This document shows positions 1 through 64,000 of a stretch of 64,000 nt of DNA, in pieces. Origin of the DNA: Brevundimonas huaxiensis. Lineage in GTDB: Bacteria > Pseudomonadota > Alphaproteobacteria > Caulobacterales > Caulobacteraceae. The stretch lies in contig NZ_JABBJE010000001.1 in assembly GCF_014218725.1 (NCBI RefSeq), positions 930,001 through 994,000 of the forward strand. The letters are read 5' to 3'. Below the pieces are notes generated by a model. It was given only the letters and a program-made list of their open reading frames with translations, had not been told where the DNA came from and did no database searches. Each line of letters opens with the position of its first letter. Position 1 is the stretch's first letter. Both the position numbers and the translations under genes were made by a program.

Positions 1-330
1 ATCCGCAACCAGCAGACCCAGGAAGCCTTGGGTCAGGGCGTGCTTCAGGGCCTGTTCGGCCAGTCCAAGGGCCAGGCCTTCTCGCAGCCGGCGTCGCAGA
101 CCGCCTATGTGGTCGGCCGCGTCGACAACGTCCGCGCCGCCAGTCCGGCCGTAGCCGGTCCCCTGGCCGAGCAGGGCCGTCCGCGCCTGACTCAGGAGTT
201 GGTCCAGGCCATGGTCGAATCGTCGGTCTCGGCGGGCGCCCAGCGCTCCAAGGCCAAGAACGACCCGGCTCAGGCGCTGTCGGCCCTGGGTCTGTCGAGT
301 GGCGCAACGCCCGCCGCACCGGCGCAATGA
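1..330 (+). CDS. C-terminal end of a PpiD/SurA-type periplasmic peptidyl-prolyl isomerase (partial)
   Basis: The reading frame is open from the first base and ends with TGA at 328-330, giving the last 109 residues of a longer protein. The visible part (TAYVVGRVDNV, followed by an alanine-rich tail with TQELVQAMVESSV) resembles the end of membrane-anchored PpiD/SurA-like foldases, which help outer-membrane proteins fold in the periplasm. No catalytic PPIase domain lies inside the window, so the family call rests on the tail and on the usual Caulobacterales position just before trpE. Its stop overlaps the trpE start as ATGA, so the two are probably cotranscribed. Confidence 0.6.
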   Translation: MRNQQTQEALGQGVLQGLFGQSKGQAFSQPASQTAYVVGRVDNVRAASPAVAGPLAEQGRPRLTQELVQAMVESSVSAGAQRSKAKNDPAQALSALGLSSGATPAAPAQ

Positions 331-1844
331 CCGACGACGCTTCGCGCGACCTCACGTTCGACGCCTTCGCCGCCGGCCTTTCGGCCGGTCGGCCGCAGGT
401 CCTGGTTCGGCGGGTCATCGACGACCTGGAAACCCCGGTCTCGGCCTATTTGAAGCTGGGGCGCGATCGGCCGTACGCCTGTCTGCTGGAGTCGGTCGAG
501 GGGGGCGCGGTCAAGGGACGCTACTCCATCCTGACGCTGAATCCTGATGTGGTCTGGCGTTGTCGCTCCAATACGGCGGAACTGTCGCGCGGCTCGGCTA
601 TAGCGGAGGGTCGCTTTACAGCTGACCCCCTGCCGGCGCTGCAATCGCTGCGCGCGCTGATCGCGGCGTCGAAGTTCGATCTGCCGGAGGGATTGCCGCC
701 GATGGCCGCCGGTCTGTTCGGCGTCTTCGGCTACGACATGGTGCGCCTGCTGGAACCGCTGGGCGCGCCGAATCCTGATCCGCTCGATCTGCCCGACGCC
801 GTGCTGACGCGGCCGTCGCTGGTGGCCATCTTCGATTCAGTCCGCCACGAGATCGTTCTGGTGTCGGCCGCCTATCCCGACGCCGGCATCGCCGCGCAAG
901 AGGCGTTCGACGCCGCGACGGCGCGGCTGGACGCGTTCGAGACGGCGTTGCGCGAACCCCTGCCCGTCCGCGCCGCTCCGCAGCCAACGCCGCCTCCCGT
1001 CTTCACCTCGCCGGTGGACGAGCCGGCCTTCGGCGAGATGGTCGCCAGGGCCAAGGACTACATCGGCGCCGGCGACATCTTCCAGGTCGTGCTCAGCCAT
1101 CGGTTCTCAGCCCCGTGGACGGACGATCCCTTCGCCTTCTATCGCTCGCTGCGTCGCCAGAATCCGTCGCCCTATCTGTTCTATCTGAACTTCGAAGGCT
1201 TCCAGCTCGCCGGCTCCAGCCCCGAGATCCTGGTTCGGCTGAAGGACGGCGAGGTCACGATCCGGCCGCTGGCCGGCACCCGCATGCGCGGCGCAACGCC
1301 AGAGGCGGACAAGGCGCTGGAAGTCGAATTGCTGGCCGATCCGAAGGAGCTGGCCGAGCATCTGATGCTGCTGGACCTGGGCCGCAACGATGTGGGCCGC
1401 GTCGCGGCGCCTGGCACGGTCGAGGTCACCGAGAGCTTCGTCGTCGAACGCTATAGCCAGGTCATGCACATCGTCTCCAACGTGCGGGGCAAGGCTGACC
1501 CCAGGCTGGATGCGGTCGACACGCTGCTGGCCGCCTTGCCCGCCGGCACCCTGTCGGGCGCGCCCAAGGTGCGCGCGATGGAGATCATCGACGAACTGGA
1601 AAGCGAAAAGCGCGGCGTGGGTTACGGCGGCGGCGTCGGCTATATTTCGGCCAGCGGCGAGGCGGACATCTGCATCACCCTGCGCACCGCCCTTTTCGCC
1701 GACGATCGGATCTTCGTTCAGGCCGGGGCCGGCGTCGTCGCCGACAGCGACCCTGCGGCCGAATATGCCGAGACCCAGCACAAGGCGCGGGCGCCGATGC
1801 GGGCGGCGGAAGACGCCTGGCGGTTTCGGACCGGCAATCGCTAG
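327..1844 (+). CDS. trpE: Anthranilate synthase component I
   Basis: A 505-residue protein that converts chorismate plus ammonia (or glutamine through TrpG) to anthranilate, the first step of tryptophan synthesis in the cytoplasm. The N-terminal tryptophan-binding motif LLES is at residues 53-56, so feedback inhibition is expected. The C-terminal chorismate-binding domain carries AGTRMRGATPEADK, LLDLGRNDVGRV, LPAGTLSGAPKVRAMEII and the glycine-rich GVGYGGGVGYIS. The start is ATG at 327 overlapping the upstream stop. The stop TAG (1842-1844) overlaps the stop of the opposing small gene as CTAG. TrpG is not translationally coupled here; it lies about 290 bp downstream with its own leader. Confidence 0.97.
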   Translation: MTDDASRDLTFDAFAAGLSAGRPQVLVRRVIDDLETPVSAYLKLGRDRPYACLLESVEGGAVKGRYSILTLNPDVVWRCRSNTAELSRGSAIAEGRFTADPLPALQSLRALIAASKFDLPEGLPPMAAGLFGVFGYDMVRLLEPLGAPNPDPLDLPDAVLTRPSLVAIFDSVRHEIVLVSAAYPDAGIAAQEAFDAATARLDAFETALREPLPVRAAPQPTPPPVFTSPVDEPAFGEMVARAKDYIGAGDIFQVVLSHRFSAPWTDDPFAFYRSLRRQNPSPYLFYLNFEGFQLAGSSPEILVRLKDGEVTIRPLAGTRMRGATPEADKALEVELLADPKELAEHLMLLDLGRNDVGRVAAPGTVEVTESFVVERYSQVMHIVSNVRGKADPRLDAVDTLLAALPAGTLSGAPKVRAMEIIDELESEKRGVGYGGGVGYISASGEADICITLRTALFADDRIFVQAGAGVVADSDPAAEYAETQHKARAPMRAAEDAWRFRTGNR

Positions 1845-2044
1845 CGCGAAATCGTCATCGCCGGGTCGTTGAACTGCACGCCGGGGCCGATGATGACGAC
1901 GCCCGCCATTAGAACCGCCGCAGTCGCTGCGAGCGCAGCTGCGCCAAGTGCGGCGACGGGGTTGGGCCTGGTTTCGACCACGACCAGCTTCGCCTTGGCG
2001 GCGGCGATCTTGGCGGCGATGTCTTTTTCAGCGGCGAGTTTCAC
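1841..2044 (-). CDS. Small single-pass membrane protein, unknown function
   Basis: A 67-residue open frame on the minus strand fills the gap between trpE and trpG. It has a charged alanine/lysine-rich N-terminal helix (MKLAAEKDIAAKIAAAKAKL), a short basic/proline turn, then one hydrophobic segment at about residues 31-53 (AALGAAALAATAAVLMAGVV). I do not recognise a named family. Its stop codon shares bases with the trpE stop, and it would be transcribed towards trpE. A plus-strand ORF over the same bases looks like the shadow, because the minus frame gives a sensible amphipathic-plus-TM layout. It could be a lineage-specific membrane microprotein. Confidence 0.5.
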   Translation of the reverse strand: MKLAAEKDIAAKIAAAKAKLVVVETRPNPVAALGAAALAATAAVLMAGVVIIGPGVQFNDPAMTISR

Positions 2045-2086
2045 CCGCCCAGTCCTAGTCCCGTCGAGTTAAAATGCGCTTTAAGG

Positions 2087-2105
2087 CCGCGCCCGCTTGG
2101 CGCGG
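2087..2105. repeat. GC-rich hairpin in the trpG leader
   Basis: Perfect 7-bp arms CCGCGCC (2087-2093) and GGCGCGG (2099-2105) with a 5-base loop sit 27 bases before the trpG start. No T-run follows, so it is not an intrinsic terminator. It could shape the 5' leader of trpG or be incidental GC-rich pairing. I saw no leader peptide with tandem Trp codons. Confidence 0.35.
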
Positions 2106-2132
2106 ACGCGCGTCACGCCTAGAAGCCAAGCC

Positions 2133-2723
2133 ATGATCCTCGTCGTCGATAACTACGACAGCTTCACCTACAATCTCGTCCACTACCTCGCGGAGTTGGG
2201 CGCGCCGACGCATGTGGTGCGCAACGACGACCTGACGGTGGACGAGGCGTGGGCGCTGAACCCCGCCGCCGTTCTGCTGTCGCCCGGCCCGTGCGCGCCC
2301 GATCAGGCGGGCATCTGCCTGCCGTTGATCACGACCGCGCCAGAATCGATGCCGATCCTGGGCGTGTGCCTGGGTCATCAGGCCATCGGCCAGGCCTTCG
2401 GCGGCGACGTGATCCGCGCCAAGACCCTGATGCACGGCAAGACCTCGCCGATCCTGCATGAGGGCCAGAGCGTCTTCGCCGGCCTGCCCTCGCCCTTCAC
2501 CGCCACACGCTATCACTCGCTGGCGGTCAGGCGCGAAACCCTGCCGGACGACCTGGAGGTCACCGCCTGGACCGCCGACGGCGAGATCATGGGTTTGCAA
2601 CATCGCACCCGCCCGATCCACGGCGTGCAGTTCCACCCCGAATCCATCGCCACCGAACACGGTCACGACATGCTGGCCAACTTCCTCGAGATCGCCGGCG
2701 TAAAGCGCCTCGCGGCCGCCTGA
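2133..2723 (+). CDS. trpG: Anthranilate synthase component II (glutamine amidotransferase)
   Basis: A 196-residue class I glutamine amidotransferase that supplies ammonia to TrpE. The catalytic triad is visible: Cys79 in [14 protein letters not shown] and His168/Glu170 in HGVQFHPES. The N-terminus [19 protein letters not shown] is the family start, which favours ATG at 2133 over a longer frame from 2097 whose first 12 residues have no family likeness. It is followed by trpD after two bases, then trpC with an ATGA overlap, so trpGDC is one unit. TrpG/PabA-type subunits can serve both anthranilate and para-aminobenzoate synthesis. Confidence 0.95.
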
Positions 2724-2725
2724 CC

Positions 2726-3763
2726 GTGGGCGACGGATTCAAGCCGATCCTCGCCCGGCTGGTCGAGGGCCATCCGCTGACGTCGCAACAGGCGCACGAC
2801 TTCTTCGCCGCCTGCCTGCGCGGCGAGCCGACCCCCTCGCAGGTCGCCGCCGCCGTCACCGCCATGCGGATGCGCGGCGAGACCGTGGACGAGATCGCCG
2901 CCTTCGCGGGCGCCATGCGCGAGGCCGCCCTGACGCTGGATCATCCCTATGAGGTGATCGACACCTGCGGCACCGGGGGCGACGGTCAGCACACCTACAA
3001 TATCTCGACCGCCGCAGCCCTGGTTCTAGCCGGAGCCGGTCTGAAGGTCGCCAAGCACGGCAATCGGGCGATGTCATCGAAATCGGGCTCTTCCGACGTC
3101 CTGTCGATCCTGGGCGTGAACCTGATGGCGTCGCAGGCGCAGCAGAAGAAGGCGCTGGACGAGGCCGGGATCTGCTTCCTGTTCGCCCCGGCTTATCACG
3201 GGGCGATGCGTCATGTCGGGCCGGTGCGGGCCGAGATCGGTTTTCGCACTGTCTTCAACCTGTTGGGACCGCTTTCGAACCCGGCGTCTGCAAGGCGACA
3301 GGTCATGGGCGTCTATGATCCGCGCCTGCTGGAGCCGCTGGCCGAGGTGCTGGGCCGGCTCGGCGCCACCCGGGCCTGGACCGTTCACGGCCAGGGCCTG
3401 GACGAACTGGCGACTTCCGGACCCACGGACGTCGCCGAATGGAAGGACGGCGCGGTTCGCCGCTTCCAGATCACGCCCGAGGACGCCGGCCTGCCGCGCG
3501 CCTCTATCACAGACATTCGTGGCGGCGACGCCGAGGAGAACGCCGTGGCCCTGCGCGCGCTTCTGGCCGGCGCGGCTGGTCCTTACCGCGACATCGTGCT
3601 GCTGAACGCCGCCGCCGCCCTCGTTGTGTCAGACCGCGCGACCGATCTGGCCGAGGGCGCCGCGCTCGCCGCTGCCGCGATCGACGACGGTCGAGCCGCC
3701 GAGGCGCTGGATCGCCTGGCCCGCATCACCTCCACACCGCTGGAAAGCGAAGAGCCCGCATGA
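2726..3763 (+). CDS. trpD: Anthranilate phosphoribosyltransferase
   Basis: A 345-residue enzyme that joins anthranilate to PRPP, the second committed step of tryptophan synthesis. The PRPP-binding loop GTGGD occurs in [17 protein letters not shown], and [17 protein letters not shown] follows. The domain order is a small helical N-terminal part and a large alpha/beta part ([18 protein letters not shown]). The start is GTG at 2726, two bases after the trpG stop; the next in-frame start would cut into the conserved helical domain. Its TGA overlaps the trpC ATG at 3760. Confidence 0.96.
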
Positions 3764-4554
3764 CCGACGTTCTGGACCGCATCGCCGCCTACAAGCGCGA
3801 GGACGTCGCCGCCCGCAAGGCAGCGACCTCGCACGACGCGATCGAAGCCCTGGCCCGCGCCGCATCGGCTCCGCGCGGCTTTCGCGCCGCCTTGGAACGT
3901 ATAGGCGAGGAAACCGGTCGTCCCGCCCTGATCGCCGAAATCAAGAAGGCCAGCCCCTCAAAGGGCCTGATCCGGCCCGATTTCAATCCGCCGGCTCTGG
4001 CCCGCGCCTATGAGGCCGGCGGCGCGGCCTGTCTGTCGGTGCTGACCGATGGCCCCAGCTTCCAGGGCGACGACGCCTATCTGGGCCAGGCCCGCGAGGC
4101 CGTCGCCCTGCCCTGCCTGCGCAAGGATTTCCTGGTCGATCCCTGGCAGGTCGCCGAAAGCCGCGCCCTGGGCGCCGACTGCATCCTGATCATCCTGGCC
4201 ATGGTCGATGACCGGTTGGCCGCCGAGCTGCTGTCGGAAGCCGGGCGGTTCGGCATGGATGCGCTCATAGAGACGCACGACGAGGAAGAAATGGCGCGCG
4301 CCTGTGCCCTCGGCGGCGATCTGGTGGGGGTCAATAATCGCTCGCTGCGCACGTTCGAGGTCGATCTGGAAACCACGGAGCGGCTGTCGATGCTCAGCCC
4401 CGTTCGGGCTCTGCTGGTCGCCGAGAGCGGCATCTTCACGCCCGAGGACGTGGCGCGGGTTTCGGCCGCGCATGCCCAGGCGATCCTCGTCGGCGAGAGC
4501 CTGATGCGGCAGGCCGATGTCGAGGCGGCGACCCGTCAGTTGCTGGCCACCTGA
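3760..4554 (+). CDS. trpC: Indole-3-glycerol phosphate synthase
   Basis: A 264-residue TIM-barrel enzyme that closes the indole ring of the tryptophan precursor. Family motifs include [59 protein letters not shown] and [13 protein letters not shown]. It is monofunctional, without the TrpF domain fused in enterobacteria. The start is ATG at 3760 overlapping the trpD stop (ATGA); a much longer open frame upstream in this phase is a trpD shadow. Downstream comes a 117-base gap with the lexA control region. From memory, moaC and moeA often follow trpC in Caulobacter but are absent here. Confidence 0.96.
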
Positions 4555-4585
4555 CCGACACGCGGCGGCAAGCCTCGCCGTTAAG

Positions 4586-4614
4586 TTGACATTAGCAAGG
4601 AACACTTACAGAAC
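4586..4614 (+). promoter_or_regulatory. lexA promoter with -10 element built into a LexA half-site
   Basis: TTGACA (4586-4591) and CAGAAC (4609-4614) are separated by 17 bases. The -10 match is poor by itself, but it ends in GAAC, one half of LexA box 1, and the same design occurs at the sidA-like gene (TTGACC-N17-TAGAAC). Transcription would start near 4621, about 50 bases before the lexA ATG. Confidence 0.5.
4600..4614 (-). promoter_or_regulatory. LexA (SOS) box 1, reverse orientation
   Basis: GAAC-N7-GAAC is the reverse complement of the alphaproteobacterial LexA operator GTTC-N7-GTTC. It overlaps the proposed -10 element of lexA, so bound LexA would block polymerase and give autoregulation. 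Confidence 0.75.
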
Positions 4615-4624
4615 ATCGACAAAT

Positions 4625-4639
4625 GTTCACGGCCCGTTC
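4625..4639 (+). promoter_or_regulatory. LexA (SOS) box 2, forward orientation
   Basis: GTTC (4625-4628) and GTTC (4636-4639) are 7 bases apart, an exact alphaproteobacterial LexA box. It lies about 10 bases downstream of box 1 and in the opposite orientation, just after the expected transcription start. Two opposed boxes suggest cooperative or tight autorepression. Confidence 0.8.
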
Positions 4640-4671
4640 CGATTCGTCGGCGGGCGCATGAGGGCCTGGCG

Positions 4672-5370
4672 ATGCTCACGCGCAAACAGCACGAACTGCT
4701 GATGTTCATTCATGAACGCATCCAGGAGACCGGCGTCTCCCCTTCGTTCGACGAGATGAAGGAGGCGCTCGATCTGGCCTCCAAGTCCGGCATTCACCGT
4801 CTGATCACCGCGCTGGAGGAACGCGGCTTCATCCGCCGTCTCGCTCACCGCGCTCGCGCTTTGGAAGTCACGAAACTGCCCGAACAGGCGACGGCCGGCG
4901 CGCCGCGCGGTCGCGCCGGGTTCAAGCCCGACGTCATCGAAGGCGGCGGCGGTGTCAGACCTGCGGCCCCGATGGCGGCCAACGACACACGCGAACTGCC
5001 GCTGATGGGCAAGATCGCCGCCGGCACGCCGATCGACGCGATCGAGTATGAAACCGCCCGCTACCCGGTTCCGGAATCGATGCTGGGTTCTGGCGAGCAC
5101 TATCTGCTGGAGATCGAAGGCGACTCCATGATCGAGGCCGGCATCCTGAACGGCGATATGGTGGTGATCAAATCGACCGACAACGCCGCCTCCGGCGAGA
5201 TCGTGGTGGCTCTGGTCGAGGGCGAGCAGGCGACGCTGAAGCGCCTCCGCAAGAAGGGGGCCTCGATCGCGCTGGAACCCGCCAACCGCAACTACGAGAC
5301 CAAGATCTACGGTTCGGATCAGGTCGCCGTTCAGGGCAAGCTGGTCGGCCTCATGCGCCGGTATCACTGA
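4672..5370 (+). CDS. lexA: LexA repressor, SOS regulator and self-cleaving serine protease
   Basis: A 232-residue protein with an N-terminal winged helix (about residues 1-66), a linker longer than that of E. coli LexA (202 aa in total), and a C-terminal S24 peptidase domain. The cleavage site is Ala117-Gly118 in KIAAGTP; the catalytic pair is Ser152 (EGDSMIEAG) and Lys190 ([10 protein letters not shown]), with spacing as in the family. On DNA damage, RecA filaments stimulate self-cleavage and release target promoters. It is preceded by two LexA boxes, so it is autoregulated. Its last 20 bases overlap the 3' end of comEC on the other strand. Confidence 0.97.
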
Positions 5371-7537
5371 CCTCCGGATCGGACTGACGCGTCCAGGGGC
5401 GGTCGCCGCGAACGTCGGCCGTCCACACCGCGCGCCACCGGTTCGGCTCGCCCGAACTGTCGCGCCACAACTCCACCGCGCCACCCCGCGCAAAGTCCAC
5501 GCCGTCCAGAACAAGGCGATTCTGACAGGCGCTTGGGATTGAGATGACGACGGCGCGGACGCTGACGACGGGCGCCGCGCGGCATAACATCTCCATCTGA
5601 TCGGAGCTCGGCGACTTTCGCCCCCACCAGATTGCTACGGGCCCGGCCTCATCGGTGTCCGGTCGACAGGAGAAGCGGTCGCAGACCCAGCCCGTCTCCG
5701 ACCGGTCCGTCATCGTCAGCCCCCGTCTTCGTGACCAGAGATCGACTGCAAATTCGCGCACGCCAGGCCGCACGACGACCCCCGCCTGACCACGATGAAA
5801 GGCGGCGTTCGTCCCGCCATCGCCAATCCAGAGGTCCGGCGTCGGCGCACGCGGCCAGATCAGGACCGCAGCTGCGAACGGCAATCCCAACCATCGTAGG
5901 CGGCCCTGCCACAGGCAGACGAACAGCACGCCCAGAAAGGCGATCGGCAGGACATAGTTCGGCGCGCTGGCGACGGTTCTGACCGCGCCGGGCAGTCCCG
6001 CCGTCCACGTGCCGATCGCCAGCATCAGATCCACGCCCCATCCCGCGACCGCCAAGAACGGTCCCCCCAGCCCCAAGGGCTCGAACGCTGCGCCTAAGGC
6101 CAGCGCCGGCATCAGGATGAAGTCCGCCACGGGCGACGTGCCGAGATTGGCGAGCAGTCCGTACATGGCGGTGCGGTTGAAATGCTGCATGGCGAACGGT
6201 CCCGTCGCCAATCCTGCGACGACGCTGGCCGCCACAGCCGCCGTCAACCAACCGCCCAGCCGTTGGACTGCCAGGATCGGCCAGGGCGCCGATATTTCGC
6301 GCGGGCGCTTCGGCCAGGCCTCGACCAGGGCGACCAAGGCCGCCGTCGCCGCGAACGACATCTGAAAGCCCGGCGTGACGATGGCTTCAGGCTGTATCGC
6401 CAAAACGATGAAGGCCGCGACCGCCAGGCCGTGCATCGTCACAGCTTGCCGATCCAGCAGGATGGCGAGAAAGGCGATGGAGGCGGTGATGGCCGCCCGC
6501 TCGGCCGGCGGCGGCGCGCCCGACACCACCAGATAGACCCCGACCGCCGTCAGGCCCGCCAAGGCCGCGACCTTCTTGCCGTGAACTCGCAGGGCCAACC
6601 AGGGCCAGGCCGCGACGCCCAGCCGCACGGCGAAGAAGACGAAACCGCCGACGATGGCCATATGCAGCCCTGACACCGAAAGGATGTGCGCCAGGCCGGA
6701 ATCGCGCATCACATCCATGTCCTCCTGACTGATCCAGGTTTCATGGCTGGTGGTCATTGCCGCCGCGATCCCGCCGGTTCGTTCGCCAAGCCGCGCCACG
6801 ATCCGTTCGGCCAATGCGAAGCGGGCGCCATTGATCGCCATTTCAAGTCGAAGCCGCCACGGCGGCGGGGCCAGATCGGCTGTACGCGTGTCGCCCAAGG
6901 CGAACGCCACGCCGCCCATGCCCTGAAAGAAGGCGTTGCGCCCGAAGTCGTAGGCGCCGGGGCTGGCCGGCGCAGGCGGCGGATTCAGAATGCCGAACAG
7001 GCGGATCGCTTCGCCAGGCCGCGGCGGGTCGCCTCGCACCGTCGCCCGCAAGCGCACCGGCGTCTGTTCGGGCGTCAGTCCGCGGATCCAGACCGGCGCG
7101 ATCACGACCCGCGCGCCGCGCTGCCCTGGGCTGTCGACATCGACGACCCAGGCTTCGATCACGGTCGGTTCGCTGAGGGCAGGCGCGATCGGTGCGGCGA
7201 CAGCTTCGGTGCGCACCTTGGCCGCCGCCAGCCCGCCTGAAACGCAGGCCAGCATCAAGAGCAGCCAGGTCAGGCGCCGCGACCCGCCGCGCCGGCGCGC
7301 CAGGACCCACAGCCCAAAGGCCAAGGCGGCGCCCAACAACAAGGGCCACAAGACCGGCTCGGCTCGCAGGGCGAAATAGACGCCGCCGCCCGCGCCGAAT
7401 GCGACCGGCGCCCATAGCCGCCATCTCAGGGTCTGTGCAGCTACCTCGGCGTGCAGCCAGGCGCGCAATCGCGCAGCGGGGGTAGGTTTTGCCGCATCGG
7501 GGCGTATAAGGGCCTCGCTTACGGACCCCTCCCCCAT
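5351..7537 (-). CDS. comEC: ComEC/Rec2-type DNA uptake channel protein, membrane part only
   Basis: A polytopic inner-membrane protein of about 728 residues. It has an N-terminal DUF4131-like region, then the Competence domain with the hallmark [15 protein letters not shown] and [19 protein letters not shown]. The C-terminal part has no metallo-beta-lactamase HxHxDH motif, so the nuclease-like domain seen in many ComEC proteins is missing or unrecognisable. I chose ATG at 7537, preceded by a good GAGGAAGGTGAG ribosome site; a GTG at 7564 is the alternative. The start abuts the gltX start on the other strand. Possible roles are natural transformation or an unassigned membrane function. Confidence 0.85.
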
Positions 7538-8951
7538 GACCTCACCTTCCTCGACTGTCGTCACCCGCTTCGCCCCCTCGCCGACAGGCTATCTGCATAT
7601 CGGCGGGGCGAGAACCGCTTTATTCAACTGGTTGTACGCCAAGAGACACGCAGGGCGTTTTCTGATCCGGGTCGAGGATACCGACCGCGAACGTTCGACC
7701 GACGAGGCGGTGAAGGCCATCTTCGACGGTCTGAGCTGGCTGGAACTGTTCGCCGACGAAGAGCCGGTGTTCCAGTACAGCCGCGCCGACCGCCACCGCG
7801 AGGTGGTCGATCAACTGCTCGAAACTGGCCACGCCTACCGCGACTTCACCTCGGCCGAGGAGACCGGTCGTCTGCGTGACGAGGCCAAGGCTGAAAAGCG
7901 CACCTTCGAATCGCCTTGGCGCGACCGTGAGCCGACCGTGGACGATCTGGCCCTGCCGCACGTCGTGCGCTTCCGTCGGCCAAAGGCGACGACGGTCACG
8001 GTGGCCGATGAGGTCCAAGGCGACGTGAACTGGTCGACCGACGACCTGGACGATCTGGTGCTGCTGCGTTCGGACGGCGCGCCGACCTATAATCTCGCCG
8101 TCGTCGTGGACGACCATGACATGGCCGTGACCCACGTCATTCGCGGCGACGATCATCTGAACAACGCCGCGCGCCAGAGCCTGATCTACGATGCGCTGGG
8201 CTGGACGCGCCCGACCTTCGCCCACATCCCCCTGATCCACGGACCGGACGGCGCCAAGTTGTCGAAGCGTCACGGCGCCCAGGCGGTGCATGAATACGCC
8301 GAGATGGGCTATTTGCCCGAGGCCATGCGCAACTATCTGGCCCGCTTGGGCTGGGCGCACGGCGACGACGAACTGTTCAGCGACGCCCAGGCTATCGCAT
8401 GGTTCGATCTCGGCGGCATCGGCAAGGCGCCGGCCCGTCTGGACTTCGACAAGCTGGCCCACGTCAATTCGCACTGGCTGCGCCTCGCCGACGATGAAAG
8501 GCTCGCCAAGCTGACGCTGGATGCGCATCTGCAGAAGGGCCACGCCCTGGCGGAGGCGGACGAAGCCCGTCTCCAGCGCGCCATGCCGTTCGTCAAGGAC
8601 CGCGCCAAGACGATCCTCGATCTGGCCGACCAAACCGCCTTCGTCCTGAAATCGCGCCCGCTGACCCTGGACGACAAGGCGAAGGCGCTGCTGTCCGGTG
8701 AAACGCTGGATCGCCTCGCCCGCTTGCGCGAGCGGCTGTCCCTGTTCCAATCCTGGGATGTCTTCGCACTGGAAGCCGAGCTCAAGGCCTTTGCGGAATC
8801 CGAGGGCATCGGGTTCGGAAAAATCGGCCCGCCGATGCGCGCGGCGCTTACCGCAGGGTCAACATCACCTGATATTGCACTAACTTTGTCGGCTCTTGGG
8901 CGCGACGAAAGTCTCGGGCGCTTGGATGATGCGCTGCAACAGACTAAGTGA
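7536..8951 (+). CDS. gltX: Glutamyl-tRNA synthetase
   Basis: A 471-residue class I aminoacyl-tRNA synthetase that charges tRNA-Glu (possibly also tRNA-Gln in species using the amidotransferase route). The HIGH motif is HIGG at residues 21-24 in APSPTGYLHIGGARTALF, and the KMSKS equivalent is KLSKRHGA. The C-terminal helical anticodon-binding domain follows. The start is ATG at 7536 with no evident Shine-Dalgarno sequence, so the message may have a very short leader. It is divergent from comEC, whose start codon overlaps this one, so at least one promoter must lie inside the other gene. Confidence 0.97.
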   Translation: MTSPSSTVVTRFAPSPTGYLHIGGARTALFNWLYAKRHAGRFLIRVEDTDRERSTDEAVKAIFDGLSWLELFADEEPVFQYSRADRHREVVDQLLETGHAYRDFTSAEETGRLRDEAKAEKRTFESPWRDREPTVDDLALPHVVRFRRPKATTVTVADEVQGDVNWSTDDLDDLVLLRSDGAPTYNLAVVVDDHDMAVTHVIRGDDHLNNAARQSLIYDALGWTRPTFAHIPLIHGPDGAKLSKRHGAQAVHEYAEMGYLPEAMRNYLARLGWAHGDDELFSDAQAIAWFDLGGIGKAPARLDFDKLAHVNSHWLRLADDERLAKLTLDAHLQKGHALAEADEARLQRAMPFVKDRAKTILDLADQTAFVLKSRPLTLDDKAKALLSGETLDRLARLRERLSLFQSWDVFALEAELKAFAESEGIGFGKIGPPMRAALTAGSTSPDIALTLSALGRDESLGRLDDALQQTK

Positions 8952-9017
8952 TCACCCACAAACCAAAAAGCGGCCGACGCCTCCCCGCGCCTGGACGTGT
9001 GATGCAAAGGGGCATTC

Positions 9018-10319
9018 ATGACTGAACAAGCCAAACCCGCCGGCTCGGCGACCCTGTCCTTCGAGGACAAGACGATCGAGTTGCCGGTCCTTTCGGGCTC
9101 TACCGGCCCGGACGTCATCGACATCCGCAAACTCTATGCGGGAACGGGCGCCTTCACCTTCGATCCCGGCTTCACCTCGACGGCGGCCTGTGAATCGGCT
9201 CTGACCTATATCGACGGTGACGCCGGCGTGCTGCTGCACCGCGGCTATCCGATCGACCAACTGGCGTCGAAGTCGAACTTCGTGGAGGTCTGCCACCTGC
9301 TGCTGCACGGCGAACTGCCGACCGCCGCTCAGTTCGAGAAGTTCGAAAACAGCATCACCACCCACACGATGCTTCACAGCCAGTTCGATCGCTTCTTCGA
9401 AGGCTTCCGCCGCGACGCCCACCCGATGGCGATCATGGTCGGCACCGTCGGCGCCCTGTCGGCCTTCTATCACGACAGCCTGGACATCCACGATCCGATC
9501 CAGCGCGACATCTCGGCCATTCGCCTGATCGCAAAGATGCCCACGATCGCGGCCCGCGCCTACAAATACCATATCGGCCAGCCGTTCGTTTCGCCGCGCA
9601 ACGACCTGTCCTATGCCGAGAACTTCCTGCGCATGTGCTTCGCCGTGCCGGCCGAGGACTATCACGTCGATCCGGCCCTGGTTCGCGCCATGGACCGCAT
9701 CTTCACCCTGCACGCCGACCACGAACAGAACGCCTCGACCTCGACCGTGCGTCTGGCTGGTTCGTCGGGCGCCAATCCGTTCGCCTGTATCGCCGCCGGC
9801 ATCGCCTGCCTGTGGGGCCCGTCGCACGGCGGCGCCAACGAAGAAGCGCTGACGATGCTCAAGGAAATCGGCACCCCGGACAAGATCCCGGAGTTCATTC
9901 AGGGCGTGAAGGACCGCAAGTACAAGCTGATGGGCTTCGGCCACCGGGTGTACAAGAACTACGACCCGCGCGCCAAGGTCATGCAGCAGTCGGCCTATGA
10001 AGTGCTGGCCGCCACGGGCCGCGAAAACGACCCGCTGTTCCTGGTCGCCAAGGAGCTGGAGAAGGTCGCCCTTTCGGACGAATACTTCACCTCGCGCAAG
10101 CTGTTCCCGAACGTCGACTTCTATTCGGGCATTACCCTGTCGGCGATGGGCTTCCCGACCACCATGTTTACCGTCCTGTTCGCCCTGGCCCGCACCGTGG
10201 GCTGGATCTCGCAGTGGCAGGAAATGATGGCCGATCCGTCGCAGAAGATCGGTCGCCCGCGTCAGCTCTACACGGGCCCGACTCAGCGCGATTATGTGCC
10301 GATCGAACAGCGCGGCTGA
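9018..10319 (+). CDS. gltA: Citrate synthase, type II hexameric
   Basis: A 433-residue TCA-cycle enzyme that condenses oxaloacetate and acetyl-CoA. Active-site regions are visible: [33 protein letters not shown] (His), [14 protein letters not shown] (His and Arg) and the catalytic Asp in [15 protein letters not shown]. The length matches NADH-sensitive proteobacterial GltA. An AGGGG ribosome site lies a few bases before ATG 9018. The 66-base gap from gltX shows no terminator, so read-through from gltX is possible. A strong intrinsic terminator follows the stop. Confidence 0.97.
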
Positions 10320-10340
10320 GACGAAGGCTAGAATGCAGAA

Positions 10341-10370
10341 CGCCGGGGACACATCCCCGGCGTTTTTCTT
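10341..10370 (+). terminator. Rho-independent terminator of gltA
   Basis: Perfect 9-bp arms CGCCGGGGA (10341-10349) and TCCCCGGCG (10354-10362), a 4-base loop, and a T-run at 10363-10367. It lies 21 bases after the gltA stop. It also sits 5 bases beyond the end of the convergent FUSC gene and could act in both directions, though the minus-strand T tract is poor. Confidence 0.93.
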
Positions 10371-10375
10371 TGTCG

Positions 10376-11368
10376 TCAGACCAGCTTCAAATCCGCGAAA
10401 CGCGCGGCCAGGTCATCCAGATCACGGTGCATATGGGCCACGCCGATCGCAGCAGCGCCCAGAGCCACATCGTCCCCTTCGACGGCCATGGACAGGGCCA
10501 GGCTTTGGTCGATCGCGCCCATGGGCTGGGCGGCCCTGCCTTGCGACAGCGCTTTGAGTTGCTCCACCGCGCGCTCGGCGTCCTGCGACCAGGGATCCAG
10601 CCGGGCGCCCGCGCCCTCGGCCTGGAAACCGCGCCCCAGGATGACGATGTCGCTGCGCACGCGCCAGAAGGCGCGCACGAGCGCAGCCCGGTCGGCGGTC
10701 TCGCGTTGTGGGCCAGGCAGATCGATGACGTTCTTGGCGGCCTGACCCAAGGCATCCAGCCGCCGCTTCAGATCGGCATGACGGCGCGAGATCTCGGCCG
10801 CATCCTCCGGGGAGGCCTTGGAGACCAAAGCCAGCAGCACCGCCGCCTCGCCCGCAGCCTCGCGCGCCTGAAGTTTGAAGGATTGCCTGGCATGGCGCGG
10901 GAACAGGGCCAGGATCGCCAGCACGCCGACGCCACTGCCGACCAGGATTTCCATCACCCGATCCAGCGCGAGGGACGCCGGCCCCTCTGCGCCGGTCCCG
11001 CCAGCAATGACGATGGTCGCCGTTACGGGCGCGACCTTCAGCCAAGGCCGCCCGGCTGCGAAAAAGGCCAGCAGGCCTGCCAAGACCGCGATGCTCAGCG
11101 CCATGCTTTCCAGACCCGGCGGACGAAGGAAGGCGAACACCGCGCCCGCCAGCGCCCCCGTCGCCGTGCCGATGGCCCGGTCGCGCGCAACGGTCAGGAC
11201 GCCGCCGCCGACGCTCGCCTGGATGACGACGATGGCGGAAATCACGCTCCAATACGGGTGCGGCAGGTTCAGCCAGGTCGCCAGATAGAGCGCGGCCATC
11301 GCGCCCACCGCCATCTGCAGCGCGGCGCGGACCTCGGCCGCACGTCGCGGACTGAGCGCCCGCGCCAT
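10376..11368 (-). CDS. FUSC-family (fusaric acid resistance/aromatic acid exporter-like) membrane protein
   Basis: A 330-residue protein. The N-terminal half has about six hydrophobic segments (for example AVGAMAALYLATWLNL, LAGAVFAFL, MALSIAVLAGLLAFFAAG, ILVGSGVGVLAILALF) with the family signature HPYWSVISAIVVIQASVGG; the C-terminal half is soluble and helical. FUSC proteins are thought to export aromatic acids or related compounds, but the substrate here is unknown. ATG at 11368 follows the lpxB stop by two bases, so it is probably the last gene of the envelope operon. Confidence 0.8.
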   Translation of the reverse strand: MARALSPRRAAEVRAALQMAVGAMAALYLATWLNLPHPYWSVISAIVVIQASVGGGVLTVARDRAIGTATGALAGAVFAFLRPPGLESMALSIAVLAGLLAFFAAGRPWLKVAPVTATIVIAGGTGAEGPASLALDRVMEILVGSGVGVLAILALFPRHARQSFKLQAREAAGEAAVLLALVSKASPEDAAEISRRHADLKRRLDALGQAAKNVIDLPGPQRETADRAALVRAFWRVRSDIVILGRGFQAEGAGARLDPWSQDAERAVEQLKALSQGRAAQPMGAIDQSLALSMAVEGDDVALGAAAIGVAHMHRDLDDLAARFADLKLV

Positions 11369-11370
11369 CG

Positions 11371-12540
11371 TCAGCGCGCAGACTTGGCGGCGATGACCCT
11401 GAGCACGGCGTCGGCAGCCAGTTCGGACGGGTCCGGACCTCCGCGCCCCATCAGGTCCAATGCCGCCGTCTGGCGACGCGCCTGTTCGGCCGCCAAGGCC
11501 GGGTCGGCCAGCAGCCGCCCGACCGCCGCCGTCAGGATGGCCGGCGTCGCCTCATGCTGGATGAACTCGGGTGCGATCCGATCGTCAGCCGCGACATTGA
11601 ACAGGGTGATGTGTTTGGCGGTCACGAACCGCTTCATCAGCTGATAGCTGAGCCCGTCGATCTTGTAGGCGATGACCATCGGCGCGCCCGCAAGCGCAAG
11701 TTCGGTCGACACGGTGCCGCTGGTGGCCAGGGCGACGGTCGCGGCGCGCATGGCATCATACTTTTCGGCTTCATCGACCAGGTGAACGCGGAAGGGCCAT
11801 GCGGCGACGCGAGCCGCAACATCGTGAGCGACCGTCCCTGCGGCGACCACGGCGACTTCCAGGCCGGGATTCGTGGTCTTCAGTTTTCTGACCGTCGCCT
11901 CATAGACGGGGGCCATTCGGATGATCTCGCTGGGCCGACTGCCGGGCAAAACCAAGAGAAGCTGCGCATCGGCGGCGATCCCACGGCGCGCGCGAAACGC
12001 TGCGCCGTCCGCAGCATCGACGTTCACGTGAAGCGCAGACGAACCGACCACAGTCGTCGGCAGGCCCTCGCGCTCGAACCAGGGCGCGTCGAAGCCATAG
12101 AGGGCCAGAAGATGATCGACGGCGCCCGCCAAGGTCTTGGCCCGGCCCGGCCGTGAGGCCCATACTTGAGGCCCGACGTATTTGATCAGCGGCAGGTCCG
12201 GCCGCGCGGCCCGGATCGCCTTGGCCACACGGATGGTGAAGCCCCAACTGTCGATCAGCACCACAGCGTCGGGCTTTTCCCGCTCGGCCAGCGCCGCCGT
12301 CTGCTCGACGCGCCGCTTGACCTTGCCATAGGCGCGCAAACCCTCGATCCAGCCCAGGATCGACAGTTCAGCGATATCAAACGGGCTGACCACGCCTTCG
12401 GCCGCCATCCTGGGCCCGCCGACGCCGACAAAGGCCACATCGCCCCCCAACCGCGCCTTCAACGCCTTGGCCAGACCGGCGCCCAGCGCATCGCCCGAAG
12501 CCTCAGCCGCCACCAGCATGATCTTCAGCGGACGGCTCAC
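11371..12540 (-). CDS. lpxB: Lipid-A-disaccharide synthase
   Basis: A 389-residue GT19 glycosyltransferase that joins UDP-2,3-diacylglucosamine and lipid X to form the lipid A disaccharide. The N-terminus KIMLVAAEASGDALGAGLAKALK is the family signature, and VWASRPGRAKTLAGAVDHLLALYGFD and LPGSRPSEI are typical. The start is GTG at 12540, overlapping the lpxI stop as GTGA, which indicates translational coupling. FUSC follows after two bases. Confidence 0.95.
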   Translation of the reverse strand: MSRPLKIMLVAAEASGDALGAGLAKALKARLGGDVAFVGVGGPRMAAEGVVSPFDIAELSILGWIEGLRAYGKVKRRVEQTAALAEREKPDAVVLIDSWGFTIRVAKAIRAARPDLPLIKYVGPQVWASRPGRAKTLAGAVDHLLALYGFDAPWFEREGLPTTVVGSSALHVNVDAADGAAFRARRGIAADAQLLLVLPGSRPSEIIRMAPVYEATVRKLKTTNPGLEVAVVAAGTVAHDVAARVAAWPFRVHLVDEAEKYDAMRAATVALATSGTVSTELALAGAPMVIAYKIDGLSYQLMKRFVTAKHITLFNVAADDRIAPEFIQHEATPAILTAAVGRLLADPALAAEQARRQTAALDLMGRGGPDPSELAADAVLRVIAAKSAR

Positions 12541-13376
12541 CGATCCTCGCCCCAGACGAACAGACCCAACCGATCGGCCGTCTCAACGATGGCCGGACGG
12601 TCGATCAGAATCAAACGTCCGGCCACACCGCCGATGCCCGCCAGACCCGCCGCCGCCGCCATTTCGACGGTGCGCGGCCCGATCACGGGCATATCGACGC
12701 GCAGATCCTGAATGGGCTTGGGCGCCTTGCCGAGCGCGCCCCTGGGACTATCGACCACTCCACGCAAGTCGGCGGGCAGATTGGCGACGCGGGTCAGCAT
12801 CGCGTCCGTGCCTTCCTGCGCCTCGACCGCAAGGACCAGGCCGTCACAGACCACGGCGCCCTGTCCGATATCCAGTTCACCTGATTTTTCGGCGACATGC
12901 AGCGCCTTCTTCAGATCGGCTAGCTGCTCCTCGGTCGGCGAGACGGCGCCCAGCGCGCCAGCGCCAAGCGTGTCGCCGCCCAGAATGTCGTCCGCGCCCT
13001 CGACGGCGAAGCCTTCGGCCTCGAACACCGACAGTATCTTGCGCAGCAGGGCGTCATCGCCCTTGGAGGCGGCGGCGACGATGCCCGGCAACAGGGTCGC
13101 CCCTTTGAAGTCAGGCTTTAGCGTCTTGAAATCCGGCCGATTGACGATGCCCGCCAGACACACGGTGGTGCAGCCCTCGGCCTTCAACGCCTTCAAGATC
13201 GCGCCGATCTGCGCCATACCGAACTCGGCGCCGGGCCAGCGCGCCAGATGCTCATCCGCGAACCCCGCCAGACGGATCAAGAAAACCGGTCGCCCGAGCG
13301 CATCGCAACGCGCCGCGACAGCCGCCGGCAGATCGCCGCCGCCCGCGATCAGACCCAGCTTTCCAGCCGCGCTCAT
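12537..13376 (-). CDS. lpxI: UDP-2,3-diacylglucosamine pyrophosphatase LpxI (DUF1009)
   Basis: A 279-residue enzyme that makes lipid X from UDP-2,3-diacylglucosamine; alphaproteobacteria use LpxI instead of the enterobacterial LpxH. Family features are the N-terminal GKLGLIAGGGDLP, RPDFKTLKPDFKGATLLPGI, ILSVFEAEGFAVEGADDILGG and the C-terminal DMPVIGPRTVEMAAAAGLAG. I chose ATG at 13376 because it overlaps the lpxA stop as ATGA; an upstream ATG at 13394 would add six residues inside lpxA. It lies between lpxA and lpxB, as in Caulobacter. Confidence 0.93.
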   Translation of the reverse strand: MSAAGKLGLIAGGGDLPAAVAARCDALGRPVFLIRLAGFADEHLARWPGAEFGMAQIGAILKALKAEGCTTVCLAGIVNRPDFKTLKPDFKGATLLPGIVAAASKGDDALLRKILSVFEAEGFAVEGADDILGGDTLGAGALGAVSPTEEQLADLKKALHVAEKSGELDIGQGAVVCDGLVLAVEAQEGTDAMLTRVANLPADLRGVVDSPRGALGKAPKPIQDLRVDMPVIGPRTVEMAAAAGLAGIGGVAGRLILIDRPAIVETADRLGLFVWGEDR

Positions 13377-14161
13377 TCCGCGTTGGGCAGGCACAGCGGA
13401 CGCCGCCCGCCGTCGCGGATGAAGGCGATGATCTCCACGATCTCCGGCAGGTCGGCATAGCGTTCCGCTACGCCATCGATCCGACCGGCGAACTCGCCGT
13501 CGCCCTCGAACAGATCGCGATAGGCTGCAAGCAGACGCCGTACCTGATCCTTGCCGTAGCCCTTGCGCTTAAGGCCGATCAGATTCAGCCCACGCAGCCG
13601 CGCATGATTGCCCCAGGCCGAGCCATAGGGGATGACGTCGCGCGTCACCGCCGCCAGGCCGCCGATGATCGCGCCCTGCCCGACGCGGCCGTTCTGGTGC
13701 ACCGCGCACAGTCCGCCCAGAAACACCTTGTCACCGACCTGAGCATGACCGCCCAAGGTCGCGTTGTTGGCCATGACCACATTGTCGCCGACGACGCAGT
13801 CGTGACCGACATGGGCGCCGGTCATGAACAGGTTGTTCGAACCAACGACCGTCACGCCCGTCCCCTGCGGCGTGCCTCGATTGAAGGTGCAGTGCTCGCG
13901 GATCAGGTTGTTCTCGCCGATCTCCAGCCGGACCGTCTCGCCCTTGTAGCCATTGTGCTGCGGGTCGCCGCCAATGACGGCGAAGGGATGGATGATCGTT
14001 CCGGCCCCGACCGTCGTGTCCTGCTGGACCACGACATGACTGACCAGACGCACGTTGTCGCCCAGCACCACATTCGGCCCGACCGTGCACCAGGGGCCGA
14101 CCTCGACCCCCTCGCCCAGGGTCGCCGTCGCGTCGATCAGAGCCGTGGGATGAACGGTCAT
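13373..14161 (-). CDS. lpxA: Acyl-ACP--UDP-N-acetylglucosamine O-acyltransferase
   Basis: A 262-residue left-handed beta-helix enzyme that starts lipid A synthesis by 3-O-acylating UDP-GlcNAc. Hexapeptide repeats run through the first two thirds, and the catalytic histidines lie in GAHVGHDCVVGDNVVMANNATLGGH. AVHQNGRVGQGAIIGG and the helical C-terminus are typical. ATG 14161 overlaps the fabZ stop (ATGA), and its stop overlaps lpxI, so fabZ-lpxA-lpxI-lpxB are tightly coupled. Confidence 0.97.
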   Translation of the reverse strand: MTVHPTALIDATATLGEGVEVGPWCTVGPNVVLGDNVRLVSHVVVQQDTTVGAGTIIHPFAVIGGDPQHNGYKGETVRLEIGENNLIREHCTFNRGTPQGTGVTVVGSNNLFMTGAHVGHDCVVGDNVVMANNATLGGHAQVGDKVFLGGLCAVHQNGRVGQGAIIGGLAAVTRDVIPYGSAWGNHARLRGLNLIGLKRKGYGKDQVRRLLAAYRDLFEGDGEFAGRIDGVAERYADLPEIVEIIAFIRDGGRRPLCLPNAE

Positions 14162-14649
14162 CAGGCCGCCGGCCCAGGCGCTGGGGCAGGCACAGTCACG
14201 ACCATCGCCATGAACTCGGCTTCGGCCGCCAGCTTGCCGTCGATGAAGGTCTCGCCCCGGAACTTGTAGGCGTCACCCCGCGCGCGGATCACCTTGACCT
14301 CCATACGGAGCTGGTCGCCTGGCCGCGCGGGCTTTCTGAAGCGAACTCCGTCGATCGACATGAACATGATGACCTTGTCGGCCACGGCGACATCCAGCGT
14401 CTTGGACATCAGCAGGGCGCCGGTCTGGGCCATGGCCTCGACGATCAGCACGCCGGGCATGACGGGATCGATCGGGAAGTGACCGGGGAAGAAGGGCTCG
14501 TTGTGGGTAACGTTCTTGATGCCGACGATCGACGTCGCGGGCACGAAGTCTTCGGCCTTGTCCACCAGCAGGAAGGGATAACGGTGCGGCAGCCGCCGCA
14601 TCACCTCGGCGTAATCGATCTTGCCTTCGACGGCAGTCGTGTCGCTCAT
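14161..14649 (-). CDS. fabZ: 3-hydroxyacyl-[acyl-carrier-protein] dehydratase
   Basis: A 162-residue hot-dog-fold enzyme that dehydrates 3-hydroxyacyl-ACP in fatty acid synthesis. It competes with LpxA/LpxD for 3-hydroxyacyl-ACP, which explains its conserved place among lpx genes. The active-site pair His57 and Glu71 lies in GHFPIDPVMPGVLIVEAMAQ, spaced as in E. coli FabZ. PHRYPFLLVDKAEDF near the N-terminus is the usual family start region. Two bases separate it from the lpxD stop. Confidence 0.97.
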   Translation of the reverse strand: MSDTTAVEGKIDYAEVMRRLPHRYPFLLVDKAEDFVPATSIVGIKNVTHNEPFFPGHFPIDPVMPGVLIVEAMAQTGALLMSKTLDVAVADKVIMFMSIDGVRFRKPARPGDQLRMEVKVIRARGDAYKFRGETFIDGKLAAEAEFMAMVVTVPAPAPGPAA

Positions 14650-14651
14650 CC

Positions 14652-15665
14652 CTATGATTCCTTCGGAGCCTTCTTCGATGAGGCCTGTTTGGCGAGCCAG
14701 ACCGTCTCGCGCAAGAACTGTCGGATCGGACGCGCCGGATAACCCGACCAGGTCTCGCCGGCAGGAACATCGGCCAGCACGCCGGCGCCGGCCGCGACGC
14801 GCGCGCCGTCGCCGATCGTGATGTGGTCTCCGATCCCCGCCTTGCCGCCGAAGATGACATTGTCGCCCACGGTCACAGAGCCCGAGATGCCGGTATTGGC
14901 GACCAGCAGGCAGTTGCGACCAATGACGCAGTTGTGGCCGACCATGACCAGATTATCGATCTTGGTGTTCTCGCCGATGACCGTGTCGTCATAGGCCCCG
15001 CGGTCGATGCACGAGTTGGCGCCCACCGTCACGCCGTCCTGAAGGATGACGCGGCCCAGTTGGGGAATATCCATGACCCCCGCCGCCGTTCCCGTGGCGC
15101 CGAAGCCCGCTTCGCCGATCCGGGCGCCGGCATACAGCTTCACCCGGTCGCCGATCAGCGCAAAGGCCACGCTGACGTTGGCCCCGATCACGCAATCGCG
15201 GCCGATCTGCACGCCGGGCGCGATGACGCTGTTGGCGCCGATGCGAGACCCGCGACCGATGCGGACGCCCTGCCCCAGGATCGCGCCGGGTTCGACCACG
15301 ACGCTGTCGTCCTCGGCCGCCTCGTCGCGGCTGATCGCTTTATCCAGGAGTATGGGCCGATGCAGCGCCAACGACGCCTTGGCCCAGGCGGCTTGAGGCG
15401 TGCGCGAGGCGATGACGGCGGCGGACGACGGCGCGGCGTCCTTGGCCTCAGCCGGCACGATAACGCAGCCGGCCTGGGTCGTCGCCAGCGCGGCGGCGAA
15501 CTTGCGGTCACCCAAAAACGCAACCGCGCCCCCGTCCGCAGAGGACAAGGGCGCGACGGAGGCGATCATGCGATCCCCGCCCCGCTCGACCTCGCCGCCG
15601 ATCTTCGCCGCCAGATCGGCGACGCTGAGGGGCGACAGGGTTTCGAAGAAGCGCGGATCAGGCAT
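14652..15665 (-). CDS. lpxD: UDP-3-O-acylglucosamine N-acyltransferase
   Basis: A 337-residue enzyme of the third lipid A step. The N-terminal uridine-binding domain (about residues 1-110, [12 protein letters not shown] and [10 protein letters not shown]) is followed by a long hexapeptide-repeat beta helix. The catalytic His is in the conserved [12 protein letters not shown]. The C-terminal helix ([22 protein letters not shown]) is the usual ACP-binding end. It lies six bases after skp and two before fabZ, in the classical skp-lpxD-fabZ-lpxA order. Confidence 0.97.
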
Positions 15666-15671
15666 CGAGAC

Positions 15672-16277
15672 TTAGCGGGCGGCGGCCGGTTGAGCCTGCG
15701 TCTGAGCCGGCACGGCCATACGGTTGAAGCTCAGCGTCGGCAGGGCCGTGTTCAGGCGCTGGATCGCCAGATCAGTGACGTCCATGGCCGGGTTCATCAT
15801 GAAGACGCTCTCGCGGTCCAGCAGCAGGCCGCAGCCCTTTTCCTGATACAGGGCGGTCAGGATCGGCGAGACGGCCTCGGTGATGGCCTGACGCTGCATG
15901 CCCAGGGTGTAGCGCAGCTCGTTTTCACGGGTGGCTTCCAGTTGTTGCGCCTCTTGCGCGCGTTGCTGCAGGGCCTGACGGCGCTGTTGCAGTTGGTCGG
16001 CCGGCAGGCTGGCGCCCGAGGTTTGAAGTTGCTGGGCCTCGCTCTGGATCGAGGTGGCGTAGGGCTGCAGTTCGCCCTGAACTTCCTGAGCCAGTTGCTG
16101 CATGCGGGCTTCGACGGCCTGACCGGCCGACGACTGGGCCAGCAGGCGTGCGTTGTAATAGACGCAGACGCCGGGAATGACCGGGCCGGGGTTGGCGGGC
16201 GCGCCGGCCTGTTGCGCCGAAGCGGCGGTGGCGATGAGCGAAGCAGCGGCGGCCGCCGCGATGATCAGAGCTTTCAT
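15672..16277 (-). CDS. skp: OmpH/Skp-family periplasmic chaperone
   Basis: A 201-residue secreted protein. A signal peptide (MKALIIAAAAAASLIATAASAQ) leads into a long, glutamine-rich coiled coil (about residues 50-130, including QLAQEVQGEL and QQRRQALQQRAQEAQQLEA), typical of the tentacles of trimeric Skp that hold unfolded outer-membrane proteins. The C-terminal part (EKGCGLLLDRESVFMMNPAMDVTD) matches OmpH-family proteins. It is encoded 32 bases after bamA, its functional partner, and just before lpxD. The Q/A-rich tail is longer than that of E. coli Skp. Confidence 0.9.
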   Translation of the reverse strand: MKALIIAAAAAASLIATAASAQQAGAPANPGPVIPGVCVYYNARLLAQSSAGQAVEARMQQLAQEVQGELQPYATSIQSEAQQLQTSGASLPADQLQQRRQALQQRAQEAQQLEATRENELRYTLGMQRQAITEAVSPILTALYQEKGCGLLLDRESVFMMNPAMDVTDLAIQRLNTALPTLSFNRMAVPAQTQAQPAAAR

Positions 16278-16309
16278 GGTGTTTCCTCGTGCGGTCGAAA
16301 AAGCCGCGA

Positions 16310-18766
16310 TTAGAACTGAGTGGAGGTCGAGAAGCGGAAGGATTCCGTCTTGTCGTAGTCTTCCTTGGACAGAACCTTGGAGATGTCGAAGCGGATCGGA
16401 CCCATCGGCGACTTCCAGTGGATGCTGACACCCGCCGACGCGCGCAGCGACAGCTCATCGGCGATGTTGGTGTTCACCGTTCCGGTGGACGTCAGCTTGT
16501 AGCGGTCATCCAGCACGCCCAGCGTACCGACATCGGCGAACAGCGAGGTCTTGATGCCGTATTGCTCGGGCAGATAGTTCGGCAGGGTCAACTCGACCGT
16601 ACCGATGGCGTAGAAGTTGCCGCCTAGGGCGTCGGTCGTATTCAGATCGCGCGGTCCCATACCGGCTGTCTCGAAGCCGCGGAAGCTGTTGCCGCCCTTG
16701 AAGAAGCGATCGTTGATGCGGATAGGATCGCCGTTCCAGCCGCTGACGTAGCCGGTGGAACCCTGAACGCTGACGATCCAGTTCGGCGTAAAGCCGTAGT
16801 ACCAGCTCGCATCGGCCTCGGTCTTCACATAGTTCACGTCGCCGCCCAGACCCGCGAGGTCCTGACGCAACGACCCGGCCCAGCCGCGCGTCGGACGGAT
16901 CGGATCGTTGGTGTAGTTGACCTGCAGCGTATAGCCGGCCGACGAGTTGATGAAGCTGCCGATCTGGTCGCACAGGGCCGAAGATCCCTGCCCCACGCCC
17001 GAGCAGAAGCCCGTCGGCACGATGATCTCGTCGGACTTCAGGAAGTAGCGCGTGCTGAGCAGCATATTGCCGTTCAGCGGATAGGACAGACGCAGGCCCG
17101 CGCCGGTCGAGCGATAGTCGTACGACGAATATTGGCTCAGGTCGTAGCGCGAGTGGAACAGGTCGAAGCCGGCGCGCAGATCGCGGCCGAGGAACTTCGG
17201 CTCGGTAAAGCGGAAGTCGACCTGCTGGCGCAGCGAGCCCCACTCCAGACGGGCGACCACGTTCTGGCCGCGTCCACGGAAGTTCCGCTCCGAGATGCCC
17301 AGGTTGACCGTGAAGGAATCGACGGAGCTGAAGCCCGCGCCGACGGACAGTTCGCCGGTCGGCTGTTCCTGGACGTTGACGTTGATGACCGAGCGGTCCG
17401 GCGCGCTGCCGCGCGTTTCCTCGACCGTCACGTCCTTGAAAAAGCCCAGGGCGCGCAGATTGTTGCGCGAGCGCTCCATAAGAGCGCGGTTGAAGGCGTC
17501 GCCCTCGGTCAGCAGCAGTTCGCGACGAATGACCGGGTCGATCGTGCGCGTGTTGCCGACCACATTGATGCGATCGATATAGACGCGCTGGCCCTCGGAC
17601 ACGTTGAAGGTCACATCGACCGTGTCGGTTTCGGGATTGGCCTTGTAGGTCGGATTGATCTCGACGAAGGCGTAACCTGCGGAACCCGCTGCGAACGTCA
17701 GGGCGTCAACCGCCTGCTCGATCTTGTCGCTTTCGTACAGCTGGCCTTCCCGGATCGGCACCAGAGCTTTCAGGAAGTCGGCGTTCAGCCGGTCGTTCTG
17801 GGTGACGACCTTGATCTCACCGAAGTTGTACTTGTCGCCTTCGTTAAGGGTCAGCGTCAGCTGGAACGCCTGATCGTCCGGCTGCAGCTCGGCGACCGAG
17901 GACACTACGCGGAAGTCGTAATAGCCGCGGTTGGTGTAGAACTTCCGCAGCTGCTCCTGATCGTATTCCAGGCGGTTGGGATCGTAGTTGTCGTTGTTGG
18001 AGAAGAACTTCCACCAGGTCGACTTCTCGGTGACCATCACGCCGCGCACGTCGCGATCCGAAAACGCCTCGTTGCCCAGCACGTTGATGGCGCTGATTCC
18101 GGTCTGCGGGCCTTCGTTGATCTCGAAGATCACATCGACGCGGTTCTGTTCCAACTGGACCAGTTTGGGCGTGACGGTCGCAGAGATGCGGCCCTGCAAG
18201 CGATACAGTTCGACGATCGCGCCGACGTCCTCCTGAACCTTGGCGCGGGTATAGATGCCGCGCGGCGCCAGGGTCACTTCCTTGGTCAGCTTGTCCTTCG
18301 ACAGCGCCTTGTTTCCCTCGAACACCACTTGGTTGATGATCGGGTTCTCGACGATCTGGACGATCAGGTCGCCGTTCTGGATGCCCAGTTGCACATCGGC
18401 GAACAGGCCCGTGCGCGACAGGGTGCGCACCGCGACGTCCAGCACCGAGGCGTCGACAGCGTCACCGGGGCGGATCGGCAGATAGGAAAGGACCGTCGTC
18501 TGGTCGATCCGCTGTGCGCCCTGCACGATGATGCGATTGATCGTGATCGTCTGCGGCGCAGCGATCTCGACACGCGGTTCGGCGGCGCTCGCCGGGGCCT
18601 GCGACGTGGCCGTTTGAGCCTGAGCAGCAGGCGTCGTCGTCGGCGCAGTTTGGGCCGGCGCGGTCTGCGCCAGCGCGGGTGCGCCCAGACCGGCGGCGAC
18701 CGCCAGAGCCAGCAGGCTGGAGCGGGCGCTCAGTCGAACGGCGGCGCGAGAGGTCATGTCATTCAT
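16310..18766 (-). CDS. bamA: Outer-membrane protein assembly factor BamA
   Basis: About 818 residues, the beta-barrel insertase of the outer membrane. An Ala/Leu signal peptide ends near ALAQTAP and is followed by an unusually Ala/Thr/Gln-rich linker of about 45 residues. Then come POTRA repeats (beginning ITINRIIVQGAQRIDQ) and a 16-strand barrel with the conserved loop-6 motif in GGNSFRGFETAGMGPRD and a terminal Phe. I chose ATG 18766; an ATG at 18757 is possible. A frame open to 18853 would run into rseP and lose the signal-peptide layout. It is flanked by rseP and skp, as in most proteobacteria. Confidence 0.95.
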   Translation of the reverse strand: MNDMTSRAAVRLSARSSLLALAVAAGLGAPALAQTAPAQTAPTTTPAAQAQTATSQAPASAAEPRVEIAAPQTITINRIIVQGAQRIDQTTVLSYLPIRPGDAVDASVLDVAVRTLSRTGLFADVQLGIQNGDLIVQIVENPIINQVVFEGNKALSKDKLTKEVTLAPRGIYTRAKVQEDVGAIVELYRLQGRISATVTPKLVQLEQNRVDVIFEINEGPQTGISAINVLGNEAFSDRDVRGVMVTEKSTWWKFFSNNDNYDPNRLEYDQEQLRKFYTNRGYYDFRVVSSVAELQPDDQAFQLTLTLNEGDKYNFGEIKVVTQNDRLNADFLKALVPIREGQLYESDKIEQAVDALTFAAGSAGYAFVEINPTYKANPETDTVDVTFNVSEGQRVYIDRINVVGNTRTIDPVIRRELLLTEGDAFNRALMERSRNNLRALGFFKDVTVEETRGSAPDRSVINVNVQEQPTGELSVGAGFSSVDSFTVNLGISERNFRGRGQNVVARLEWGSLRQQVDFRFTEPKFLGRDLRAGFDLFHSRYDLSQYSSYDYRSTGAGLRLSYPLNGNMLLSTRYFLKSDEIIVPTGFCSGVGQGSSALCDQIGSFINSSAGYTLQVNYTNDPIRPTRGWAGSLRQDLAGLGGDVNYVKTEADASWYYGFTPNWIVSVQGSTGYVSGWNGDPIRINDRFFKGGNSFRGFETAGMGPRDLNTTDALGGNFYAIGTVELTLPNYLPEQYGIKTSLFADVGTLGVLDDRYKLTSTGTVNTNIADELSLRASAGVSIHWKSPMGPIRFDISKVLSKEDYDKTESFRFSTSTQF

Positions 18767-18795
18767 TCGGGAAACCGTCGGGGGCTGGCGTCGGC

Positions 18796-20013
18796 TCACG
18801 AGACGAGCCCGCCGAGGAATTGGAAGATATTGAGCTTCTGTAGGTCGTTCCACGTTGCGAACAACATAAATCCCGCCAAAAGCGCAAGGCCTGCACGATA
18901 GCCCATCTCCTGGAACCGCGCCGACACAGGCTGTTTCGCCACAGCCTCATAGCCGTAGAAAAGCAGATGCCCGCCGTCGAGGACCGGAATGGGAAGCAGA
19001 TTTAGAAAGCCGATTCCGATCGAAAGTATGGCGGCCAAGGTTGTCAGCGTCAGGAGCAGGTTGATCGCCATGGCGCTCGGCGCTGGATTAGCTTCGACCG
19101 CAGCCGTGGTCAGGGAGCCTGTCGCCTTGGCCATGCCCAGCGGGCCGCTGAACTGATCGCCCGACTCGCGCCCCGTCGCCAGACGTCCAAGGTAGGTCAG
19201 GGTCGAGCCGATCACGTCGCCCGTCTGGCGCGCACCCTCCACCACGGCGTCGATAGGGCCGTAACGCACGTGGCGCACATCGCCGGCCGACGAGCCCAGC
19301 CCCAGGCCGATACGGCCGACCTTGACCCGTCCGGCGATGGGATCGTTTTCCTCGCGGCGTTCCGGCGTCGCGACCAGTACGACCGGACGACCGGCGCGCT
19401 CGACCGTGAAACGCACGGGATCGCCGGTCGAGAGCATGACGGTGCGGGTGACCGCGCTGCCGTCCTTGATAGCCTTGCCGTTCACCTCGGTGATCAGGTC
19501 GCCGACCTGGAATCCGGCGGCGGCGGCGGGCGATCCCGCCTGGACCTGCGCGACGCGCGCGGGGCGCAAGGACACGCCGACGGCCATGAAGACGACGGCG
19601 AAGATGGTGATGGCCAGGATGAAGTTGGCCATGGGTCCGGCCGCGACGATCAGGGCGCGTTGCCATACCGGCTTGAAGTGGAAATAATCGCGCTCGGCGC
19701 CCGGTCCACGTTCGGCGACCACGCGGCGGCGCAGTTCGTCCAATCCGGCCCGATCAGGCACGCTGGACGCATCCAGATCGCCCGAGAACTTCACATAGCC
19801 GCCCAGCGGCAGCCAGCCGAGACGCCACTCGATGCCGTGACGGTCGGTGCGGCTGGCCACGGCCTTGCCGAAGCCGACCGCGAACCGGTCCACCTTCACG
19901 CCAAAGGCGCGCGCGACAAGGAAGTGACCCAGTTCGTGGATGGTGACGATGAAGGTCAGCACCAGCAGGAACGAGGCGATGGAGATCAGGACCTGACCCA
20001 GGACGCCCAGCAT
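18796..20013 (-). CDS. rseP: Site-2 intramembrane metalloprotease RseP
   Basis: A 405-residue M50 protease of the inner membrane. The zinc motif HExxH is at residues 26-30 (VTIHELGHFLVARAFGVKV), and the second active-site element is LPIPVLDGGHLLFY near the C-terminus. Between them is one recognisable PDZ domain (AGSPAAAAGFQVGDLITEVNGKAI); E. coli RseP has two. Family members cleave anti-sigma factors or leftover signal peptides. The gene lies between dxr and bamA. No rseA-like anti-sigma gene is in the window. Confidence 0.95.
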   Translation of the reverse strand: MLGVLGQVLISIASFLLVLTFIVTIHELGHFLVARAFGVKVDRFAVGFGKAVASRTDRHGIEWRLGWLPLGGYVKFSGDLDASSVPDRAGLDELRRRVVAERGPGAERDYFHFKPVWQRALIVAAGPMANFILAITIFAVVFMAVGVSLRPARVAQVQAGSPAAAAGFQVGDLITEVNGKAIKDGSAVTRTVMLSTGDPVRFTVERAGRPVVLVATPERREENDPIAGRVKVGRIGLGLGSSAGDVRHVRYGPIDAVVEGARQTGDVIGSTLTYLGRLATGRESGDQFSGPLGMAKATGSLTTAAVEANPAPSAMAINLLLTLTTLAAILSIGIGFLNLLPIPVLDGGHLLFYGYEAVAKQPVSARFQEMGYRAGLALLAGFMLFATWNDLQKLNIFQFLGGLVS

Positions 20014-20040
20014 TCGAAATTCGTCTCCCCTGGCCTGCTG

Positions 20041-21237
20041 TCAGGCCGCATTCGCAAGGCCGGCGATGACGCTTTCGGCCATTCGACGCGTCTCGGCGTC
20101 GACCGAGAGGGCCGCGCCGCAGGCGTCTCCAGAACCGAAAGCCATCCCCGCTTTCGTCGCACGCTCAAGGGTTTCGGCGACGACTGCGGCAATATTGAGA
20201 AACGCCAGCTTGCGGTCAAGGAAGGCGAAGGCGGCGACCTCGTTGGCGGCGTTGAACACAGCCGGCGTCGCGCCCCCCGCCTTCAGGGCCTGACGCGCCA
20301 GATCGAGGGCGGGAAAGCGCGTCAGATCGGGCGCTTCGAACGTCAGCCGACCCAACGCAGCCAGATCCAGCTTTTGCGCCGGCCACGCGATCCGATCCGG
20401 CCAGGCCAGAGCGCAGGCGATCGGCGTGCGCATATCCGGCGGTCCCATCTGGGCCAGGGTCGAACCATCCACATACTCCACAAGGCTGTGGATGATCGAT
20501 TCGGGGTGCACCACGACGTCGATACGATCCTGCGGCATATCGAACAGATAGGCCGCCTCGATCATCTCCAGGCCCTTGTTGGCCATGGTGGCGCTGTCGA
20601 CCGAAATCTTGGCGCCCATGCTCCAGTTGGGGTGGGCCACGGCCTGTTCGGGCGTGATGGCGACCATCTGCTCGCGCGGAGTCTGGCGGAACGGTCCGCC
20701 CGATGCGGTCAGGATCAACTTCGCCACGCGCTCAGGCGCTTCGGCCGGAAACACCTGGAAGATGGCGGAGTGTTCGGAATCGACGGGGATCAAGCGCCCC
20801 CCTGCCCGCTTGACCCGTTCGATCAGGGCGGGGCCGCAGCAGACCAGACTTTCCTTGTTGGCCAGCGCCAGGGTCGCGCCCGTTCCCGCCGCCGCCCAGG
20901 CGGACTTCAAACCCGCCGCTCCGACGATGGACGCCATGATCCAGTCGACAGGTCGCGTCGCCGCCTCGACGATGGCCGCGTCGCCGGCGGCGACAGCGAC
21001 GTCCGTGCCGGACAAGGCGTCGCGCAGATCATTCAAACGCGCCGGATCGGCGGTCACGGCCAGCTTGGGCCGCCAGCGCCTGGCCTGCTCTGCCAGTTTG
21101 GCGATATTGGCGCCGCCTGTCAGCGCCTCGACCTCGAACGCGCCCGTGCCCGTCGCCTCGGCTTGAGCCATCAAGTCCAGTGTGGAGGCGCCGACCGATC
21201 CGGTCGCGCCAAGCACGGTGATGCGACGCCGGATCAC
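20041..21237 (-). CDS. dxr: 1-deoxy-D-xylulose 5-phosphate reductoisomerase
   Basis: A 398-residue enzyme of the MEP isoprenoid pathway that makes MEP from DXP with NADPH. The NADPH-binding N-terminus is [20 protein letters not shown]; metal and substrate residues lie in [11 protein letters not shown] and LTASGGPFR. The start is GTG at 21237, overlapping the cdsA stop as GTGA; the longer frame upstream is a cdsA shadow. The context with uppS links isoprenoid supply to undecaprenyl carrier synthesis. It is the target of fosmidomycin in other bacteria. Confidence 0.96.
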
Positions 21238-22052
21238 GCCCCACGCTCCAGCATCAGGACGATCAATCGGCCAGCCGCGACGACAACGACCGCGAACATC
21301 AGGCCATCGACGCGGTCCAGCAGGCCGCCGTGGCCAGGAATGGTGTTCCCCGCATCCTTGACCCCGAACCGCCGCTTGAGCGCCGATTCCCACAGGTCCC
21401 CCGCCATGGTCGCCAAGGCCGCGGCAAAGCCCAGCACCGCCCCCCAGACGACGCTCAAGGCGCCCATATTGACCCAGGCCGTCATGACGGCGCCCGCAAC
21501 CGCGCCGGCCGCAACGCCGCCGATGAACCCGGACCAGGTCTTGTTCGGCGAGAAGCGCGGCCACAGCTTGGGTCCGCCAAAGGTGGATCCCGCCAGATAG
21601 GCCACGATGTCGGCCGACCAGGCGACGGCGAAGACCAGCACGGTCCAGTGCAGCCCGATCAAACTGTCGACGTCGCGCAGCCACATCAGCAGGACCGAAG
21701 GCCAGCCGAGATAGAGCACGCCATAGGCGGCATCCAGCGCCTCCTGCCCTCGGCTGCGGGCATAGACCCCGGCCGCGACCGCGCCGAACACCAGCATGAT
21801 GAAGGCCACGGACATGGCCCCGAAATGGGCGCTGATCACCGCCGCCACGACGCCGAAGCTGACCGCGCCGCCCATGACGCGGCGTGCATGCGGCGCACTC
21901 ATCGCCGCCCATTCGAACGCCAGGACGACGCTGGCGACGATCATCAGCGCCAGGAACCACACGCCTCCGCCCCACGTCGCAGCGACGGCGGCGGGCGCCA
22001 GCACGACGGCGGACGCAGCCCTGAGGGCGATATCCCGACCCTTGACCGCCAT
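21234..22052 (-). CDS. cdsA: Phosphatidate cytidylyltransferase
   Basis: A 272-residue inner-membrane enzyme that makes CDP-diacylglycerol, the branch point of phospholipid synthesis. It has about eight hydrophobic segments and the exact CDP-diglyceride synthetase signature near the C-terminus ([14 protein letters not shown] followed by [13 protein letters not shown]). Its ATG overlaps the uppS stop (ATGA) and its TGA overlaps the dxr GTG, so uppS-cdsA-dxr are translationally coupled. Confidence 0.96.
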
Positions 22053-22825
22053 CAGGCCGTCGCGCGTTCAGGCGCGATCACGCGTCCGCCGAAACGGCGG
22101 TCGCGCTGACCAAAGGCCGAAATCGCCTCGGCCAAGGCCTTTGGGCCGTAGTCGGGCCACAGAATGTCCTGGAAGACGAGCTCGGCGTAGGCGGCCTCCC
22201 ACAACAGGAAGTTCGAAAGCCGCTGCTCCCCCGACGTGCGCACGATCAGGTCCAGCGGCGGCGAGCCCGCCGTGGCCAGCCCGGCCGTCAGGATCGCCTC
22301 GTTGAAAGGCTCGACCGTCTCGCCCGCCAGCACCCGCTCCATATGGCGACGCGCCGCGTCCACCAGATCCGCACGACCGCCGTAGTTGAAGGCGACCTGC
22401 AACAGGAAGCGATCGTTATGGGCGGTCTGAGCCTCGGCTCGTTCGATGATGGCGGCGATGTCGGCCGGCAATCCCTGGCGTCGCCCCAGGATTTTCAGCC
22501 GGACGCCGGCCTTGGTCAGCCGGGCCAGATCGCTGGCGACGTAGGACCGCACCAACCCCATCAGGTCCGACACCTCGTCCTCGGGACGGCTCCAGTTTTC
22601 GGTTGAGAAGCCGAACACCGTCAGACAATCGATGCCGAGATCCGGCGCCGCCTGGATAGTGCGCTTCAGCGCCTGAACGCCTTCGCGGTGACCAAGAGCG
22701 CGCGGCAGACCGCGCGCCTTCGCCCAGCGTCCATTGCCGTCCATGATGATGGCGACGTGGCGCGGGCCGTCCTGACCCTGCTTGTCTGGGCTTTGGCCTG
22801 AAGGCGCGGCGCGGTCTGCCGTCAT
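22052..22825 (-). CDS. uppS: Isoprenyl transferase (undecaprenyl diphosphate synthase)
   Basis: A 257-residue cis-prenyltransferase that makes the C55 lipid carrier for peptidoglycan and O-antigen. The catalytic Asp29 is in [17 protein letters not shown], followed by [22 protein letters not shown] and the C-terminal [24 protein letters not shown] split over conserved positions. It has an N-terminal extension of about 20 polar residues. The stop overlaps cdsA. The gap of 37 bases to frr is short enough for cotranscription. Confidence 0.95.
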
Positions 22826-22862
22826 CTGTCGTGCGATCCCTTCCGGACCCAGCCGTTTCGCC

Positions 22863-23420
22863 TCAGACCTGCATGATCTCTTGTTCCTTGGTCTTCAAGG
22901 TCTCGTCGATGCGCTTGATGGCCGCGTCGGTGTCCTTCTGGACCTCGGTCTCCATCTTCTTTTGTTCGTCCTGGCTGATCTCGCCGGCCTTCTCGGCCTT
23001 CTTGAGGTCGTCGTTGGCGTCGCGGCGGACGTTGCGAACCGAGATCTTCTGCTGCTCGGCGTATTTGCCGGCCAGCTTGACCAGGTCCTTGCGGCGTTCC
23101 TCGGTCAGGGGCGGCACCGGAATGCGCAGGGTCTGGCCGTCCACGATCGGGTTCAGGCCCAGATTGGCGTTGCGGATCGCCTTTTCGACGGCGACCACCA
23201 TGCCCTTGTCCCAAACGTTGACGCTCAGCATCCGGGGCTCAGGCACGCTGATGGCGGCGACGGCGGTCAGGGGCGAGGCCGAGCCGTAGGCTTCGACCCG
23301 CACGGGCTCCAGCAGGCCGGCGTTGGCCCGGCCAGTGCGCAGACCGCTGAACTCTTCCTTCAGGGCGGCGACGGAGCGATCCATGCGGTCGCGATAGGTC
23401 TTGAGGTCAGGCTTTGCCAT
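22863..23420 (-). CDS. frr: Ribosome-recycling factor
   Basis: A 185-residue protein that, with EF-G, splits the post-termination ribosome. The L-shaped RRF family is recognised by [57 protein letters not shown] when read in parts, and the C-terminal three-helix bundle. The length is the family norm. It lies 38 bases after pyrH, the conserved pyrH-frr pair. Confidence 0.97.
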
Positions 23421-23458
23421 GGTCTTGGTCTCTCTTGTCTTTCCAGGTCAGGCGAACG

Positions 23459-24193
23459 TCAGGCGACGTCCTGAATGACCGTGAACGTGCCTTCGCCGGT
23501 CAGGGTCCGGCGCAGCGAATTGTCTTCCCGAATGGAGAAGACCACGATCGGTATGCCCGTGTCGCGCATCATGGCGATGGCCGAGGCGTCCATGACCCGC
23601 AGATCCTTGGCCAGCACGTCCTGATAGGACAGCGTCTCGTACCGCGTCGCGTCAGGATCCTTCTTCGGGTCGGCGGTGTAGACCCCGTCCACGCTGGTGC
23701 CCTTCAGCAGGGCGTCGCAGCCCATTTCCGCCGCACGCAGCGCCGCGCCCGAGTCCGTGGTGAAGAACGGTGCGCCCACGCCGGCGGCGAAGATCACGAC
23801 CCGCCCTTTTTCCAGATGCCGCAGGGCGCGCCGGCGGATGTAGGGTTCGGCGATGGCCGCCATCGGAATGGCGCTCTGCACGCGGGTCGAGACGCCGATC
23901 TTCTCCAGCGCCGATTGCATGGCCAGGGCGTTCATGATCGTCGCCAGCATGCCCATATAGTCGGCCTGGGCGCGCTCCATGCCGGCCGCCGCCTTGGACA
24001 GACCGCGGAAGATGTTGCCGCCGCCGATGACCAGGCAGATTTCCACGCCCTCGGCCGCAACGTCCGCGACGGCCTTGGCCACCGCATCGACGGTCTTCAT
24101 GTCGACGCCGAACGACTGGTCGCCCATCAGCACCTCGCCCGACACCTTCAGCAGGACGCGTTTGTAGCGGAAGGTCGAGGGGGCGTCGGGCAT
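23459..24193 (-). CDS. pyrH: Uridylate kinase
   Basis: A hexameric UMP kinase of the amino acid kinase fold, feeding pyrimidine nucleotides. Motifs are [46 protein letters not shown] and [19 protein letters not shown] placed the start at ATG 24193, which gives 244 residues, the usual length; ATGs at 24223 and 24268 are in frame but add residues unlike the family. None has a clear ribosome site, so the start is uncertain. A terminator separates it from tsf, so it needs its own promoter. Confidence 0.93.
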
Positions 24194-24291
24194 GCGGGAA
24201 GGTCCGTTTGACTGCGGCGCCATTGAATCAGGCGGCTTCTTATAGACGAAAGGCGCGCCGGCCATCAAAGCCGAACGCGCCCTTCTGATAC

Positions 24292-24311
24292 AAAACCCTC
24301 ACGAATGAGGG
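24292..24311 (-). terminator. Rho-independent terminator after tsf
   Basis: Read on the minus strand, arms CCCTCA and TGAGGG (plus positions 24306-24311 and 24296-24301) flank a TTCG tetraloop and are followed by TTTT (24292-24295). It lies about 10 bases beyond the tsf stop and ends the rpsB-tsf transcript before pyrH. Confidence 0.75.
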
Positions 24312-24320
24312 GAATGTTTT

Positions 24321-25262
24321 TTAGTTGCCGCCCATCATGGAGGCGACTTCCGACGCGAAGTCGGGGCCTTCGACCTTCTCGACGCCTTCACCCAGCGCCA
24401 GGCGGACGAAGCCGGCCAGGTGCAGGTTGGAGGAGCCCAGTTCCTTGGCCGAGTTGGCGACCAGTTGTTCGATGGTCACGTCCGGATCCATGACGAACGG
24501 CTGCTTGGACAGCACCACGTCCTTCTGGAACTTGTTGATCTGACCTTCCACGATCTTTTCGATCATGGCTTCAGGGCGGCCTTCTTCCTTGGCTTTTTCG
24601 ATCAGAACGGCGCGTTCCTTCTCGATGGCGGCGGGGTCCAGGTCGTCGGTGTTCAGCGACAGCGGCGCGGTGGCGGCGACGTGCATGGCGATCTTGCGGC
24701 CCAGTTCGCGAAGCGCGGTCTTGTCGCCCTCGCCTTCCAGAGCCACCAGCACGCCGATGCGACCGACGCCCGGCGAAACCGCGTTGTGGACGTAGGTCGA
24801 GACGACGCCTTCCGACACCGACAAGCGGGCGGCGCGGCGCAGTTGCATGTTCTCGCCGATGGTGGCGATCATGTTGGTCACTTCGTCCTGGACCGTCTTG
24901 CCGGCTTCCAGTTCGGCGCCGTGCAGGGCCTCGACCGAGTGGTGCTCCAGACCCAATTGGGCGAACGACTTGGCGGCGTTCTGGAACAGCTCGTTACGGG
25001 CCACGAAGTCGGTTTCGGCGTTGAACTCGATGGCGGCGGCGACTTCGCCCTTGCCGTCTTCCTTCGACGCGACGGCGACCAGACCTTCAGCGGCGACGCG
25101 GTCGGCCTTCTTGGCGGCCTTGGACAGGCCCTTGGCGCGCAGCCAGTCGATTGCTGCTTCGATGTTGCCGTCGTTTTCGACCAGCGCCTTCTTGCAGTCC
25201 ATCATGCCGACGCCCGAACGCTCGCGAAGCTCCTTCACGAGGGCGGCAGTGATCTCGGCCAT
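24321..25262 (-). CDS. tsf: Translation elongation factor Ts
   Basis: A 313-residue guanine-nucleotide exchange factor for EF-Tu. The N-terminal UBA-like domain contains [21 protein letters not shown] (read as two parts around GVG), followed by the family motif [11 protein letters not shown] and the coiled-coil and core domains. The partner rpsB lies upstream, the near-universal rpsB-tsf order, with a hairpin-rich 111-base gap. A terminator follows. Confidence 0.97.
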
Positions 25263-25294
25263 GTTCTTCTCCTTGGGGGATTTCGTATGTGGGA

Positions 25295-25321
25295 ACGGCC
25301 GGACTGATTTAGCCCGGCCGT
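25295..25321 (-). terminator. Intercistronic hairpin between rpsB and tsf (possible attenuator)
   Basis: Perfect 8-bp arms ACGGCCGG (25295-25302) and CCGGCCGT (25314-25321) with an 11-base loop lie 33 bases before the tsf start. No T-run follows on the minus strand, so it is probably a partial terminator, an RNA-stability element or a processing site rather than a full stop. An attenuator at this place is known in E. coli. Confidence 0.45.
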
Positions 25322-25335
25322 GTGTCAGTTCGTCA

Positions 25336-25363
25336 GGCGGCGCTCAAGAACGCGAACGCCGCC
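25336..25363 (-). repeat. Second rpsB-tsf intercistronic inverted repeat
   Basis: Seven-bp arms GGCGGCG (25336-25342) and CGCCGCC (25357-25363), 14-base loop, lie 10 bases after the rpsB stop. Together with the neighbouring hairpin it makes the gap strongly structured. Confidence 0.4.
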
Positions 25364-25373
25364 CGGCGGGCGA

Positions 25374-26237
25374 TCAGCCCTCGGCCTTCTCGGTTTCGGC
25401 AGCCGGCTCAGCAGCGGCTTCCAGTTCGGCGGCGGCGCCTTCCGTGCCGGCCGGCGCGGCTTCGGCTTCAGCCTTGGGGGCCGAGGCTTCACGCAGCATC
25501 GGCTCGACCGGAGCTTCCGAAGCGCCCAGGTCGATGCCCGAGGCCGAAGCGCCGGCGGCCAGACCGTCCAGGACGGCGTCGGCGATCAGGTCGCAGTAGG
25601 TCTGGATGGCGCGGGCGGCGTCGTCGTTGCCGGGGACCGGATAGGTGATGCCGTCCGGGTCCGAGTTGGTATCCAGGATGGCGATGATCGGGATGTTCAG
25701 CTTGCGGGCTTCCTGGATTGCGATCGCTTCCTTGTTGGTGTCGATCACGAACATGATGTCCGGGATCGAACCCATGTCCTTGATGCCGCCCAGCGACAGC
25801 TCAAGCTTGTCCTTCTCGCGCTGCAGGTTCAGCAGCTCTTTCTTGACGCGGCCTTCGCCGCCGTTTTCCAGAATGCCTTCCAGCTCACGCAGACGAGCGA
25901 TCGAGCCCGAAACGGTGCGCCAGTTGGTCAGCGTGCCGCCGAGCCAACGGTTGTTCATGTAATACTGGGCGCAGCGCTTGGCGGCTTCGGCGACCGGCTC
26001 TGCGGCCTGGCGCTTGGTGCCGACGAACAGAACGCGACCGCCCTTGGCGGCGACTTCGCGCACGGCCACCAGAGCCTGGTGGAACAGCGGCATCGTCTGC
26101 GACAGGTCGATGATGTGGATGTTCGAGCGCGAGCCGAAGATGTAGCGGTCCATCTTCGGGTTCCAGCGGTGCGTCTGGTGGCCGAAGTGAGCGCCGGCTT
26201 CAAGCAGGGTGCGCATCGAGAATTCAGGCAGAGCCAT
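25374..26237 (-). CDS. rpsB: 30S ribosomal protein S2
   Basis: A 287-residue small-subunit protein. The conserved core starts at once ([19 protein letters not shown]) and includes [23 protein letters not shown] and [25 protein letters not shown]. Beyond residue about 240, where E. coli S2 ends, there is a roughly 50-residue Ala/Glu-rich acidic tail, a feature common in alphaproteobacterial S2. A ribosome site (AAAGGAC) lies before the ATG at 26237. It is expressed with tsf. Confidence 0.97.
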
Positions 26238-26392
26238 GATCGTTCAGTCCTTTTTCCGATCAAACGTGGCGCGGGGGATTAAAGGTCCGAAAGACCCTCG
26301 GAATGGTGCGGATCGGGATGTCTCCCCGAAGCGCGCCTCACCCGCGTTGCGAAATGCGGGGGCCATGTAGGCCGGATGCGCCGCAATAGCAA
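26238..26392 (-). promoter_or_regulatory. rpsB promoter candidate and structured leader
   Basis: On the minus strand TTGCTA (plus 26387-26392) and TACATG (26364-26369) are 17 bases apart. The leader that follows is about 125 bases and contains several small hairpins, for example CCCGC/GCGGG around 26341-26360, GGGA/TCCC around 26313-26327 and GGTC/GACC around 26285-26297. S2 is known to repress its own operon in other bacteria, and this leader is the place to look. The promoter match is moderate. Confidence 0.35.
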
Positions 26393-26413
26393 GCGCAGCC
26401 CTGCAAATGCGGA

Positions 26414-26441
26414 AAAGGCGACCCCTTTCGGGACCGCCTTT
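26414..26441 (-). terminator. Terminator-like hairpin after the DUF4142 gene
   Basis: Arms AAAGGCG and CGCCTTT (plus 26435-26441 and 26414-26420) enclose a further five base pairs (three G-C, two G-T) and a GAAA tetraloop. On the minus strand TTCC follows, a weak T tract. It lies 23 bases beyond the DUF4142 stop and just upstream of the rpsB promoter, so it would insulate the two. Confidence 0.65.
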
Positions 26442-26464
26442 GGTCAGTAACGCGACGGCTGCTT

Positions 26465-27067
26465 TTACTTCATCGCGTCAAGCAGGGTCCGGGCGCGGTC
26501 GCGGTGAGCGGTGACGGGCGTCACCAGCTCGCGCGCCAGGGTGGCCAGGGCGGGCGCTTCGGTGTTGTCGGCAAAGCCGTTCAGCAGCGTCAGCGTCTCG
26601 TTGTGGGCGGCGACCTGCTGGTCCAGATAGACCTTGTCGAAGTCGTCCGGCGTCGCGGCGTTCAGATTGTCGATCAAGCCCTTGCGGCGTTCGTCCAGCG
26701 TCGTGGGGATGGCGACGTTCGGCGCGGCGGTCGCTTGGGCGGCGGCCAGCTTTTCGCCGGCTGCGGTGTGATCCTTGGTGATCATGGCGGCCAGGGCCTT
26801 CACGTCGGCATTCTTGGACTTGGCGGCGGCGATCTTGGCGGCTTCCAGCTCATACATGTTGCCGGTGCCCAGACCGGTGACGAAACCGTCGACGGTGTTG
26901 GCGCCCATGGTCATGGCCGACGTCTGGCCGACGACGCCGGACGTGGCGTCCTGGGTGGCGTTGACCGCTTCGCTGGTGTTCTGGGCGGCGCTGTCGCCAC
27001 CCTGGTTGCAGGCGGCGAGAAGGGCCAGCGAGGCGACGCTGGCGATGGCGATGGCGAGATATTTCAT
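26465..27067 (-). CDS. DUF4142-family lipoprotein
   Basis: A 200-residue protein with a lipoprotein signal (MKYLAIAIASVASLALLAAC, lipobox LAAC, lipidated Cys20). The mature part has a DUF4142 ferritin-like helical bundle with typical features: YELEAAKIAAAKSKNADVKA, MITKDHTAAGEKL, VYLDQQVAAHNETLTLL. DUF4142 proteins are often stress-induced and of unknown biochemical role. A candidate EcfG-type promoter lies directly upstream, and a terminator hairpin follows the stop, so it is probably a monocistronic stress gene. Confidence 0.85.
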   Translation of the reverse strand: MKYLAIAIASVASLALLAACNQGGDSAAQNTSEAVNATQDATSGVVGQTSAMTMGANTVDGFVTGLGTGNMYELEAAKIAAAKSKNADVKALAAMITKDHTAAGEKLAAAQATAAPNVAIPTTLDERRKGLIDNLNAATPDDFDKVYLDQQVAAHNETLTLLNGFADNTEAPALATLARELVTPVTAHRDRARTLLDAMK

Positions 27068-27094
27068 TGGAACAGTCTCCCTATGGACTGACCA

Positions 27095-27120
27095 AACCCA
27101 TCACACGTCCGTGAGGTTCC
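27095..27120 (-). promoter_or_regulatory. Candidate EcfG/SigT (general stress) promoter of the DUF4142 gene
   Basis: On the minus strand GGAAC (plus 27116-27120) is followed after 18 bases by GTT (27095-27097), with one mismatch to the alphaproteobacterial general-stress consensus GGAAC-N16/17-CGTT (G in place of the C before GTT). The predicted start near 27087 leaves a leader of about 20 bases before the ATG. Position and spacing fit well. Confidence 0.5.
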
Positions 27121-27154
27121 GAAAAATCAAAAGCTTAACCATATCCAACAGGGC

Positions 27155-30619
<3,465 letters not shown>

Positions 30620-30780
30620 GCCTTCTTCGACCCTGGCCCGCTACCGAGTACCCTATCTTGAGTCTCATATCGGGCGTCGCGCGGCCATCGCAAACCGGTC
30701 GCCCGACAGATCGGCTGTGGATCGCTGGCTTCAGACGGTTCTCGAAAAAACACCGTCTAAAGTGTCTAATTCGTCTGATC
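30620..30780. other. dnaE upstream region with repeats
   Basis: 161 bases between the sidA-like stop and the dnaE start. Three copies of GTCTRA occur at a 9-base period (plus 30755, 30764 and 30773). A 7-bp inverted repeat AGACGGT/ACCGTCT spans 30733-30758 without a T-run. A weak promoter candidate, TTGCGA-N18-TATGAG on the minus strand, lies within 30668-30697. No convincing further gene is present. Confidence 0.35.
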
Positions 30781-30873
30781 TCAGGCGGAGACGCTGATCG
30801 CCACGGTCCAGACCATCCATACGAAACCGCCGCACGACGCCAGCGACAGCATATCCCTCATCAAACGCGGCAT
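30781..30873 (-). CDS. sidA: SidA-like SOS-induced membrane microprotein (30 residues)
   Basis: A 30-codon gene reading MPRLMRDMLSLASCGGFVWM for the first 20 residues, then a hydrophobic end (VWTVAISVSA) and TGA. A basic N-terminus plus one short transmembrane helix is the layout of Caulobacter SidA, a 29-residue inner-membrane SOS protein that blocks division by acting on FtsW/FtsN. The identification rests on size, topology, an exact LexA box in the -10 element, and position beside dnaE; I could not align it to SidA, so the symbol is provisional. AAGG lies a few bases before the ATG. It reads toward dnaE, and read-through is possible. Confidence 0.65.
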   Translation of the reverse strand: MPRLMRDMLSLASCGGFVWMVWTVAISVSA

Positions 30874-30899
30874 GACCTTGGCTCCGAGACATCCGATAT

Positions 30900-30914
30900 G
30901 TTCTGCGAATGTTC
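30900..30914 (-). promoter_or_regulatory. LexA (SOS) box of the sidA-like gene
   Basis: GTTC (30900-30903) and GTTC (30911-30914) are 7 bases apart, an exact alphaproteobacterial LexA operator (GAAC-N7-GAAC read in the direction of the gene). It lies 26 bases before the microprotein ATG and overlaps its -10 element. It is far less well placed for msrA, which starts 88 bases away on the other strand. Confidence 0.85.
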
Positions 30915-30939
30915 TATGTTGGCGTTTTGTTCCGGTCAA
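30911..30939 (-). promoter_or_regulatory. Promoter of the sidA-like gene
   Basis: Read on the minus strand, TTGACC (plus 30934-30939), a 17-base spacer, and TAGAAC (30911-30916). The -10 contains a LexA half-site. Predicted start near 30904, giving a leader of about 30 bases. Confidence 0.7.
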
Positions 30940-31001
30940 GACGTTCTTGGTGAAACCGTTTGCGCGTCGCCGTCGTAGTCAATGCAACAGGAGATGAGAC
31001 C

Positions 31002-31625
31002 ATGTCCCTTCGCACGACCGCCCTCGCCGCCGTTGCATCCTTGACCGTCGTTGCCCTGTCGATCGGCGCGCCCCTGGCCCGTCAAGCCGAGGCGCAGACG
31101 GCGCTTCAGACCGCAATCTTCGCCGGCGGCTGCTTCTGGTCGGAGGAGAAGGCCTTCGACGACGTGCCGGGGGTGCGCTCGGCCGTGTCCGGCTTCGTCG
31201 GGGGCCATACCGCCAACCCGACTTATGAGCAGGTGGTGCGCGGCGGCACGGGCCATATGGAGGCGGTGCAGGTGATCTTCGATCCGCGCGTGGTCAGCTA
31301 TCGTACTCTGGTCGATCGCTATTGGCGCACCATCGACCCGACCGATCCGAACGGTCAGTTCTGTGACCAGGGGCCGTCCTATCGATCGGCCGTCTTCGCG
31401 ACAGCAGCCCAGCGCGCGGACGCCGTCGCCTCACGCGATGCGGCGATGCGTGTGTTGAGAAAAAGCTTCACCACGCCGGTCGTCGGCGCTCAGCGGTTCT
31501 GGCCAGCGGGCGAGGAACACCAGAACTACGCCAAGCGCCACGCCGCCAGCTACCAGGCCTACCGGATCGGATGCCGCCGCCCCGAACGCCTGAGAGCGAT
31601 CTGGGGCGACGCCGCCGTCAGTTGA
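31002..31625 (+). CDS. msrA: Peptide-methionine (S)-S-oxide reductase MsrA, exported
   Basis: A 207-residue enzyme that reduces methionine-S-sulfoxide. The catalytic Cys44 is in FAGGCFWSEEKAF; RGGTGHMEAVQVIFDP, FCDQGPSYRSAVF and EEHQNYAKRHAASYQAY are family blocks. The N-terminus (MSLRTTALAAVASLTVVALS followed by ARQAEAQ) is a signal peptide, so the enzyme should act in the periplasm. I chose ATG 31002, preceded by AGGAGATGA; a frame open to 30960 would spoil the signal. The gene converges on lolD with a 15-base gap. Confidence 0.93.
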   Translation: MSLRTTALAAVASLTVVALSIGAPLARQAEAQTALQTAIFAGGCFWSEEKAFDDVPGVRSAVSGFVGGHTANPTYEQVVRGGTGHMEAVQVIFDPRVVSYRTLVDRYWRTIDPTDPNGQFCDQGPSYRSAVFATAAQRADAVASRDAAMRVLRKSFTTPVVGAQRFWPAGEEHQNYAKRHAASYQAYRIGCRRPERLRAIWGDAAVS

Positions 31626-31640
31626 TCGACAGGCATTGGC

Positions 31641-32345
31641 TCAGTAGGCTTGGCTCTGGGCCTCGCGATGTTCCAGATGACCGTCCTTCAGGGCGAAGAC
31701 GCGGTCCATATGGCCGGCCAACTCCATATTGTGGGTGGCGATCAGGGCGGCCACCCCCGTGGTCTTGGCCAGGTTTCGCAGGGACTCGAACACCGACTGG
31801 CTGGTGGTCGGATCCAGATTGCCGGTCGGCTCGTCGGCCAGCAGCAGCCGCGGGCCATTGGCGAGGGCCCGTGCGATCGCGACGCGCTGCTGTTCGCCGC
31901 CGGACAGCTGGGCCGGCTGGTGCGTCAGGCGTTCGCCTAGCCCCAGGGCCGTCAGCGTGACCTCGGCGCGTTTGCGCGCCTCGTCCTGGGACACCCCGGC
32001 GATCCGCATCGGCAGGGCGACATTGTCGCGCGCGTCGAACTCAGGCAGCAGGTGGTGGAACTGATAGACGAAGCCGATCCCGCCCAGTCGCAGTCGCGTG
32101 CGGGCGCGCTCGTCCAGATCGCCGACCTGTTCGCCGTCGATGGCGACCGTGCCGCTGGTGGGCTTCTCCAACAGGCCGGCGGCGTGCAGCAGCGACGACT
32201 TGCCCGAGCCCGACGGTCCGATCAGCCCGACCAGTTCGCCGGGATAAACGTCCAGATCCACGCCCTTCAACACGGTCAGGCCGCCCTGGGCGGTGTCATA
32301 GGTGCGGGTCAGGCCGCGCACCGAAAGGATGGGAGCCTTACTCAT
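31641..32345 (-). CDS. lolD: Lipoprotein-releasing ABC transporter ATP-binding protein
   Basis: A 234-residue ATPase of the Lol system, which extracts lipoproteins from the inner membrane for delivery by LolA. Walker A is GPSGSGKSS (43-51), the signature is LSGGEQQRVAIARAL, and Walker B is LLLADEPTGNLD. FVYQFHHLLPEFDARDNV is the usual MacB/LolD Q-loop region. ATG 32345 overlaps the lolC stop by eight bases. Confidence 0.94.
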   Translation of the reverse strand: MSKAPILSVRGLTRTYDTAQGGLTVLKGVDLDVYPGELVGLIGPSGSGKSSLLHAAGLLEKPTSGTVAIDGEQVGDLDERARTRLRLGGIGFVYQFHHLLPEFDARDNVALPMRIAGVSQDEARKRAEVTLTALGLGERLTHQPAQLSGGEQQRVAIARALANGPRLLLADEPTGNLDPTTSQSVFESLRNLAKTTGVAALIATHNMELAGHMDRVFALKDGHLEHREAQSQAY

Positions 32346-33624
32346 AGCGCAGCGCCTCCACGGGATCGATGCGAGACGCGTTCCAGGACGGCGGCAGGCT
32401 GGCGATACAGCTCATCAACAGGGACCAGAAGGCCACCCAGGTCACGTCCACCGGATCGACCAGGGCCGGGATGGCGTCCAGCATATAGACGTCGGAATCG
32501 AACAGCTTGGTCTGCAGCACGAACTCCAGGAAATGCTGGATCGAGCCGATGTTCCAGCAGAACAGCAGACCCAGAATCAGGCCCGCGATGGTGCCCGCGA
32601 CCCCGATCATGGCGCCGGCCATGAAGAAGACGCGCAGGATCGCCGAGGGGCTGGCGCCGATGGTGCGCAGGATGGCGATGTCGCGGCCCTTGTTCTTCAC
32701 CAGCATGACGATGCCGGAGATGATGTTCATGGCGGCGATGGCGACGACGAGGCCCAGGATGATGCTCATGGCCACGCGTTCGACCTTCAGCGCGCCGTAG
32801 AAGGCGGCGAGGCGCTCGCGCCAGTCGCTGACGACCGAGCCGGGACCGGCGGCGTCGCGGATGGCTGCGGTCAGGGCGCCGACCTGATCGGGATCGTCCA
32901 CTTTGATCTCGATCGCGTCCCAGACGCCTTCCTTGCCGAAGAAGAGCTGCTGCTGCTCGAGAGGCATGAAGATGAAGGCGCGATCGTAATCGGCGGCGCC
33001 CGAGCGGAACAAGCCGCCGACGAAATAGGTCTTCTCAAGTCCGCCGAGGTTGCCGAAGGCGCTGTCGGCTCCGGTCGGCGAAAACAGGGTCACAGGATCG
33101 CCGACGCGCAGCCCCATGGAGTTAGCCAGGGCCGCGCCGACCAGAATGCGGTCGCCGCCATAGGGGCCCTTGCCGAAGCTGGCGCGCTCCTGCGGGCTCA
33201 GACTGTCGAAGACGTACTGGGTCTTGGCCAGATCCTCAGGGCGGATGCCCTTGGCGATGGCGCCGGTCGTATAGCTGCCGACGCGGATCAGGCTCTGCGC
33301 CTCGTTCAGCGGGCTGGCGCTGGCGACGCCCGGCACGGCCTGGATGCGCTTCAGCGCGGCGTCTCGATCAGGCGACGTCAAAACCGGGCCCTGCACATAC
33401 ATATGGCCGTTGAAGGCCAGCATGCGGCCCAGCAATTCGCTGCGGAAGCCGGACATGATGCTCATCACGCTGATCAGCACGGCGACGGCCAGCATGATGC
33501 CGATGAAGCTGATGACGGCGATGGTGGCGACGCCGCCTTCCTTGCGCTTGGCGCGCAGGTAGCGCAGGGCCAGGCCGATCTCCCACGAGGAGAAGGCGCC
33601 GGACGGACGAGACGGCAGGCTCAA
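32338..33624 (-). CDS. lolC: Lipoprotein-releasing system transmembrane protein LolC/E
   Basis: About 428 residues. An N-terminal transmembrane helix ([20 protein letters not shown]), a large periplasmic domain ([21 protein letters not shown] onward), and three C-terminal helices with the FtsX-like permease fold ([22 protein letters not shown]). The start is TTG at 33624, overlapping the proS stop as TTGA; the frame stays open to 33741 but that would overlap proS by 120 bases. Only one LolC/E-type gene is present, as in species with a homodimeric LolF-type transporter. Confidence 0.9.
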
Positions 33625-34937
33625 GCGGTCAGCCTTTCGATAGCTTCGGCCAGCGGCACGGAGACCTTCTCGCCGGTGGCGCGACGTTTCAGTTCCACCA
33701 CGCCGTCCGCCAGACCCTTGGGACCGATGGTCAGCTGCCACGGCACGCCGATCAGATCGGCGGTGGCGAACTTGCCGCCGGGACGTTCGTCGGTATCGTC
33801 GTAAAGGACATCCTTGCCGCGTTTTTCAAGCTGGGCCACCGCGTCCTCGCAGGCGGCCGAGACGGCCTCGTCATTGGCGCGCAGATTGATCACGACCACG
33901 TCGAACGGCGCGACCGCGTCGGGCCAGATGATGCCGCCGGCGTCGTGGCTCGCTTCGATGATGGCGCCCAGCAGGCGCGACACGCCGACGCCATAGCTGC
34001 CCATGTGCACCTCGGCGTCCTGACCGTCGGGCCCGGCGACCTTGGCCTTCATCGGGGCGGAGTATTTGGTGCCGAAGTAGAAGATGTGGCCGACCTCGAT
34101 GCCGCGCGCCGACAGGCGGTCGCCCTCGGCGGTCTTGGCCTCGAACTGCGCCGGATCGTGCATCTCTTCGGTGGCGGCGTAGAGGGCGGTGCGCTCGTCG
34201 AAGACGGCCTGGACGGCTTCGGGGCTGAAGTCGTCGCCGGGCGCGGGCATCTCGACCAGTTTGCGATCGCAGAAGACCTCGCTCTCTCCGGTTTCGGCCA
34301 GGACGATGAACTCGTGGCTCAGATCGCCGCCGATGGGGCCGGTGTCGGCACGCATCGGCACCGCCTTCAGGCCCATGCGGGCGAAGGTGTTCAGATAGGC
34401 GACGAACATGCGGTTGTAGGCGACCCGGGCTGCGGCCTCGTCCACGTCGAAGGAATAGGCGTCCTTCATCAGAAACTCGCGCCCGCGCATCACGCCAAAG
34501 CGCGGACGGCGCTCGTCACGGAACTTCCACTGGATGTGAAACAGGTTCAGCGGCAGCGACTTGTAGGACTTCACATAGGCCCGGAAGATGTCGGTGATCA
34601 TCTCCTCGTTGGTTGGTCCGTACAGCAGTTCGCGCTCATGGCGGTCGGTGATGCGCAGCATCTCGGGGCCGTAGGCGTCATAGCGGCCGCTCTCGCGCCA
34701 CAGATCGGCCAGTTGCAGCGTCGGCATCAGCAGTTCGACGGCCCCGGCCCGCATCTGCTCCTCGCGCACGATCTGCTCGATCTTGCGCAGCACCTTCAGA
34801 CCCAGCGGCAGCCAGGCGTAGATGCCGGCGGCCTCCTGCTTGATCATTCCGGCGCGCAGCATCAGCTGGTGCGAGACGATCTGGGCGTCCGAAGGAGCTT
34901 CCTTCAACGTGGGCAGGAAAAAGCGCGACAGGCGCAT
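33621..34937 (-). CDS. proS: Prolyl-tRNA synthetase, short alphaproteobacterial type
   Basis: A 438-residue class II synthetase for proline. Class II motifs are visible: motif 2 around [23 protein letters not shown] in two blocks, and motif 3 in [16 protein letters not shown]. The length is well below the 570 residues of E. coli ProS because the cis-editing (INS) domain between motifs 2 and 3 is absent, as is usual in alphaproteobacteria; editing may be done in trans. It is first in a proS-lolC-lolD unit. Confidence 0.96.
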
Positions 34938-35014
34938 GGTCGGGAATCCTAGGCGTAGAGACGGAACAAGGCTTTAGCCGCTCGGACGGGGCGAAAGCTA
35001 GGCCGATGCGTCGT

Positions 35015-35281
35015 TTAGACGGCCGGGCCGCTGGCGAAGTTCGGCAGGGGCAGCCAGCCCGTGAAGATCAGCACCATGACAAACGCCCAGACCAGGGCCG
35101 AGACCCAGGTGGTCGTCAGGAACTTCTTCTTCAGATTGGGCGTCTTGGGCGCGCCCCATTGTGAGCCGTCGGTCGGCGGCTCGTGCGTCTCGCTCGCCGT
35201 GCCCAGCGGCAACACGGCGAACAGCACCGTCCACCAGGCGATGATGTAGATGCCGACCATGGTGAAGACGCCGATGGGCAT
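35015..35281 (-). CDS. DUF1467 family membrane protein
   Basis: An 88-residue protein with two transmembrane helices (VGIYIIAWWTVLFAVLPLG and TWVSALVWAFVMVLIFTGWL) joined by a polar loop that contains GAPKTPNLKKKFL. This layout is typical of DUF1467, an alphaproteobacterial family without known function that frequently lies beside proS. It is separated from proS by 77 bases that hold no clear terminator. Confidence 0.85.
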   Translation of the reverse strand: MPIGVFTMVGIYIIAWWTVLFAVLPLGTASETHEPPTDGSQWGAPKTPNLKKKFLTTTWVSALVWAFVMVLIFTGWLPLPNFASGPAV

Positions 35282-35290
35282 GACGAACCT

Positions 35291-35629
35291 CTAGGGATGC
35301 GGCCGGCCGACGCCGTAGCGGGCCGCCAGATAGGGAGCGATGGCATGATCCTGAAGAAACCGCCGGCCGGTCGTTTCACTGACCTCGGCCTCGGGCCAAT
35401 CCAGCGCGCCGTCCAGGATCAGGATGGGGCAGCTCTGATGCGCCTCGCCGACCTGGTCGATGACCGGCTGGCGCGGGCGCGGATGATCCAGATAGACGAC
35501 GTCGAGCGCATCGCGAAGCTGGGGATAGAGCGCCAGCACGCCCTCGATATAGGCGCCGGGCGGGCAGAACCACGGACCGCCCTGATCGTCGTGCCAGTCG
35601 GAGTTCAGCAGGAAGAGTCGCTCGGTCAT
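35291..35629 (-). CDS. DUF3088-like protein, unknown function
   Basis: A 112-residue soluble protein beginning MTERLFLLNSDWHDDQGGPW. The blocks FCPPGAYIEGVLALYP, VVYLDHPRPRQPV and SCPILILDG suggest a thioredoxin-like fold of the DUF3088 type, with one Cys near the N-terminus. I chose ATG 35629; a frame open to 35689 would overlap the upstream gene and adds atypical residues. It precedes DUF1467 by nine bases. No reaction can be assigned. Confidence 0.7.
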   Translation of the reverse strand: MTERLFLLNSDWHDDQGGPWFCPPGAYIEGVLALYPQLRDALDVVYLDHPRPRQPVIDQVGEAHQSCPILILDGALDWPEAEVSETTGRRFLQDHAIAPYLAARYGVGRPHP

Positions 35630-35669
35630 CGGCGTGGATATATCCGAGTTGAGGCCGTCGGCGCGACCG

Positions 35670-36578
35670 CTATTCGCACGATGCGCCAAACCCCGGCGCT
35701 CTTAGCGCCAGAAGGATCGAAGAGCGCGCCTGCTGCGTGATCGCCCCGGCGCCTTGCAGCACACAGCCAACGGCGGTGTTGGAGTTGGGCGCCAGAAGGC
35801 CGTAGGTCAGACCTTCCTGCGCGAGCCGCGCCTGGGCCCCCTTCAACGTCTCAACCGCCGTCGCGACGCGCGCCGGGTCGTTGGTGATGCGGGTCATCTC
35901 GTGCAGCGCCTCGCCCGAACTGGGAAAGTCATAGGCGTTCGGATCGAACGGCGCGATCTCGGCCGACAGCCGCTCGGGATGAATGTCGATGCCGAACTTG
36001 GCGTTCTGGCTGGCGGAGAAGGCGATGGCCGGCCCGCTTTCGGGAACGACCAGAATATATGCGTGGCGCGGAAACAGCAGATATTGCGCCATGAACTTGG
36101 TCACTGGCACCAGCGGCATCCCGTCCGGTCCCAGGGCATGGGCGCCGACATAGACGCCCGACGGCACGCTGCGCGCATCGATCCGGCCGTTCAGCTTCAG
36201 GATGCGATCGACCATGACGTGGTCGAGCAGAAAGACACCGTCCTCCGCCTCGCGCTCCAGATAGGCGTGGATGGCGACGGTGTCGGGCGCCGGCCCCAGG
36301 TCGCGACCATAGACGGTCGGAAAGGCGGTCGGCGACATCGGCTGGCCGTCAGGCGGGCTGAACCACAGCACGCGCAGTTCGTGAACCGTCCGCGCCAGGG
36401 GATCTTCGCCCCGGAACGTCGACAGGCTGAGCACCAGATTGACGACGGCGAACAGGGCGACGAAGCCGACCAGCCCCTGCCCCGCAATCACCGCCCATTG
36501 TCGCCAACCGCGCAGCGGATGGCGGGCGTGCCGGATCCGCTCCAGCAGGCGGCGCGCTCGGGCGGGCTTTTTCGACAT
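35670..36578 (-). CDS. Membrane-anchored protein of unknown function
   Basis: A 302-residue protein with a very basic cytoplasmic N-terminus (about 25 residues), one transmembrane helix (about residues 28-50, VIAGQGLVGFVALFAVVNLV), and a periplasmic domain of about 250 residues. I recognise no catalytic motif. There are two Cys near the C-terminus (GCVLQG and the ending GASCE), which could pair in the periplasm. It lies 56 bases after RNase J in the same direction, a neighbourhood conserved in Caulobacterales. Confidence 0.75.
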   Translation of the reverse strand: MSKKPARARRLLERIRHARHPLRGWRQWAVIAGQGLVGFVALFAVVNLVLSLSTFRGEDPLARTVHELRVLWFSPPDGQPMSPTAFPTVYGRDLGPAPDTVAIHAYLEREAEDGVFLLDHVMVDRILKLNGRIDARSVPSGVYVGAHALGPDGMPLVPVTKFMAQYLLFPRHAYILVVPESGPAIAFSASQNAKFGIDIHPERLSAEIAPFDPNAYDFPSSGEALHEMTRITNDPARVATAVETLKGAQARLAQEGLTYGLLAPNSNTAVGCVLQGAGAITQQARSSILLALRAPGFGASCE

Positions 36579-36634
36579 GCGTTTCCCCGAGCGTTCAGGC
36601 GCACGACCAATGCGCCCGAACGGTCAAGGTTGCA

Positions 36635-38308
36635 TCAGACGCGCAGGACGACCGTCTCGACGATGGGACGACGATCCCAGATCTGTTGGCTGGCCTTTTT
36701 CAGCACGCGGGCGACAGCCTGTTCGATAACCATTTCGTCGTCCAGCGCATCGCCTTTCAGGCCTTTGACCACCTGCTCGACGCGCTCGGCCAGCTTGTCC
36801 AGCGCATCGCCGAGCGGCGTGGCGGTGTCGCCGGGCAGGCCGACGCTGCGGATGTCGATGTCGCTGGCGATGCGGCCGCGCTTGTCCAGGGCGAAGCTGA
36901 CGATCAGCACGCCGTTGGTCGAGGCGTGACGACGTTCCTTCAGGGCCTCGCCCTGCTCGGTCACCAGCATGCCGCCGTCGACGTACAGGCGACCGTTCGG
37001 CACCTCGTCGATGATCTTGGCCGGCCCAGGGGCCAGGCGGACCATGTCGCCGTTGCGTGGCGTCACCGTTTCAGGAACGCCCATGTCCTTGGCCAGGTTG
37101 GCGTGTTCCAACAGGAACCGACGCACGCCGTGGGTCGGCACCGCGATCTGCGGCCGGGCCCATTCGTACATCTGCTTCAGCTCGTCACGGCACGGGTGGC
37201 CCGAGACGTGGATGCCGGGGTGATCCTTCTCGGTGTAGAGGCGCACGCCGCGGTCCGCGAGCCGGTCCTGCAGAGTGCCGATCGCCAATTCGTTGCCGGG
37301 GATCTGGCGCGACGAGAAGATGCAGTGATCGCCCACACCCAGTTTCACGACCGGGTGGGTGCCATCGGCGACGCGCGACAGGGCCGCCCTCGCCTCACCC
37401 TGGCTGCCGGTGCAGAGATAAAGGATCTGATCGGCGGGCCAGACGCGGGCCTCCTCGTCCGACAGGAAGGGCTTCACGTCCTTCAGCATGCCGACGTGTT
37501 TCGCCGCCGCCGTGATCCGGTGCATCGAACGGCCGGCCAGAGCCACGCGACGCCCGCAGGCCTCGGCCGCGCGGATCACGCTGTCCATCCGGGCGACGTT
37601 GGAGGCGAAACAGCCGACCGCAACACGCCCCTTCAGGCTGGCGATCAGCTTAGAGATGGCGACGGCCACATCGCCTTCGGACCCAGCGACGCCCGGCACG
37701 AAGACATTGGTCGAATCGCAGACCATGGCCAGCACGCCTTCGTCGCCCAGGGCGCGGATGACGGGGGCGTCGGTCTTGGTCCCGATCACCTGCTGGTCGT
37801 CGATCTTCCAGTCGCCGGTGTGGAACACCATGCCCAGCGGCGTATCGATGGCCAGGCCGCTGGGCTCGGCGATCGAGTGGGTCATGTTGACGAAGGTCAC
37901 GCCGAACGTGCCGATGTCGACGGTCCCGCCAAGCGGCACCTCGATGAGTTCGACCTCGTCCAGAATGCCGCGCTCACGCAGCTTGTCGCGGATCAGATAG
38001 GCGGTGAAGGGCGTGGCGTAGATCGGCGCCTTGATGCGCGGCCACAGCCAGCCCAGGGCGCCGATGTGATCTTCGTGCGCGTGGGTCAGCACGATGCCCT
38101 TGATGTTTTCACCCTCCAGGAAGGTGGGATCGGGCACAATCACGTCCACGCCGGGCGTGGACAGGTCGCCGAAGGTGACGCCGACATCGACGATCAGCCA
38201 TTCACGGTTCGCCTCAGGGCCGAAGCCATAGGCGTTCAGGTTCATACCGACCTCGTCCGAGCCGCCCAGCGGCAGGAAAACGAGTTCGTTTTGGGTTTGC
38301 TTTTTCAT
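36635..38308 (-). CDS. rnj: Ribonuclease J
   Basis: A 557-residue metallo-beta-lactamase/beta-CASP RNase with 5' exo- and endonuclease activity. The zinc motif is HAHEDH at 76-81 (VLTHAHEDHIGALGW), HTGDWKIDDQQV follows, the beta-CASP region contains YLCTGSQGEARAAL, and VHVSGHPCRDELKQM-like residues (IHVSGHPCRDELK) close the site. The alphaproteobacterial length is usual. ATG 38308 immediately follows the coaX stop with no spacing, so birA-coaX-rnj are one operon. Confidence 0.96.
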   Translation of the reverse strand: MKKQTQNELVFLPLGGSDEVGMNLNAYGFGPEANREWLIVDVGVTFGDLSTPGVDVIVPDPTFLEGENIKGIVLTHAHEDHIGALGWLWPRIKAPIYATPFTAYLIRDKLRERGILDEVELIEVPLGGTVDIGTFGVTFVNMTHSIAEPSGLAIDTPLGMVFHTGDWKIDDQQVIGTKTDAPVIRALGDEGVLAMVCDSTNVFVPGVAGSEGDVAVAISKLIASLKGRVAVGCFASNVARMDSVIRAAEACGRRVALAGRSMHRITAAAKHVGMLKDVKPFLSDEEARVWPADQILYLCTGSQGEARAALSRVADGTHPVVKLGVGDHCIFSSRQIPGNELAIGTLQDRLADRGVRLYTEKDHPGIHVSGHPCRDELKQMYEWARPQIAVPTHGVRRFLLEHANLAKDMGVPETVTPRNGDMVRLAPGPAKIIDEVPNGRLYVDGGMLVTEQGEALKERRHASTNGVLIVSFALDKRGRIASDIDIRSVGLPGDTATPLGDALDKLAERVEQVVKGLKGDALDDEMVIEQAVARVLKKASQQIWDRRPIVETVVLRV

Positions 38309-39085
38309 TCAATCAGTCAAATGGGCGTTACGACGCCAGATTTCGAGGAGGCCGCGAATAGTCAGGTCGGGATCGAAGTGATCGATGCTGTCGGTCGCGC
38401 CTTCGAACAGGCTGGCGACCCCGCCGGTGCCGACGACGGTCATGGGCTTGCCCCACTCCGCCTTGATGCGTCCAATCAGGCCTTCGATCAACGAGATATA
38501 GCCCCAGAAGACGCCGGACTGCATGGCCTCGACCGTGCCCTTGCCGATGACGTTCTCGGGTTTCTGGATGGCGATCCGCGGCAGTTTGGCCGCCGCCTCG
38601 TGCAAGGCCTGAAGCGACAGATTGATGCCGGGCGCGATCAGACCGCCCTCGAAAGCACCGTCACCCGAGACGATGTCAAAAGTCGTCGCCGTGCCGCTGT
38701 CGATCAACAGAAGGTCGCCGGGATACATCAGCGAGGCGCCCACGGCGTTCACGAGACGATCGGCGCCCGCCTCGCTGGGTTTGGCGATCCGCACCTCGAT
38801 GCCCAGTTCGGCGTTCTCGCCGATGACCAGGGGTTCGATGTTCAGATAGCGCCGCGCCAGATTGCGCAGGTTGAAGATCGACTGCGGCACGACGCTGGAG
38901 ATAATGCAGCCGCTCAGCGCCCCGAAGGCCAACCCCTTCATCACCATCAATTGGTTCAGCCAGACGGCGTATTCGTCGGCCGTGCGACTGGCCTCGGTCG
39001 CGGCGCGCCATTGGGCGATCCAGTCCGTGCCGTCGTGGACCGCGAACAGCGTATTGGTGTTCCCCTGCTCGATGGCGAGAAGCAT
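38309..39085 (-). CDS. coaX: Type III pantothenate kinase
   Basis: A 258-residue enzyme of coenzyme A synthesis (ASKHA fold). The N-terminal phosphate loop is [17 protein letters not shown]; the family usually has Asp where Glu6 stands, a conservative change. [10 protein letters not shown] (P-loop partner and base), [14 protein letters not shown] and [15 protein letters not shown] are canonical. ATG 39085 overlaps the birA stop (ATGA). The pairing birA-coaX is widespread in bacteria. Confidence 0.95.
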
Positions 39086-39834
39086 CAGGCGGCTTTCCCG
39101 AAGAAGACATCGCCGGCGGAGATCAACCGCACCGAGCCGTCGGCCAGACGCAGGCGTAAGGCGCCGTCCGCCTCCACGCCCTCGGCCAAACCTTCCAGCG
39201 TCTCATTGTCCAGACGCGCGACGCATGGTCCGTTTAGGCCCGTCAAACGACTGGTCCAGGCGTCGAGCACGGGCTCGAAGCCCATCGTCTGCCAGCGCCC
39301 CCACCAGACGGCGAAAGTCTCGGCCAGGATTTCGGCGGCGGCCTCGATCGGCGGGACATAGGCCAGGTCGGCGCGCAGACGTTCGGCGACCGAGGTCGCC
39401 CCCCGCTCGGTGCCCTCGGGCGCATGGGCCAGATTCACGCCGATGCCGACCGCAAGCCAGAGGTCGCCGTTCGCATGCCGGCCGGATTCGACCAGGATGC
39501 CGGACACCTTGACCCCGTCCAGCAGGACGTCGTTGGGCCATTTGATCGACACGAGCGCGGGCGAGACGAAGACGTCCAGCAGGTCCGCGACCGCCAGGGC
39601 GGCGATGAAGGTGGCCTGGGCCGCCTCCGCCGCCGACTTGGGCGTGGTGATCAGAAGGGTCGCGGCCAGATTGCCCTGATCGGTGTCCCACTTGCGACCC
39701 CGCCGACCGCGACCGGCGGTCTGGCGGCGCGCCACGATCCAGCACGGTCCCGCCTCTCCGGCCTCGGCGAGGCGGCGCGCCTCGGCGTTGGTCGAGTCGA
39801 TCTCGTCGAGGATGACCAGTGGGACGGGCGCCAA
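39085..39834 (-). CDS. birA: Biotin--[acetyl-CoA-carboxylase] ligase
   Basis: A 249-residue ligase that attaches biotin to the carboxylase carrier protein. The adenylate loop GRGRRGRKW is at 41-49, and [22 protein letters not shown] (read around KWPNDV) is the biotin-binding core. It lacks the N-terminal helix-turn-helix of E. coli BirA, so it is monofunctional and not a repressor. It starts four bases after the nuoN stop, so the nuo operon may continue into birA-coaX-rnj. Confidence 0.95.
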
Positions 39835-39838
39835 CGCC

Positions 39839-41281
39839 CTACCCGTTCCCGAAGCCGGCGCTCGCAGCCTTGGTCAGCGGCTCCAGCCAGGTCAGACCAA
39901 CGATCACCAAGGGGAAGGCGAAGGCGGCGCACGCCCAGCCGATCCACTTCGCCTCGACCGGCGCGGCGTCGGTCGCAATGTCGTCCACCGGCGCATCGAA
40001 CCACATCAGCTTGAGGATGCGCAGATAGTAGAAGGCGGCGACGACCGAGGCGACCAGACCGGCGGCCGCGACGGGCCACAGTCCTGCATCGGCAGCAGCG
40101 CCGAACACATAGTATTTGCCCCAGAAACCCGAGAACGGCGGCATGCCCAGGACCGACAGCGACAGGATGGTCAGGGCCACGGCCGTCAGCGGCCGATCCT
40201 TCTTCAAGCCAGCCAGATCGGCGATGCGGCGGATCGGACGGCCCGACTTGGACAGGCTGAGCAGGATAGCGAAGAAGCCCAGCTGGTCGATGACATACAG
40301 CGTCATGAACATCAGCATGGCCTGCAGGCCTTCGGCCGTGCCCGCCGCAATGCCCAGCAGGGCGTAACCGATGTTGGCGATCGAAGAATAGGCCAAGAGG
40401 CGCTGGATGTCCTTCTGCGCCAGGCCGCCAAAGGCGCCGACGACGAAGCTGATCAGCGAGATGGCGATCAGGACCTGCGACCACTGGGCGTGGGCGTCAC
40501 CGAAACCGTTTTCCAGCGCGCGGGCGATCAGCACCATGGCCGCGACCTTGGGCGCCGTGGCGAACAGGGCCACGACCGGCGTCGGCGCGCCCTCATAGAC
40601 GTCGGGCGTCCACATGTGGAACGGCGCGGCCGAAACCTTGAACGCCAGGCCGCAGATCAGGAAGACCAGGCCGAAGACCAGGCCCGGGCCGGGATTGTCG
40701 GCGGCGACGGCGGCGATGTCCTCGAACCGCATCGAACCGGCGAAGCCGTAGATCAGGCTGGCGCCATACAGCAGCAGACCCGACGACAGGGCGCCCAGGA
40801 CGAAATACTTCAGACCCGCTTCCGACGCCTTGACGTCGTTGCGGTGGAAGGCGGCCAGCACATACAGGGCCAGCGAGTGCAGCTCGATCCCGACATACAT
40901 GGAGATCAGGTCGCCCGAGGACGCCATCATCCCCATGCCGGCCGAGGCCAGCACGATCAGGACTGGATATTCGAACTTGGCGATGCGCGTGCGCTTCATC
41001 CAGCCGTCGCCCAGCACGACCGCCACGGCGGCAGACAGATAGATCAGGCTCTTGGCGTAGATGGCCAGCGGATCGGCGACATAGGCGCCGTTGAAGGCGA
41101 CTCCCCACGGTCCGACGATCGAGATGACCGATGCGGCGATCAGCAGCAGCACCGACAGGATCGAGACCAGACGGGCGCTCTTGTCGCCGATGAAGGCGCC
41201 GACCATCAGCAGGACCAGAGCGCCGACCGCGAGGGTGACTTCCGAGGCGGCGAGATGCAGGGCGGAGGATAGATCAGGCAT
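39839..41281 (-). CDS. nuoN: NADH-quinone oxidoreductase subunit N
   Basis: A 480-residue antiporter-like membrane subunit of complex I, with about 14 transmembrane helices. VYEGAPTPVVALFATAPKVAAM carries the conserved Lys of the proton channel, and KDIQRLLAYSSIANIGYALLG the second. It belongs to the NuoL/M/N-Mrp family. It is the last nuo gene; birA follows after four bases. Confidence 0.96.
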   Translation of the reverse strand: MPDLSSALHLAASEVTLAVGALVLLMVGAFIGDKSARLVSILSVLLLIAASVISIVGPWGVAFNGAYVADPLAIYAKSLIYLSAAVAVVLGDGWMKRTRIAKFEYPVLIVLASAGMGMMASSGDLISMYVGIELHSLALYVLAAFHRNDVKASEAGLKYFVLGALSSGLLLYGASLIYGFAGSMRFEDIAAVAADNPGPGLVFGLVFLICGLAFKVSAAPFHMWTPDVYEGAPTPVVALFATAPKVAAMVLIARALENGFGDAHAQWSQVLIAISLISFVVGAFGGLAQKDIQRLLAYSSIANIGYALLGIAAGTAEGLQAMLMFMTLYVIDQLGFFAILLSLSKSGRPIRRIADLAGLKKDRPLTAVALTILSLSVLGMPPFSGFWGKYYVFGAAADAGLWPVAAAGLVASVVAAFYYLRILKLMWFDAPVDDIATDAAPVEAKWIGWACAAFAFPLVIVGLTWLEPLTKAASAGFGNG

Positions 41282-41290
41282 CTGTAAGTC

Positions 41291-42775
41291 TCACCCGCCG
41301 ATCGCGGCGCGATACGCGCTGGTCAGGGCCTCGACGGCAGGCCCGGTGTAATCGAGGACGGAGGCCGGATGGACCCCCAGCCAGATGGTGCCGACGATCA
41401 GGGGCACGAACAGCAGCAGTTCGCGCTTGTCGATGTCGGTGATGGTCTCGAGCTTCGGATTGGTGATCTCGCCGAACATGACCGCGCGGTACAGGGTCAG
41501 GGCATAGACCGCCGAGAAGATGACGCCCGAGGCCGCGACCAGCGCCGCCCAGGTCGAGGCGTTGTAGGCGCCCGTCATGGTCAGAACTTCGCCGATGAAG
41601 CCCGAGGTGCCCGGCAGACCGACGTTGGCCATGGTGAACATCAGGAAGATGGCGGCGTACCACGGCATCTTGGAGGTCAGGCCGCCGTAGAAGGCGATCT
41701 CGCGGGTGTGCATCCGGTCGTAAACGACGCCGACGCACAGGAACAGCGCGCCCGAGATCAGGCCGTGGCTGATCATCTGGAAGATGGCGCCCTGCATGCC
41801 GATGTCGTTGCCGGCGAAGATGCCCAGGGTCACAAAGCCCATGTGGGCCACCGACGAATAGGCGATCAGCTTCTTGATGTCCGTCTGACGCCAGGCGACC
41901 AGCGACGTGTAGACGATGGCGATCACCGACAGGGTGAAGACCAGCGGCCGGAACATCTCCGACGCCACCGGGAACATCGGCACGTTGAACAGGATGAAGC
42001 CGTATCCGCCCAGCTTCAGCAGAATACCCGCCAGGATCACCGAACCAGCCGTCGGCGCCTGAACGTGGGCGTCGGGCAGCCAGGTGTGGACCGGCCACAT
42101 CGGCATCTTGACCGCGAACGAGGCGAAGAAGGCCAGCCACAGGATCGGCTGGACGGCCGGATCGAAGGCGAAACGCTTCAGCTCGGGAATGCTGGTGGTA
42201 CCCGCCTCATGCGCCATCCACAGCATGGCCAGCAGCATCAGAACGGACCCCAGCAGGGTGTAGAGGAAGAACTTGTAGGCCGCGTAAATGCGGTTCTGAC
42301 CGCCCCAGATGCCGATGATCAGGAACATCGGGACCAGGGTGCCTTCGAAGAAGATGTAGAAGAGGAACAGGTCCAGCGAGGTGAACACCCCGATGACCAG
42401 CGTCTCCAGCACCAGGAAGGCGATCATATATTCAACGACGCGCGTCTCGACAGACTTCCAGCTGGCCAGAATGCAGATCGGCATCAGGAAGGCCGTCAGC
42501 AGCACGAACAGGATCGAGATCCCGTCGACGCCCAGGTGATAGCTGGCGCCCGCGAACCACGGGACCATCTCCACGAACTGATAGCCGGTGTTAGCCGGAT
42601 CGAAGCCGGCGACCAGCACGACCGACACCGCCAGGGTCACCAGGGTGGTGATCAAGGCGATCCAGCGCGCGGCCGGCGCGGTCGCATCGGCCGACTTTGA
42701 CGTCATCCGGGCGACGAAGATCGCCAAGGCCCCGACCAGGGGCAGGAATGTAACGAGGCTCAGGATGTAGGGCAC
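41291..42775 (-). CDS. nuoM: NADH-quinone oxidoreductase subunit M
   Basis: A 494-residue antiporter-like subunit. [32 protein letters not shown] (read around [15 protein letters not shown]) is the most conserved channel segment, and [20 protein letters not shown] the second lysine helix. The start is GTG at 42775, four bases after the nuoL stop. Proton-pumping arm of complex I, inner membrane. Confidence 0.96.
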
Positions 42776-42779
42776 GAGA

Positions 42780-44891
42780 TCAGGCTCCCCACGCGAGGAT
42801 GGCGAAGGTGAGCAGACCAGCCACCCCGAGCAACATCACGAAGGCGTAGTGATAGACATAGCCGGACTGGATCTTGCCCAGTCGAGCGGCGGATTTCAGC
42901 GACACCCAGGCGGCGCCGTTCGGGCCCAGGCCGTCGATGATCTTCACGTCGCAGATCTTCCAGAAGAAGTTCCCGATGGCGCGGAAGCCGCGCACGAACA
43001 CGAAGTCGTACAGCTCATCGAAATACCACTTGTTGTAGAGGAAGCGGTAGATGACGCCGTTCCGCTCGGCCATGCGACGGCCCATGCCCTCGCGAGCGAC
43101 GTAGATCCAATAGGCGAAGGCGGTGCCGATCAGCGTCAGGATCAGCGGCGACCATTTCACCCAGGTCGGAACGTCGTGGCTTTCGTGCAGGACGTGGTTG
43201 TTCGCGCCGGTGAAGATCGCGCCGCGCCAGAACTCGCCCTCGTGGTGGCCGATGAAGTGCGGCGCGAAGACGAAGCCGGCCGCGACGGCGCCGACCGACA
43301 GCAGGATCAGCGGAACCAGCATGACCAGCGGGCTCTCGTGCGGCTTCAGCGGGCCATGATGACCGTGGTCGTCGTGAGCGTGGTCGTCATGCGCGGCGTG
43401 CGCAACGGCGTGGCCGTGATCGTCCGGTAGCGGCTCGGAGTGCGTCTCCAGTTGAGCGGCCGAGGCGTGATCGTCCCCATGATGCGCGCCCTCTTCCTTC
43501 CACACCGGCTTGTTGTGGAAGGTCATGAAGACCAGGCGCCACGAATAGTAGGCCGTCAGACCGGCGGCGATGATGCCGACGAAGAAGGCGAACAGGCCGA
43601 TGGCCGAGTGACCCGAGGCCGCCGAGGCATAGGCGCTCTCGATGATCGAGTCCTTGGAGTAGAAGCCGGCGAAGCCGCCGACGCCAGGGATGCCCAGGCC
43701 GGTGATGGCGATGGTGCCGATGGTCATCACCGCATAGGTGACCGGCAGCAGCTTCCACAGGCCGCCCATCTTCCGCATGTCCTGCTCGTGGTGCATGCCG
43801 TGGATCACCGAGCCAGCGCCCAGGAACAGCAGCGCCTTGAAGAAGGCGTGCGTGAACAGGTGGAACATGGCCGCCTGATAGGCGCCGACGCCCGCCGCGA
43901 AGAACATATAGCCCAGCTGCGAACAGGTCGAATAGGCGATGACCCGCTTGATGTCGTTCTGGGTCAGGCCGACCGTGGCGGCGAACAGGGCCGTGATCGC
44001 GCCGATGATGGCGATGATCTGCGACGCGCCCGGCGCATACTCATAGATCGGGCTCAGCAGGCAGACCATATAGACGCCGGCGGTGACCATGGTCGCGGCG
44101 TGGATCAGCGCCGACACCGGGGTCGGGCCTTCCATCGCGTCCGGCAACCAGGTGTGCAGGAAGAACTGGGCCGACTTGCCCATGGCGCCGATGAACAGCA
44201 GGAAGCCGGCCAGATCCAGCGCGGACCACTGGACGCCCAGGAACTCCCACGTCGTGCCGGCCTTTGTGGCGATCAGCGGGAACAGCTCGGCGAAGTTGAT
44301 GGTGCCGTACATCCAGAAGACCGTCATGATCCCCAGCACGAAACCGAAGTCGCCGACGCGGTTGACGACGAAGGCCTTGATGGCGGCGGCGCTGGCCGTC
44401 GGCTTCTTGAACCAGAAGCCGATCAGCAGATAGGACGCCAGGCCGACGCCTTCCCAGCCGAAGAAGATCTGCATGAAGTCCGCCGCCGTCACCAGCGCCA
44501 GCATCATAAAGGTGAACAGCGACAGATAGGCGAAGAAGCGCGGCCGGCTGTCGTCCTCGGCCATATAGCCCCAGGAATACAGGTGAACCAGCGACGACAC
44601 GCTGGTGACCACGATCAGCATGGTCGCCGACAGGGCGTCGATGCGGATCGACCAGGCCGACTGGAAGTCGCCGACGTTGATGAAGGGCGCCAGGCGGATG
44701 GTGAAGGGCTCCATATGGCCCCAGGTCCATTGGCCGAACACCGTCCAGGCGACGGCGCACGAGAAGAACAGCAGGCCGGTCGTAACGGCCTGCGACGGGA
44801 TGTTGCCGATCCGGCGTCCGAAGAAGCCGGCGATGGCCGCGCCCAGCAGCGGGGCAAAGATCCCGAGAATGACGAGGGTATGGAAGGTCAC
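42780..44891 (-). CDS. nuoL: NADH-quinone oxidoreductase subunit L
   Basis: A 703-residue distal antiporter-like subunit with the long lateral helix at its C-terminus. Typical blocks are [24 protein letters not shown] (in part), [35 protein letters not shown] (around HTWLPDAM) and [17 protein letters not shown]. Between about residues 480 and 520 there is a His/Asp-rich cytoplasm- or periplasm-facing insertion ([16 protein letters not shown]) common in alphaproteobacteria and possibly metal-binding. Start GTG at 44891. Confidence 0.96.
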
Positions 44892-44893
44892 GC

Positions 44894-45199
44894 TCAGCCC
44901 TTCATCACGGAGGCGTCGTCCACGGCGATGTTGCCGCGGTTACGGAAGAAGGTCACCAGGATCGCCAGGCCGACGGCGGCCTCGGCTGCGGCGACGGTCA
45001 GGACGAACATAGCCATGATCTGCCCGCTGATCTCGTTCAGATAGGCCGAGAAGGCGACGAAGTTGATGTTCACCGCCAGCAGGATCAGCTCGATCGACAT
45101 CAAGATGATGATGACGTTCTTGCGGTTCACGAAGATGCCGAACACCCCGATGGTGAACAGGATTGCAGCGACCGTCAGATAGTGGGTCAGACCGATCAT
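44894..45199 (-). CDS. nuoK: NADH-quinone oxidoreductase subunit K
   Basis: A 101-residue three-helix membrane subunit. [21 protein letters not shown] contains the essential membrane glutamate, and [20 protein letters not shown] the second. ATG 45199 overlaps the nuoJ stop as ATGA, which fixes the start; the frame is open far upstream only as a nuoJ shadow. It ends two bases before the nuoL start. Confidence 0.96.
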
Positions 45200-45825
45200 C
45201 AGAGAAGCTCCTCGGCGCTGACGCCTTCGCCCGTGGCGGCGGACTTGATCTCGACCGACTTGCGACGGTCGCGGTTCACCTGGTCGCCGGGGTTCTGGCG
45301 TTTGATGTGCGGCTTGTGGCGCAGGGTCAGGGTGATGGCGCCGATCATCGCGATCAGCAGCACGATCCCGGCCGCCTGGAAGAAATAGACATAGTCCGTG
45401 TAGAGCACGCGGCCGATGGCCTCGACATTCGTCACGCTGGCGTCCGGCGCGCCCGGCGCCGGCAGGCCCGCAGCGGCGCCGCCCTGAACCACGGCGACCG
45501 AGACGATGATCATCTCGACCAGCAGCACGGCGGCGACGATGGCGCCCAGCGGCAGATAGCGTGCGTAGCCTTCGCGCAGCTTCAGGAAGTCCACGTCCAG
45601 CATCATGACGACGAACAGGAACAGCACCGCGACCGCGCCCACATAGACGACGACCAGCAGCATCGCCAGGAACTCGGCGCCCAGCAGGACGAACAGACCC
45701 GCCGACGAGAAGAAGGCCAGGATCAACCACAGCACGCTGTGCACCGGGTTGCGCGCGGTCACGACCAGAAGGCCGGAAACCGTGGCGACCGCCGCCAGCA
45801 GATAGAAGGCTATGCCTTGCAGCAT
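45199..45825 (-). CDS. nuoJ: NADH-quinone oxidoreductase subunit J
   Basis: A 208-residue membrane subunit with five helices. Conserved blocks are [29 protein letters not shown] (around NPVHSVL) and [19 protein letters not shown], the pi-bulge helix of the E-channel. The C-terminal tail is polar ([20 protein letters not shown]). It overlaps nuoK. A 74-base gap separates it from nuoI. Confidence 0.95.
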
Positions 45826-45899
45826 GTCGGGACGAAGCCCCTTTCGTATCGGCCGCGACCCCCATTCAGGAATCGCCGACCCGTTTAGCGAGATGCGCC

Positions 45900-46391
45900 T
45901 TAGCGGTAAGGCGCGTCGAGTTCCAGATTCTTGGCGATCTGCCGTTCCCAGCGGTCGCCGTTATCGAGCAGGCGTTGCTTGTCGTAGAGCAGCTCTTCGC
46001 GCGTCTCGACGGCGAACTCCGAGTTCGGCCCTTCCACGATGGCGTCCACCGGGCAGGCCTCCTGGCACAGGCCACAATAGATGCACTTGACCATGTCGAT
46101 GTCGTAGCGGGTCGTGCGGCGGCTGCCATCGGCACGCGGCTCGGCCTCGATGGTGATGGCCTGGGCGGGGCAGATGGCTTCGCACAGCTTGCAGGCGATG
46201 CAGCGTTCCTCGCCGTTCGCATAGCGACGCAACGCGTGCTCGCCACGGAAGCGCGGCGACTGCGGATTGCGCTCGAAGGGATAGTTCACCGTCATCTTGG
46301 GACGGGCCATATATTTCAGCGACAGACCGATGGCGCCGATGACGTCCAGCATCATCGCGCCCTTGGTCGCTTGGACGATACGGGTGAACAT
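45900..46391 (-). CDS. nuoI: NADH-quinone oxidoreductase subunit I
   Basis: A 163-residue peripheral subunit with two 4Fe-4S clusters (N6a, N6b). The ligand sets are [18 protein letters not shown] and [18 protein letters not shown]. The N-terminal amphipathic helix anchors it to the membrane arm. ATG 46391 overlaps the stop of the small lipoprotein gene (ATGA), so the two are translationally coupled. Confidence 0.97.
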
Positions 46392-46570
46392 CAGGGCTTA
46401 TCCTTGGGGGCGGGCGTCGTCTTGGGGGCGGTCTGGCTGGCGCGCCAGTCCTGTTCAATGCGATCCTGGCGCTGCTGCCATTGATAGCTCGACTCGGGCA
46501 TGCGCGACGGGTCGGGCGCGCAGGCGGCGGTCATCGCCACAAGACCGAGGCCGATGATAGGGCCGCGCAT
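46391..46570 (-). CDS. Small lipoprotein encoded between nuoH and nuoI, unknown function
   Basis: A 59-residue protein. The N-terminus [20 protein letters not shown] is a lipoprotein signal with TAAC as lipobox (Cys17), leaving a short mature peptide with a charged Gln/Arg-rich stretch ([17 protein letters not shown]) and a Pro/Lys tail. Its start overlaps the nuoH stop and its stop overlaps the nuoI start, both as ATGA, so it is made in step with complex I. No family recognised. A longer frame to 46597 is unlikely. Confidence 0.75.
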
Positions 46571-47643
46571 CACGACCCCACCACGAAGACGCGCCAAGCG
46601 GAAACGATCACGACCGCGACCAGCGACGTCGGCAGGAAAATCTTCCAGCCCAGACGCATCAGTTGGTCATAGCGATAGCGCGGCACGAAGGCCTTCACCA
46701 TCGAGATCATGATGAACCAGAAGACCGTCTTGGCCATGAATGTCAGCAGATAGATCGTATAGGCGATCCAGGCCGGCAGCCCATCCATCCACGCCTGCGG
46801 CACGCCGGGGTTCCAGCCGCCGAAGAACAGCAGGCTGATCATCGCGGACATGAAGACGATGTTGACGTACTCGCCCATCATGAACAGCAGATACGGCGTC
46901 GAGCTGTATTCGACCTGATAACCGGCGACCAGTTCGGACTCGGCCTCGGGCAGGTCGAACGGCGGGCGGTTGGTTTCGGCCAGGGCCGAGATGAAGAAGA
47001 TGATCGACATCGGGAACAGGATCACCACCAGCGGCCAGGTGTCGGCGCCGCCGCCGAAGCCGTACCAGTTCCAGAACATGCCCTTCTGGCTGTCGACGAT
47101 CGCCGACAGGTTCATGGTGCCGGCCAGCAGGATCACATTGATGATGATCAGGCCGAGCGAGACTTCATACGACACCATCTGCGCCGCGGAACGCAGCGAA
47201 CCTAGGAACGGATACTTCGAGTTCGAAGCCCAGCCGCCCATGATGATGCCGTAAACGCCCAGCGACGACACGGCGAAGATGTACAGGATGCCGACATTCA
47301 GGTCCGACACGACCCAACCGGGCGCGAACGGAATGACCGCCCAGGCCATGAAGGCCAGGATCACGGTGATGATCGGGGCGATGATGAAGACCGCCTTGTC
47401 CGCGCCGGCCGGGATCACGACCTCCTTCAGCACGAACTTGATCATGTCGGCGAAGGATTGAAGCAGGCCGAAGGGACCGACGACGTTCGGACCCTTGCGC
47501 ATCTGCACCCCGGCCCAGACCTTGCGGTCGGCCAGCAGCAGGAAAGCGACGGCGATCAGCACGCCGACCGTGATCAGCAGGACCTGGCCGACCGTGATCA
47601 GCGTCCAGCCCAGAGGCGTGGCCCAGAAGGAAACGGGGTCCAT
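46570..47643 (-). CDS. nuoH: NADH-quinone oxidoreductase subunit H
   Basis: A 357-residue membrane subunit that forms the quinone site with NuoB and NuoD. Recognisable blocks are [29 protein letters not shown] (around RKGPNVVG), [16 protein letters not shown] and [27 protein letters not shown] (around [11 protein letters not shown]). It has eight or nine helices. It lies three bases after nuoG. Confidence 0.97.
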
Positions 47644-47646
47644 GGC

Positions 47647-49692
47647 TTACTCCGCCGCCATTGCGACCGGCTGGGTCCGCAGGGCGGACAGCTCGGCCAT
47701 CGTCGCGCTGGCGCGCGCTATCGGATTGGAAAGATACGGGTCGGTCACGACCGAGACGAAGGCGCGGTCGCCCAGATCACCCTTGGCGCCCAGGGCCGCC
47801 ACGTCGAACGTCGCCGGCGCGGGCAGATAATCGATCCGGCCGAAGGTCGGATGATCGCCCATCAGCTTGGCGCGCAGTTGCTCCAGCGTGTCGTAAGGCA
47901 GGGTCTGATCGACGCGCGCCGACAGGGCGCGGATGATGGCCCAGTCTTCCTTGGCCTCGCCCTTGGGGAAGACGACGCGTTCGGCCATCTGCACCCGGCC
48001 CTCGGTGTTGACGTACAGGCCGGACTTCTCGGTATAGGCCGCGCCCGGCAGGATGACGTCGGCGCCGTGCGCGCCGCGGTCGCCGTGGCTGCCGAGATAG
48101 ACGCGGAAGGCGTTCGAACCGGTCGGATCGACCTCGTCGGCGCCCAGCAGGAACAGCACGTCAAGCGCATCCGGCTTCAGCATTTCGGCGACGGTCAGGC
48201 CGCCCTCAGCCGGCACGAAGCCCATGTCCAGACCGGCGACGCGCGAGGCGGCGTGGTGCAGGACGTTGAAGCCGTTCCAGCCTTCGGCGACGACGCCGAC
48301 CTTCTTGGCTAGGGCGCCGAGCGCGTTCAGGACTGCCGGGCCGCCCTCCCCGCCCAGCGCGCCCGAGCCGACGATGATCGCCGGACGCTCGGCCTTGGTC
48401 AGGAAGTCCAGCGCCGACTTCGGCAGCTTGGCCAGGGTCTGCGTGCCTGCGCCCAGATAGGCGTAGTCGAACGTCAGGTCAGTCTGTTCGCCGATCAGAC
48501 CGATCTCCATGTCGCCCTTCAGCCAGGCCTTGCGCAGGCGGGCGTTCAGCAGCGGCGCCTCGGTGCGCGGATTGGCGCCGACGATCAGAACAGCGTCAGC
48601 CTTTTCAATGCCTTCCAGGCCGGAGTTGAACAGCCATCCCTCACGTGGGCCATACCCAACGGCGGCGCCGTCCTGGCGGCAGTCGGTGTTGTTAGAGCCC
48701 AAGGCGCGGAACAGATCCAGCGTCGCCTTCATCGACTCGGCATCCTGCAGATCGCCGGCGATCACGCCTATGCGGTCGGCCGGCGCGGCCTTCAGCTTGG
48801 CGGCCACGGCGTCTAGCGCCTCGTTCCACGAGGCGGCGCGCAGCTTGCCGTTCTCACGGATCCACGGACGGTCCAAACGGCGCGCGGTCAGGCCGTCAAC
48901 GACGTAGCGGCTCTTGTCCGACAGCCACTCCTCGTTGATGCCCTCATTGACGCGCGGCAGCACACGCATGACCTCGGACCCGCGGTAGTCGGCGCGGATG
49001 TTAGAGCCCAGGGCGTCCATGACGTCGATGGTCTCAGTCTTCTTCAGTTCCCACGGACGATAGTGGTACTGCCACGGGCGGTGCGTCAGGGCGCCGACCG
49101 GGCACAGGTCGTTGACATTGCCCGACAGTTCCGAGGCGACCGACTTCTCCAGATAGGTCGTGATCTCGGCGTCCTCGCCGCGCGAGATCATGCCGATGTC
49201 CGGCACGCCGGCGACTTCGGTGATGAAGCGGACGCAGCGCGTGCATTGGATGCAGCGCGTCATGAAGGTCTTGATGGTCGGACCCATCGCCTTTTCTTCG
49301 ACCGCGCGCTTGTTCTCCGAATAGCGCGAACCGTCGCGGCCGTAGCCGACCGACTGGTCCTGCAGGTCGCACTCGCCGCCCTGGTCGCAGATCGGGCAAT
49401 CCAGCGGGTGGTTGATGAGCAGGAACTCCATCACCCCTTCGCGGGCCTTCTTGACCATCGGAGTGTCGGTGAAGATCTCCTGCCCTTCGGCGGCCGGAAG
49501 CGCGCACGAAGCCTGCGGCTTCGGCGGTCCAGGCTTCACCTCGACCAGGCACATGCGGCAGTTGCCGGCGATGGACAGGCGCTCGTGATAGCAGAAGCGC
49601 GGAATCTCTTGTCCGGCGCGTTCGGCGACCTGGAGCACGGTCATGCCGGGCTCGAACTCGGTTTCGACGCCGTTGACCTTGGCGATAGGCAT
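47647..49692 (-). CDS. nuoG: NADH-quinone oxidoreductase subunit G
   Basis: A 681-residue peripheral-arm subunit. The N-terminal 2Fe-2S cluster ligands are Cys34, Cys45, Cys48 and Cys63 (PRFCYHERLSIAGNCRMCLV). Then come the His-Cys-type 4Fe-4S region (HPLDCPICDQGGECDLQD), the second 4Fe-4S set (TRCIQCTRCVRFITEV) and a molybdopterin-oxidoreductase-like domain without cofactor. ATG 49692 overlaps the stop of the upstream lipoprotein gene (ATGA) and matches the family N-terminus. Confidence 0.97.
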   Translation of the reverse strand: MPIAKVNGVETEFEPGMTVLQVAERAGQEIPRFCYHERLSIAGNCRMCLVEVKPGPPKPQASCALPAAEGQEIFTDTPMVKKAREGVMEFLLINHPLDCPICDQGGECDLQDQSVGYGRDGSRYSENKRAVEEKAMGPTIKTFMTRCIQCTRCVRFITEVAGVPDIGMISRGEDAEITTYLEKSVASELSGNVNDLCPVGALTHRPWQYHYRPWELKKTETIDVMDALGSNIRADYRGSEVMRVLPRVNEGINEEWLSDKSRYVVDGLTARRLDRPWIRENGKLRAASWNEALDAVAAKLKAAPADRIGVIAGDLQDAESMKATLDLFRALGSNNTDCRQDGAAVGYGPREGWLFNSGLEGIEKADAVLIVGANPRTEAPLLNARLRKAWLKGDMEIGLIGEQTDLTFDYAYLGAGTQTLAKLPKSALDFLTKAERPAIIVGSGALGGEGGPAVLNALGALAKKVGVVAEGWNGFNVLHHAASRVAGLDMGFVPAEGGLTVAEMLKPDALDVLFLLGADEVDPTGSNAFRVYLGSHGDRGAHGADVILPGAAYTEKSGLYVNTEGRVQMAERVVFPKGEAKEDWAIIRALSARVDQTLPYDTLEQLRAKLMGDHPTFGRIDYLPAPATFDVAALGAKGDLGDRAFVSVVTDPYLSNPIARASATMAELSALRTQPVAMAAE

Positions 49693-50081
49693 CAGCGGGC
49701 CTCTTGCTTGGCGGCGGGAGCCGCCATTTGTACATCCACGGACATCGGCTGACCGTCGCGGAACAGGCCCGCGCCGTCGGCTTGCGCCCGGCATTCGAAT
49801 TCCAGCCTGCCGCCATCGACTGGCGCGCGCCACGACACCTGGGCCGTGCGTTCGCCAGTGGCGGTGAAGGCGACCGCGTCGCCTTCCTGGCCATACATGC
49901 GGTTCACCACGTCGCGGCACGCCGCTTCGAGGTTCGCCGGAGCCGCCGCCGTCGCGACAGGCGCTACTTCAGCAGGAGCCGCCGTCGCGGGCGCGGTCGA
50001 CGCTTCAGGCGCAGCCTTTTGCCGCTCGCCGCAAGCGGCGAGGATCGGAAGCGTCAGCAACAGGGCGACGGCGAGGCGCAT
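49692..50081 (-). CDS. Lipoprotein encoded between nuoF and nuoG, unknown function
   Basis: A 129-residue protein with a clear lipoprotein signal (MRLAVALLLTLPILAACGER, lipobox LAAC, Cys17). An Ala/Pro/Thr-rich linker follows, then a domain of about 80 residues with ACRDVVNRMYGQEG, AQVSWRAPVDGGRLEFECRA and GAGLFRDGQ, with two Cys that may pair. No named family recognised. ATG 50081 lies two bases after the nuoF stop, and its own stop overlaps the nuoG ATG. It is outside the cytoplasm, unlike its NuoF/NuoG neighbours. Confidence 0.75.
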   Translation of the reverse strand: MRLAVALLLTLPILAACGERQKAAPEASTAPATAAPAEVAPVATAAAPANLEAACRDVVNRMYGQEGDAVAFTATGERTAQVSWRAPVDGGRLEFECRAQADGAGLFRDGQPMSVDVQMAAPAAKQEAR

Positions 50082-50083
50082 CT

Positions 50084-51397
<1,314 letters not shown>

Positions 51398-51402
51398 GGC
51401 CC

Positions 51403-51666
51403 TCAGAGTCCTTCCGCCAGACGGCGCTTGTGGTGGCGCGTGCGCATCCAGATGGCCGCGATGACCATCACCCAGCCCGCCGCCAGCATGAAGTAGGAGA
51501 GATTGACCGCCCACGGCCCAACTGCGCCCTGACGCGAGATCAGGATCAGAACGGCCGCGCCGACGACCATGGCCAGGCCGCCCGCGCGCAGCGGACGCCC
51601 GACGTTGCGCAGTTCCTTGCGGTAGGCTGCGCGGCCCTCCTCGGTGTTCAGATCCGGCGGCGACAT
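51403..51666 (-). CDS. Small two-helix membrane protein encoded between nuoE and nuoF
   Basis: An 87-residue protein. A polar N-terminus ([20 protein letters not shown]) leads to two hydrophobic helices ([19 protein letters not shown] and [17 protein letters not shown]) and a basic tail ([13 protein letters not shown]). No family recognised. Its ATG overlaps the nuoE stop (ATGA) and nuoF starts five bases after it, so expression is tied to complex I. It could be an assembly factor or a lineage-specific accessory subunit; nothing in the sequence proves either. Confidence 0.75.
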
Positions 51667-52343
51667 CAGGCCGGCGCCTTCTCGACCGGCGCGGGGTCGC
51701 TGTTCGGCAGCTTCTTGATCGGCTTGGCGGCCCGGCCGTCATATAGCGTCGCATCGAGCAGGGTCTTGGGCCCGCCCTCCGGCGCCGCATTGGTGCGACC
51801 GATGTATGAGCCCGGCTCGGGCGTCTTGCCGGCGGCGAAGTCGTCGATGATCCGGCCGATCGTATCGGGCGTCAGATCCTCGAAGTAGTAGTCGTTGATC
51901 TGGGCCATCGGCGCGTTGGAGCAGGCGCCCAGGCATTCGACTTCCTGCCATGTAAAGCGGCCGTCGGCGGACAGATGATCCTTGGGACCGATCTTCTCCT
52001 TGCAGACGCGCATCAGCTCATTGGCGCCGCGCAGCATGCACGGCGTGGTGCCGCACACCTGGATCAGCGCCGTCTTGCCGACCGGCTCCAGCATGAACAT
52101 GGTGTAGAAGGTCGCGACCTCCAGCACCCGGATATAGGCCATGTCCAGCAGCTCGGCGATGGCGCGGATGGCGGGTTCGGACACCCAGCCTTCCTGCTTC
52201 TGCACCAGCCACAGAATCGGGATCACCGCCGACTGACGACGGCCTTCCGGATACTTCTTGATCCACCATTCGGCCTTGGCCGTCGTATCGGCCGAGAAGG
52301 CGAACGAGGCCGGCTGTTCCTTGGCGAGACGACGAACGCTCAT
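51666..52343 (-). CDS. nuoE: NADH-quinone oxidoreductase subunit E
   Basis: A 225-residue thioredoxin-like 2Fe-2S subunit (cluster N1a). Ligands lie in [12 protein letters not shown] and [20 protein letters not shown] 52343 overlaps the nuoD stop (ATGA). The C-terminus has about 40 extra polar residues rich in Lys and Pro beyond the core, as in other alphaproteobacteria. Confidence 0.97.
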
Positions 52344-53605
52344 CGGTCCACTTCTCCGAAAACGATGTCGAGCGAGCCCAGGATGGCGGACACGTCGGCC
52401 AGTTGGTGGCCGCGGTTCATCCAGTCCATCGCCTGCAGCGAGCGATAGCCCGGCGCCGAGATCTTCACGCGGTAGGGTTTGTTGGTGCCGTCCGACACCA
52501 GATAGATGCCGAACTCGCCCTTGGGCGCCTCGACCGCGGCATAGACCTCGCCCTCGGGCGTCTTGAAGCCTTCGGTGTAGAGCTTGAAGTGGTGGATCAG
52601 CGACTCCATCGAGCGCTTCATCTCGCCACGGCGCGGCGGAACGATCTTGTTGTCCTCGACCATCACCGGCTCGCCGGGGCAGTTGCGCAGCTTGTGGATG
52701 CACTGCTCCATGATCCGCACCGACTGCTTCATCTCCTCGATGCGCACCAGATAGCGGTCCCAGCAGTCGCCGTTCTTGCCGACGACCACGTCGAAGTCGA
52801 GCTCGGCATAGCACTCATAGGGCTGCGACTTACGCAGGTCCCAGGCGATGTTCGAGCCGCGCAGCATAACGCCGGTGAAGCCCCATTCCAGGGCCTGCTG
52901 CTTGGACACCACGCCGATGTCGACGTTGCGCTGCTTGAAGATGCGGTTCTCGGTGACCAGGCTTTCGATGTCTTTCAGCGCCGGCGGGAACTCGTGGCAC
53001 CAGCGGCCGATGTCGTCGATCAGGTCCATCGGAAGGTCCTGGTGGACGCCGCCGGGACGGAAATAGTTGGCGTGCAGACGGGCGCCGCAGGCGCGCTCGT
53101 AGAACACCATCAGCTTTTCGCGTTCCTCGAAGCCCCAGAGCGGCGGCGTCAGGGCGCCGACGTCCATGGCCTGGGTCGTCACGTTCAGCATGTGCGACAG
53201 GATGCGGCCGATCTCGGAGTACAGGACGCGGATCAGCTGCGCCCGATACGGAACCTCGATCCCCAGCAGCTTCTCGATGGCCAGGCAGAAGGCGTGCTCC
53301 TGGTTCATCGGCGAGACGTAGTCCAACCGGTCCAGATACGGCACGTTCTGAAGGTAGGTGCGGGCCTCCATCAGCTTTTCGGTGCCGCGGTGCAGCAGGC
53401 CGATGTGCGGATCGACGCGCTCGACGATCTCGCCGTCCAGCTCCAGCACCAAGCGCAGCACGCCGTGCGCGGCCGGGTGTTGCGGACCGAAGTTGATGGT
53501 GAACTTGCGGTCTTCCATCTCGCGCGCATGGGCGGTGCGGGTGTCGAGGTCGTCCTCGAACACATCGACGCCCAGCGGCGGCAGGGTGGGGTTTCCGTCA
53601 GCCAT
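52340..53605 (-). CDS. nuoD: NADH-quinone oxidoreductase subunit D
   Basis: A 421-residue 49-kDa-type subunit that forms the quinone pocket. Blocks: [25 protein letters not shown] (around GPQHPAAHG, the quinone-binding loop), [14 protein letters not shown] and the C-terminal PSFAHL-region equivalent ending DIVFGEVDR. It is separate from NuoC, not fused as in E. coli. Its ATG overlaps the nuoC TAA by one base. Confidence 0.97.
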
Positions 53606-54234
53606 TACGCCTGGCCTCCCGCCTTCTCGTCGCCGGGCAGGACCGGCGCGGGGTATTCGGCGCCCTCCCAGGGCGACAGGAAATCGAAGGTGCGGAACTC
53701 TTGGGTCAGCTTGACCGGCTCGTAGACCACGCGGCGCTGTTCCTCGTCGTAGCGGACCTCGACATAGCCCGTCATCGGGAAGTCCTTGCGCAGCGGATGG
53801 CCTTCGAAACCATAGTCCGTCAGCAGGCGACGCATGTCCGGGTGGCCCGAGAACAGCATGCCGTACATGTCGTAGGCTTCACGCTCGAACCAGTTGGCGG
53901 CCGGATAGGCCGAAATGACCGACGGCACCGGCTGGGTCTCGTCGGTCGAGACCTTGACGCGCAGGCGTGCGTTCCGCGTCATCGACAGCAGGTGATAGAC
54001 GACCTCGAACCGCTCCTTGCGATCCGGATAGTCCACGCCGCACAGGTCGAGCAGCTGCTGGAAGCCGAATTGATCGCGCAGCGTCGTCAGCACCTCGACG
54101 ATCCGCTCGCGCGGCGCGACCAGCGTCAGTTCGCCGAACGCCACCTGGGCCTCGACGCCCAGGGCCCCGACCATCTCTGCGCCCAGCGGAGTCAGGGCGG
54201 CTTCGTGTTGCGCTTGAACAGCCAGAGAGGTCAT
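53605..54234 (-). CDS. nuoC: NADH-quinone oxidoreductase subunit C
   Basis: A 209-residue 30-kDa-type subunit. [27 protein letters not shown] and the signature [39 protein letters not shown] (around EREAYDMYG) identify it. ATG 54234 overlaps the nuoB stop as ATGA. Usual alphaproteobacterial order nuoABCDEF. Confidence 0.97.
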
Positions 54235-54839
54235 CGGTCGATGGTCCCCGTGCGACGGATCTTCTTCTGCAGTTGCAGCAGGCCGTAGAGCAGCGCCTCG
54301 GCCGTCGGCGGGCAGCCGGGCACATAGACGTCGACCGGCACCACGCGGTCGCAACCGCGCACGACGCTGTAACTATAGTGGTAGTAGCCGCCGCCGTTGG
54401 CGCAGCTGCCCATCGACACGACATAGCGCGGATCGGGCATCTGGTCGTAGACCTTGCGGATGGCCGGGGCCATCTTGTTGGTCAGGGTGCCCGCGACGAT
54501 CATCAGGTCCGACTGGCGCGGGCTGGCGCGCGGCGCCATGCCGAAGCGTTCGACGTCGAAGCGCGGCATCGACATCTGGATCATCTCGACCGCGCAGCAG
54601 GCTAGGCCGAACGTCATCCACATCAGTGAGCCGGTGCGGGCCCAGTTGATGACGTCGTCGGCGGCGGCGACCAGATAGCCGCGCTCGCCGAGCTCCATAT
54701 TCACGGCCTCGAAGAACTTGTCGTGGACCTTGGGGTCATAACCCTCGACGGTCGAACGCGCGCCAGCGCCGGCCGGAACCAGCGGCGCGCCCGATGCGGA
54801 CACCAGGCCCGCGGGCTTGGAAGCGGCGACTACTCCCAT
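54231..54839 (-). CDS. nuoB: NADH-quinone oxidoreductase subunit B
   Basis: A 202-residue subunit that carries 4Fe-4S cluster N2, the electron donor to quinone. The tandem Cys pair is in [13 protein letters not shown]; the other ligands are in [16 protein letters not shown] and [13 protein letters not shown]. The first 30 residues are a flexible Ala/Ser-rich extension. ATG 54839 overlaps the end of nuoA by ten bases. Confidence 0.97.
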
Positions 54840-55207
54840 TCCAGGGCTCCCTTCTTCCATTCGTAGATGAAGCCGATGGTCAGCACGCCCAGGAAGACCA
54901 TCATCGACCAGAAGGCGAAGACCATGCCGGCGTGCGACAGATCGAACATCGACACCGCCCACGGGAACAGGAAGGCGACTTCCAAGTCGAAGATGATGAA
55001 CAGGATCGACACCAGATAGAAGCGGATGTCGAACTTCATCCGGGCATCGTCGAAGGCGTTGAAGCCGCACTCATAGGCCGACAGCTTCTCGCTATCGGGG
55101 CTTTTCGGCGCCAGCAGCAGCGGCAGGACGATGAAAAGAATGCCGATGAAGGCGGCTACGCCGGCGAAGACCAGGACCGGAAGATATTCGAGAAGGAATG
55201 CGTTCAT
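54830..55207 (-). CDS. nuoA: NADH-quinone oxidoreductase subunit A
   Basis: A 125-residue three-helix subunit. [42 protein letters not shown] (around YECGF and [11 protein letters not shown]) is the family core. I chose ATG 55207, with GAGG about ten bases before; an upstream frame to 55261 lacks family likeness. It is the first gene of a leftward operon of nuoA-N with three extra ORFs. Confidence 0.96.
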
Positions 55208-55301
55208 TCGAAGAACCTCGTCCGCCGGGGAGAGGCGGGATTCGGCGCTTCTTAGACCCAAGACCGCCGCCGTTCAAACCCCTGCGACCATTGGATTTTC
55301 A

Positions 55302-55318
55302 TTGAGAATGGCTCGCAA
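55302..55318. promoter_or_regulatory. Fur-like iron box upstream of the nuo operon
   Basis: TTGAGAATGGCTCGCAA matches the Fur-type sequence TTGAGAATGATTCGCAA, common before TonB-receptor genes in this group, at 15 of 17 positions. It lies 95 bases upstream of nuoA and 95 bases upstream of the divergent abgT-like gene. Complex I carries many Fe-S clusters, so iron control is plausible. Confidence 0.4.
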
Positions 55319-55412
55319 CTTTGCGCGCCATATGTCGCAGGGCCGACGCTTGCGCGGCGCAGGGCTGCAAAGGCCTATTGGCGGCCCGATCGCGTAACCG
55401 AAAGTCATCCGA

Positions 55413-57044
55413 ATGAGCCTAGCCAGCCGCGCCCTGAACGCTGTCGAACGGATCGGCAATCGGCTGCCCGATCCCGTCTTCCTGTTCCTGTGGCTGATCG
55501 GCGGTCTGATCGTCCTCAGCATGGTCGGCGCCGGCCTGGGCTGGTCCGCCGTCAATCCAGTCACCGGCGATCAACTGGTCGCCAAGAGCCTGCTGTCGGC
55601 CGAGAATCTGGAACAGTTGATCATCGGCATGCCGCGCACCCTGGCGGACTTCCCGCCTCTCGGCATCGTCATCACCATCATCTATGGTGCTTCGGTCGCC
55701 GAACGCACGGGGATGTTCGCGACCGCCATTCGCGGCGCCCTGCTGAACGCCCCGCGTTCCATACTGACGCCCGTCGTCGTGATCACCGGCATGGTGTCCC
55801 ATCACGCGTCGGACGCCTCCTATGTCGTGGTCATCCCGCTAGCGGCCGTCATTTTCGCCGCAGCGGGCCGACATCCGCTGGCGGGTCTGGCCGCAGGCTT
55901 CGCCGCCGTGTCGGGCGGATACGCCGGCAACCTGTTTCCCGGCGCCAGCGACGCCCTGATCCTTGGCATCACCGAGCCGGCCGCCCGCCTGATCGATCCG
56001 TCCTATTCCGTGAACATCGCGGGCAACTGGTTCTTCATCGTCGGCGTCGTCTTCGTCTTCACCCCCATCGTCTGGTTCCTGACCGACCGGGTGATCGAGC
56101 CGCGCCTCGGCGTCTGGAAGCCGTCAGAAGGGGTCGCCGCCCCGAACGCTTCGGAAAAACAGCCCCTGACCGCCGCCGAAAAGCGCGGCCTGAAGTTCGC
56201 CGGCCTGGCGCTTCTAGGCATGATCGCGCTCTGGGCCCTGCTGACCTTCATACCGGGCTCGCCCTTCGTCGATCCCGAGGTGGACCCGGAGCAGAAGTTC
56301 AATCCGCTCTACAAGTCCCTGGTCGCCTTCTTCGCCATCACCTTCTTCGTCACCGGCGGGGCCTATGGGGCCGGAGCCGGCACGATTCAGTCGCACCGCG
56401 ACATGGTCACGATGATGCGCGACGGCATCGCCCAGTTGGCGCCCTATATCGTGCTGGCCTTTTTCGCCGCGCACTTCGTGGCCATGTTCAACTGGTCGGG
56501 GCTGGGGCCGATCCTGGCGGTCAATGCGGCGGCGGGTCTGAAGACCCTGGCCCTACCCGCCCCTCTGCTGTTGATCTGCGTCGTCTTCGTCTCGTGCTTC
56601 TTCGATCTGTTCATCGGTTCGGCCTCGGCCAAGTGGTCGGCCCTGGCGCCCATCGTGGTGCCGATGTTCATGCTGCTGGGCATTTCGCCCGAGATGACGA
56701 CCGCCGCCTATCGCATGGGTGATTCCGTCACCAACATCGCCACGCCGTTGATGAGCTACTTCCCCCTGATCCTGACCTTCGCCCAGCGCTGGGATCCGCG
56801 ATTCGGCCTCGGTTCCTTGATGGCGACCATGCTGCCGTATGCCGGAGCCTTCCTGGTCGCCGGTCTGGCCATGGTGGCGGCCTGGGTGGCCTTCGACCTG
56901 CCGCTGGGGCCGGGCGTCGGCGTCCACTATGAGCCGCCGCCTCCCGCCGTGGCGGCCCATGAGCCTGCCGACGGCGGCGTAGCGGGCCCGCACAGCCCGC
57001 CCCAGGCGGCGATCGTGACACCGTCCACAGCCCCGTCGCGTTGA
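55413..57044 (+). CDS. AbgT-family transporter (p-aminobenzoyl-glutamate transporter-like)
   Basis: A 543-residue membrane protein with about 12 helices. Family blocks: RLPDPVFLFLWLIGGLIVLS, GMPRTLADFPPLGIVITIIYGASVAERTG (around FPPLGIVI), GYAGNLFPGASDALILGITEPAARL (around NLFPGASD) and GSASAKWSALAPIVVPMFMLLG. AbgT proteins are known either as aminobenzoyl-glutamate importers or as sulfonamide/PABA exporters; which applies here is open. Start ATG 55413, divergent from nuoA. No terminator seen after the stop. Confidence 0.88.
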   Translation: MSLASRALNAVERIGNRLPDPVFLFLWLIGGLIVLSMVGAGLGWSAVNPVTGDQLVAKSLLSAENLEQLIIGMPRTLADFPPLGIVITIIYGASVAERTGMFATAIRGALLNAPRSILTPVVVITGMVSHHASDASYVVVIPLAAVIFAAAGRHPLAGLAAGFAAVSGGYAGNLFPGASDALILGITEPAARLIDPSYSVNIAGNWFFIVGVVFVFTPIVWFLTDRVIEPRLGVWKPSEGVAAPNASEKQPLTAAEKRGLKFAGLALLGMIALWALLTFIPGSPFVDPEVDPEQKFNPLYKSLVAFFAITFFVTGGAYGAGAGTIQSHRDMVTMMRDGIAQLAPYIVLAFFAAHFVAMFNWSGLGPILAVNAAAGLKTLALPAPLLLICVVFVSCFFDLFIGSASAKWSALAPIVVPMFMLLGISPEMTTAAYRMGDSVTNIATPLMSYFPLILTFAQRWDPRFGLGSLMATMLPYAGAFLVAGLAMVAAWVAFDLPLGPGVGVHYEPPPPAVAAHEPADGGVAGPHSPPQAAIVTPSTAPSR

Positions 57045-57070
57045 GGGGCGCGTTTCTCCGAAAAGGTCGC

Positions 57071-57099
57071 TTGACGCGATGTGTCAGCCCGCCTAAACG
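57071..57099 (+). promoter_or_regulatory. Promoter candidate for the tRNA-Asp genes
   Basis: TTGACG (57071-57076), a 17-base spacer, and TAAACG (57094-57099), about 40 bases before the first tRNA-Asp. A GC-rich inverted repeat CGCCCC/GGGGCG (57101-57117) covers the expected start point. Confidence 0.45.
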
Positions 57100-57140
57100 A
57101 CGCCCCTCGCCGGGGCGCACAGCCGCTTCGGCCGGGAAAC

Positions 57141-57217
57141 GCGGGTGTAGCTCAGTTGGTTAGAGTGCCGGCCTGTCACGCCGGAGGTCGCGGGTTCGAG
57201 CCCCGTCACTCGCGCCA
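57141..57217 (+). tRNA. tRNA-Asp (GTC), copy 1
   Basis: A 77-nt cloverleaf with encoded CCA. Acceptor GCGGGTG pairs with CACTCGC (one G-T), the anticodon stem CGGCC/GGCCG-type pairing holds loop CTGTCAC with anticodon GTC, the T arm GCGGG-TTCGAGC-CCCGT is regular, and the discriminator is G as expected for Asp. It is identical to copy 2, 157 bases downstream. Confidence 0.97.
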
Positions 57218-57244
57218 CTCTCTCTAGAAATAGAAGAGTGGCGC
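57212..57244 (+). repeat. Inverted repeat mirroring the 3' end of tRNA-Asp copy 1
   Basis: GCGCCACTCT (57212-57221) contains the last six bases of the tRNA, including CCA, and pairs perfectly with AGAGTGGCGC (57235-57244). No T-run follows directly. It could be a terminator-like or processing hairpin in the pre-tRNA. Confidence 0.7.
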
Positions 57245-57266
57245 ACACCGCCTTCCCAAAAAGCTT

Positions 57267-57289
57267 TCGAAACAGCTCAAAAGTTTCGA
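57267..57289. repeat. Inverted repeat between the two tRNA-Asp genes
   Basis: TCGAAAC (57267-57273) and GTTTCGA (57283-57289) with a 9-base spacer lie just before copy 2. The function is unknown; it may be an operator or RNA hairpin. Confidence 0.4.
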
Positions 57290-57297
57290 CCTGATAC

Positions 57298-57374
57298 GCG
57301 GGTGTAGCTCAGTTGGTTAGAGTGCCGGCCTGTCACGCCGGAGGTCGCGGGTTCGAGCCCCGTCACTCGCGCCA
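57298..57374 (+). tRNA. tRNA-Asp (GTC), copy 2
   Basis: Same 77-nt sequence as copy 1, with encoded CCA and anticodon GTC. The tandem identical copies suggest a duplication or gene-dosage arrangement. It could be cotranscribed with copy 1. Confidence 0.97.
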
Positions 57375-57410
57375 CTTCTTTTCAAGACATCGATATAAAA
57401 GAAGTGGCGC
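57369..57410 (+). terminator. Inverted repeat/terminator-like hairpin after tRNA-Asp copy 2
   Basis: Perfect 14-bp arms GCGCCACTTCTTTT (57369-57382) and AAAAGAAGTGGCGC (57397-57410). The left arm includes the tRNA 3' end GCGCCA. No T-run follows, but the A/T-rich half of the stem may help release. It also lies downstream of the convergent glycosyltransferase gene and could work for both. Confidence 0.55.
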
Positions 57411-57461
57411 ACTCCCGTTTTCGGAAACGCGCCATTCTAACGCGTCGTGGCCTTGGCCGCC

Positions 57462-58712
57462 TCAGTGCAGCGGCAGTGCCATATCCGGGTTCACGAACGC
57501 CGCTTCGCCCGTCAGCTCGCCATAGACCATGCAGAGGTCTTCGAAGACGCGGTTCCAGGCGAACTGGCTGACCGCCTTCTCGCGCGCCGCCCGGCCGATC
57601 GCTTCGATATCGCGCGCGAACAGGGCCTCGACCGCCTGGGCATAGTCGTCGGCATCCGCGCTGGCGGCCAGTTGCCCCACGCTCTCGTCGACCGTCTCGG
57701 CGACGCCGCCCGCATTGACCCCGACCACGGGCCGACCGCAGGCCATGGCCTCCAAAACGATCAGCCCGAACGGCTCTTTATCATTGGCGTGAACGAAGGC
57801 GTCGCAGCTGGCGATGATCTTTGCGACCGCCTTGGGATCGCTTTCATAGGGCATGGAGATGACGCGATCTTCCTCGGGCATCCCCGCGCCTGCGCCGACC
57901 AGCACCAAGTGATACGGGGCGCCCAGCTTCTGGACCGCCTCGATCAGCACGTCGACGTTCTTTTCCTTGGCCGGACGACCGGCGAAGCACAGCAGGCGCG
58001 CGTCCTCGCCCAGACCCAGCTGTTTCAGCAGCCACTGCCGGTCACGACGGTCCGGACGGAAGGTGTCGATCTCCACGCCCAGAGGCCGGATGACGATGTT
58101 GTTCACACCGGCCTCTTCCAGGCGCCGCGCGATAAAGCGACTGGGCGAAACGACCCGATCAAACTGCGAGAAAAGCTTCGCCCAACGTTTCTCAACCGGC
58201 TTCTTGGCCCATTCGCCGAAATGCAGCGCCGCCAGCCCGGCCGGATCGGAGTGGCAGAAACCGACGACCGGGCATCCGACCCGCTGCCCGGCCTCCAAAG
58301 CCCCCTGCCCGGGCGTGTAAGGATCTCCGGCCTCGATGATCGACGGCTTCATGGCCGCCACCCAGGCGCTCCAGCGCTTCACCGAACTGGGCCAGCGATA
58401 GCCGTCGCCGAACGGCAGCTTGGTGGCCCGAAGTTGCACGATGCCGTCGGCGCGCGCCTTGTGCCGCGCACCCGGCACGATCAGCGAGTGACTGATCCCC
58501 GGCCGATTGGCCTCGATCCACGCCTTCTTGGACAGGATATATCGCTTCACCCCGCCCGAGCGCGGCGCATAGAGCATTGTGGTGTCCACTAGGCGGGGCC
58601 GCTCGTCCATCGCCGCCGCCTTTAAGGCCCGCAGCGTATCGGCGACTTCCACGTCCAGCCCCGGAATCAGTCGGAGTTCGCTTTCTTGGACGTCGAGGTC
58701 TGTCATGCTCAT
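57462..58712 (-). CDS. GT4-family glycosyltransferase (GT-B fold)
   Basis: A 416-residue cytoplasmic or membrane-associated enzyme. The N-terminal acceptor domain holds TMLYAPRSGGVKRYILSKK. The C-terminal nucleotide-sugar domain has LLCFAGRPAKEKNVDVLIEAV, SCDAFVHANDKEPFGLIVLEAMACGRPVVG (around EPFGLIVLEA, the E-x7-E motif) and NAGGVAETVD. The acceptor and sugar are unknown; glycolipid or polysaccharide synthesis is likely. I chose ATG 58712; an ATG six bases on is possible, and the frame stays open to 58856 with unconserved basic residues. Confidence 0.88.
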   Translation of the reverse strand: MSMTDLDVQESELRLIPGLDVEVADTLRALKAAAMDERPRLVDTTMLYAPRSGGVKRYILSKKAWIEANRPGISHSLIVPGARHKARADGIVQLRATKLPFGDGYRWPSSVKRWSAWVAAMKPSIIEAGDPYTPGQGALEAGQRVGCPVVGFCHSDPAGLAALHFGEWAKKPVEKRWAKLFSQFDRVVSPSRFIARRLEEAGVNNIVIRPLGVEIDTFRPDRRDRQWLLKQLGLGEDARLLCFAGRPAKEKNVDVLIEAVQKLGAPYHLVLVGAGAGMPEEDRVISMPYESDPKAVAKIIASCDAFVHANDKEPFGLIVLEAMACGRPVVGVNAGGVAETVDESVGQLAASADADDYAQAVEALFARDIEAIGRAAREKAVSQFAWNRVFEDLCMVYGELTGEAAFVNPDMALPLH

Positions 58713-59023
58713 GGAGTGTTCTCGCCTGGTCTGGGCTGTCGAACGCCGGAGGTGTTCGATGGATGCGTCCACGGGACGCGGCCTTTGGACCGTTCGACGC
58801 CCGTAAACCTGGGCGCGGCAAAGCTCAAGTGCGCGCCGTAGCGATTCCCTCCGCATTCGTCCTATCAGGCATCGACGAACGAACGCGGGTCGCCTTACAG
58901 CATCGCCTCACGACCATCACGGCCTTGCATTCGCCTCAAATTCGATAAACTTGGAACGCTGGCGCGGACCCTGCTAAGGGGTCTCCCGTAACGTGACGCG
59001 TGACCACCAGGGGTTTCTACCGA
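58713..59023. other. Divergent intergenic region between glycosyltransferase and autotransporter
   Basis: About 310 bases without a convincing gene. It holds an inverted repeat TCGAAC-N9-GTTCGA (58739-58759) and a tight hairpin GCGTCC/GGACGC (58765-58779) near the glycosyltransferase side. On the autotransporter side, TTGCAT near 58925 and TTGGAAC near 58950 are weak -35 candidates, with no good -10. An AGGGG ribosome site (58009-offset 59009-59013) precedes the autotransporter ATG. Confidence 0.4.
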
Positions 59024-62000
59024 ATGCGTATTTTGCTCGCGACCGCCGTGGCGATCGCCCCCTTGATGGTCGCCACAGGATCCCAGGCCGAGATCGTGAT
59101 CTCGAACGCCCGGACCACGCCGATCCAGACGTCCAATGCGACGGGCACGGCCGCCGACAATATCCGCATCGCCAGCGGCGGCAGCGTCGCCGTCGCTTCC
59201 GGTGCGGCCGTGACCCTGAACAGCAACAACATGGTCGATCTGGATAGCGGCAGCTCGATCACGATGGACAAGTCGGCCGATGGCTCGACGGGTCTTCTGG
59301 TCAACGGCGGCAACACCGGTTCGGTGATCGTCGGCGGCTCGATCACCGTCAACGACACGCTGGAAGCTGCCGACATCAAGGACACCGACGGCGACGGCGA
59401 TCTTGACGGCCCGTTCGCCACCGGAACCGGCCGCTACGGCGTGCGGGTCACCGGCGCCTCGCCCTTCACCGGCAACATCCTGGTCGAGGGCACGGGCGCA
59501 ATCGCTGTGGAGGGCAACAATTCCTACGGCCTGTCCGTCGAATCCGCCCTAAACGGCAAGCTTCAGAGCCTGGGCACCGTCCGTGTGACCGGCAACGACA
59601 GCGCCGCCATACGCACCACGGGGCCGATTTCGGGCAATGTCGATCTTGCCGGCTCCATTTCGGCGCTGGGCGCCAATGCGACGGGCGTTTCCATCGAAGG
59701 CGATGTCGGCGGGGCGCTCAAGATCCATTCCTCCGTAGTGGCCACCGGCTATCGCTACACCACCCCGCCGCCCGCCCGTCCGACGACCGGCACCTTCGAC
59801 AACGCGACGACCCTGTTCCTGGACGAACTCGACGCCGACGATCTGCTGCAAGGCGGACCGGCCGTGCGCGTCGGCGCCAATGTCGCCGGCGGCGTGCTGC
59901 TGGACAAGGCGCTCGCCTATTCCGAGGCTGGCATCGAGGGCGACGACGACAAGGACGGCGTCAAGAACGGCGACGAGGACGATGACGGCGACGGCATCAA
60001 GAACCGCGACGATCCGGACCGTGACGGCGACGGCATCCCGGACGCCAGCGAGACAGCCGCCTCCATCACGTCGCTGGGCGGCGCGCCTGCGCTGCTGATC
60101 GGCTCGACGACGAACACCGTGACCCTCGGCGCTGTCGGAACAGGCGATGCGGCCTATGGTCTGATCAACCGCGGCACCATTGTCGGCTCCGGCCTTTACT
60201 CCGGCGTGGAGTCGCGCGCCGTGCAACTCGGCGTGACCGGCGGCCAGGCCGTCAACGTTGTCGGCGGCGTGCGCAACGAGGGCGGCATCTCGTCGACCGC
60301 CGTCGATGCGAACGCCACCGGTCTGTGGATCGGCTCGGGCGTGACCGCTCCGACGATCAACAATTCGGGCGCCATTCAGGCCGTCGCTTCGGGCAAGCAG
60401 ACCCAGAGCGCGACCGGCATTCTGATTGGTGCAGGCGCAAACGTCGGCTCCCTGACCAACACCGGCAACCTCGTCGCCTCTTTCGGCGGCAATCAGGGTT
60501 CGGCCACCGTTATTCGTGACCAGTCCGGCAGCCTGACCCAGCTGAACAACGCCGGTTCGATCATCGGCTCGCTCACCCCTAACACCGACGATACAAATCC
60601 TGTCACCGGCAAGGTGACCGCCATCGACGTCTCGGCCAATACGACCGGCGTCACCCTGCGGCAATACGGCATTGCCGCCGCTGCAGGCAGCACGGCGACG
60701 GACACGGACAAGGACGGCGTGCCGGACGCGGCCGAACCGGCCATCGTCGGCGCGATCAAGCTGGGCTCTGGCGCCGACACGCTCAATATCGAGAACGGCG
60801 TCGTGAACGGCGACATCGATTTCGGCGCCGGCGCGGACCGGCTGAACATCAGCGGCGGCGCGGTTGTGACCGGCGCCATCGCCAACAGCGACGGCCTGCT
60901 GGACATCAATGTGTCCAAGGGCACACTGGCCGCGACCCAGACCGGCGCCACGGCGATCTCCAACCTGAATATCGGCGCCGAAGGGACATTGCTGGTCAAT
61001 CTTGACCCCGCCAACGACCGTGCCGGCGGCTTCAACGTCAGCGGCAATGCGACCCTGGCGACAGGCTCCACCCTGGGCGTCCGCTTCTCGTCGCTGATCG
61101 ATCAGCCCGAGCGGTTCAACGTCATCACGGCCGGCACGCTGAATGTGGGTCAGATCAACCAGACCCTGCTGTCGGACAACTCGCCCTATCTTTACGTCGT
61201 GCAGGGCGGCGTCGCCGGCAACACCGTCTATGTCGACGCGCGTCGCCGCACGGCTTCGGAGGCCGGTCTGATCCCGGTCGAGGCGTCCGCCTACGACGCC
61301 GTCTATGGCGCGCTGGGATCCAATGAGGCCCTGCGCAACCTGTTCCTGTCGCAGACGTCGCGCGACGGCTTCATCGACGCCTACGAGCAGATGCTGCCCG
61401 ACCACTCCGGCGGACCGCTGATGTCGCTGTCGGCCGGCGTCGATGCGGTCACCCGCGCGCTGACCGGCCGCAACGCCGCCGCCGCGCCGGGTGAAACCAG
61501 CGCCTGGGTGCAGGAGATCAACTTCTACGCCGACAAGGACAAGACCGACTCCTACGGTTTCCGCTCGGAAGGCTTCGGCGTCGCCGGCGGCGTCGAAAAG
61601 GGCACCAGCCTGGGCGCCGTCGGCATCTCGGCCGCCTTCACCTCGTCCGACATCAAGGATCCCGAGGCCGAGGCCGAAGAGGTTCTGTCCGCCAACCTGC
61701 TTGAGCTGGGCCTGTACTGGCGCGCTCAGGGTCAGTATTGGACGACCTGGGCCCGTGCGGCGGGGGGCTACGCCTCCTTCAGCGCCGATCGCTCGCTGGT
61801 CGCGACCGGCGTCTATCTGAACAACAAGTCCGACTGGCATGGCTGGACGGCGGCGGTCGCCGGCGGCGCCTCGTATGAGCGCAACTTCGGCCGTCTGAAC
61901 ATCCGCCCCGAAATCTACGGCGAGTATTTCAGCCTGTCGGAAGGCTCGCGCAGCGAGAAGGGCGGCGGCGACGGCTTCGATCTCGACATCGATTCGCGCG

Positions 62001-62317
62001 ACAGCCACATCTTCTCGGCGGTGGCGGCGATGAACGTCGGCTACGGCTTCGGCCGCAACGGCTGGATCCGTCCGGAACTGCGCGTCGGCTATCGTCAGAA
62101 CATCTCGGTCGACGCCGGCGAAACCATCGCCCGCTTCGCCAGCGGCGGCCCGGACTTCATCCTGTCGCCGGACGCCATCGAAGGCGGCGGGCCGATCCTG
62201 GGCTTCCGCCTGAACTTCGGCAACGAACTGGGCATGCTGTCGCTGACCGGCGACGCCGAGCTGCTGGAAGACTACGTCCGCTACTCGCTGCTGCTGCGGG
62301 CCAGCTTCCGCTTCTGA
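59024..62317 (+). CDS. Large autotransporter (type Va-like) with aspartate-rich calcium-loop insertions
   Basis: A 1097-residue secreted protein. Signal peptide MRILLATAVAIAPLMVATGS, then a passenger rich in short Gly/Asn/Thr/Val repeats typical of a beta helix (residues about 23-800), and a C-terminal autotransporter barrel (about 823-1097) ending in Phe (LLLRASFRF). Three Asp/Gly-rich loops resemble thrombospondin type 3 or EF-hand calcium loops: 120-129 (DTDGDGDLDG), 307-343 (with DGDGIKNRDDPDRDGDGIPD) and 560-571 (DTDKDGVPDAAE). I chose ATG 59024 over GTG 59000. The passenger role is unknown; adhesion or surface-layer functions are common. Confidence 0.88.
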   Translation: MRILLATAVAIAPLMVATGSQAEIVISNARTTPIQTSNATGTAADNIRIASGGSVAVASGAAVTLNSNNMVDLDSGSSITMDKSADGSTGLLVNGGNTGSVIVGGSITVNDTLEAADIKDTDGDGDLDGPFATGTGRYGVRVTGASPFTGNILVEGTGAIAVEGNNSYGLSVESALNGKLQSLGTVRVTGNDSAAIRTTGPISGNVDLAGSISALGANATGVSIEGDVGGALKIHSSVVATGYRYTTPPPARPTTGTFDNATTLFLDELDADDLLQGGPAVRVGANVAGGVLLDKALAYSEAGIEGDDDKDGVKNGDEDDDGDGIKNRDDPDRDGDGIPDASETAASITSLGGAPALLIGSTTNTVTLGAVGTGDAAYGLINRGTIVGSGLYSGVESRAVQLGVTGGQAVNVVGGVRNEGGISSTAVDANATGLWIGSGVTAPTINNSGAIQAVASGKQTQSATGILIGAGANVGSLTNTGNLVASFGGNQGSATVIRDQSGSLTQLNNAGSIIGSLTPNTDDTNPVTGKVTAIDVSANTTGVTLRQYGIAAAAGSTATDTDKDGVPDAAEPAIVGAIKLGSGADTLNIENGVVNGDIDFGAGADRLNISGGAVVTGAIANSDGLLDINVSKGTLAATQTGATAISNLNIGAEGTLLVNLDPANDRAGGFNVSGNATLATGSTLGVRFSSLIDQPERFNVITAGTLNVGQINQTLLSDNSPYLYVVQGGVAGNTVYVDARRRTASEAGLIPVEASAYDAVYGALGSNEALRNLFLSQTSRDGFIDAYEQMLPDHSGGPLMSLSAGVDAVTRALTGRNAAAAPGETSAWVQEINFYADKDKTDSYGFRSEGFGVAGGVEKGTSLGAVGISAAFTSSDIKDPEAEAEEVLSANLLELGLYWRAQGQYWTTWARAAGGYASFSADRSLVATGVYLNNKSDWHGWTAAVAGGASYERNFGRLNIRPEIYGEYFSLSEGSRSEKGGGDGFDLDIDSRDSHIFSAVAAMNVGYGFGRNGWIRPELRVGYRQNISVDAGETIARFASGGPDFILSPDAIEGGGPILGFRLNFGNELGMLSLTGDAELLEDYVRYSLLLRASFRF

Positions 62318-62340
62318 TCGCAGCCCGATCCAGACAAACG

Positions 62341-62376
62341 AAAGGCCGCCGGAGCGATCCGGCGGCCTTTTTGTTT
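62341..62376 (+). terminator. Rho-independent terminator of the autotransporter gene
   Basis: Perfect 13-bp arms AAAGGCCGCCGGA (62341-62353) and TCCGGCGGCCTTT (62358-62370), a GCGA loop, and a TTGTTT tail. The tail runs directly into the 3' end of the convergent tRNA-Val. Confidence 0.95.
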
Positions 62377-62452
62377 GGTAGGCGGCGACGGGTTCGAACC
62401 GCCGACCCTCTCGGTGTAAACGAGATGCTCTGACCAGCTGAGCTAGCCGCCC
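62376..62452 (-). tRNA. tRNA-Val (TAC)
   Basis: A 77-nt cloverleaf on the minus strand with encoded CCA. Acceptor GGGCGGC pairs with GCCGCCT, the D arm GCTCAGCTGGTCAGAGC is regular, the anticodon stem TCTCG/CGAGA holds loop TTTACAC with anticodon TAC, and the T arm is GGCGG-TTCGAAC-CCGTC. The discriminator is A, as expected for Val. The single G-T at the first acceptor pair is slightly unusual. Confidence 0.95.
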
Positions 62453-62486
62453 CCAAGGGCAGAGACGGGCTTATGCCCGTCGCGCC

Positions 62487-62762
62487 TCAACCGTTCAAGG
62501 CGCTTTTCAAACCTTCGCCCGGGCGAAAGCGCGCGGTGCGCGAGGCCGGGCGCGCGACCGCCGCACCGGTCTGCGGATTGCGCGCGACGCCGGCCTTGCG
62601 ATCCACGGCGACGAAACTGCCGAAACCGATCAGCTTCACATCCGCGCCCCGCGTCAGCGACTCGGTCACGCCGTCCGTAAACGCCTCCAGCGCCGTCTTC
62701 GCCTGGTCGCGGCTGATGTTCGCCGCGCTGGCCATCCGGCCGATCAGTTCCGCCTTGGTCAT
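62487..62762 (-). CDS. hup: HU-family nucleoid DNA-binding protein
   Basis: A 91-residue basic protein of the HU/IHF fold. MTKAELIGRMASAANISRDQ and the helical body ALEAFTDGVTESLTRG are followed by the signature VKLIGFGSFVAVDRKAGVARNP and the DNA-binding arm (RNPQTGAAVARPASRTARFRPG around the conserved Pro). A strong ribosome site, GGAGGGG, precedes ATG 62762, and it has its own promoter. It lies after lon, the order seen in many proteobacteria. Confidence 0.96.
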   Translation of the reverse strand: MTKAELIGRMASAANISRDQAKTALEAFTDGVTESLTRGADVKLIGFGSFVAVDRKAGVARNPQTGAAVARPASRTARFRPGEGLKSALNG

Positions 62763-62783
62763 TCGTCCCCTCCAGAACGAATC

Positions 62784-62812
62784 ACTAAAGGACAGATCGG
62801 CGGTTGCGTCAA
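62784..62812 (-). promoter_or_regulatory. Promoter of the HU gene
   Basis: On the minus strand TTGACG (plus 62807-62812), a 17-base spacer, and TTTAGT (62784-62789). The -35 element overlaps the T tract of the lon terminator, a compact arrangement. The leader would be about 15 bases. Confidence 0.5.
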
Positions 62813-62847
62813 AAACGAAAACGCCGCCGGTGGGATCACCGGCGGCG
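62811..62847 (-). terminator. Rho-independent terminator of lon
   Basis: Perfect 11-bp arms CGCCGCCGGTG and CACCGGCGGCG (plus 62837-62847 and 62822-62832) with a 4-base loop, followed on the minus strand by TTTTCGTTTTTG. It lies 20 bases after the lon stop. Confidence 0.93.
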
Positions 62848-62866
62848 CTCGCTGTTCAACTCGGCG

Positions 62867-64000
62867 TTAGTGGCTGACTGCCGCCGCCGGTCCTTCCGGA
62901 GCCGCGACCGGGGCCGGCAGCGGTTCGGCCGCCTCGTCCCACTCCACCGGCGTCAGGGTGCCGACAAGCGCCCACTTCAGCGCCTCGTCCGCCGTGGAGA
63001 TCGGCACGATCTCCAGCGCCGACTTCACATTGTCCGGCACGTCGGCGAGATCCTTCTCGTTCTCCTGCGGGATCAGCACCGTCTTGACGCCGGAGCGCAG
63101 GGCCGCGAGCAGCTTCTCCTTCAGACCGCCGATAGCAGTGACCCGGCCGCGCAGGGTGATCTCGCCGGTCATGGCGATATCCTTGCGGATCGGAATGCCG
63201 GTGAGAACCGAGACCATCGCCACGGTCATGGCCACGCCGGCGGACGGGCCATCCTTGGGCGTCGCGCCGTCCGGCACGTGGACGTGGATGTCGGTCTTCT
63301 CGAACACCGGGGGCTTGACGCCGAAGGCCAGGGCGCGCGACCGCACATAGGACGCCGCAGCCGAGATCGACTCCTTCATCACGTCCTTCAGATTGCCGGT
63401 CACGGTCATGCGCCCGCGACCCGGCATCTTGATCGCCTCGATGGTCAGGATGTCGCCGCCGAACTCGGTCCAGGCCAGACCGGTGACGATGCCGACCTGA
63501 TCCTCCTCATCCGTCTCGCCGTAGCGGAACTTCTTCACCCCCGCATAGTCGGACAGCTTAGCCTCATCGACCGTGATCGACTTGGCGCCCGTCTTGGCCA
63601 TCTCGCGCACGGCCTTGCGCGCCAGACCGCCCAACGCCCGCTCCAGTGAGCGCACGCCAGCCTCGCGGGTGTAATAGCGGATCAGGTCGCGGATCGTGTC
63701 TTCCGGCACGATCAGTTCGCCGTCCTTCAGGCCGTGGTCCGCCAACTGCTTGGGCAGGACGTGGCGCTTGGCGATCTCGACCTTCTCATCCTCGGTATAG
63801 CCCGAGACCCGGATGATCTCCATCCGGTCCATCAGCGGCTGCGGCATGTTCAGGCTGTTCGCGGTCGTCACGAACATCACCTGGGACAGGTCGTAGTCCA
63901 CCTCCAGATAGTGGTCGCCAAAGGTCGAGTTCTGGGCCGGATCCAGCACCTCCAGCAGGGCCGACGACGGATCGCCGCGCCAGTCCGATCCCAGCTTGTC
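62867..64000 (-). CDS. lon: ATP-dependent protease Lon, C-terminal part (partial)
   Basis: The frame is open to the window edge, giving the last 377 residues. It starts within the AAA+ module (SALLEVLDPAQN, then FVTTANSLNMPQPLMDRMEIIRVSGY read around TTANSL), followed by the alpha-helical subdomain (YTREAGVRSLERALGGLARK) and the S16 protease domain. The catalytic pair is Ser in PKDGPSAGVAMT and Lys in IGGLKEKLLAALR. In Caulobacterales Lon degrades CcrM, SciP and DnaA. The tail is Ala/Pro-rich. A terminator follows. Confidence 0.98.
   Translation of the reverse strand, partial: DKLGSDWRGDPSSALLEVLDPAQNSTFGDHYLEVDYDLSQVMFVTTANSLNMPQPLMDRMEIIRVSGYTEDEKVEIAKRHVLPKQLADHGLKDGELIVPEDTIRDLIRYYTREAGVRSLERALGGLARKAVREMAKTGAKSITVDEAKLSDYAGVKKFRYGETDEEDQVGIVTGLAWTEFGGDILTIEAIKMPGRGRMTVTGNLKDVMKESISAAASYVRSRALAFGVKPPVFEKTDIHVHVPDGATPKDGPSAGVAMTVAMVSVLTGIPIRKDIAMTGEITLRGRVTAIGGLKEKLLAALRSGVKTVLIPQENEKDLADVPDNVKSALEIVPISTADEALKWALVGTLTPVEWDEAAEPLPAPVAAPEGPAAAVSH

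Follow-up and report, generated by a model that had tools for sequence, protein, structure and literature searches.

We identified a short gene upstream of dnaE in Brevundimonas huaxiensis that encodes a predicted single-helix membrane peptide. Judged by its sequence and setting, the gene is very probably a Brevundimonas-type ortholog of Caulobacter sidA, whose promoter would be kept off by LexA bound to tandem operators. The gene lies in a 64,000-nucleotide stretch of contig NZ_JABBJE010000001.1, hereafter the window. SidA of C. crescentus is described as an inner-membrane protein of 29 residues with FtsW as its target (PMC4211646).

The open reading frame runs from 30873 to 30781 on the minus strand (ATG at 30871-30873, stop at 30781-30783) and comprises 30 codons plus the stop, 93 bases in all, which bears out the frame, start and stop proposed in an earlier sequence-only reading of this DNA. 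We assign it as sidA (30781..30873, minus strand) on the basis of the frame, the SidA profile match and the alignment. Its product, MPRLMRDMLSLASCGGFVWMVWTVAISVSA, has one transmembrane helix as judged by hydropathy only (best 17-residue hydropathy at least 1.3). A likely ribosome-binding site, GGAG (30882..30885, minus strand), is found 8 bases before the ATG, and by eye a similar GGGGAT or GGAG is present in many promoters of the genus. The span from the stop to the promoter (30781-30939) coincides with a 52-codon frame that begins with TTG, while the start conserved across the genus is the ATG. This 52-codon frame has 26 relatives in protein databases, and the five that are named, one of them from Brevundimonas nasdae, are all called 'hypothetical protein', so the earlier description of the gene as unannotated was right in substance. 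The msrA gene is divergent from the peptide gene, and dnaE, encoding the replicative DNA polymerase III alpha subunit (27155..30619, minus strand), begins 161 bp downstream of the peptide stop.

The kinship with SidA, also put forward in that reading, is supported by several features, namely a match to the NCBIfam equivalog model NF033228 (div_inhib_SidA, 29 positions), an alignment, almost free of gaps, with peptides from the family's other genera, the place upstream of dnaE and the LexA operator. The model matches residues 1-25 of the peptide at 27.6 bits (E 2.1e-6), below its cut-off of 35 bits, and a six-frame search of the genome with it gave a single match at E<=1, at the peptide locus (25.4 bits). 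Across 61 genomes of the genus, 58 have a match at E<=1 and just one, at 35.5 bits, exceeds the cut-off; the SidA name is missing from annotation of the genus because the scores fall under this threshold. The peptide of a Caulobacter-type genome (L041) reaches 57.8 bits, and 23 of 24 chosen family peptides match at E<=0.1. Seven of 14 control genomes also match, Caulobacter vibrioides among them, with one over the cut-off. In the alignment, the FVWM core and the N-terminal motif follow SidA, as judged from other Caulobacter loci and from the NCBI model, not from the C. crescentus SidA sequence itself. The peptide is like C. crescentus SidA in its length of about 29 residues, one helix, basic N-terminus and LexA control, and the peptide in Caulobacter loci has the same location ahead of dnaE. 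The Brevundimonas branch differs in the sequence SCGGFVWMVW, in its score under the NCBI cut-off and in having two operators 18 bp apart.

Other small division inhibitors offer further comparisons. DidA of C. crescentus is likewise described as a small single-helix inhibitor of the FtsW/I/N complex, but, unlike SidA, has 71 residues, is SOS-independent and binds FtsN (PMC4211646), and we set it apart on that description. YneA, SosA and ChiZ are presented as damage-induced single-helix division inhibitors that are modelled on FtsW TM7 (PMC13396833). They belong to other phyla, YneA and ChiZ have a LysM domain, and we liken them to the peptide without a claim of homology.

Upstream of the gene, the -35 element TTGACC (30934..30939, minus strand) and the -10 element TAGAAC (30911..30916, minus strand) match the sequence exactly with 17 bases between them, just as had been read before. 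The GAAC of the -10 element opens the proximal LexA operator, GAACATTCGCAGAAC (30900..30914, minus strand), an exact GAAC-N7-GAAC found by motif scan and conserved in relatives; here too the earlier reading was correct. A scan for operator pairs detected a distal operator, GAACAAAACGCCAAC (30918..30932, minus strand), with one mismatch and 18 bp upstream of the proximal one. This second site, absent from the earlier reading, leads us to reject a single-operator promoter. LexA on the two tandem operators, which overlap the -35/-10 region, would hold the promoter off. At 45 of 51 loci of the genus, the scan scored an upstream operator at exactly this distance, allowing one mismatch, a count that leaves out two further loci (L009 and L097) with exact operator pairs at the same distance, for which the script took another proximal site. 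A generic sigma-70 scan of 30550-31010 found no promoter. The sigma73-like form, which we take to be TTG[AC]C-N15-19-TANN[AT][CT], precedes the peptide in 39 of 49 genus loci, or 40 of 49 with a relaxed -35.

How much weight the operator can bear depends on its conservation. The window holds 4 exact boxes against 1.67 expected, and at least 4 occurred in 9 of 100 shuffles; this count is near chance, so the LexA box alone is weak evidence, and on that footing the gene might be a chance open reading frame adjoining a chance box. The evidence becomes strong because the exact box is conserved near dnaE across the genus, being found within 600 bp of dnaE at 46 of 51 loci, whereas the other strand had none in 51 and shuffles averaged 0.80/51. 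Genome-wide, there are 119 exact boxes versus 52 for the reversed motif.

Conservation of the frame and of the LexA box in related genomes had been named in the sequence-only reading as one test of its proposal, and both are conserved. The genus sample comprised the DNA upstream of dnaE at 51 loci from 50 genomes (L171 duplicates L109), and the peptide is present at all 51. A box followed by a helix peptide was scored in 24 of the 51 with an exact box and a hydropathy limit of 1.5, and in 49 with one mismatch and a limit of 1.3; L009 and L097 fail even this relaxed rule, although each has a box and a peptide. The peptide is under purifying selection, with a median dN/dS of 0.27 (943 pairs with dS between 0.05 and 2, from 45 distinct coding sequences of 27 codons). 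Variability by codon position is 0.225/0.123/0.312, third positions being the most variable. Two loci, L017 and L018, are outside the 49 used for the dN/dS, terminator and promoter counts, since the regular expression missed their GGVVW. Ten chosen relatives at rising distance were paired with the window, and in all ten pairs the coding part is better conserved than the dnaE spacer.

For the other genera of the family, the stretch upstream of dnaE was scanned at 60 loci, and at 59 of them a helix peptide follows a box that has no more than one mismatch; the SidA regular expression found 57 of these and the other two were found by reading. This conservation in genus and family, together with the coding-type substitutions, leads us to reject the chance reading, to which we give virtually no probability; moreover, none of the controls of the strict scan described below (shuffled sequence, other strand, reversed motif) produced the combination of box and peptide. 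Among named Caulobacteraceae contigs, 65 of 67 were positive by the relaxed scan, plus L202 with a GTG start, and the peptide precedes dnaE in records under the names Brevundimonas, Caulobacter, Phenylobacterium and Asticcacaulis. The exception among the 60 loci of other genera, L067 (genus g27), is, like L231, without the peptide or any GAAC half-site in the 900 bp or less covered upstream of dnaE. The record L273 (Phenylobacterium sp. J367) has a typical SidA peptide and a dnaE query identity of 54 percent, below most Phenylobacterium records.

Other genes of the SOS response are consistent with this regulation. The presumed repressor gene, lexA, is itself in the window (4672..5370, plus strand), and the exact box GAACACTTACAGAAC 57 bases before it (4600..4614, plus strand), one of the 4 in the window, is its own operator. 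A second match near lexA is on the opposite strand at 4625-4639. The recA gene of the same genome (L363) is preceded by the LexA operator GAACATCTTGTGAAC. The operator of the peptide in the Caulobacter-type loci L031-L040, L042, L043 and L047, about 190-205 bp before dnaE, is identical to this recA operator. In C. crescentus, lexA (CC1902) and dnaE (CC1926) are likewise near each other by gene number (PMC1839093), and delta-lexA cells are reported to filament via sidA (PMC12700426). By its operators, the Brevundimonas peptide would be induced in the SOS response.

For this peptide we infer a membrane topology, binding to FtsW and a block of division. Any short hydrophobic peptide could act otherwise on the membrane, and an SOS-controlled one might cause an ion leak or strike another part of the divisome, as TisB- and DinQ-type toxins would exemplify; TisB is a membrane peptide toxin of the SOS-induced type. 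Such a different target would fit the very different helices seen outside the family. We nevertheless consider it unlikely, given the FVWM core and N-terminal motif shared with SidA, whose target in C. crescentus is FtsW (PMC4211646), and given the conservation of three FtsW residues. The substitutions A31K, F145L and A246T in FtsW are reported to suppress SidA in C. crescentus (PMC4211646), and the FtsW of the window genome has A, F and A at the corresponding places (numbering from a Caulobacter-type FtsW, with its start assumed). Among the 7 sequences compared, an eighth (L340) having been dropped for a wrong frame, F145 and A246 are kept in all and A31 in 5; A31 is not invariant, being G in a Caulobacter-type genome (G213) and S in G137. 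AlphaFold 3 models, not of high confidence, place SidA on TM7 of FtsW (PMC13396833).

The position of the gene also raises the question of its relation to dnaE. No terminator-like site was found between peptide and dnaE in any of 49 genus spacers or in that of the window, and no sigma73-like promoter between the peptide start and dnaE (0/49, with 0.85/49 expected for the relaxed form from base shuffles). Read-through from the peptide promoter into dnaE is therefore plausible. The same two absences, and the constant place upstream of dnaE, could point to a leader peptide, that is, a uORF that tunes dnaE and whose amino-acid sequence would be relevant only to translation-coupled control. However, the distance from the peptide stop to dnaE varies across the genus between 25 and 308 bp, which argues against tight coupling, and a leader would leave unexplained a membrane-helix sequence that is under purifying selection and matches SidA. 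We regard a leader peptide as very unlikely, and a SidA ortholog with possible read-through into dnaE as the better account.

The same layout extends beyond the family. Our strict rule called for an exact box, an ATG 15-80 bases further on, a frame of 24-45 codons, a hydropathy of at least 1.5 and a position within 600 bp of dnaE. It was matched at 13 of 20 loci in other families of the order and at 12 of 88 in other orders, the latter sample being the top scorers for dnaE out of 128 matched genomes, drawn from 86 families. None of the three controls yielded box plus peptide in any group: the other strand and the reversed motif each scored 0, and shuffled sequence 0.00. Of the 88 other-order loci, 76 lack the strict pattern, 75 of these having no exact box; 12 of 13 named loci outside Caulobacteraceae also lack the layout. 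Taken alone, exact boxes occur at 13 of the 88, 12 of which have the peptide; the corresponding counts are 7 for the other strand and 1.05 for shuffles. With one mismatch and a hydropathy of 1.3, the reversed motif scored 2/88 in other orders, 0/20 in the order, 3/60 in the family, 3/51 in the genus, 9/67 in named Caulobacteraceae and 0/13 in the other named loci, and the other strand scored 1/51 in the genus and 0 elsewhere.

Within particular orders the layout is frequent. For the orders of G384 and G365, the strict rule found it at 25 of 30 and 3 of 3 loci; for that of G254, where many of the peptides have 46-47 codons, it did so at 15 of 30. When the rule was loosened to admit any common start, 24-60 codons and a hydropathy of 1.3, the counts became 26/30 for G384, 26/30 for G254 and 3/3 for G365, with 0 on the other strand; the samples of 30 were the best-scoring of 35 and of 60 dnaE matches. 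The G254 group includes Parvibaculum: the peptide at L383 is the same as in L279, a contig titled Parvibaculum, and a database relative is labelled Parvibaculaceae.

The motif (K/R/Q)(D/E)xx(A/G/S) precedes the helix in most outside-family peptides. The helices themselves vary greatly from order to order (L112, L113, L116 and the order of G384), with motif and place constant, as if the helix were tracking a changing partner such as FtsW. In a comparison of profiles, 22 outside-family peptides matched 24 family peptides with a probability of 95.6 and a score of 33.2, a score that none of 200 layout-keeping column permutations reached (maximum 17.4). Permuting the N-terminal part only still gave up to 31.3, indicating that much of the signal is in the helix. 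The other-order peptides by themselves, untrimmed, scored 29.3, and 0 of 150 permutations reached this value (maximum 15.8). We found no family model for the outside-family micropeptides: the SidA model matched none of the 22 at E<=0.1, and Pfam gave only weak matches to unrelated families (best E 0.016). Taken singly, HMM matches outside the family are weak, with E no better than 0.0065; E falls below 1 at 10 loci, and the match is an operator-linked peptide at all of them except L312. On these comparisons, we think it likely that the outside-family peptides are distant SidA homologues.

A wider model, which we offer tentatively and rate as somewhat doubtful, is that SidA belongs, as one branch, to a module of ancestral alphaproteobacterial origin in which LexA controls a sidA-dnaE transcription unit made up of a fast-evolving, FtsW-directed micropeptide and a replicase gene expressed by read-through. 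In the literature searched, whose coverage excluded most subscription journals, such a module of LexA box, micropeptide and dnaE is not named, and the searches returned nothing that joins sidA, dnaE and Caulobacter, or a small membrane protein with LexA and dnaE. A search of the dnaE fragment against viral contigs gave no match. If the model is true, damage would derepress a single promoter for both, tying the checkpoint to the replicase in one SOS operon far outside Caulobacter.

With this work, Brevundimonas gains a named, putative SOS division inhibitor, its identity given by sequence, that annotation has missed in nearly the whole genus, and the NCBI SidA cut-off appears too strict for this branch. 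The layout of box, micropeptide and dnaE in other orders provides a list of candidate division inhibitors, and the peptides linked to dnaE outside the family, in this order and in others, deserve to be followed up. The shared layout also offers a testable link from the SOS checkpoint to the gene for the replicative polymerase.
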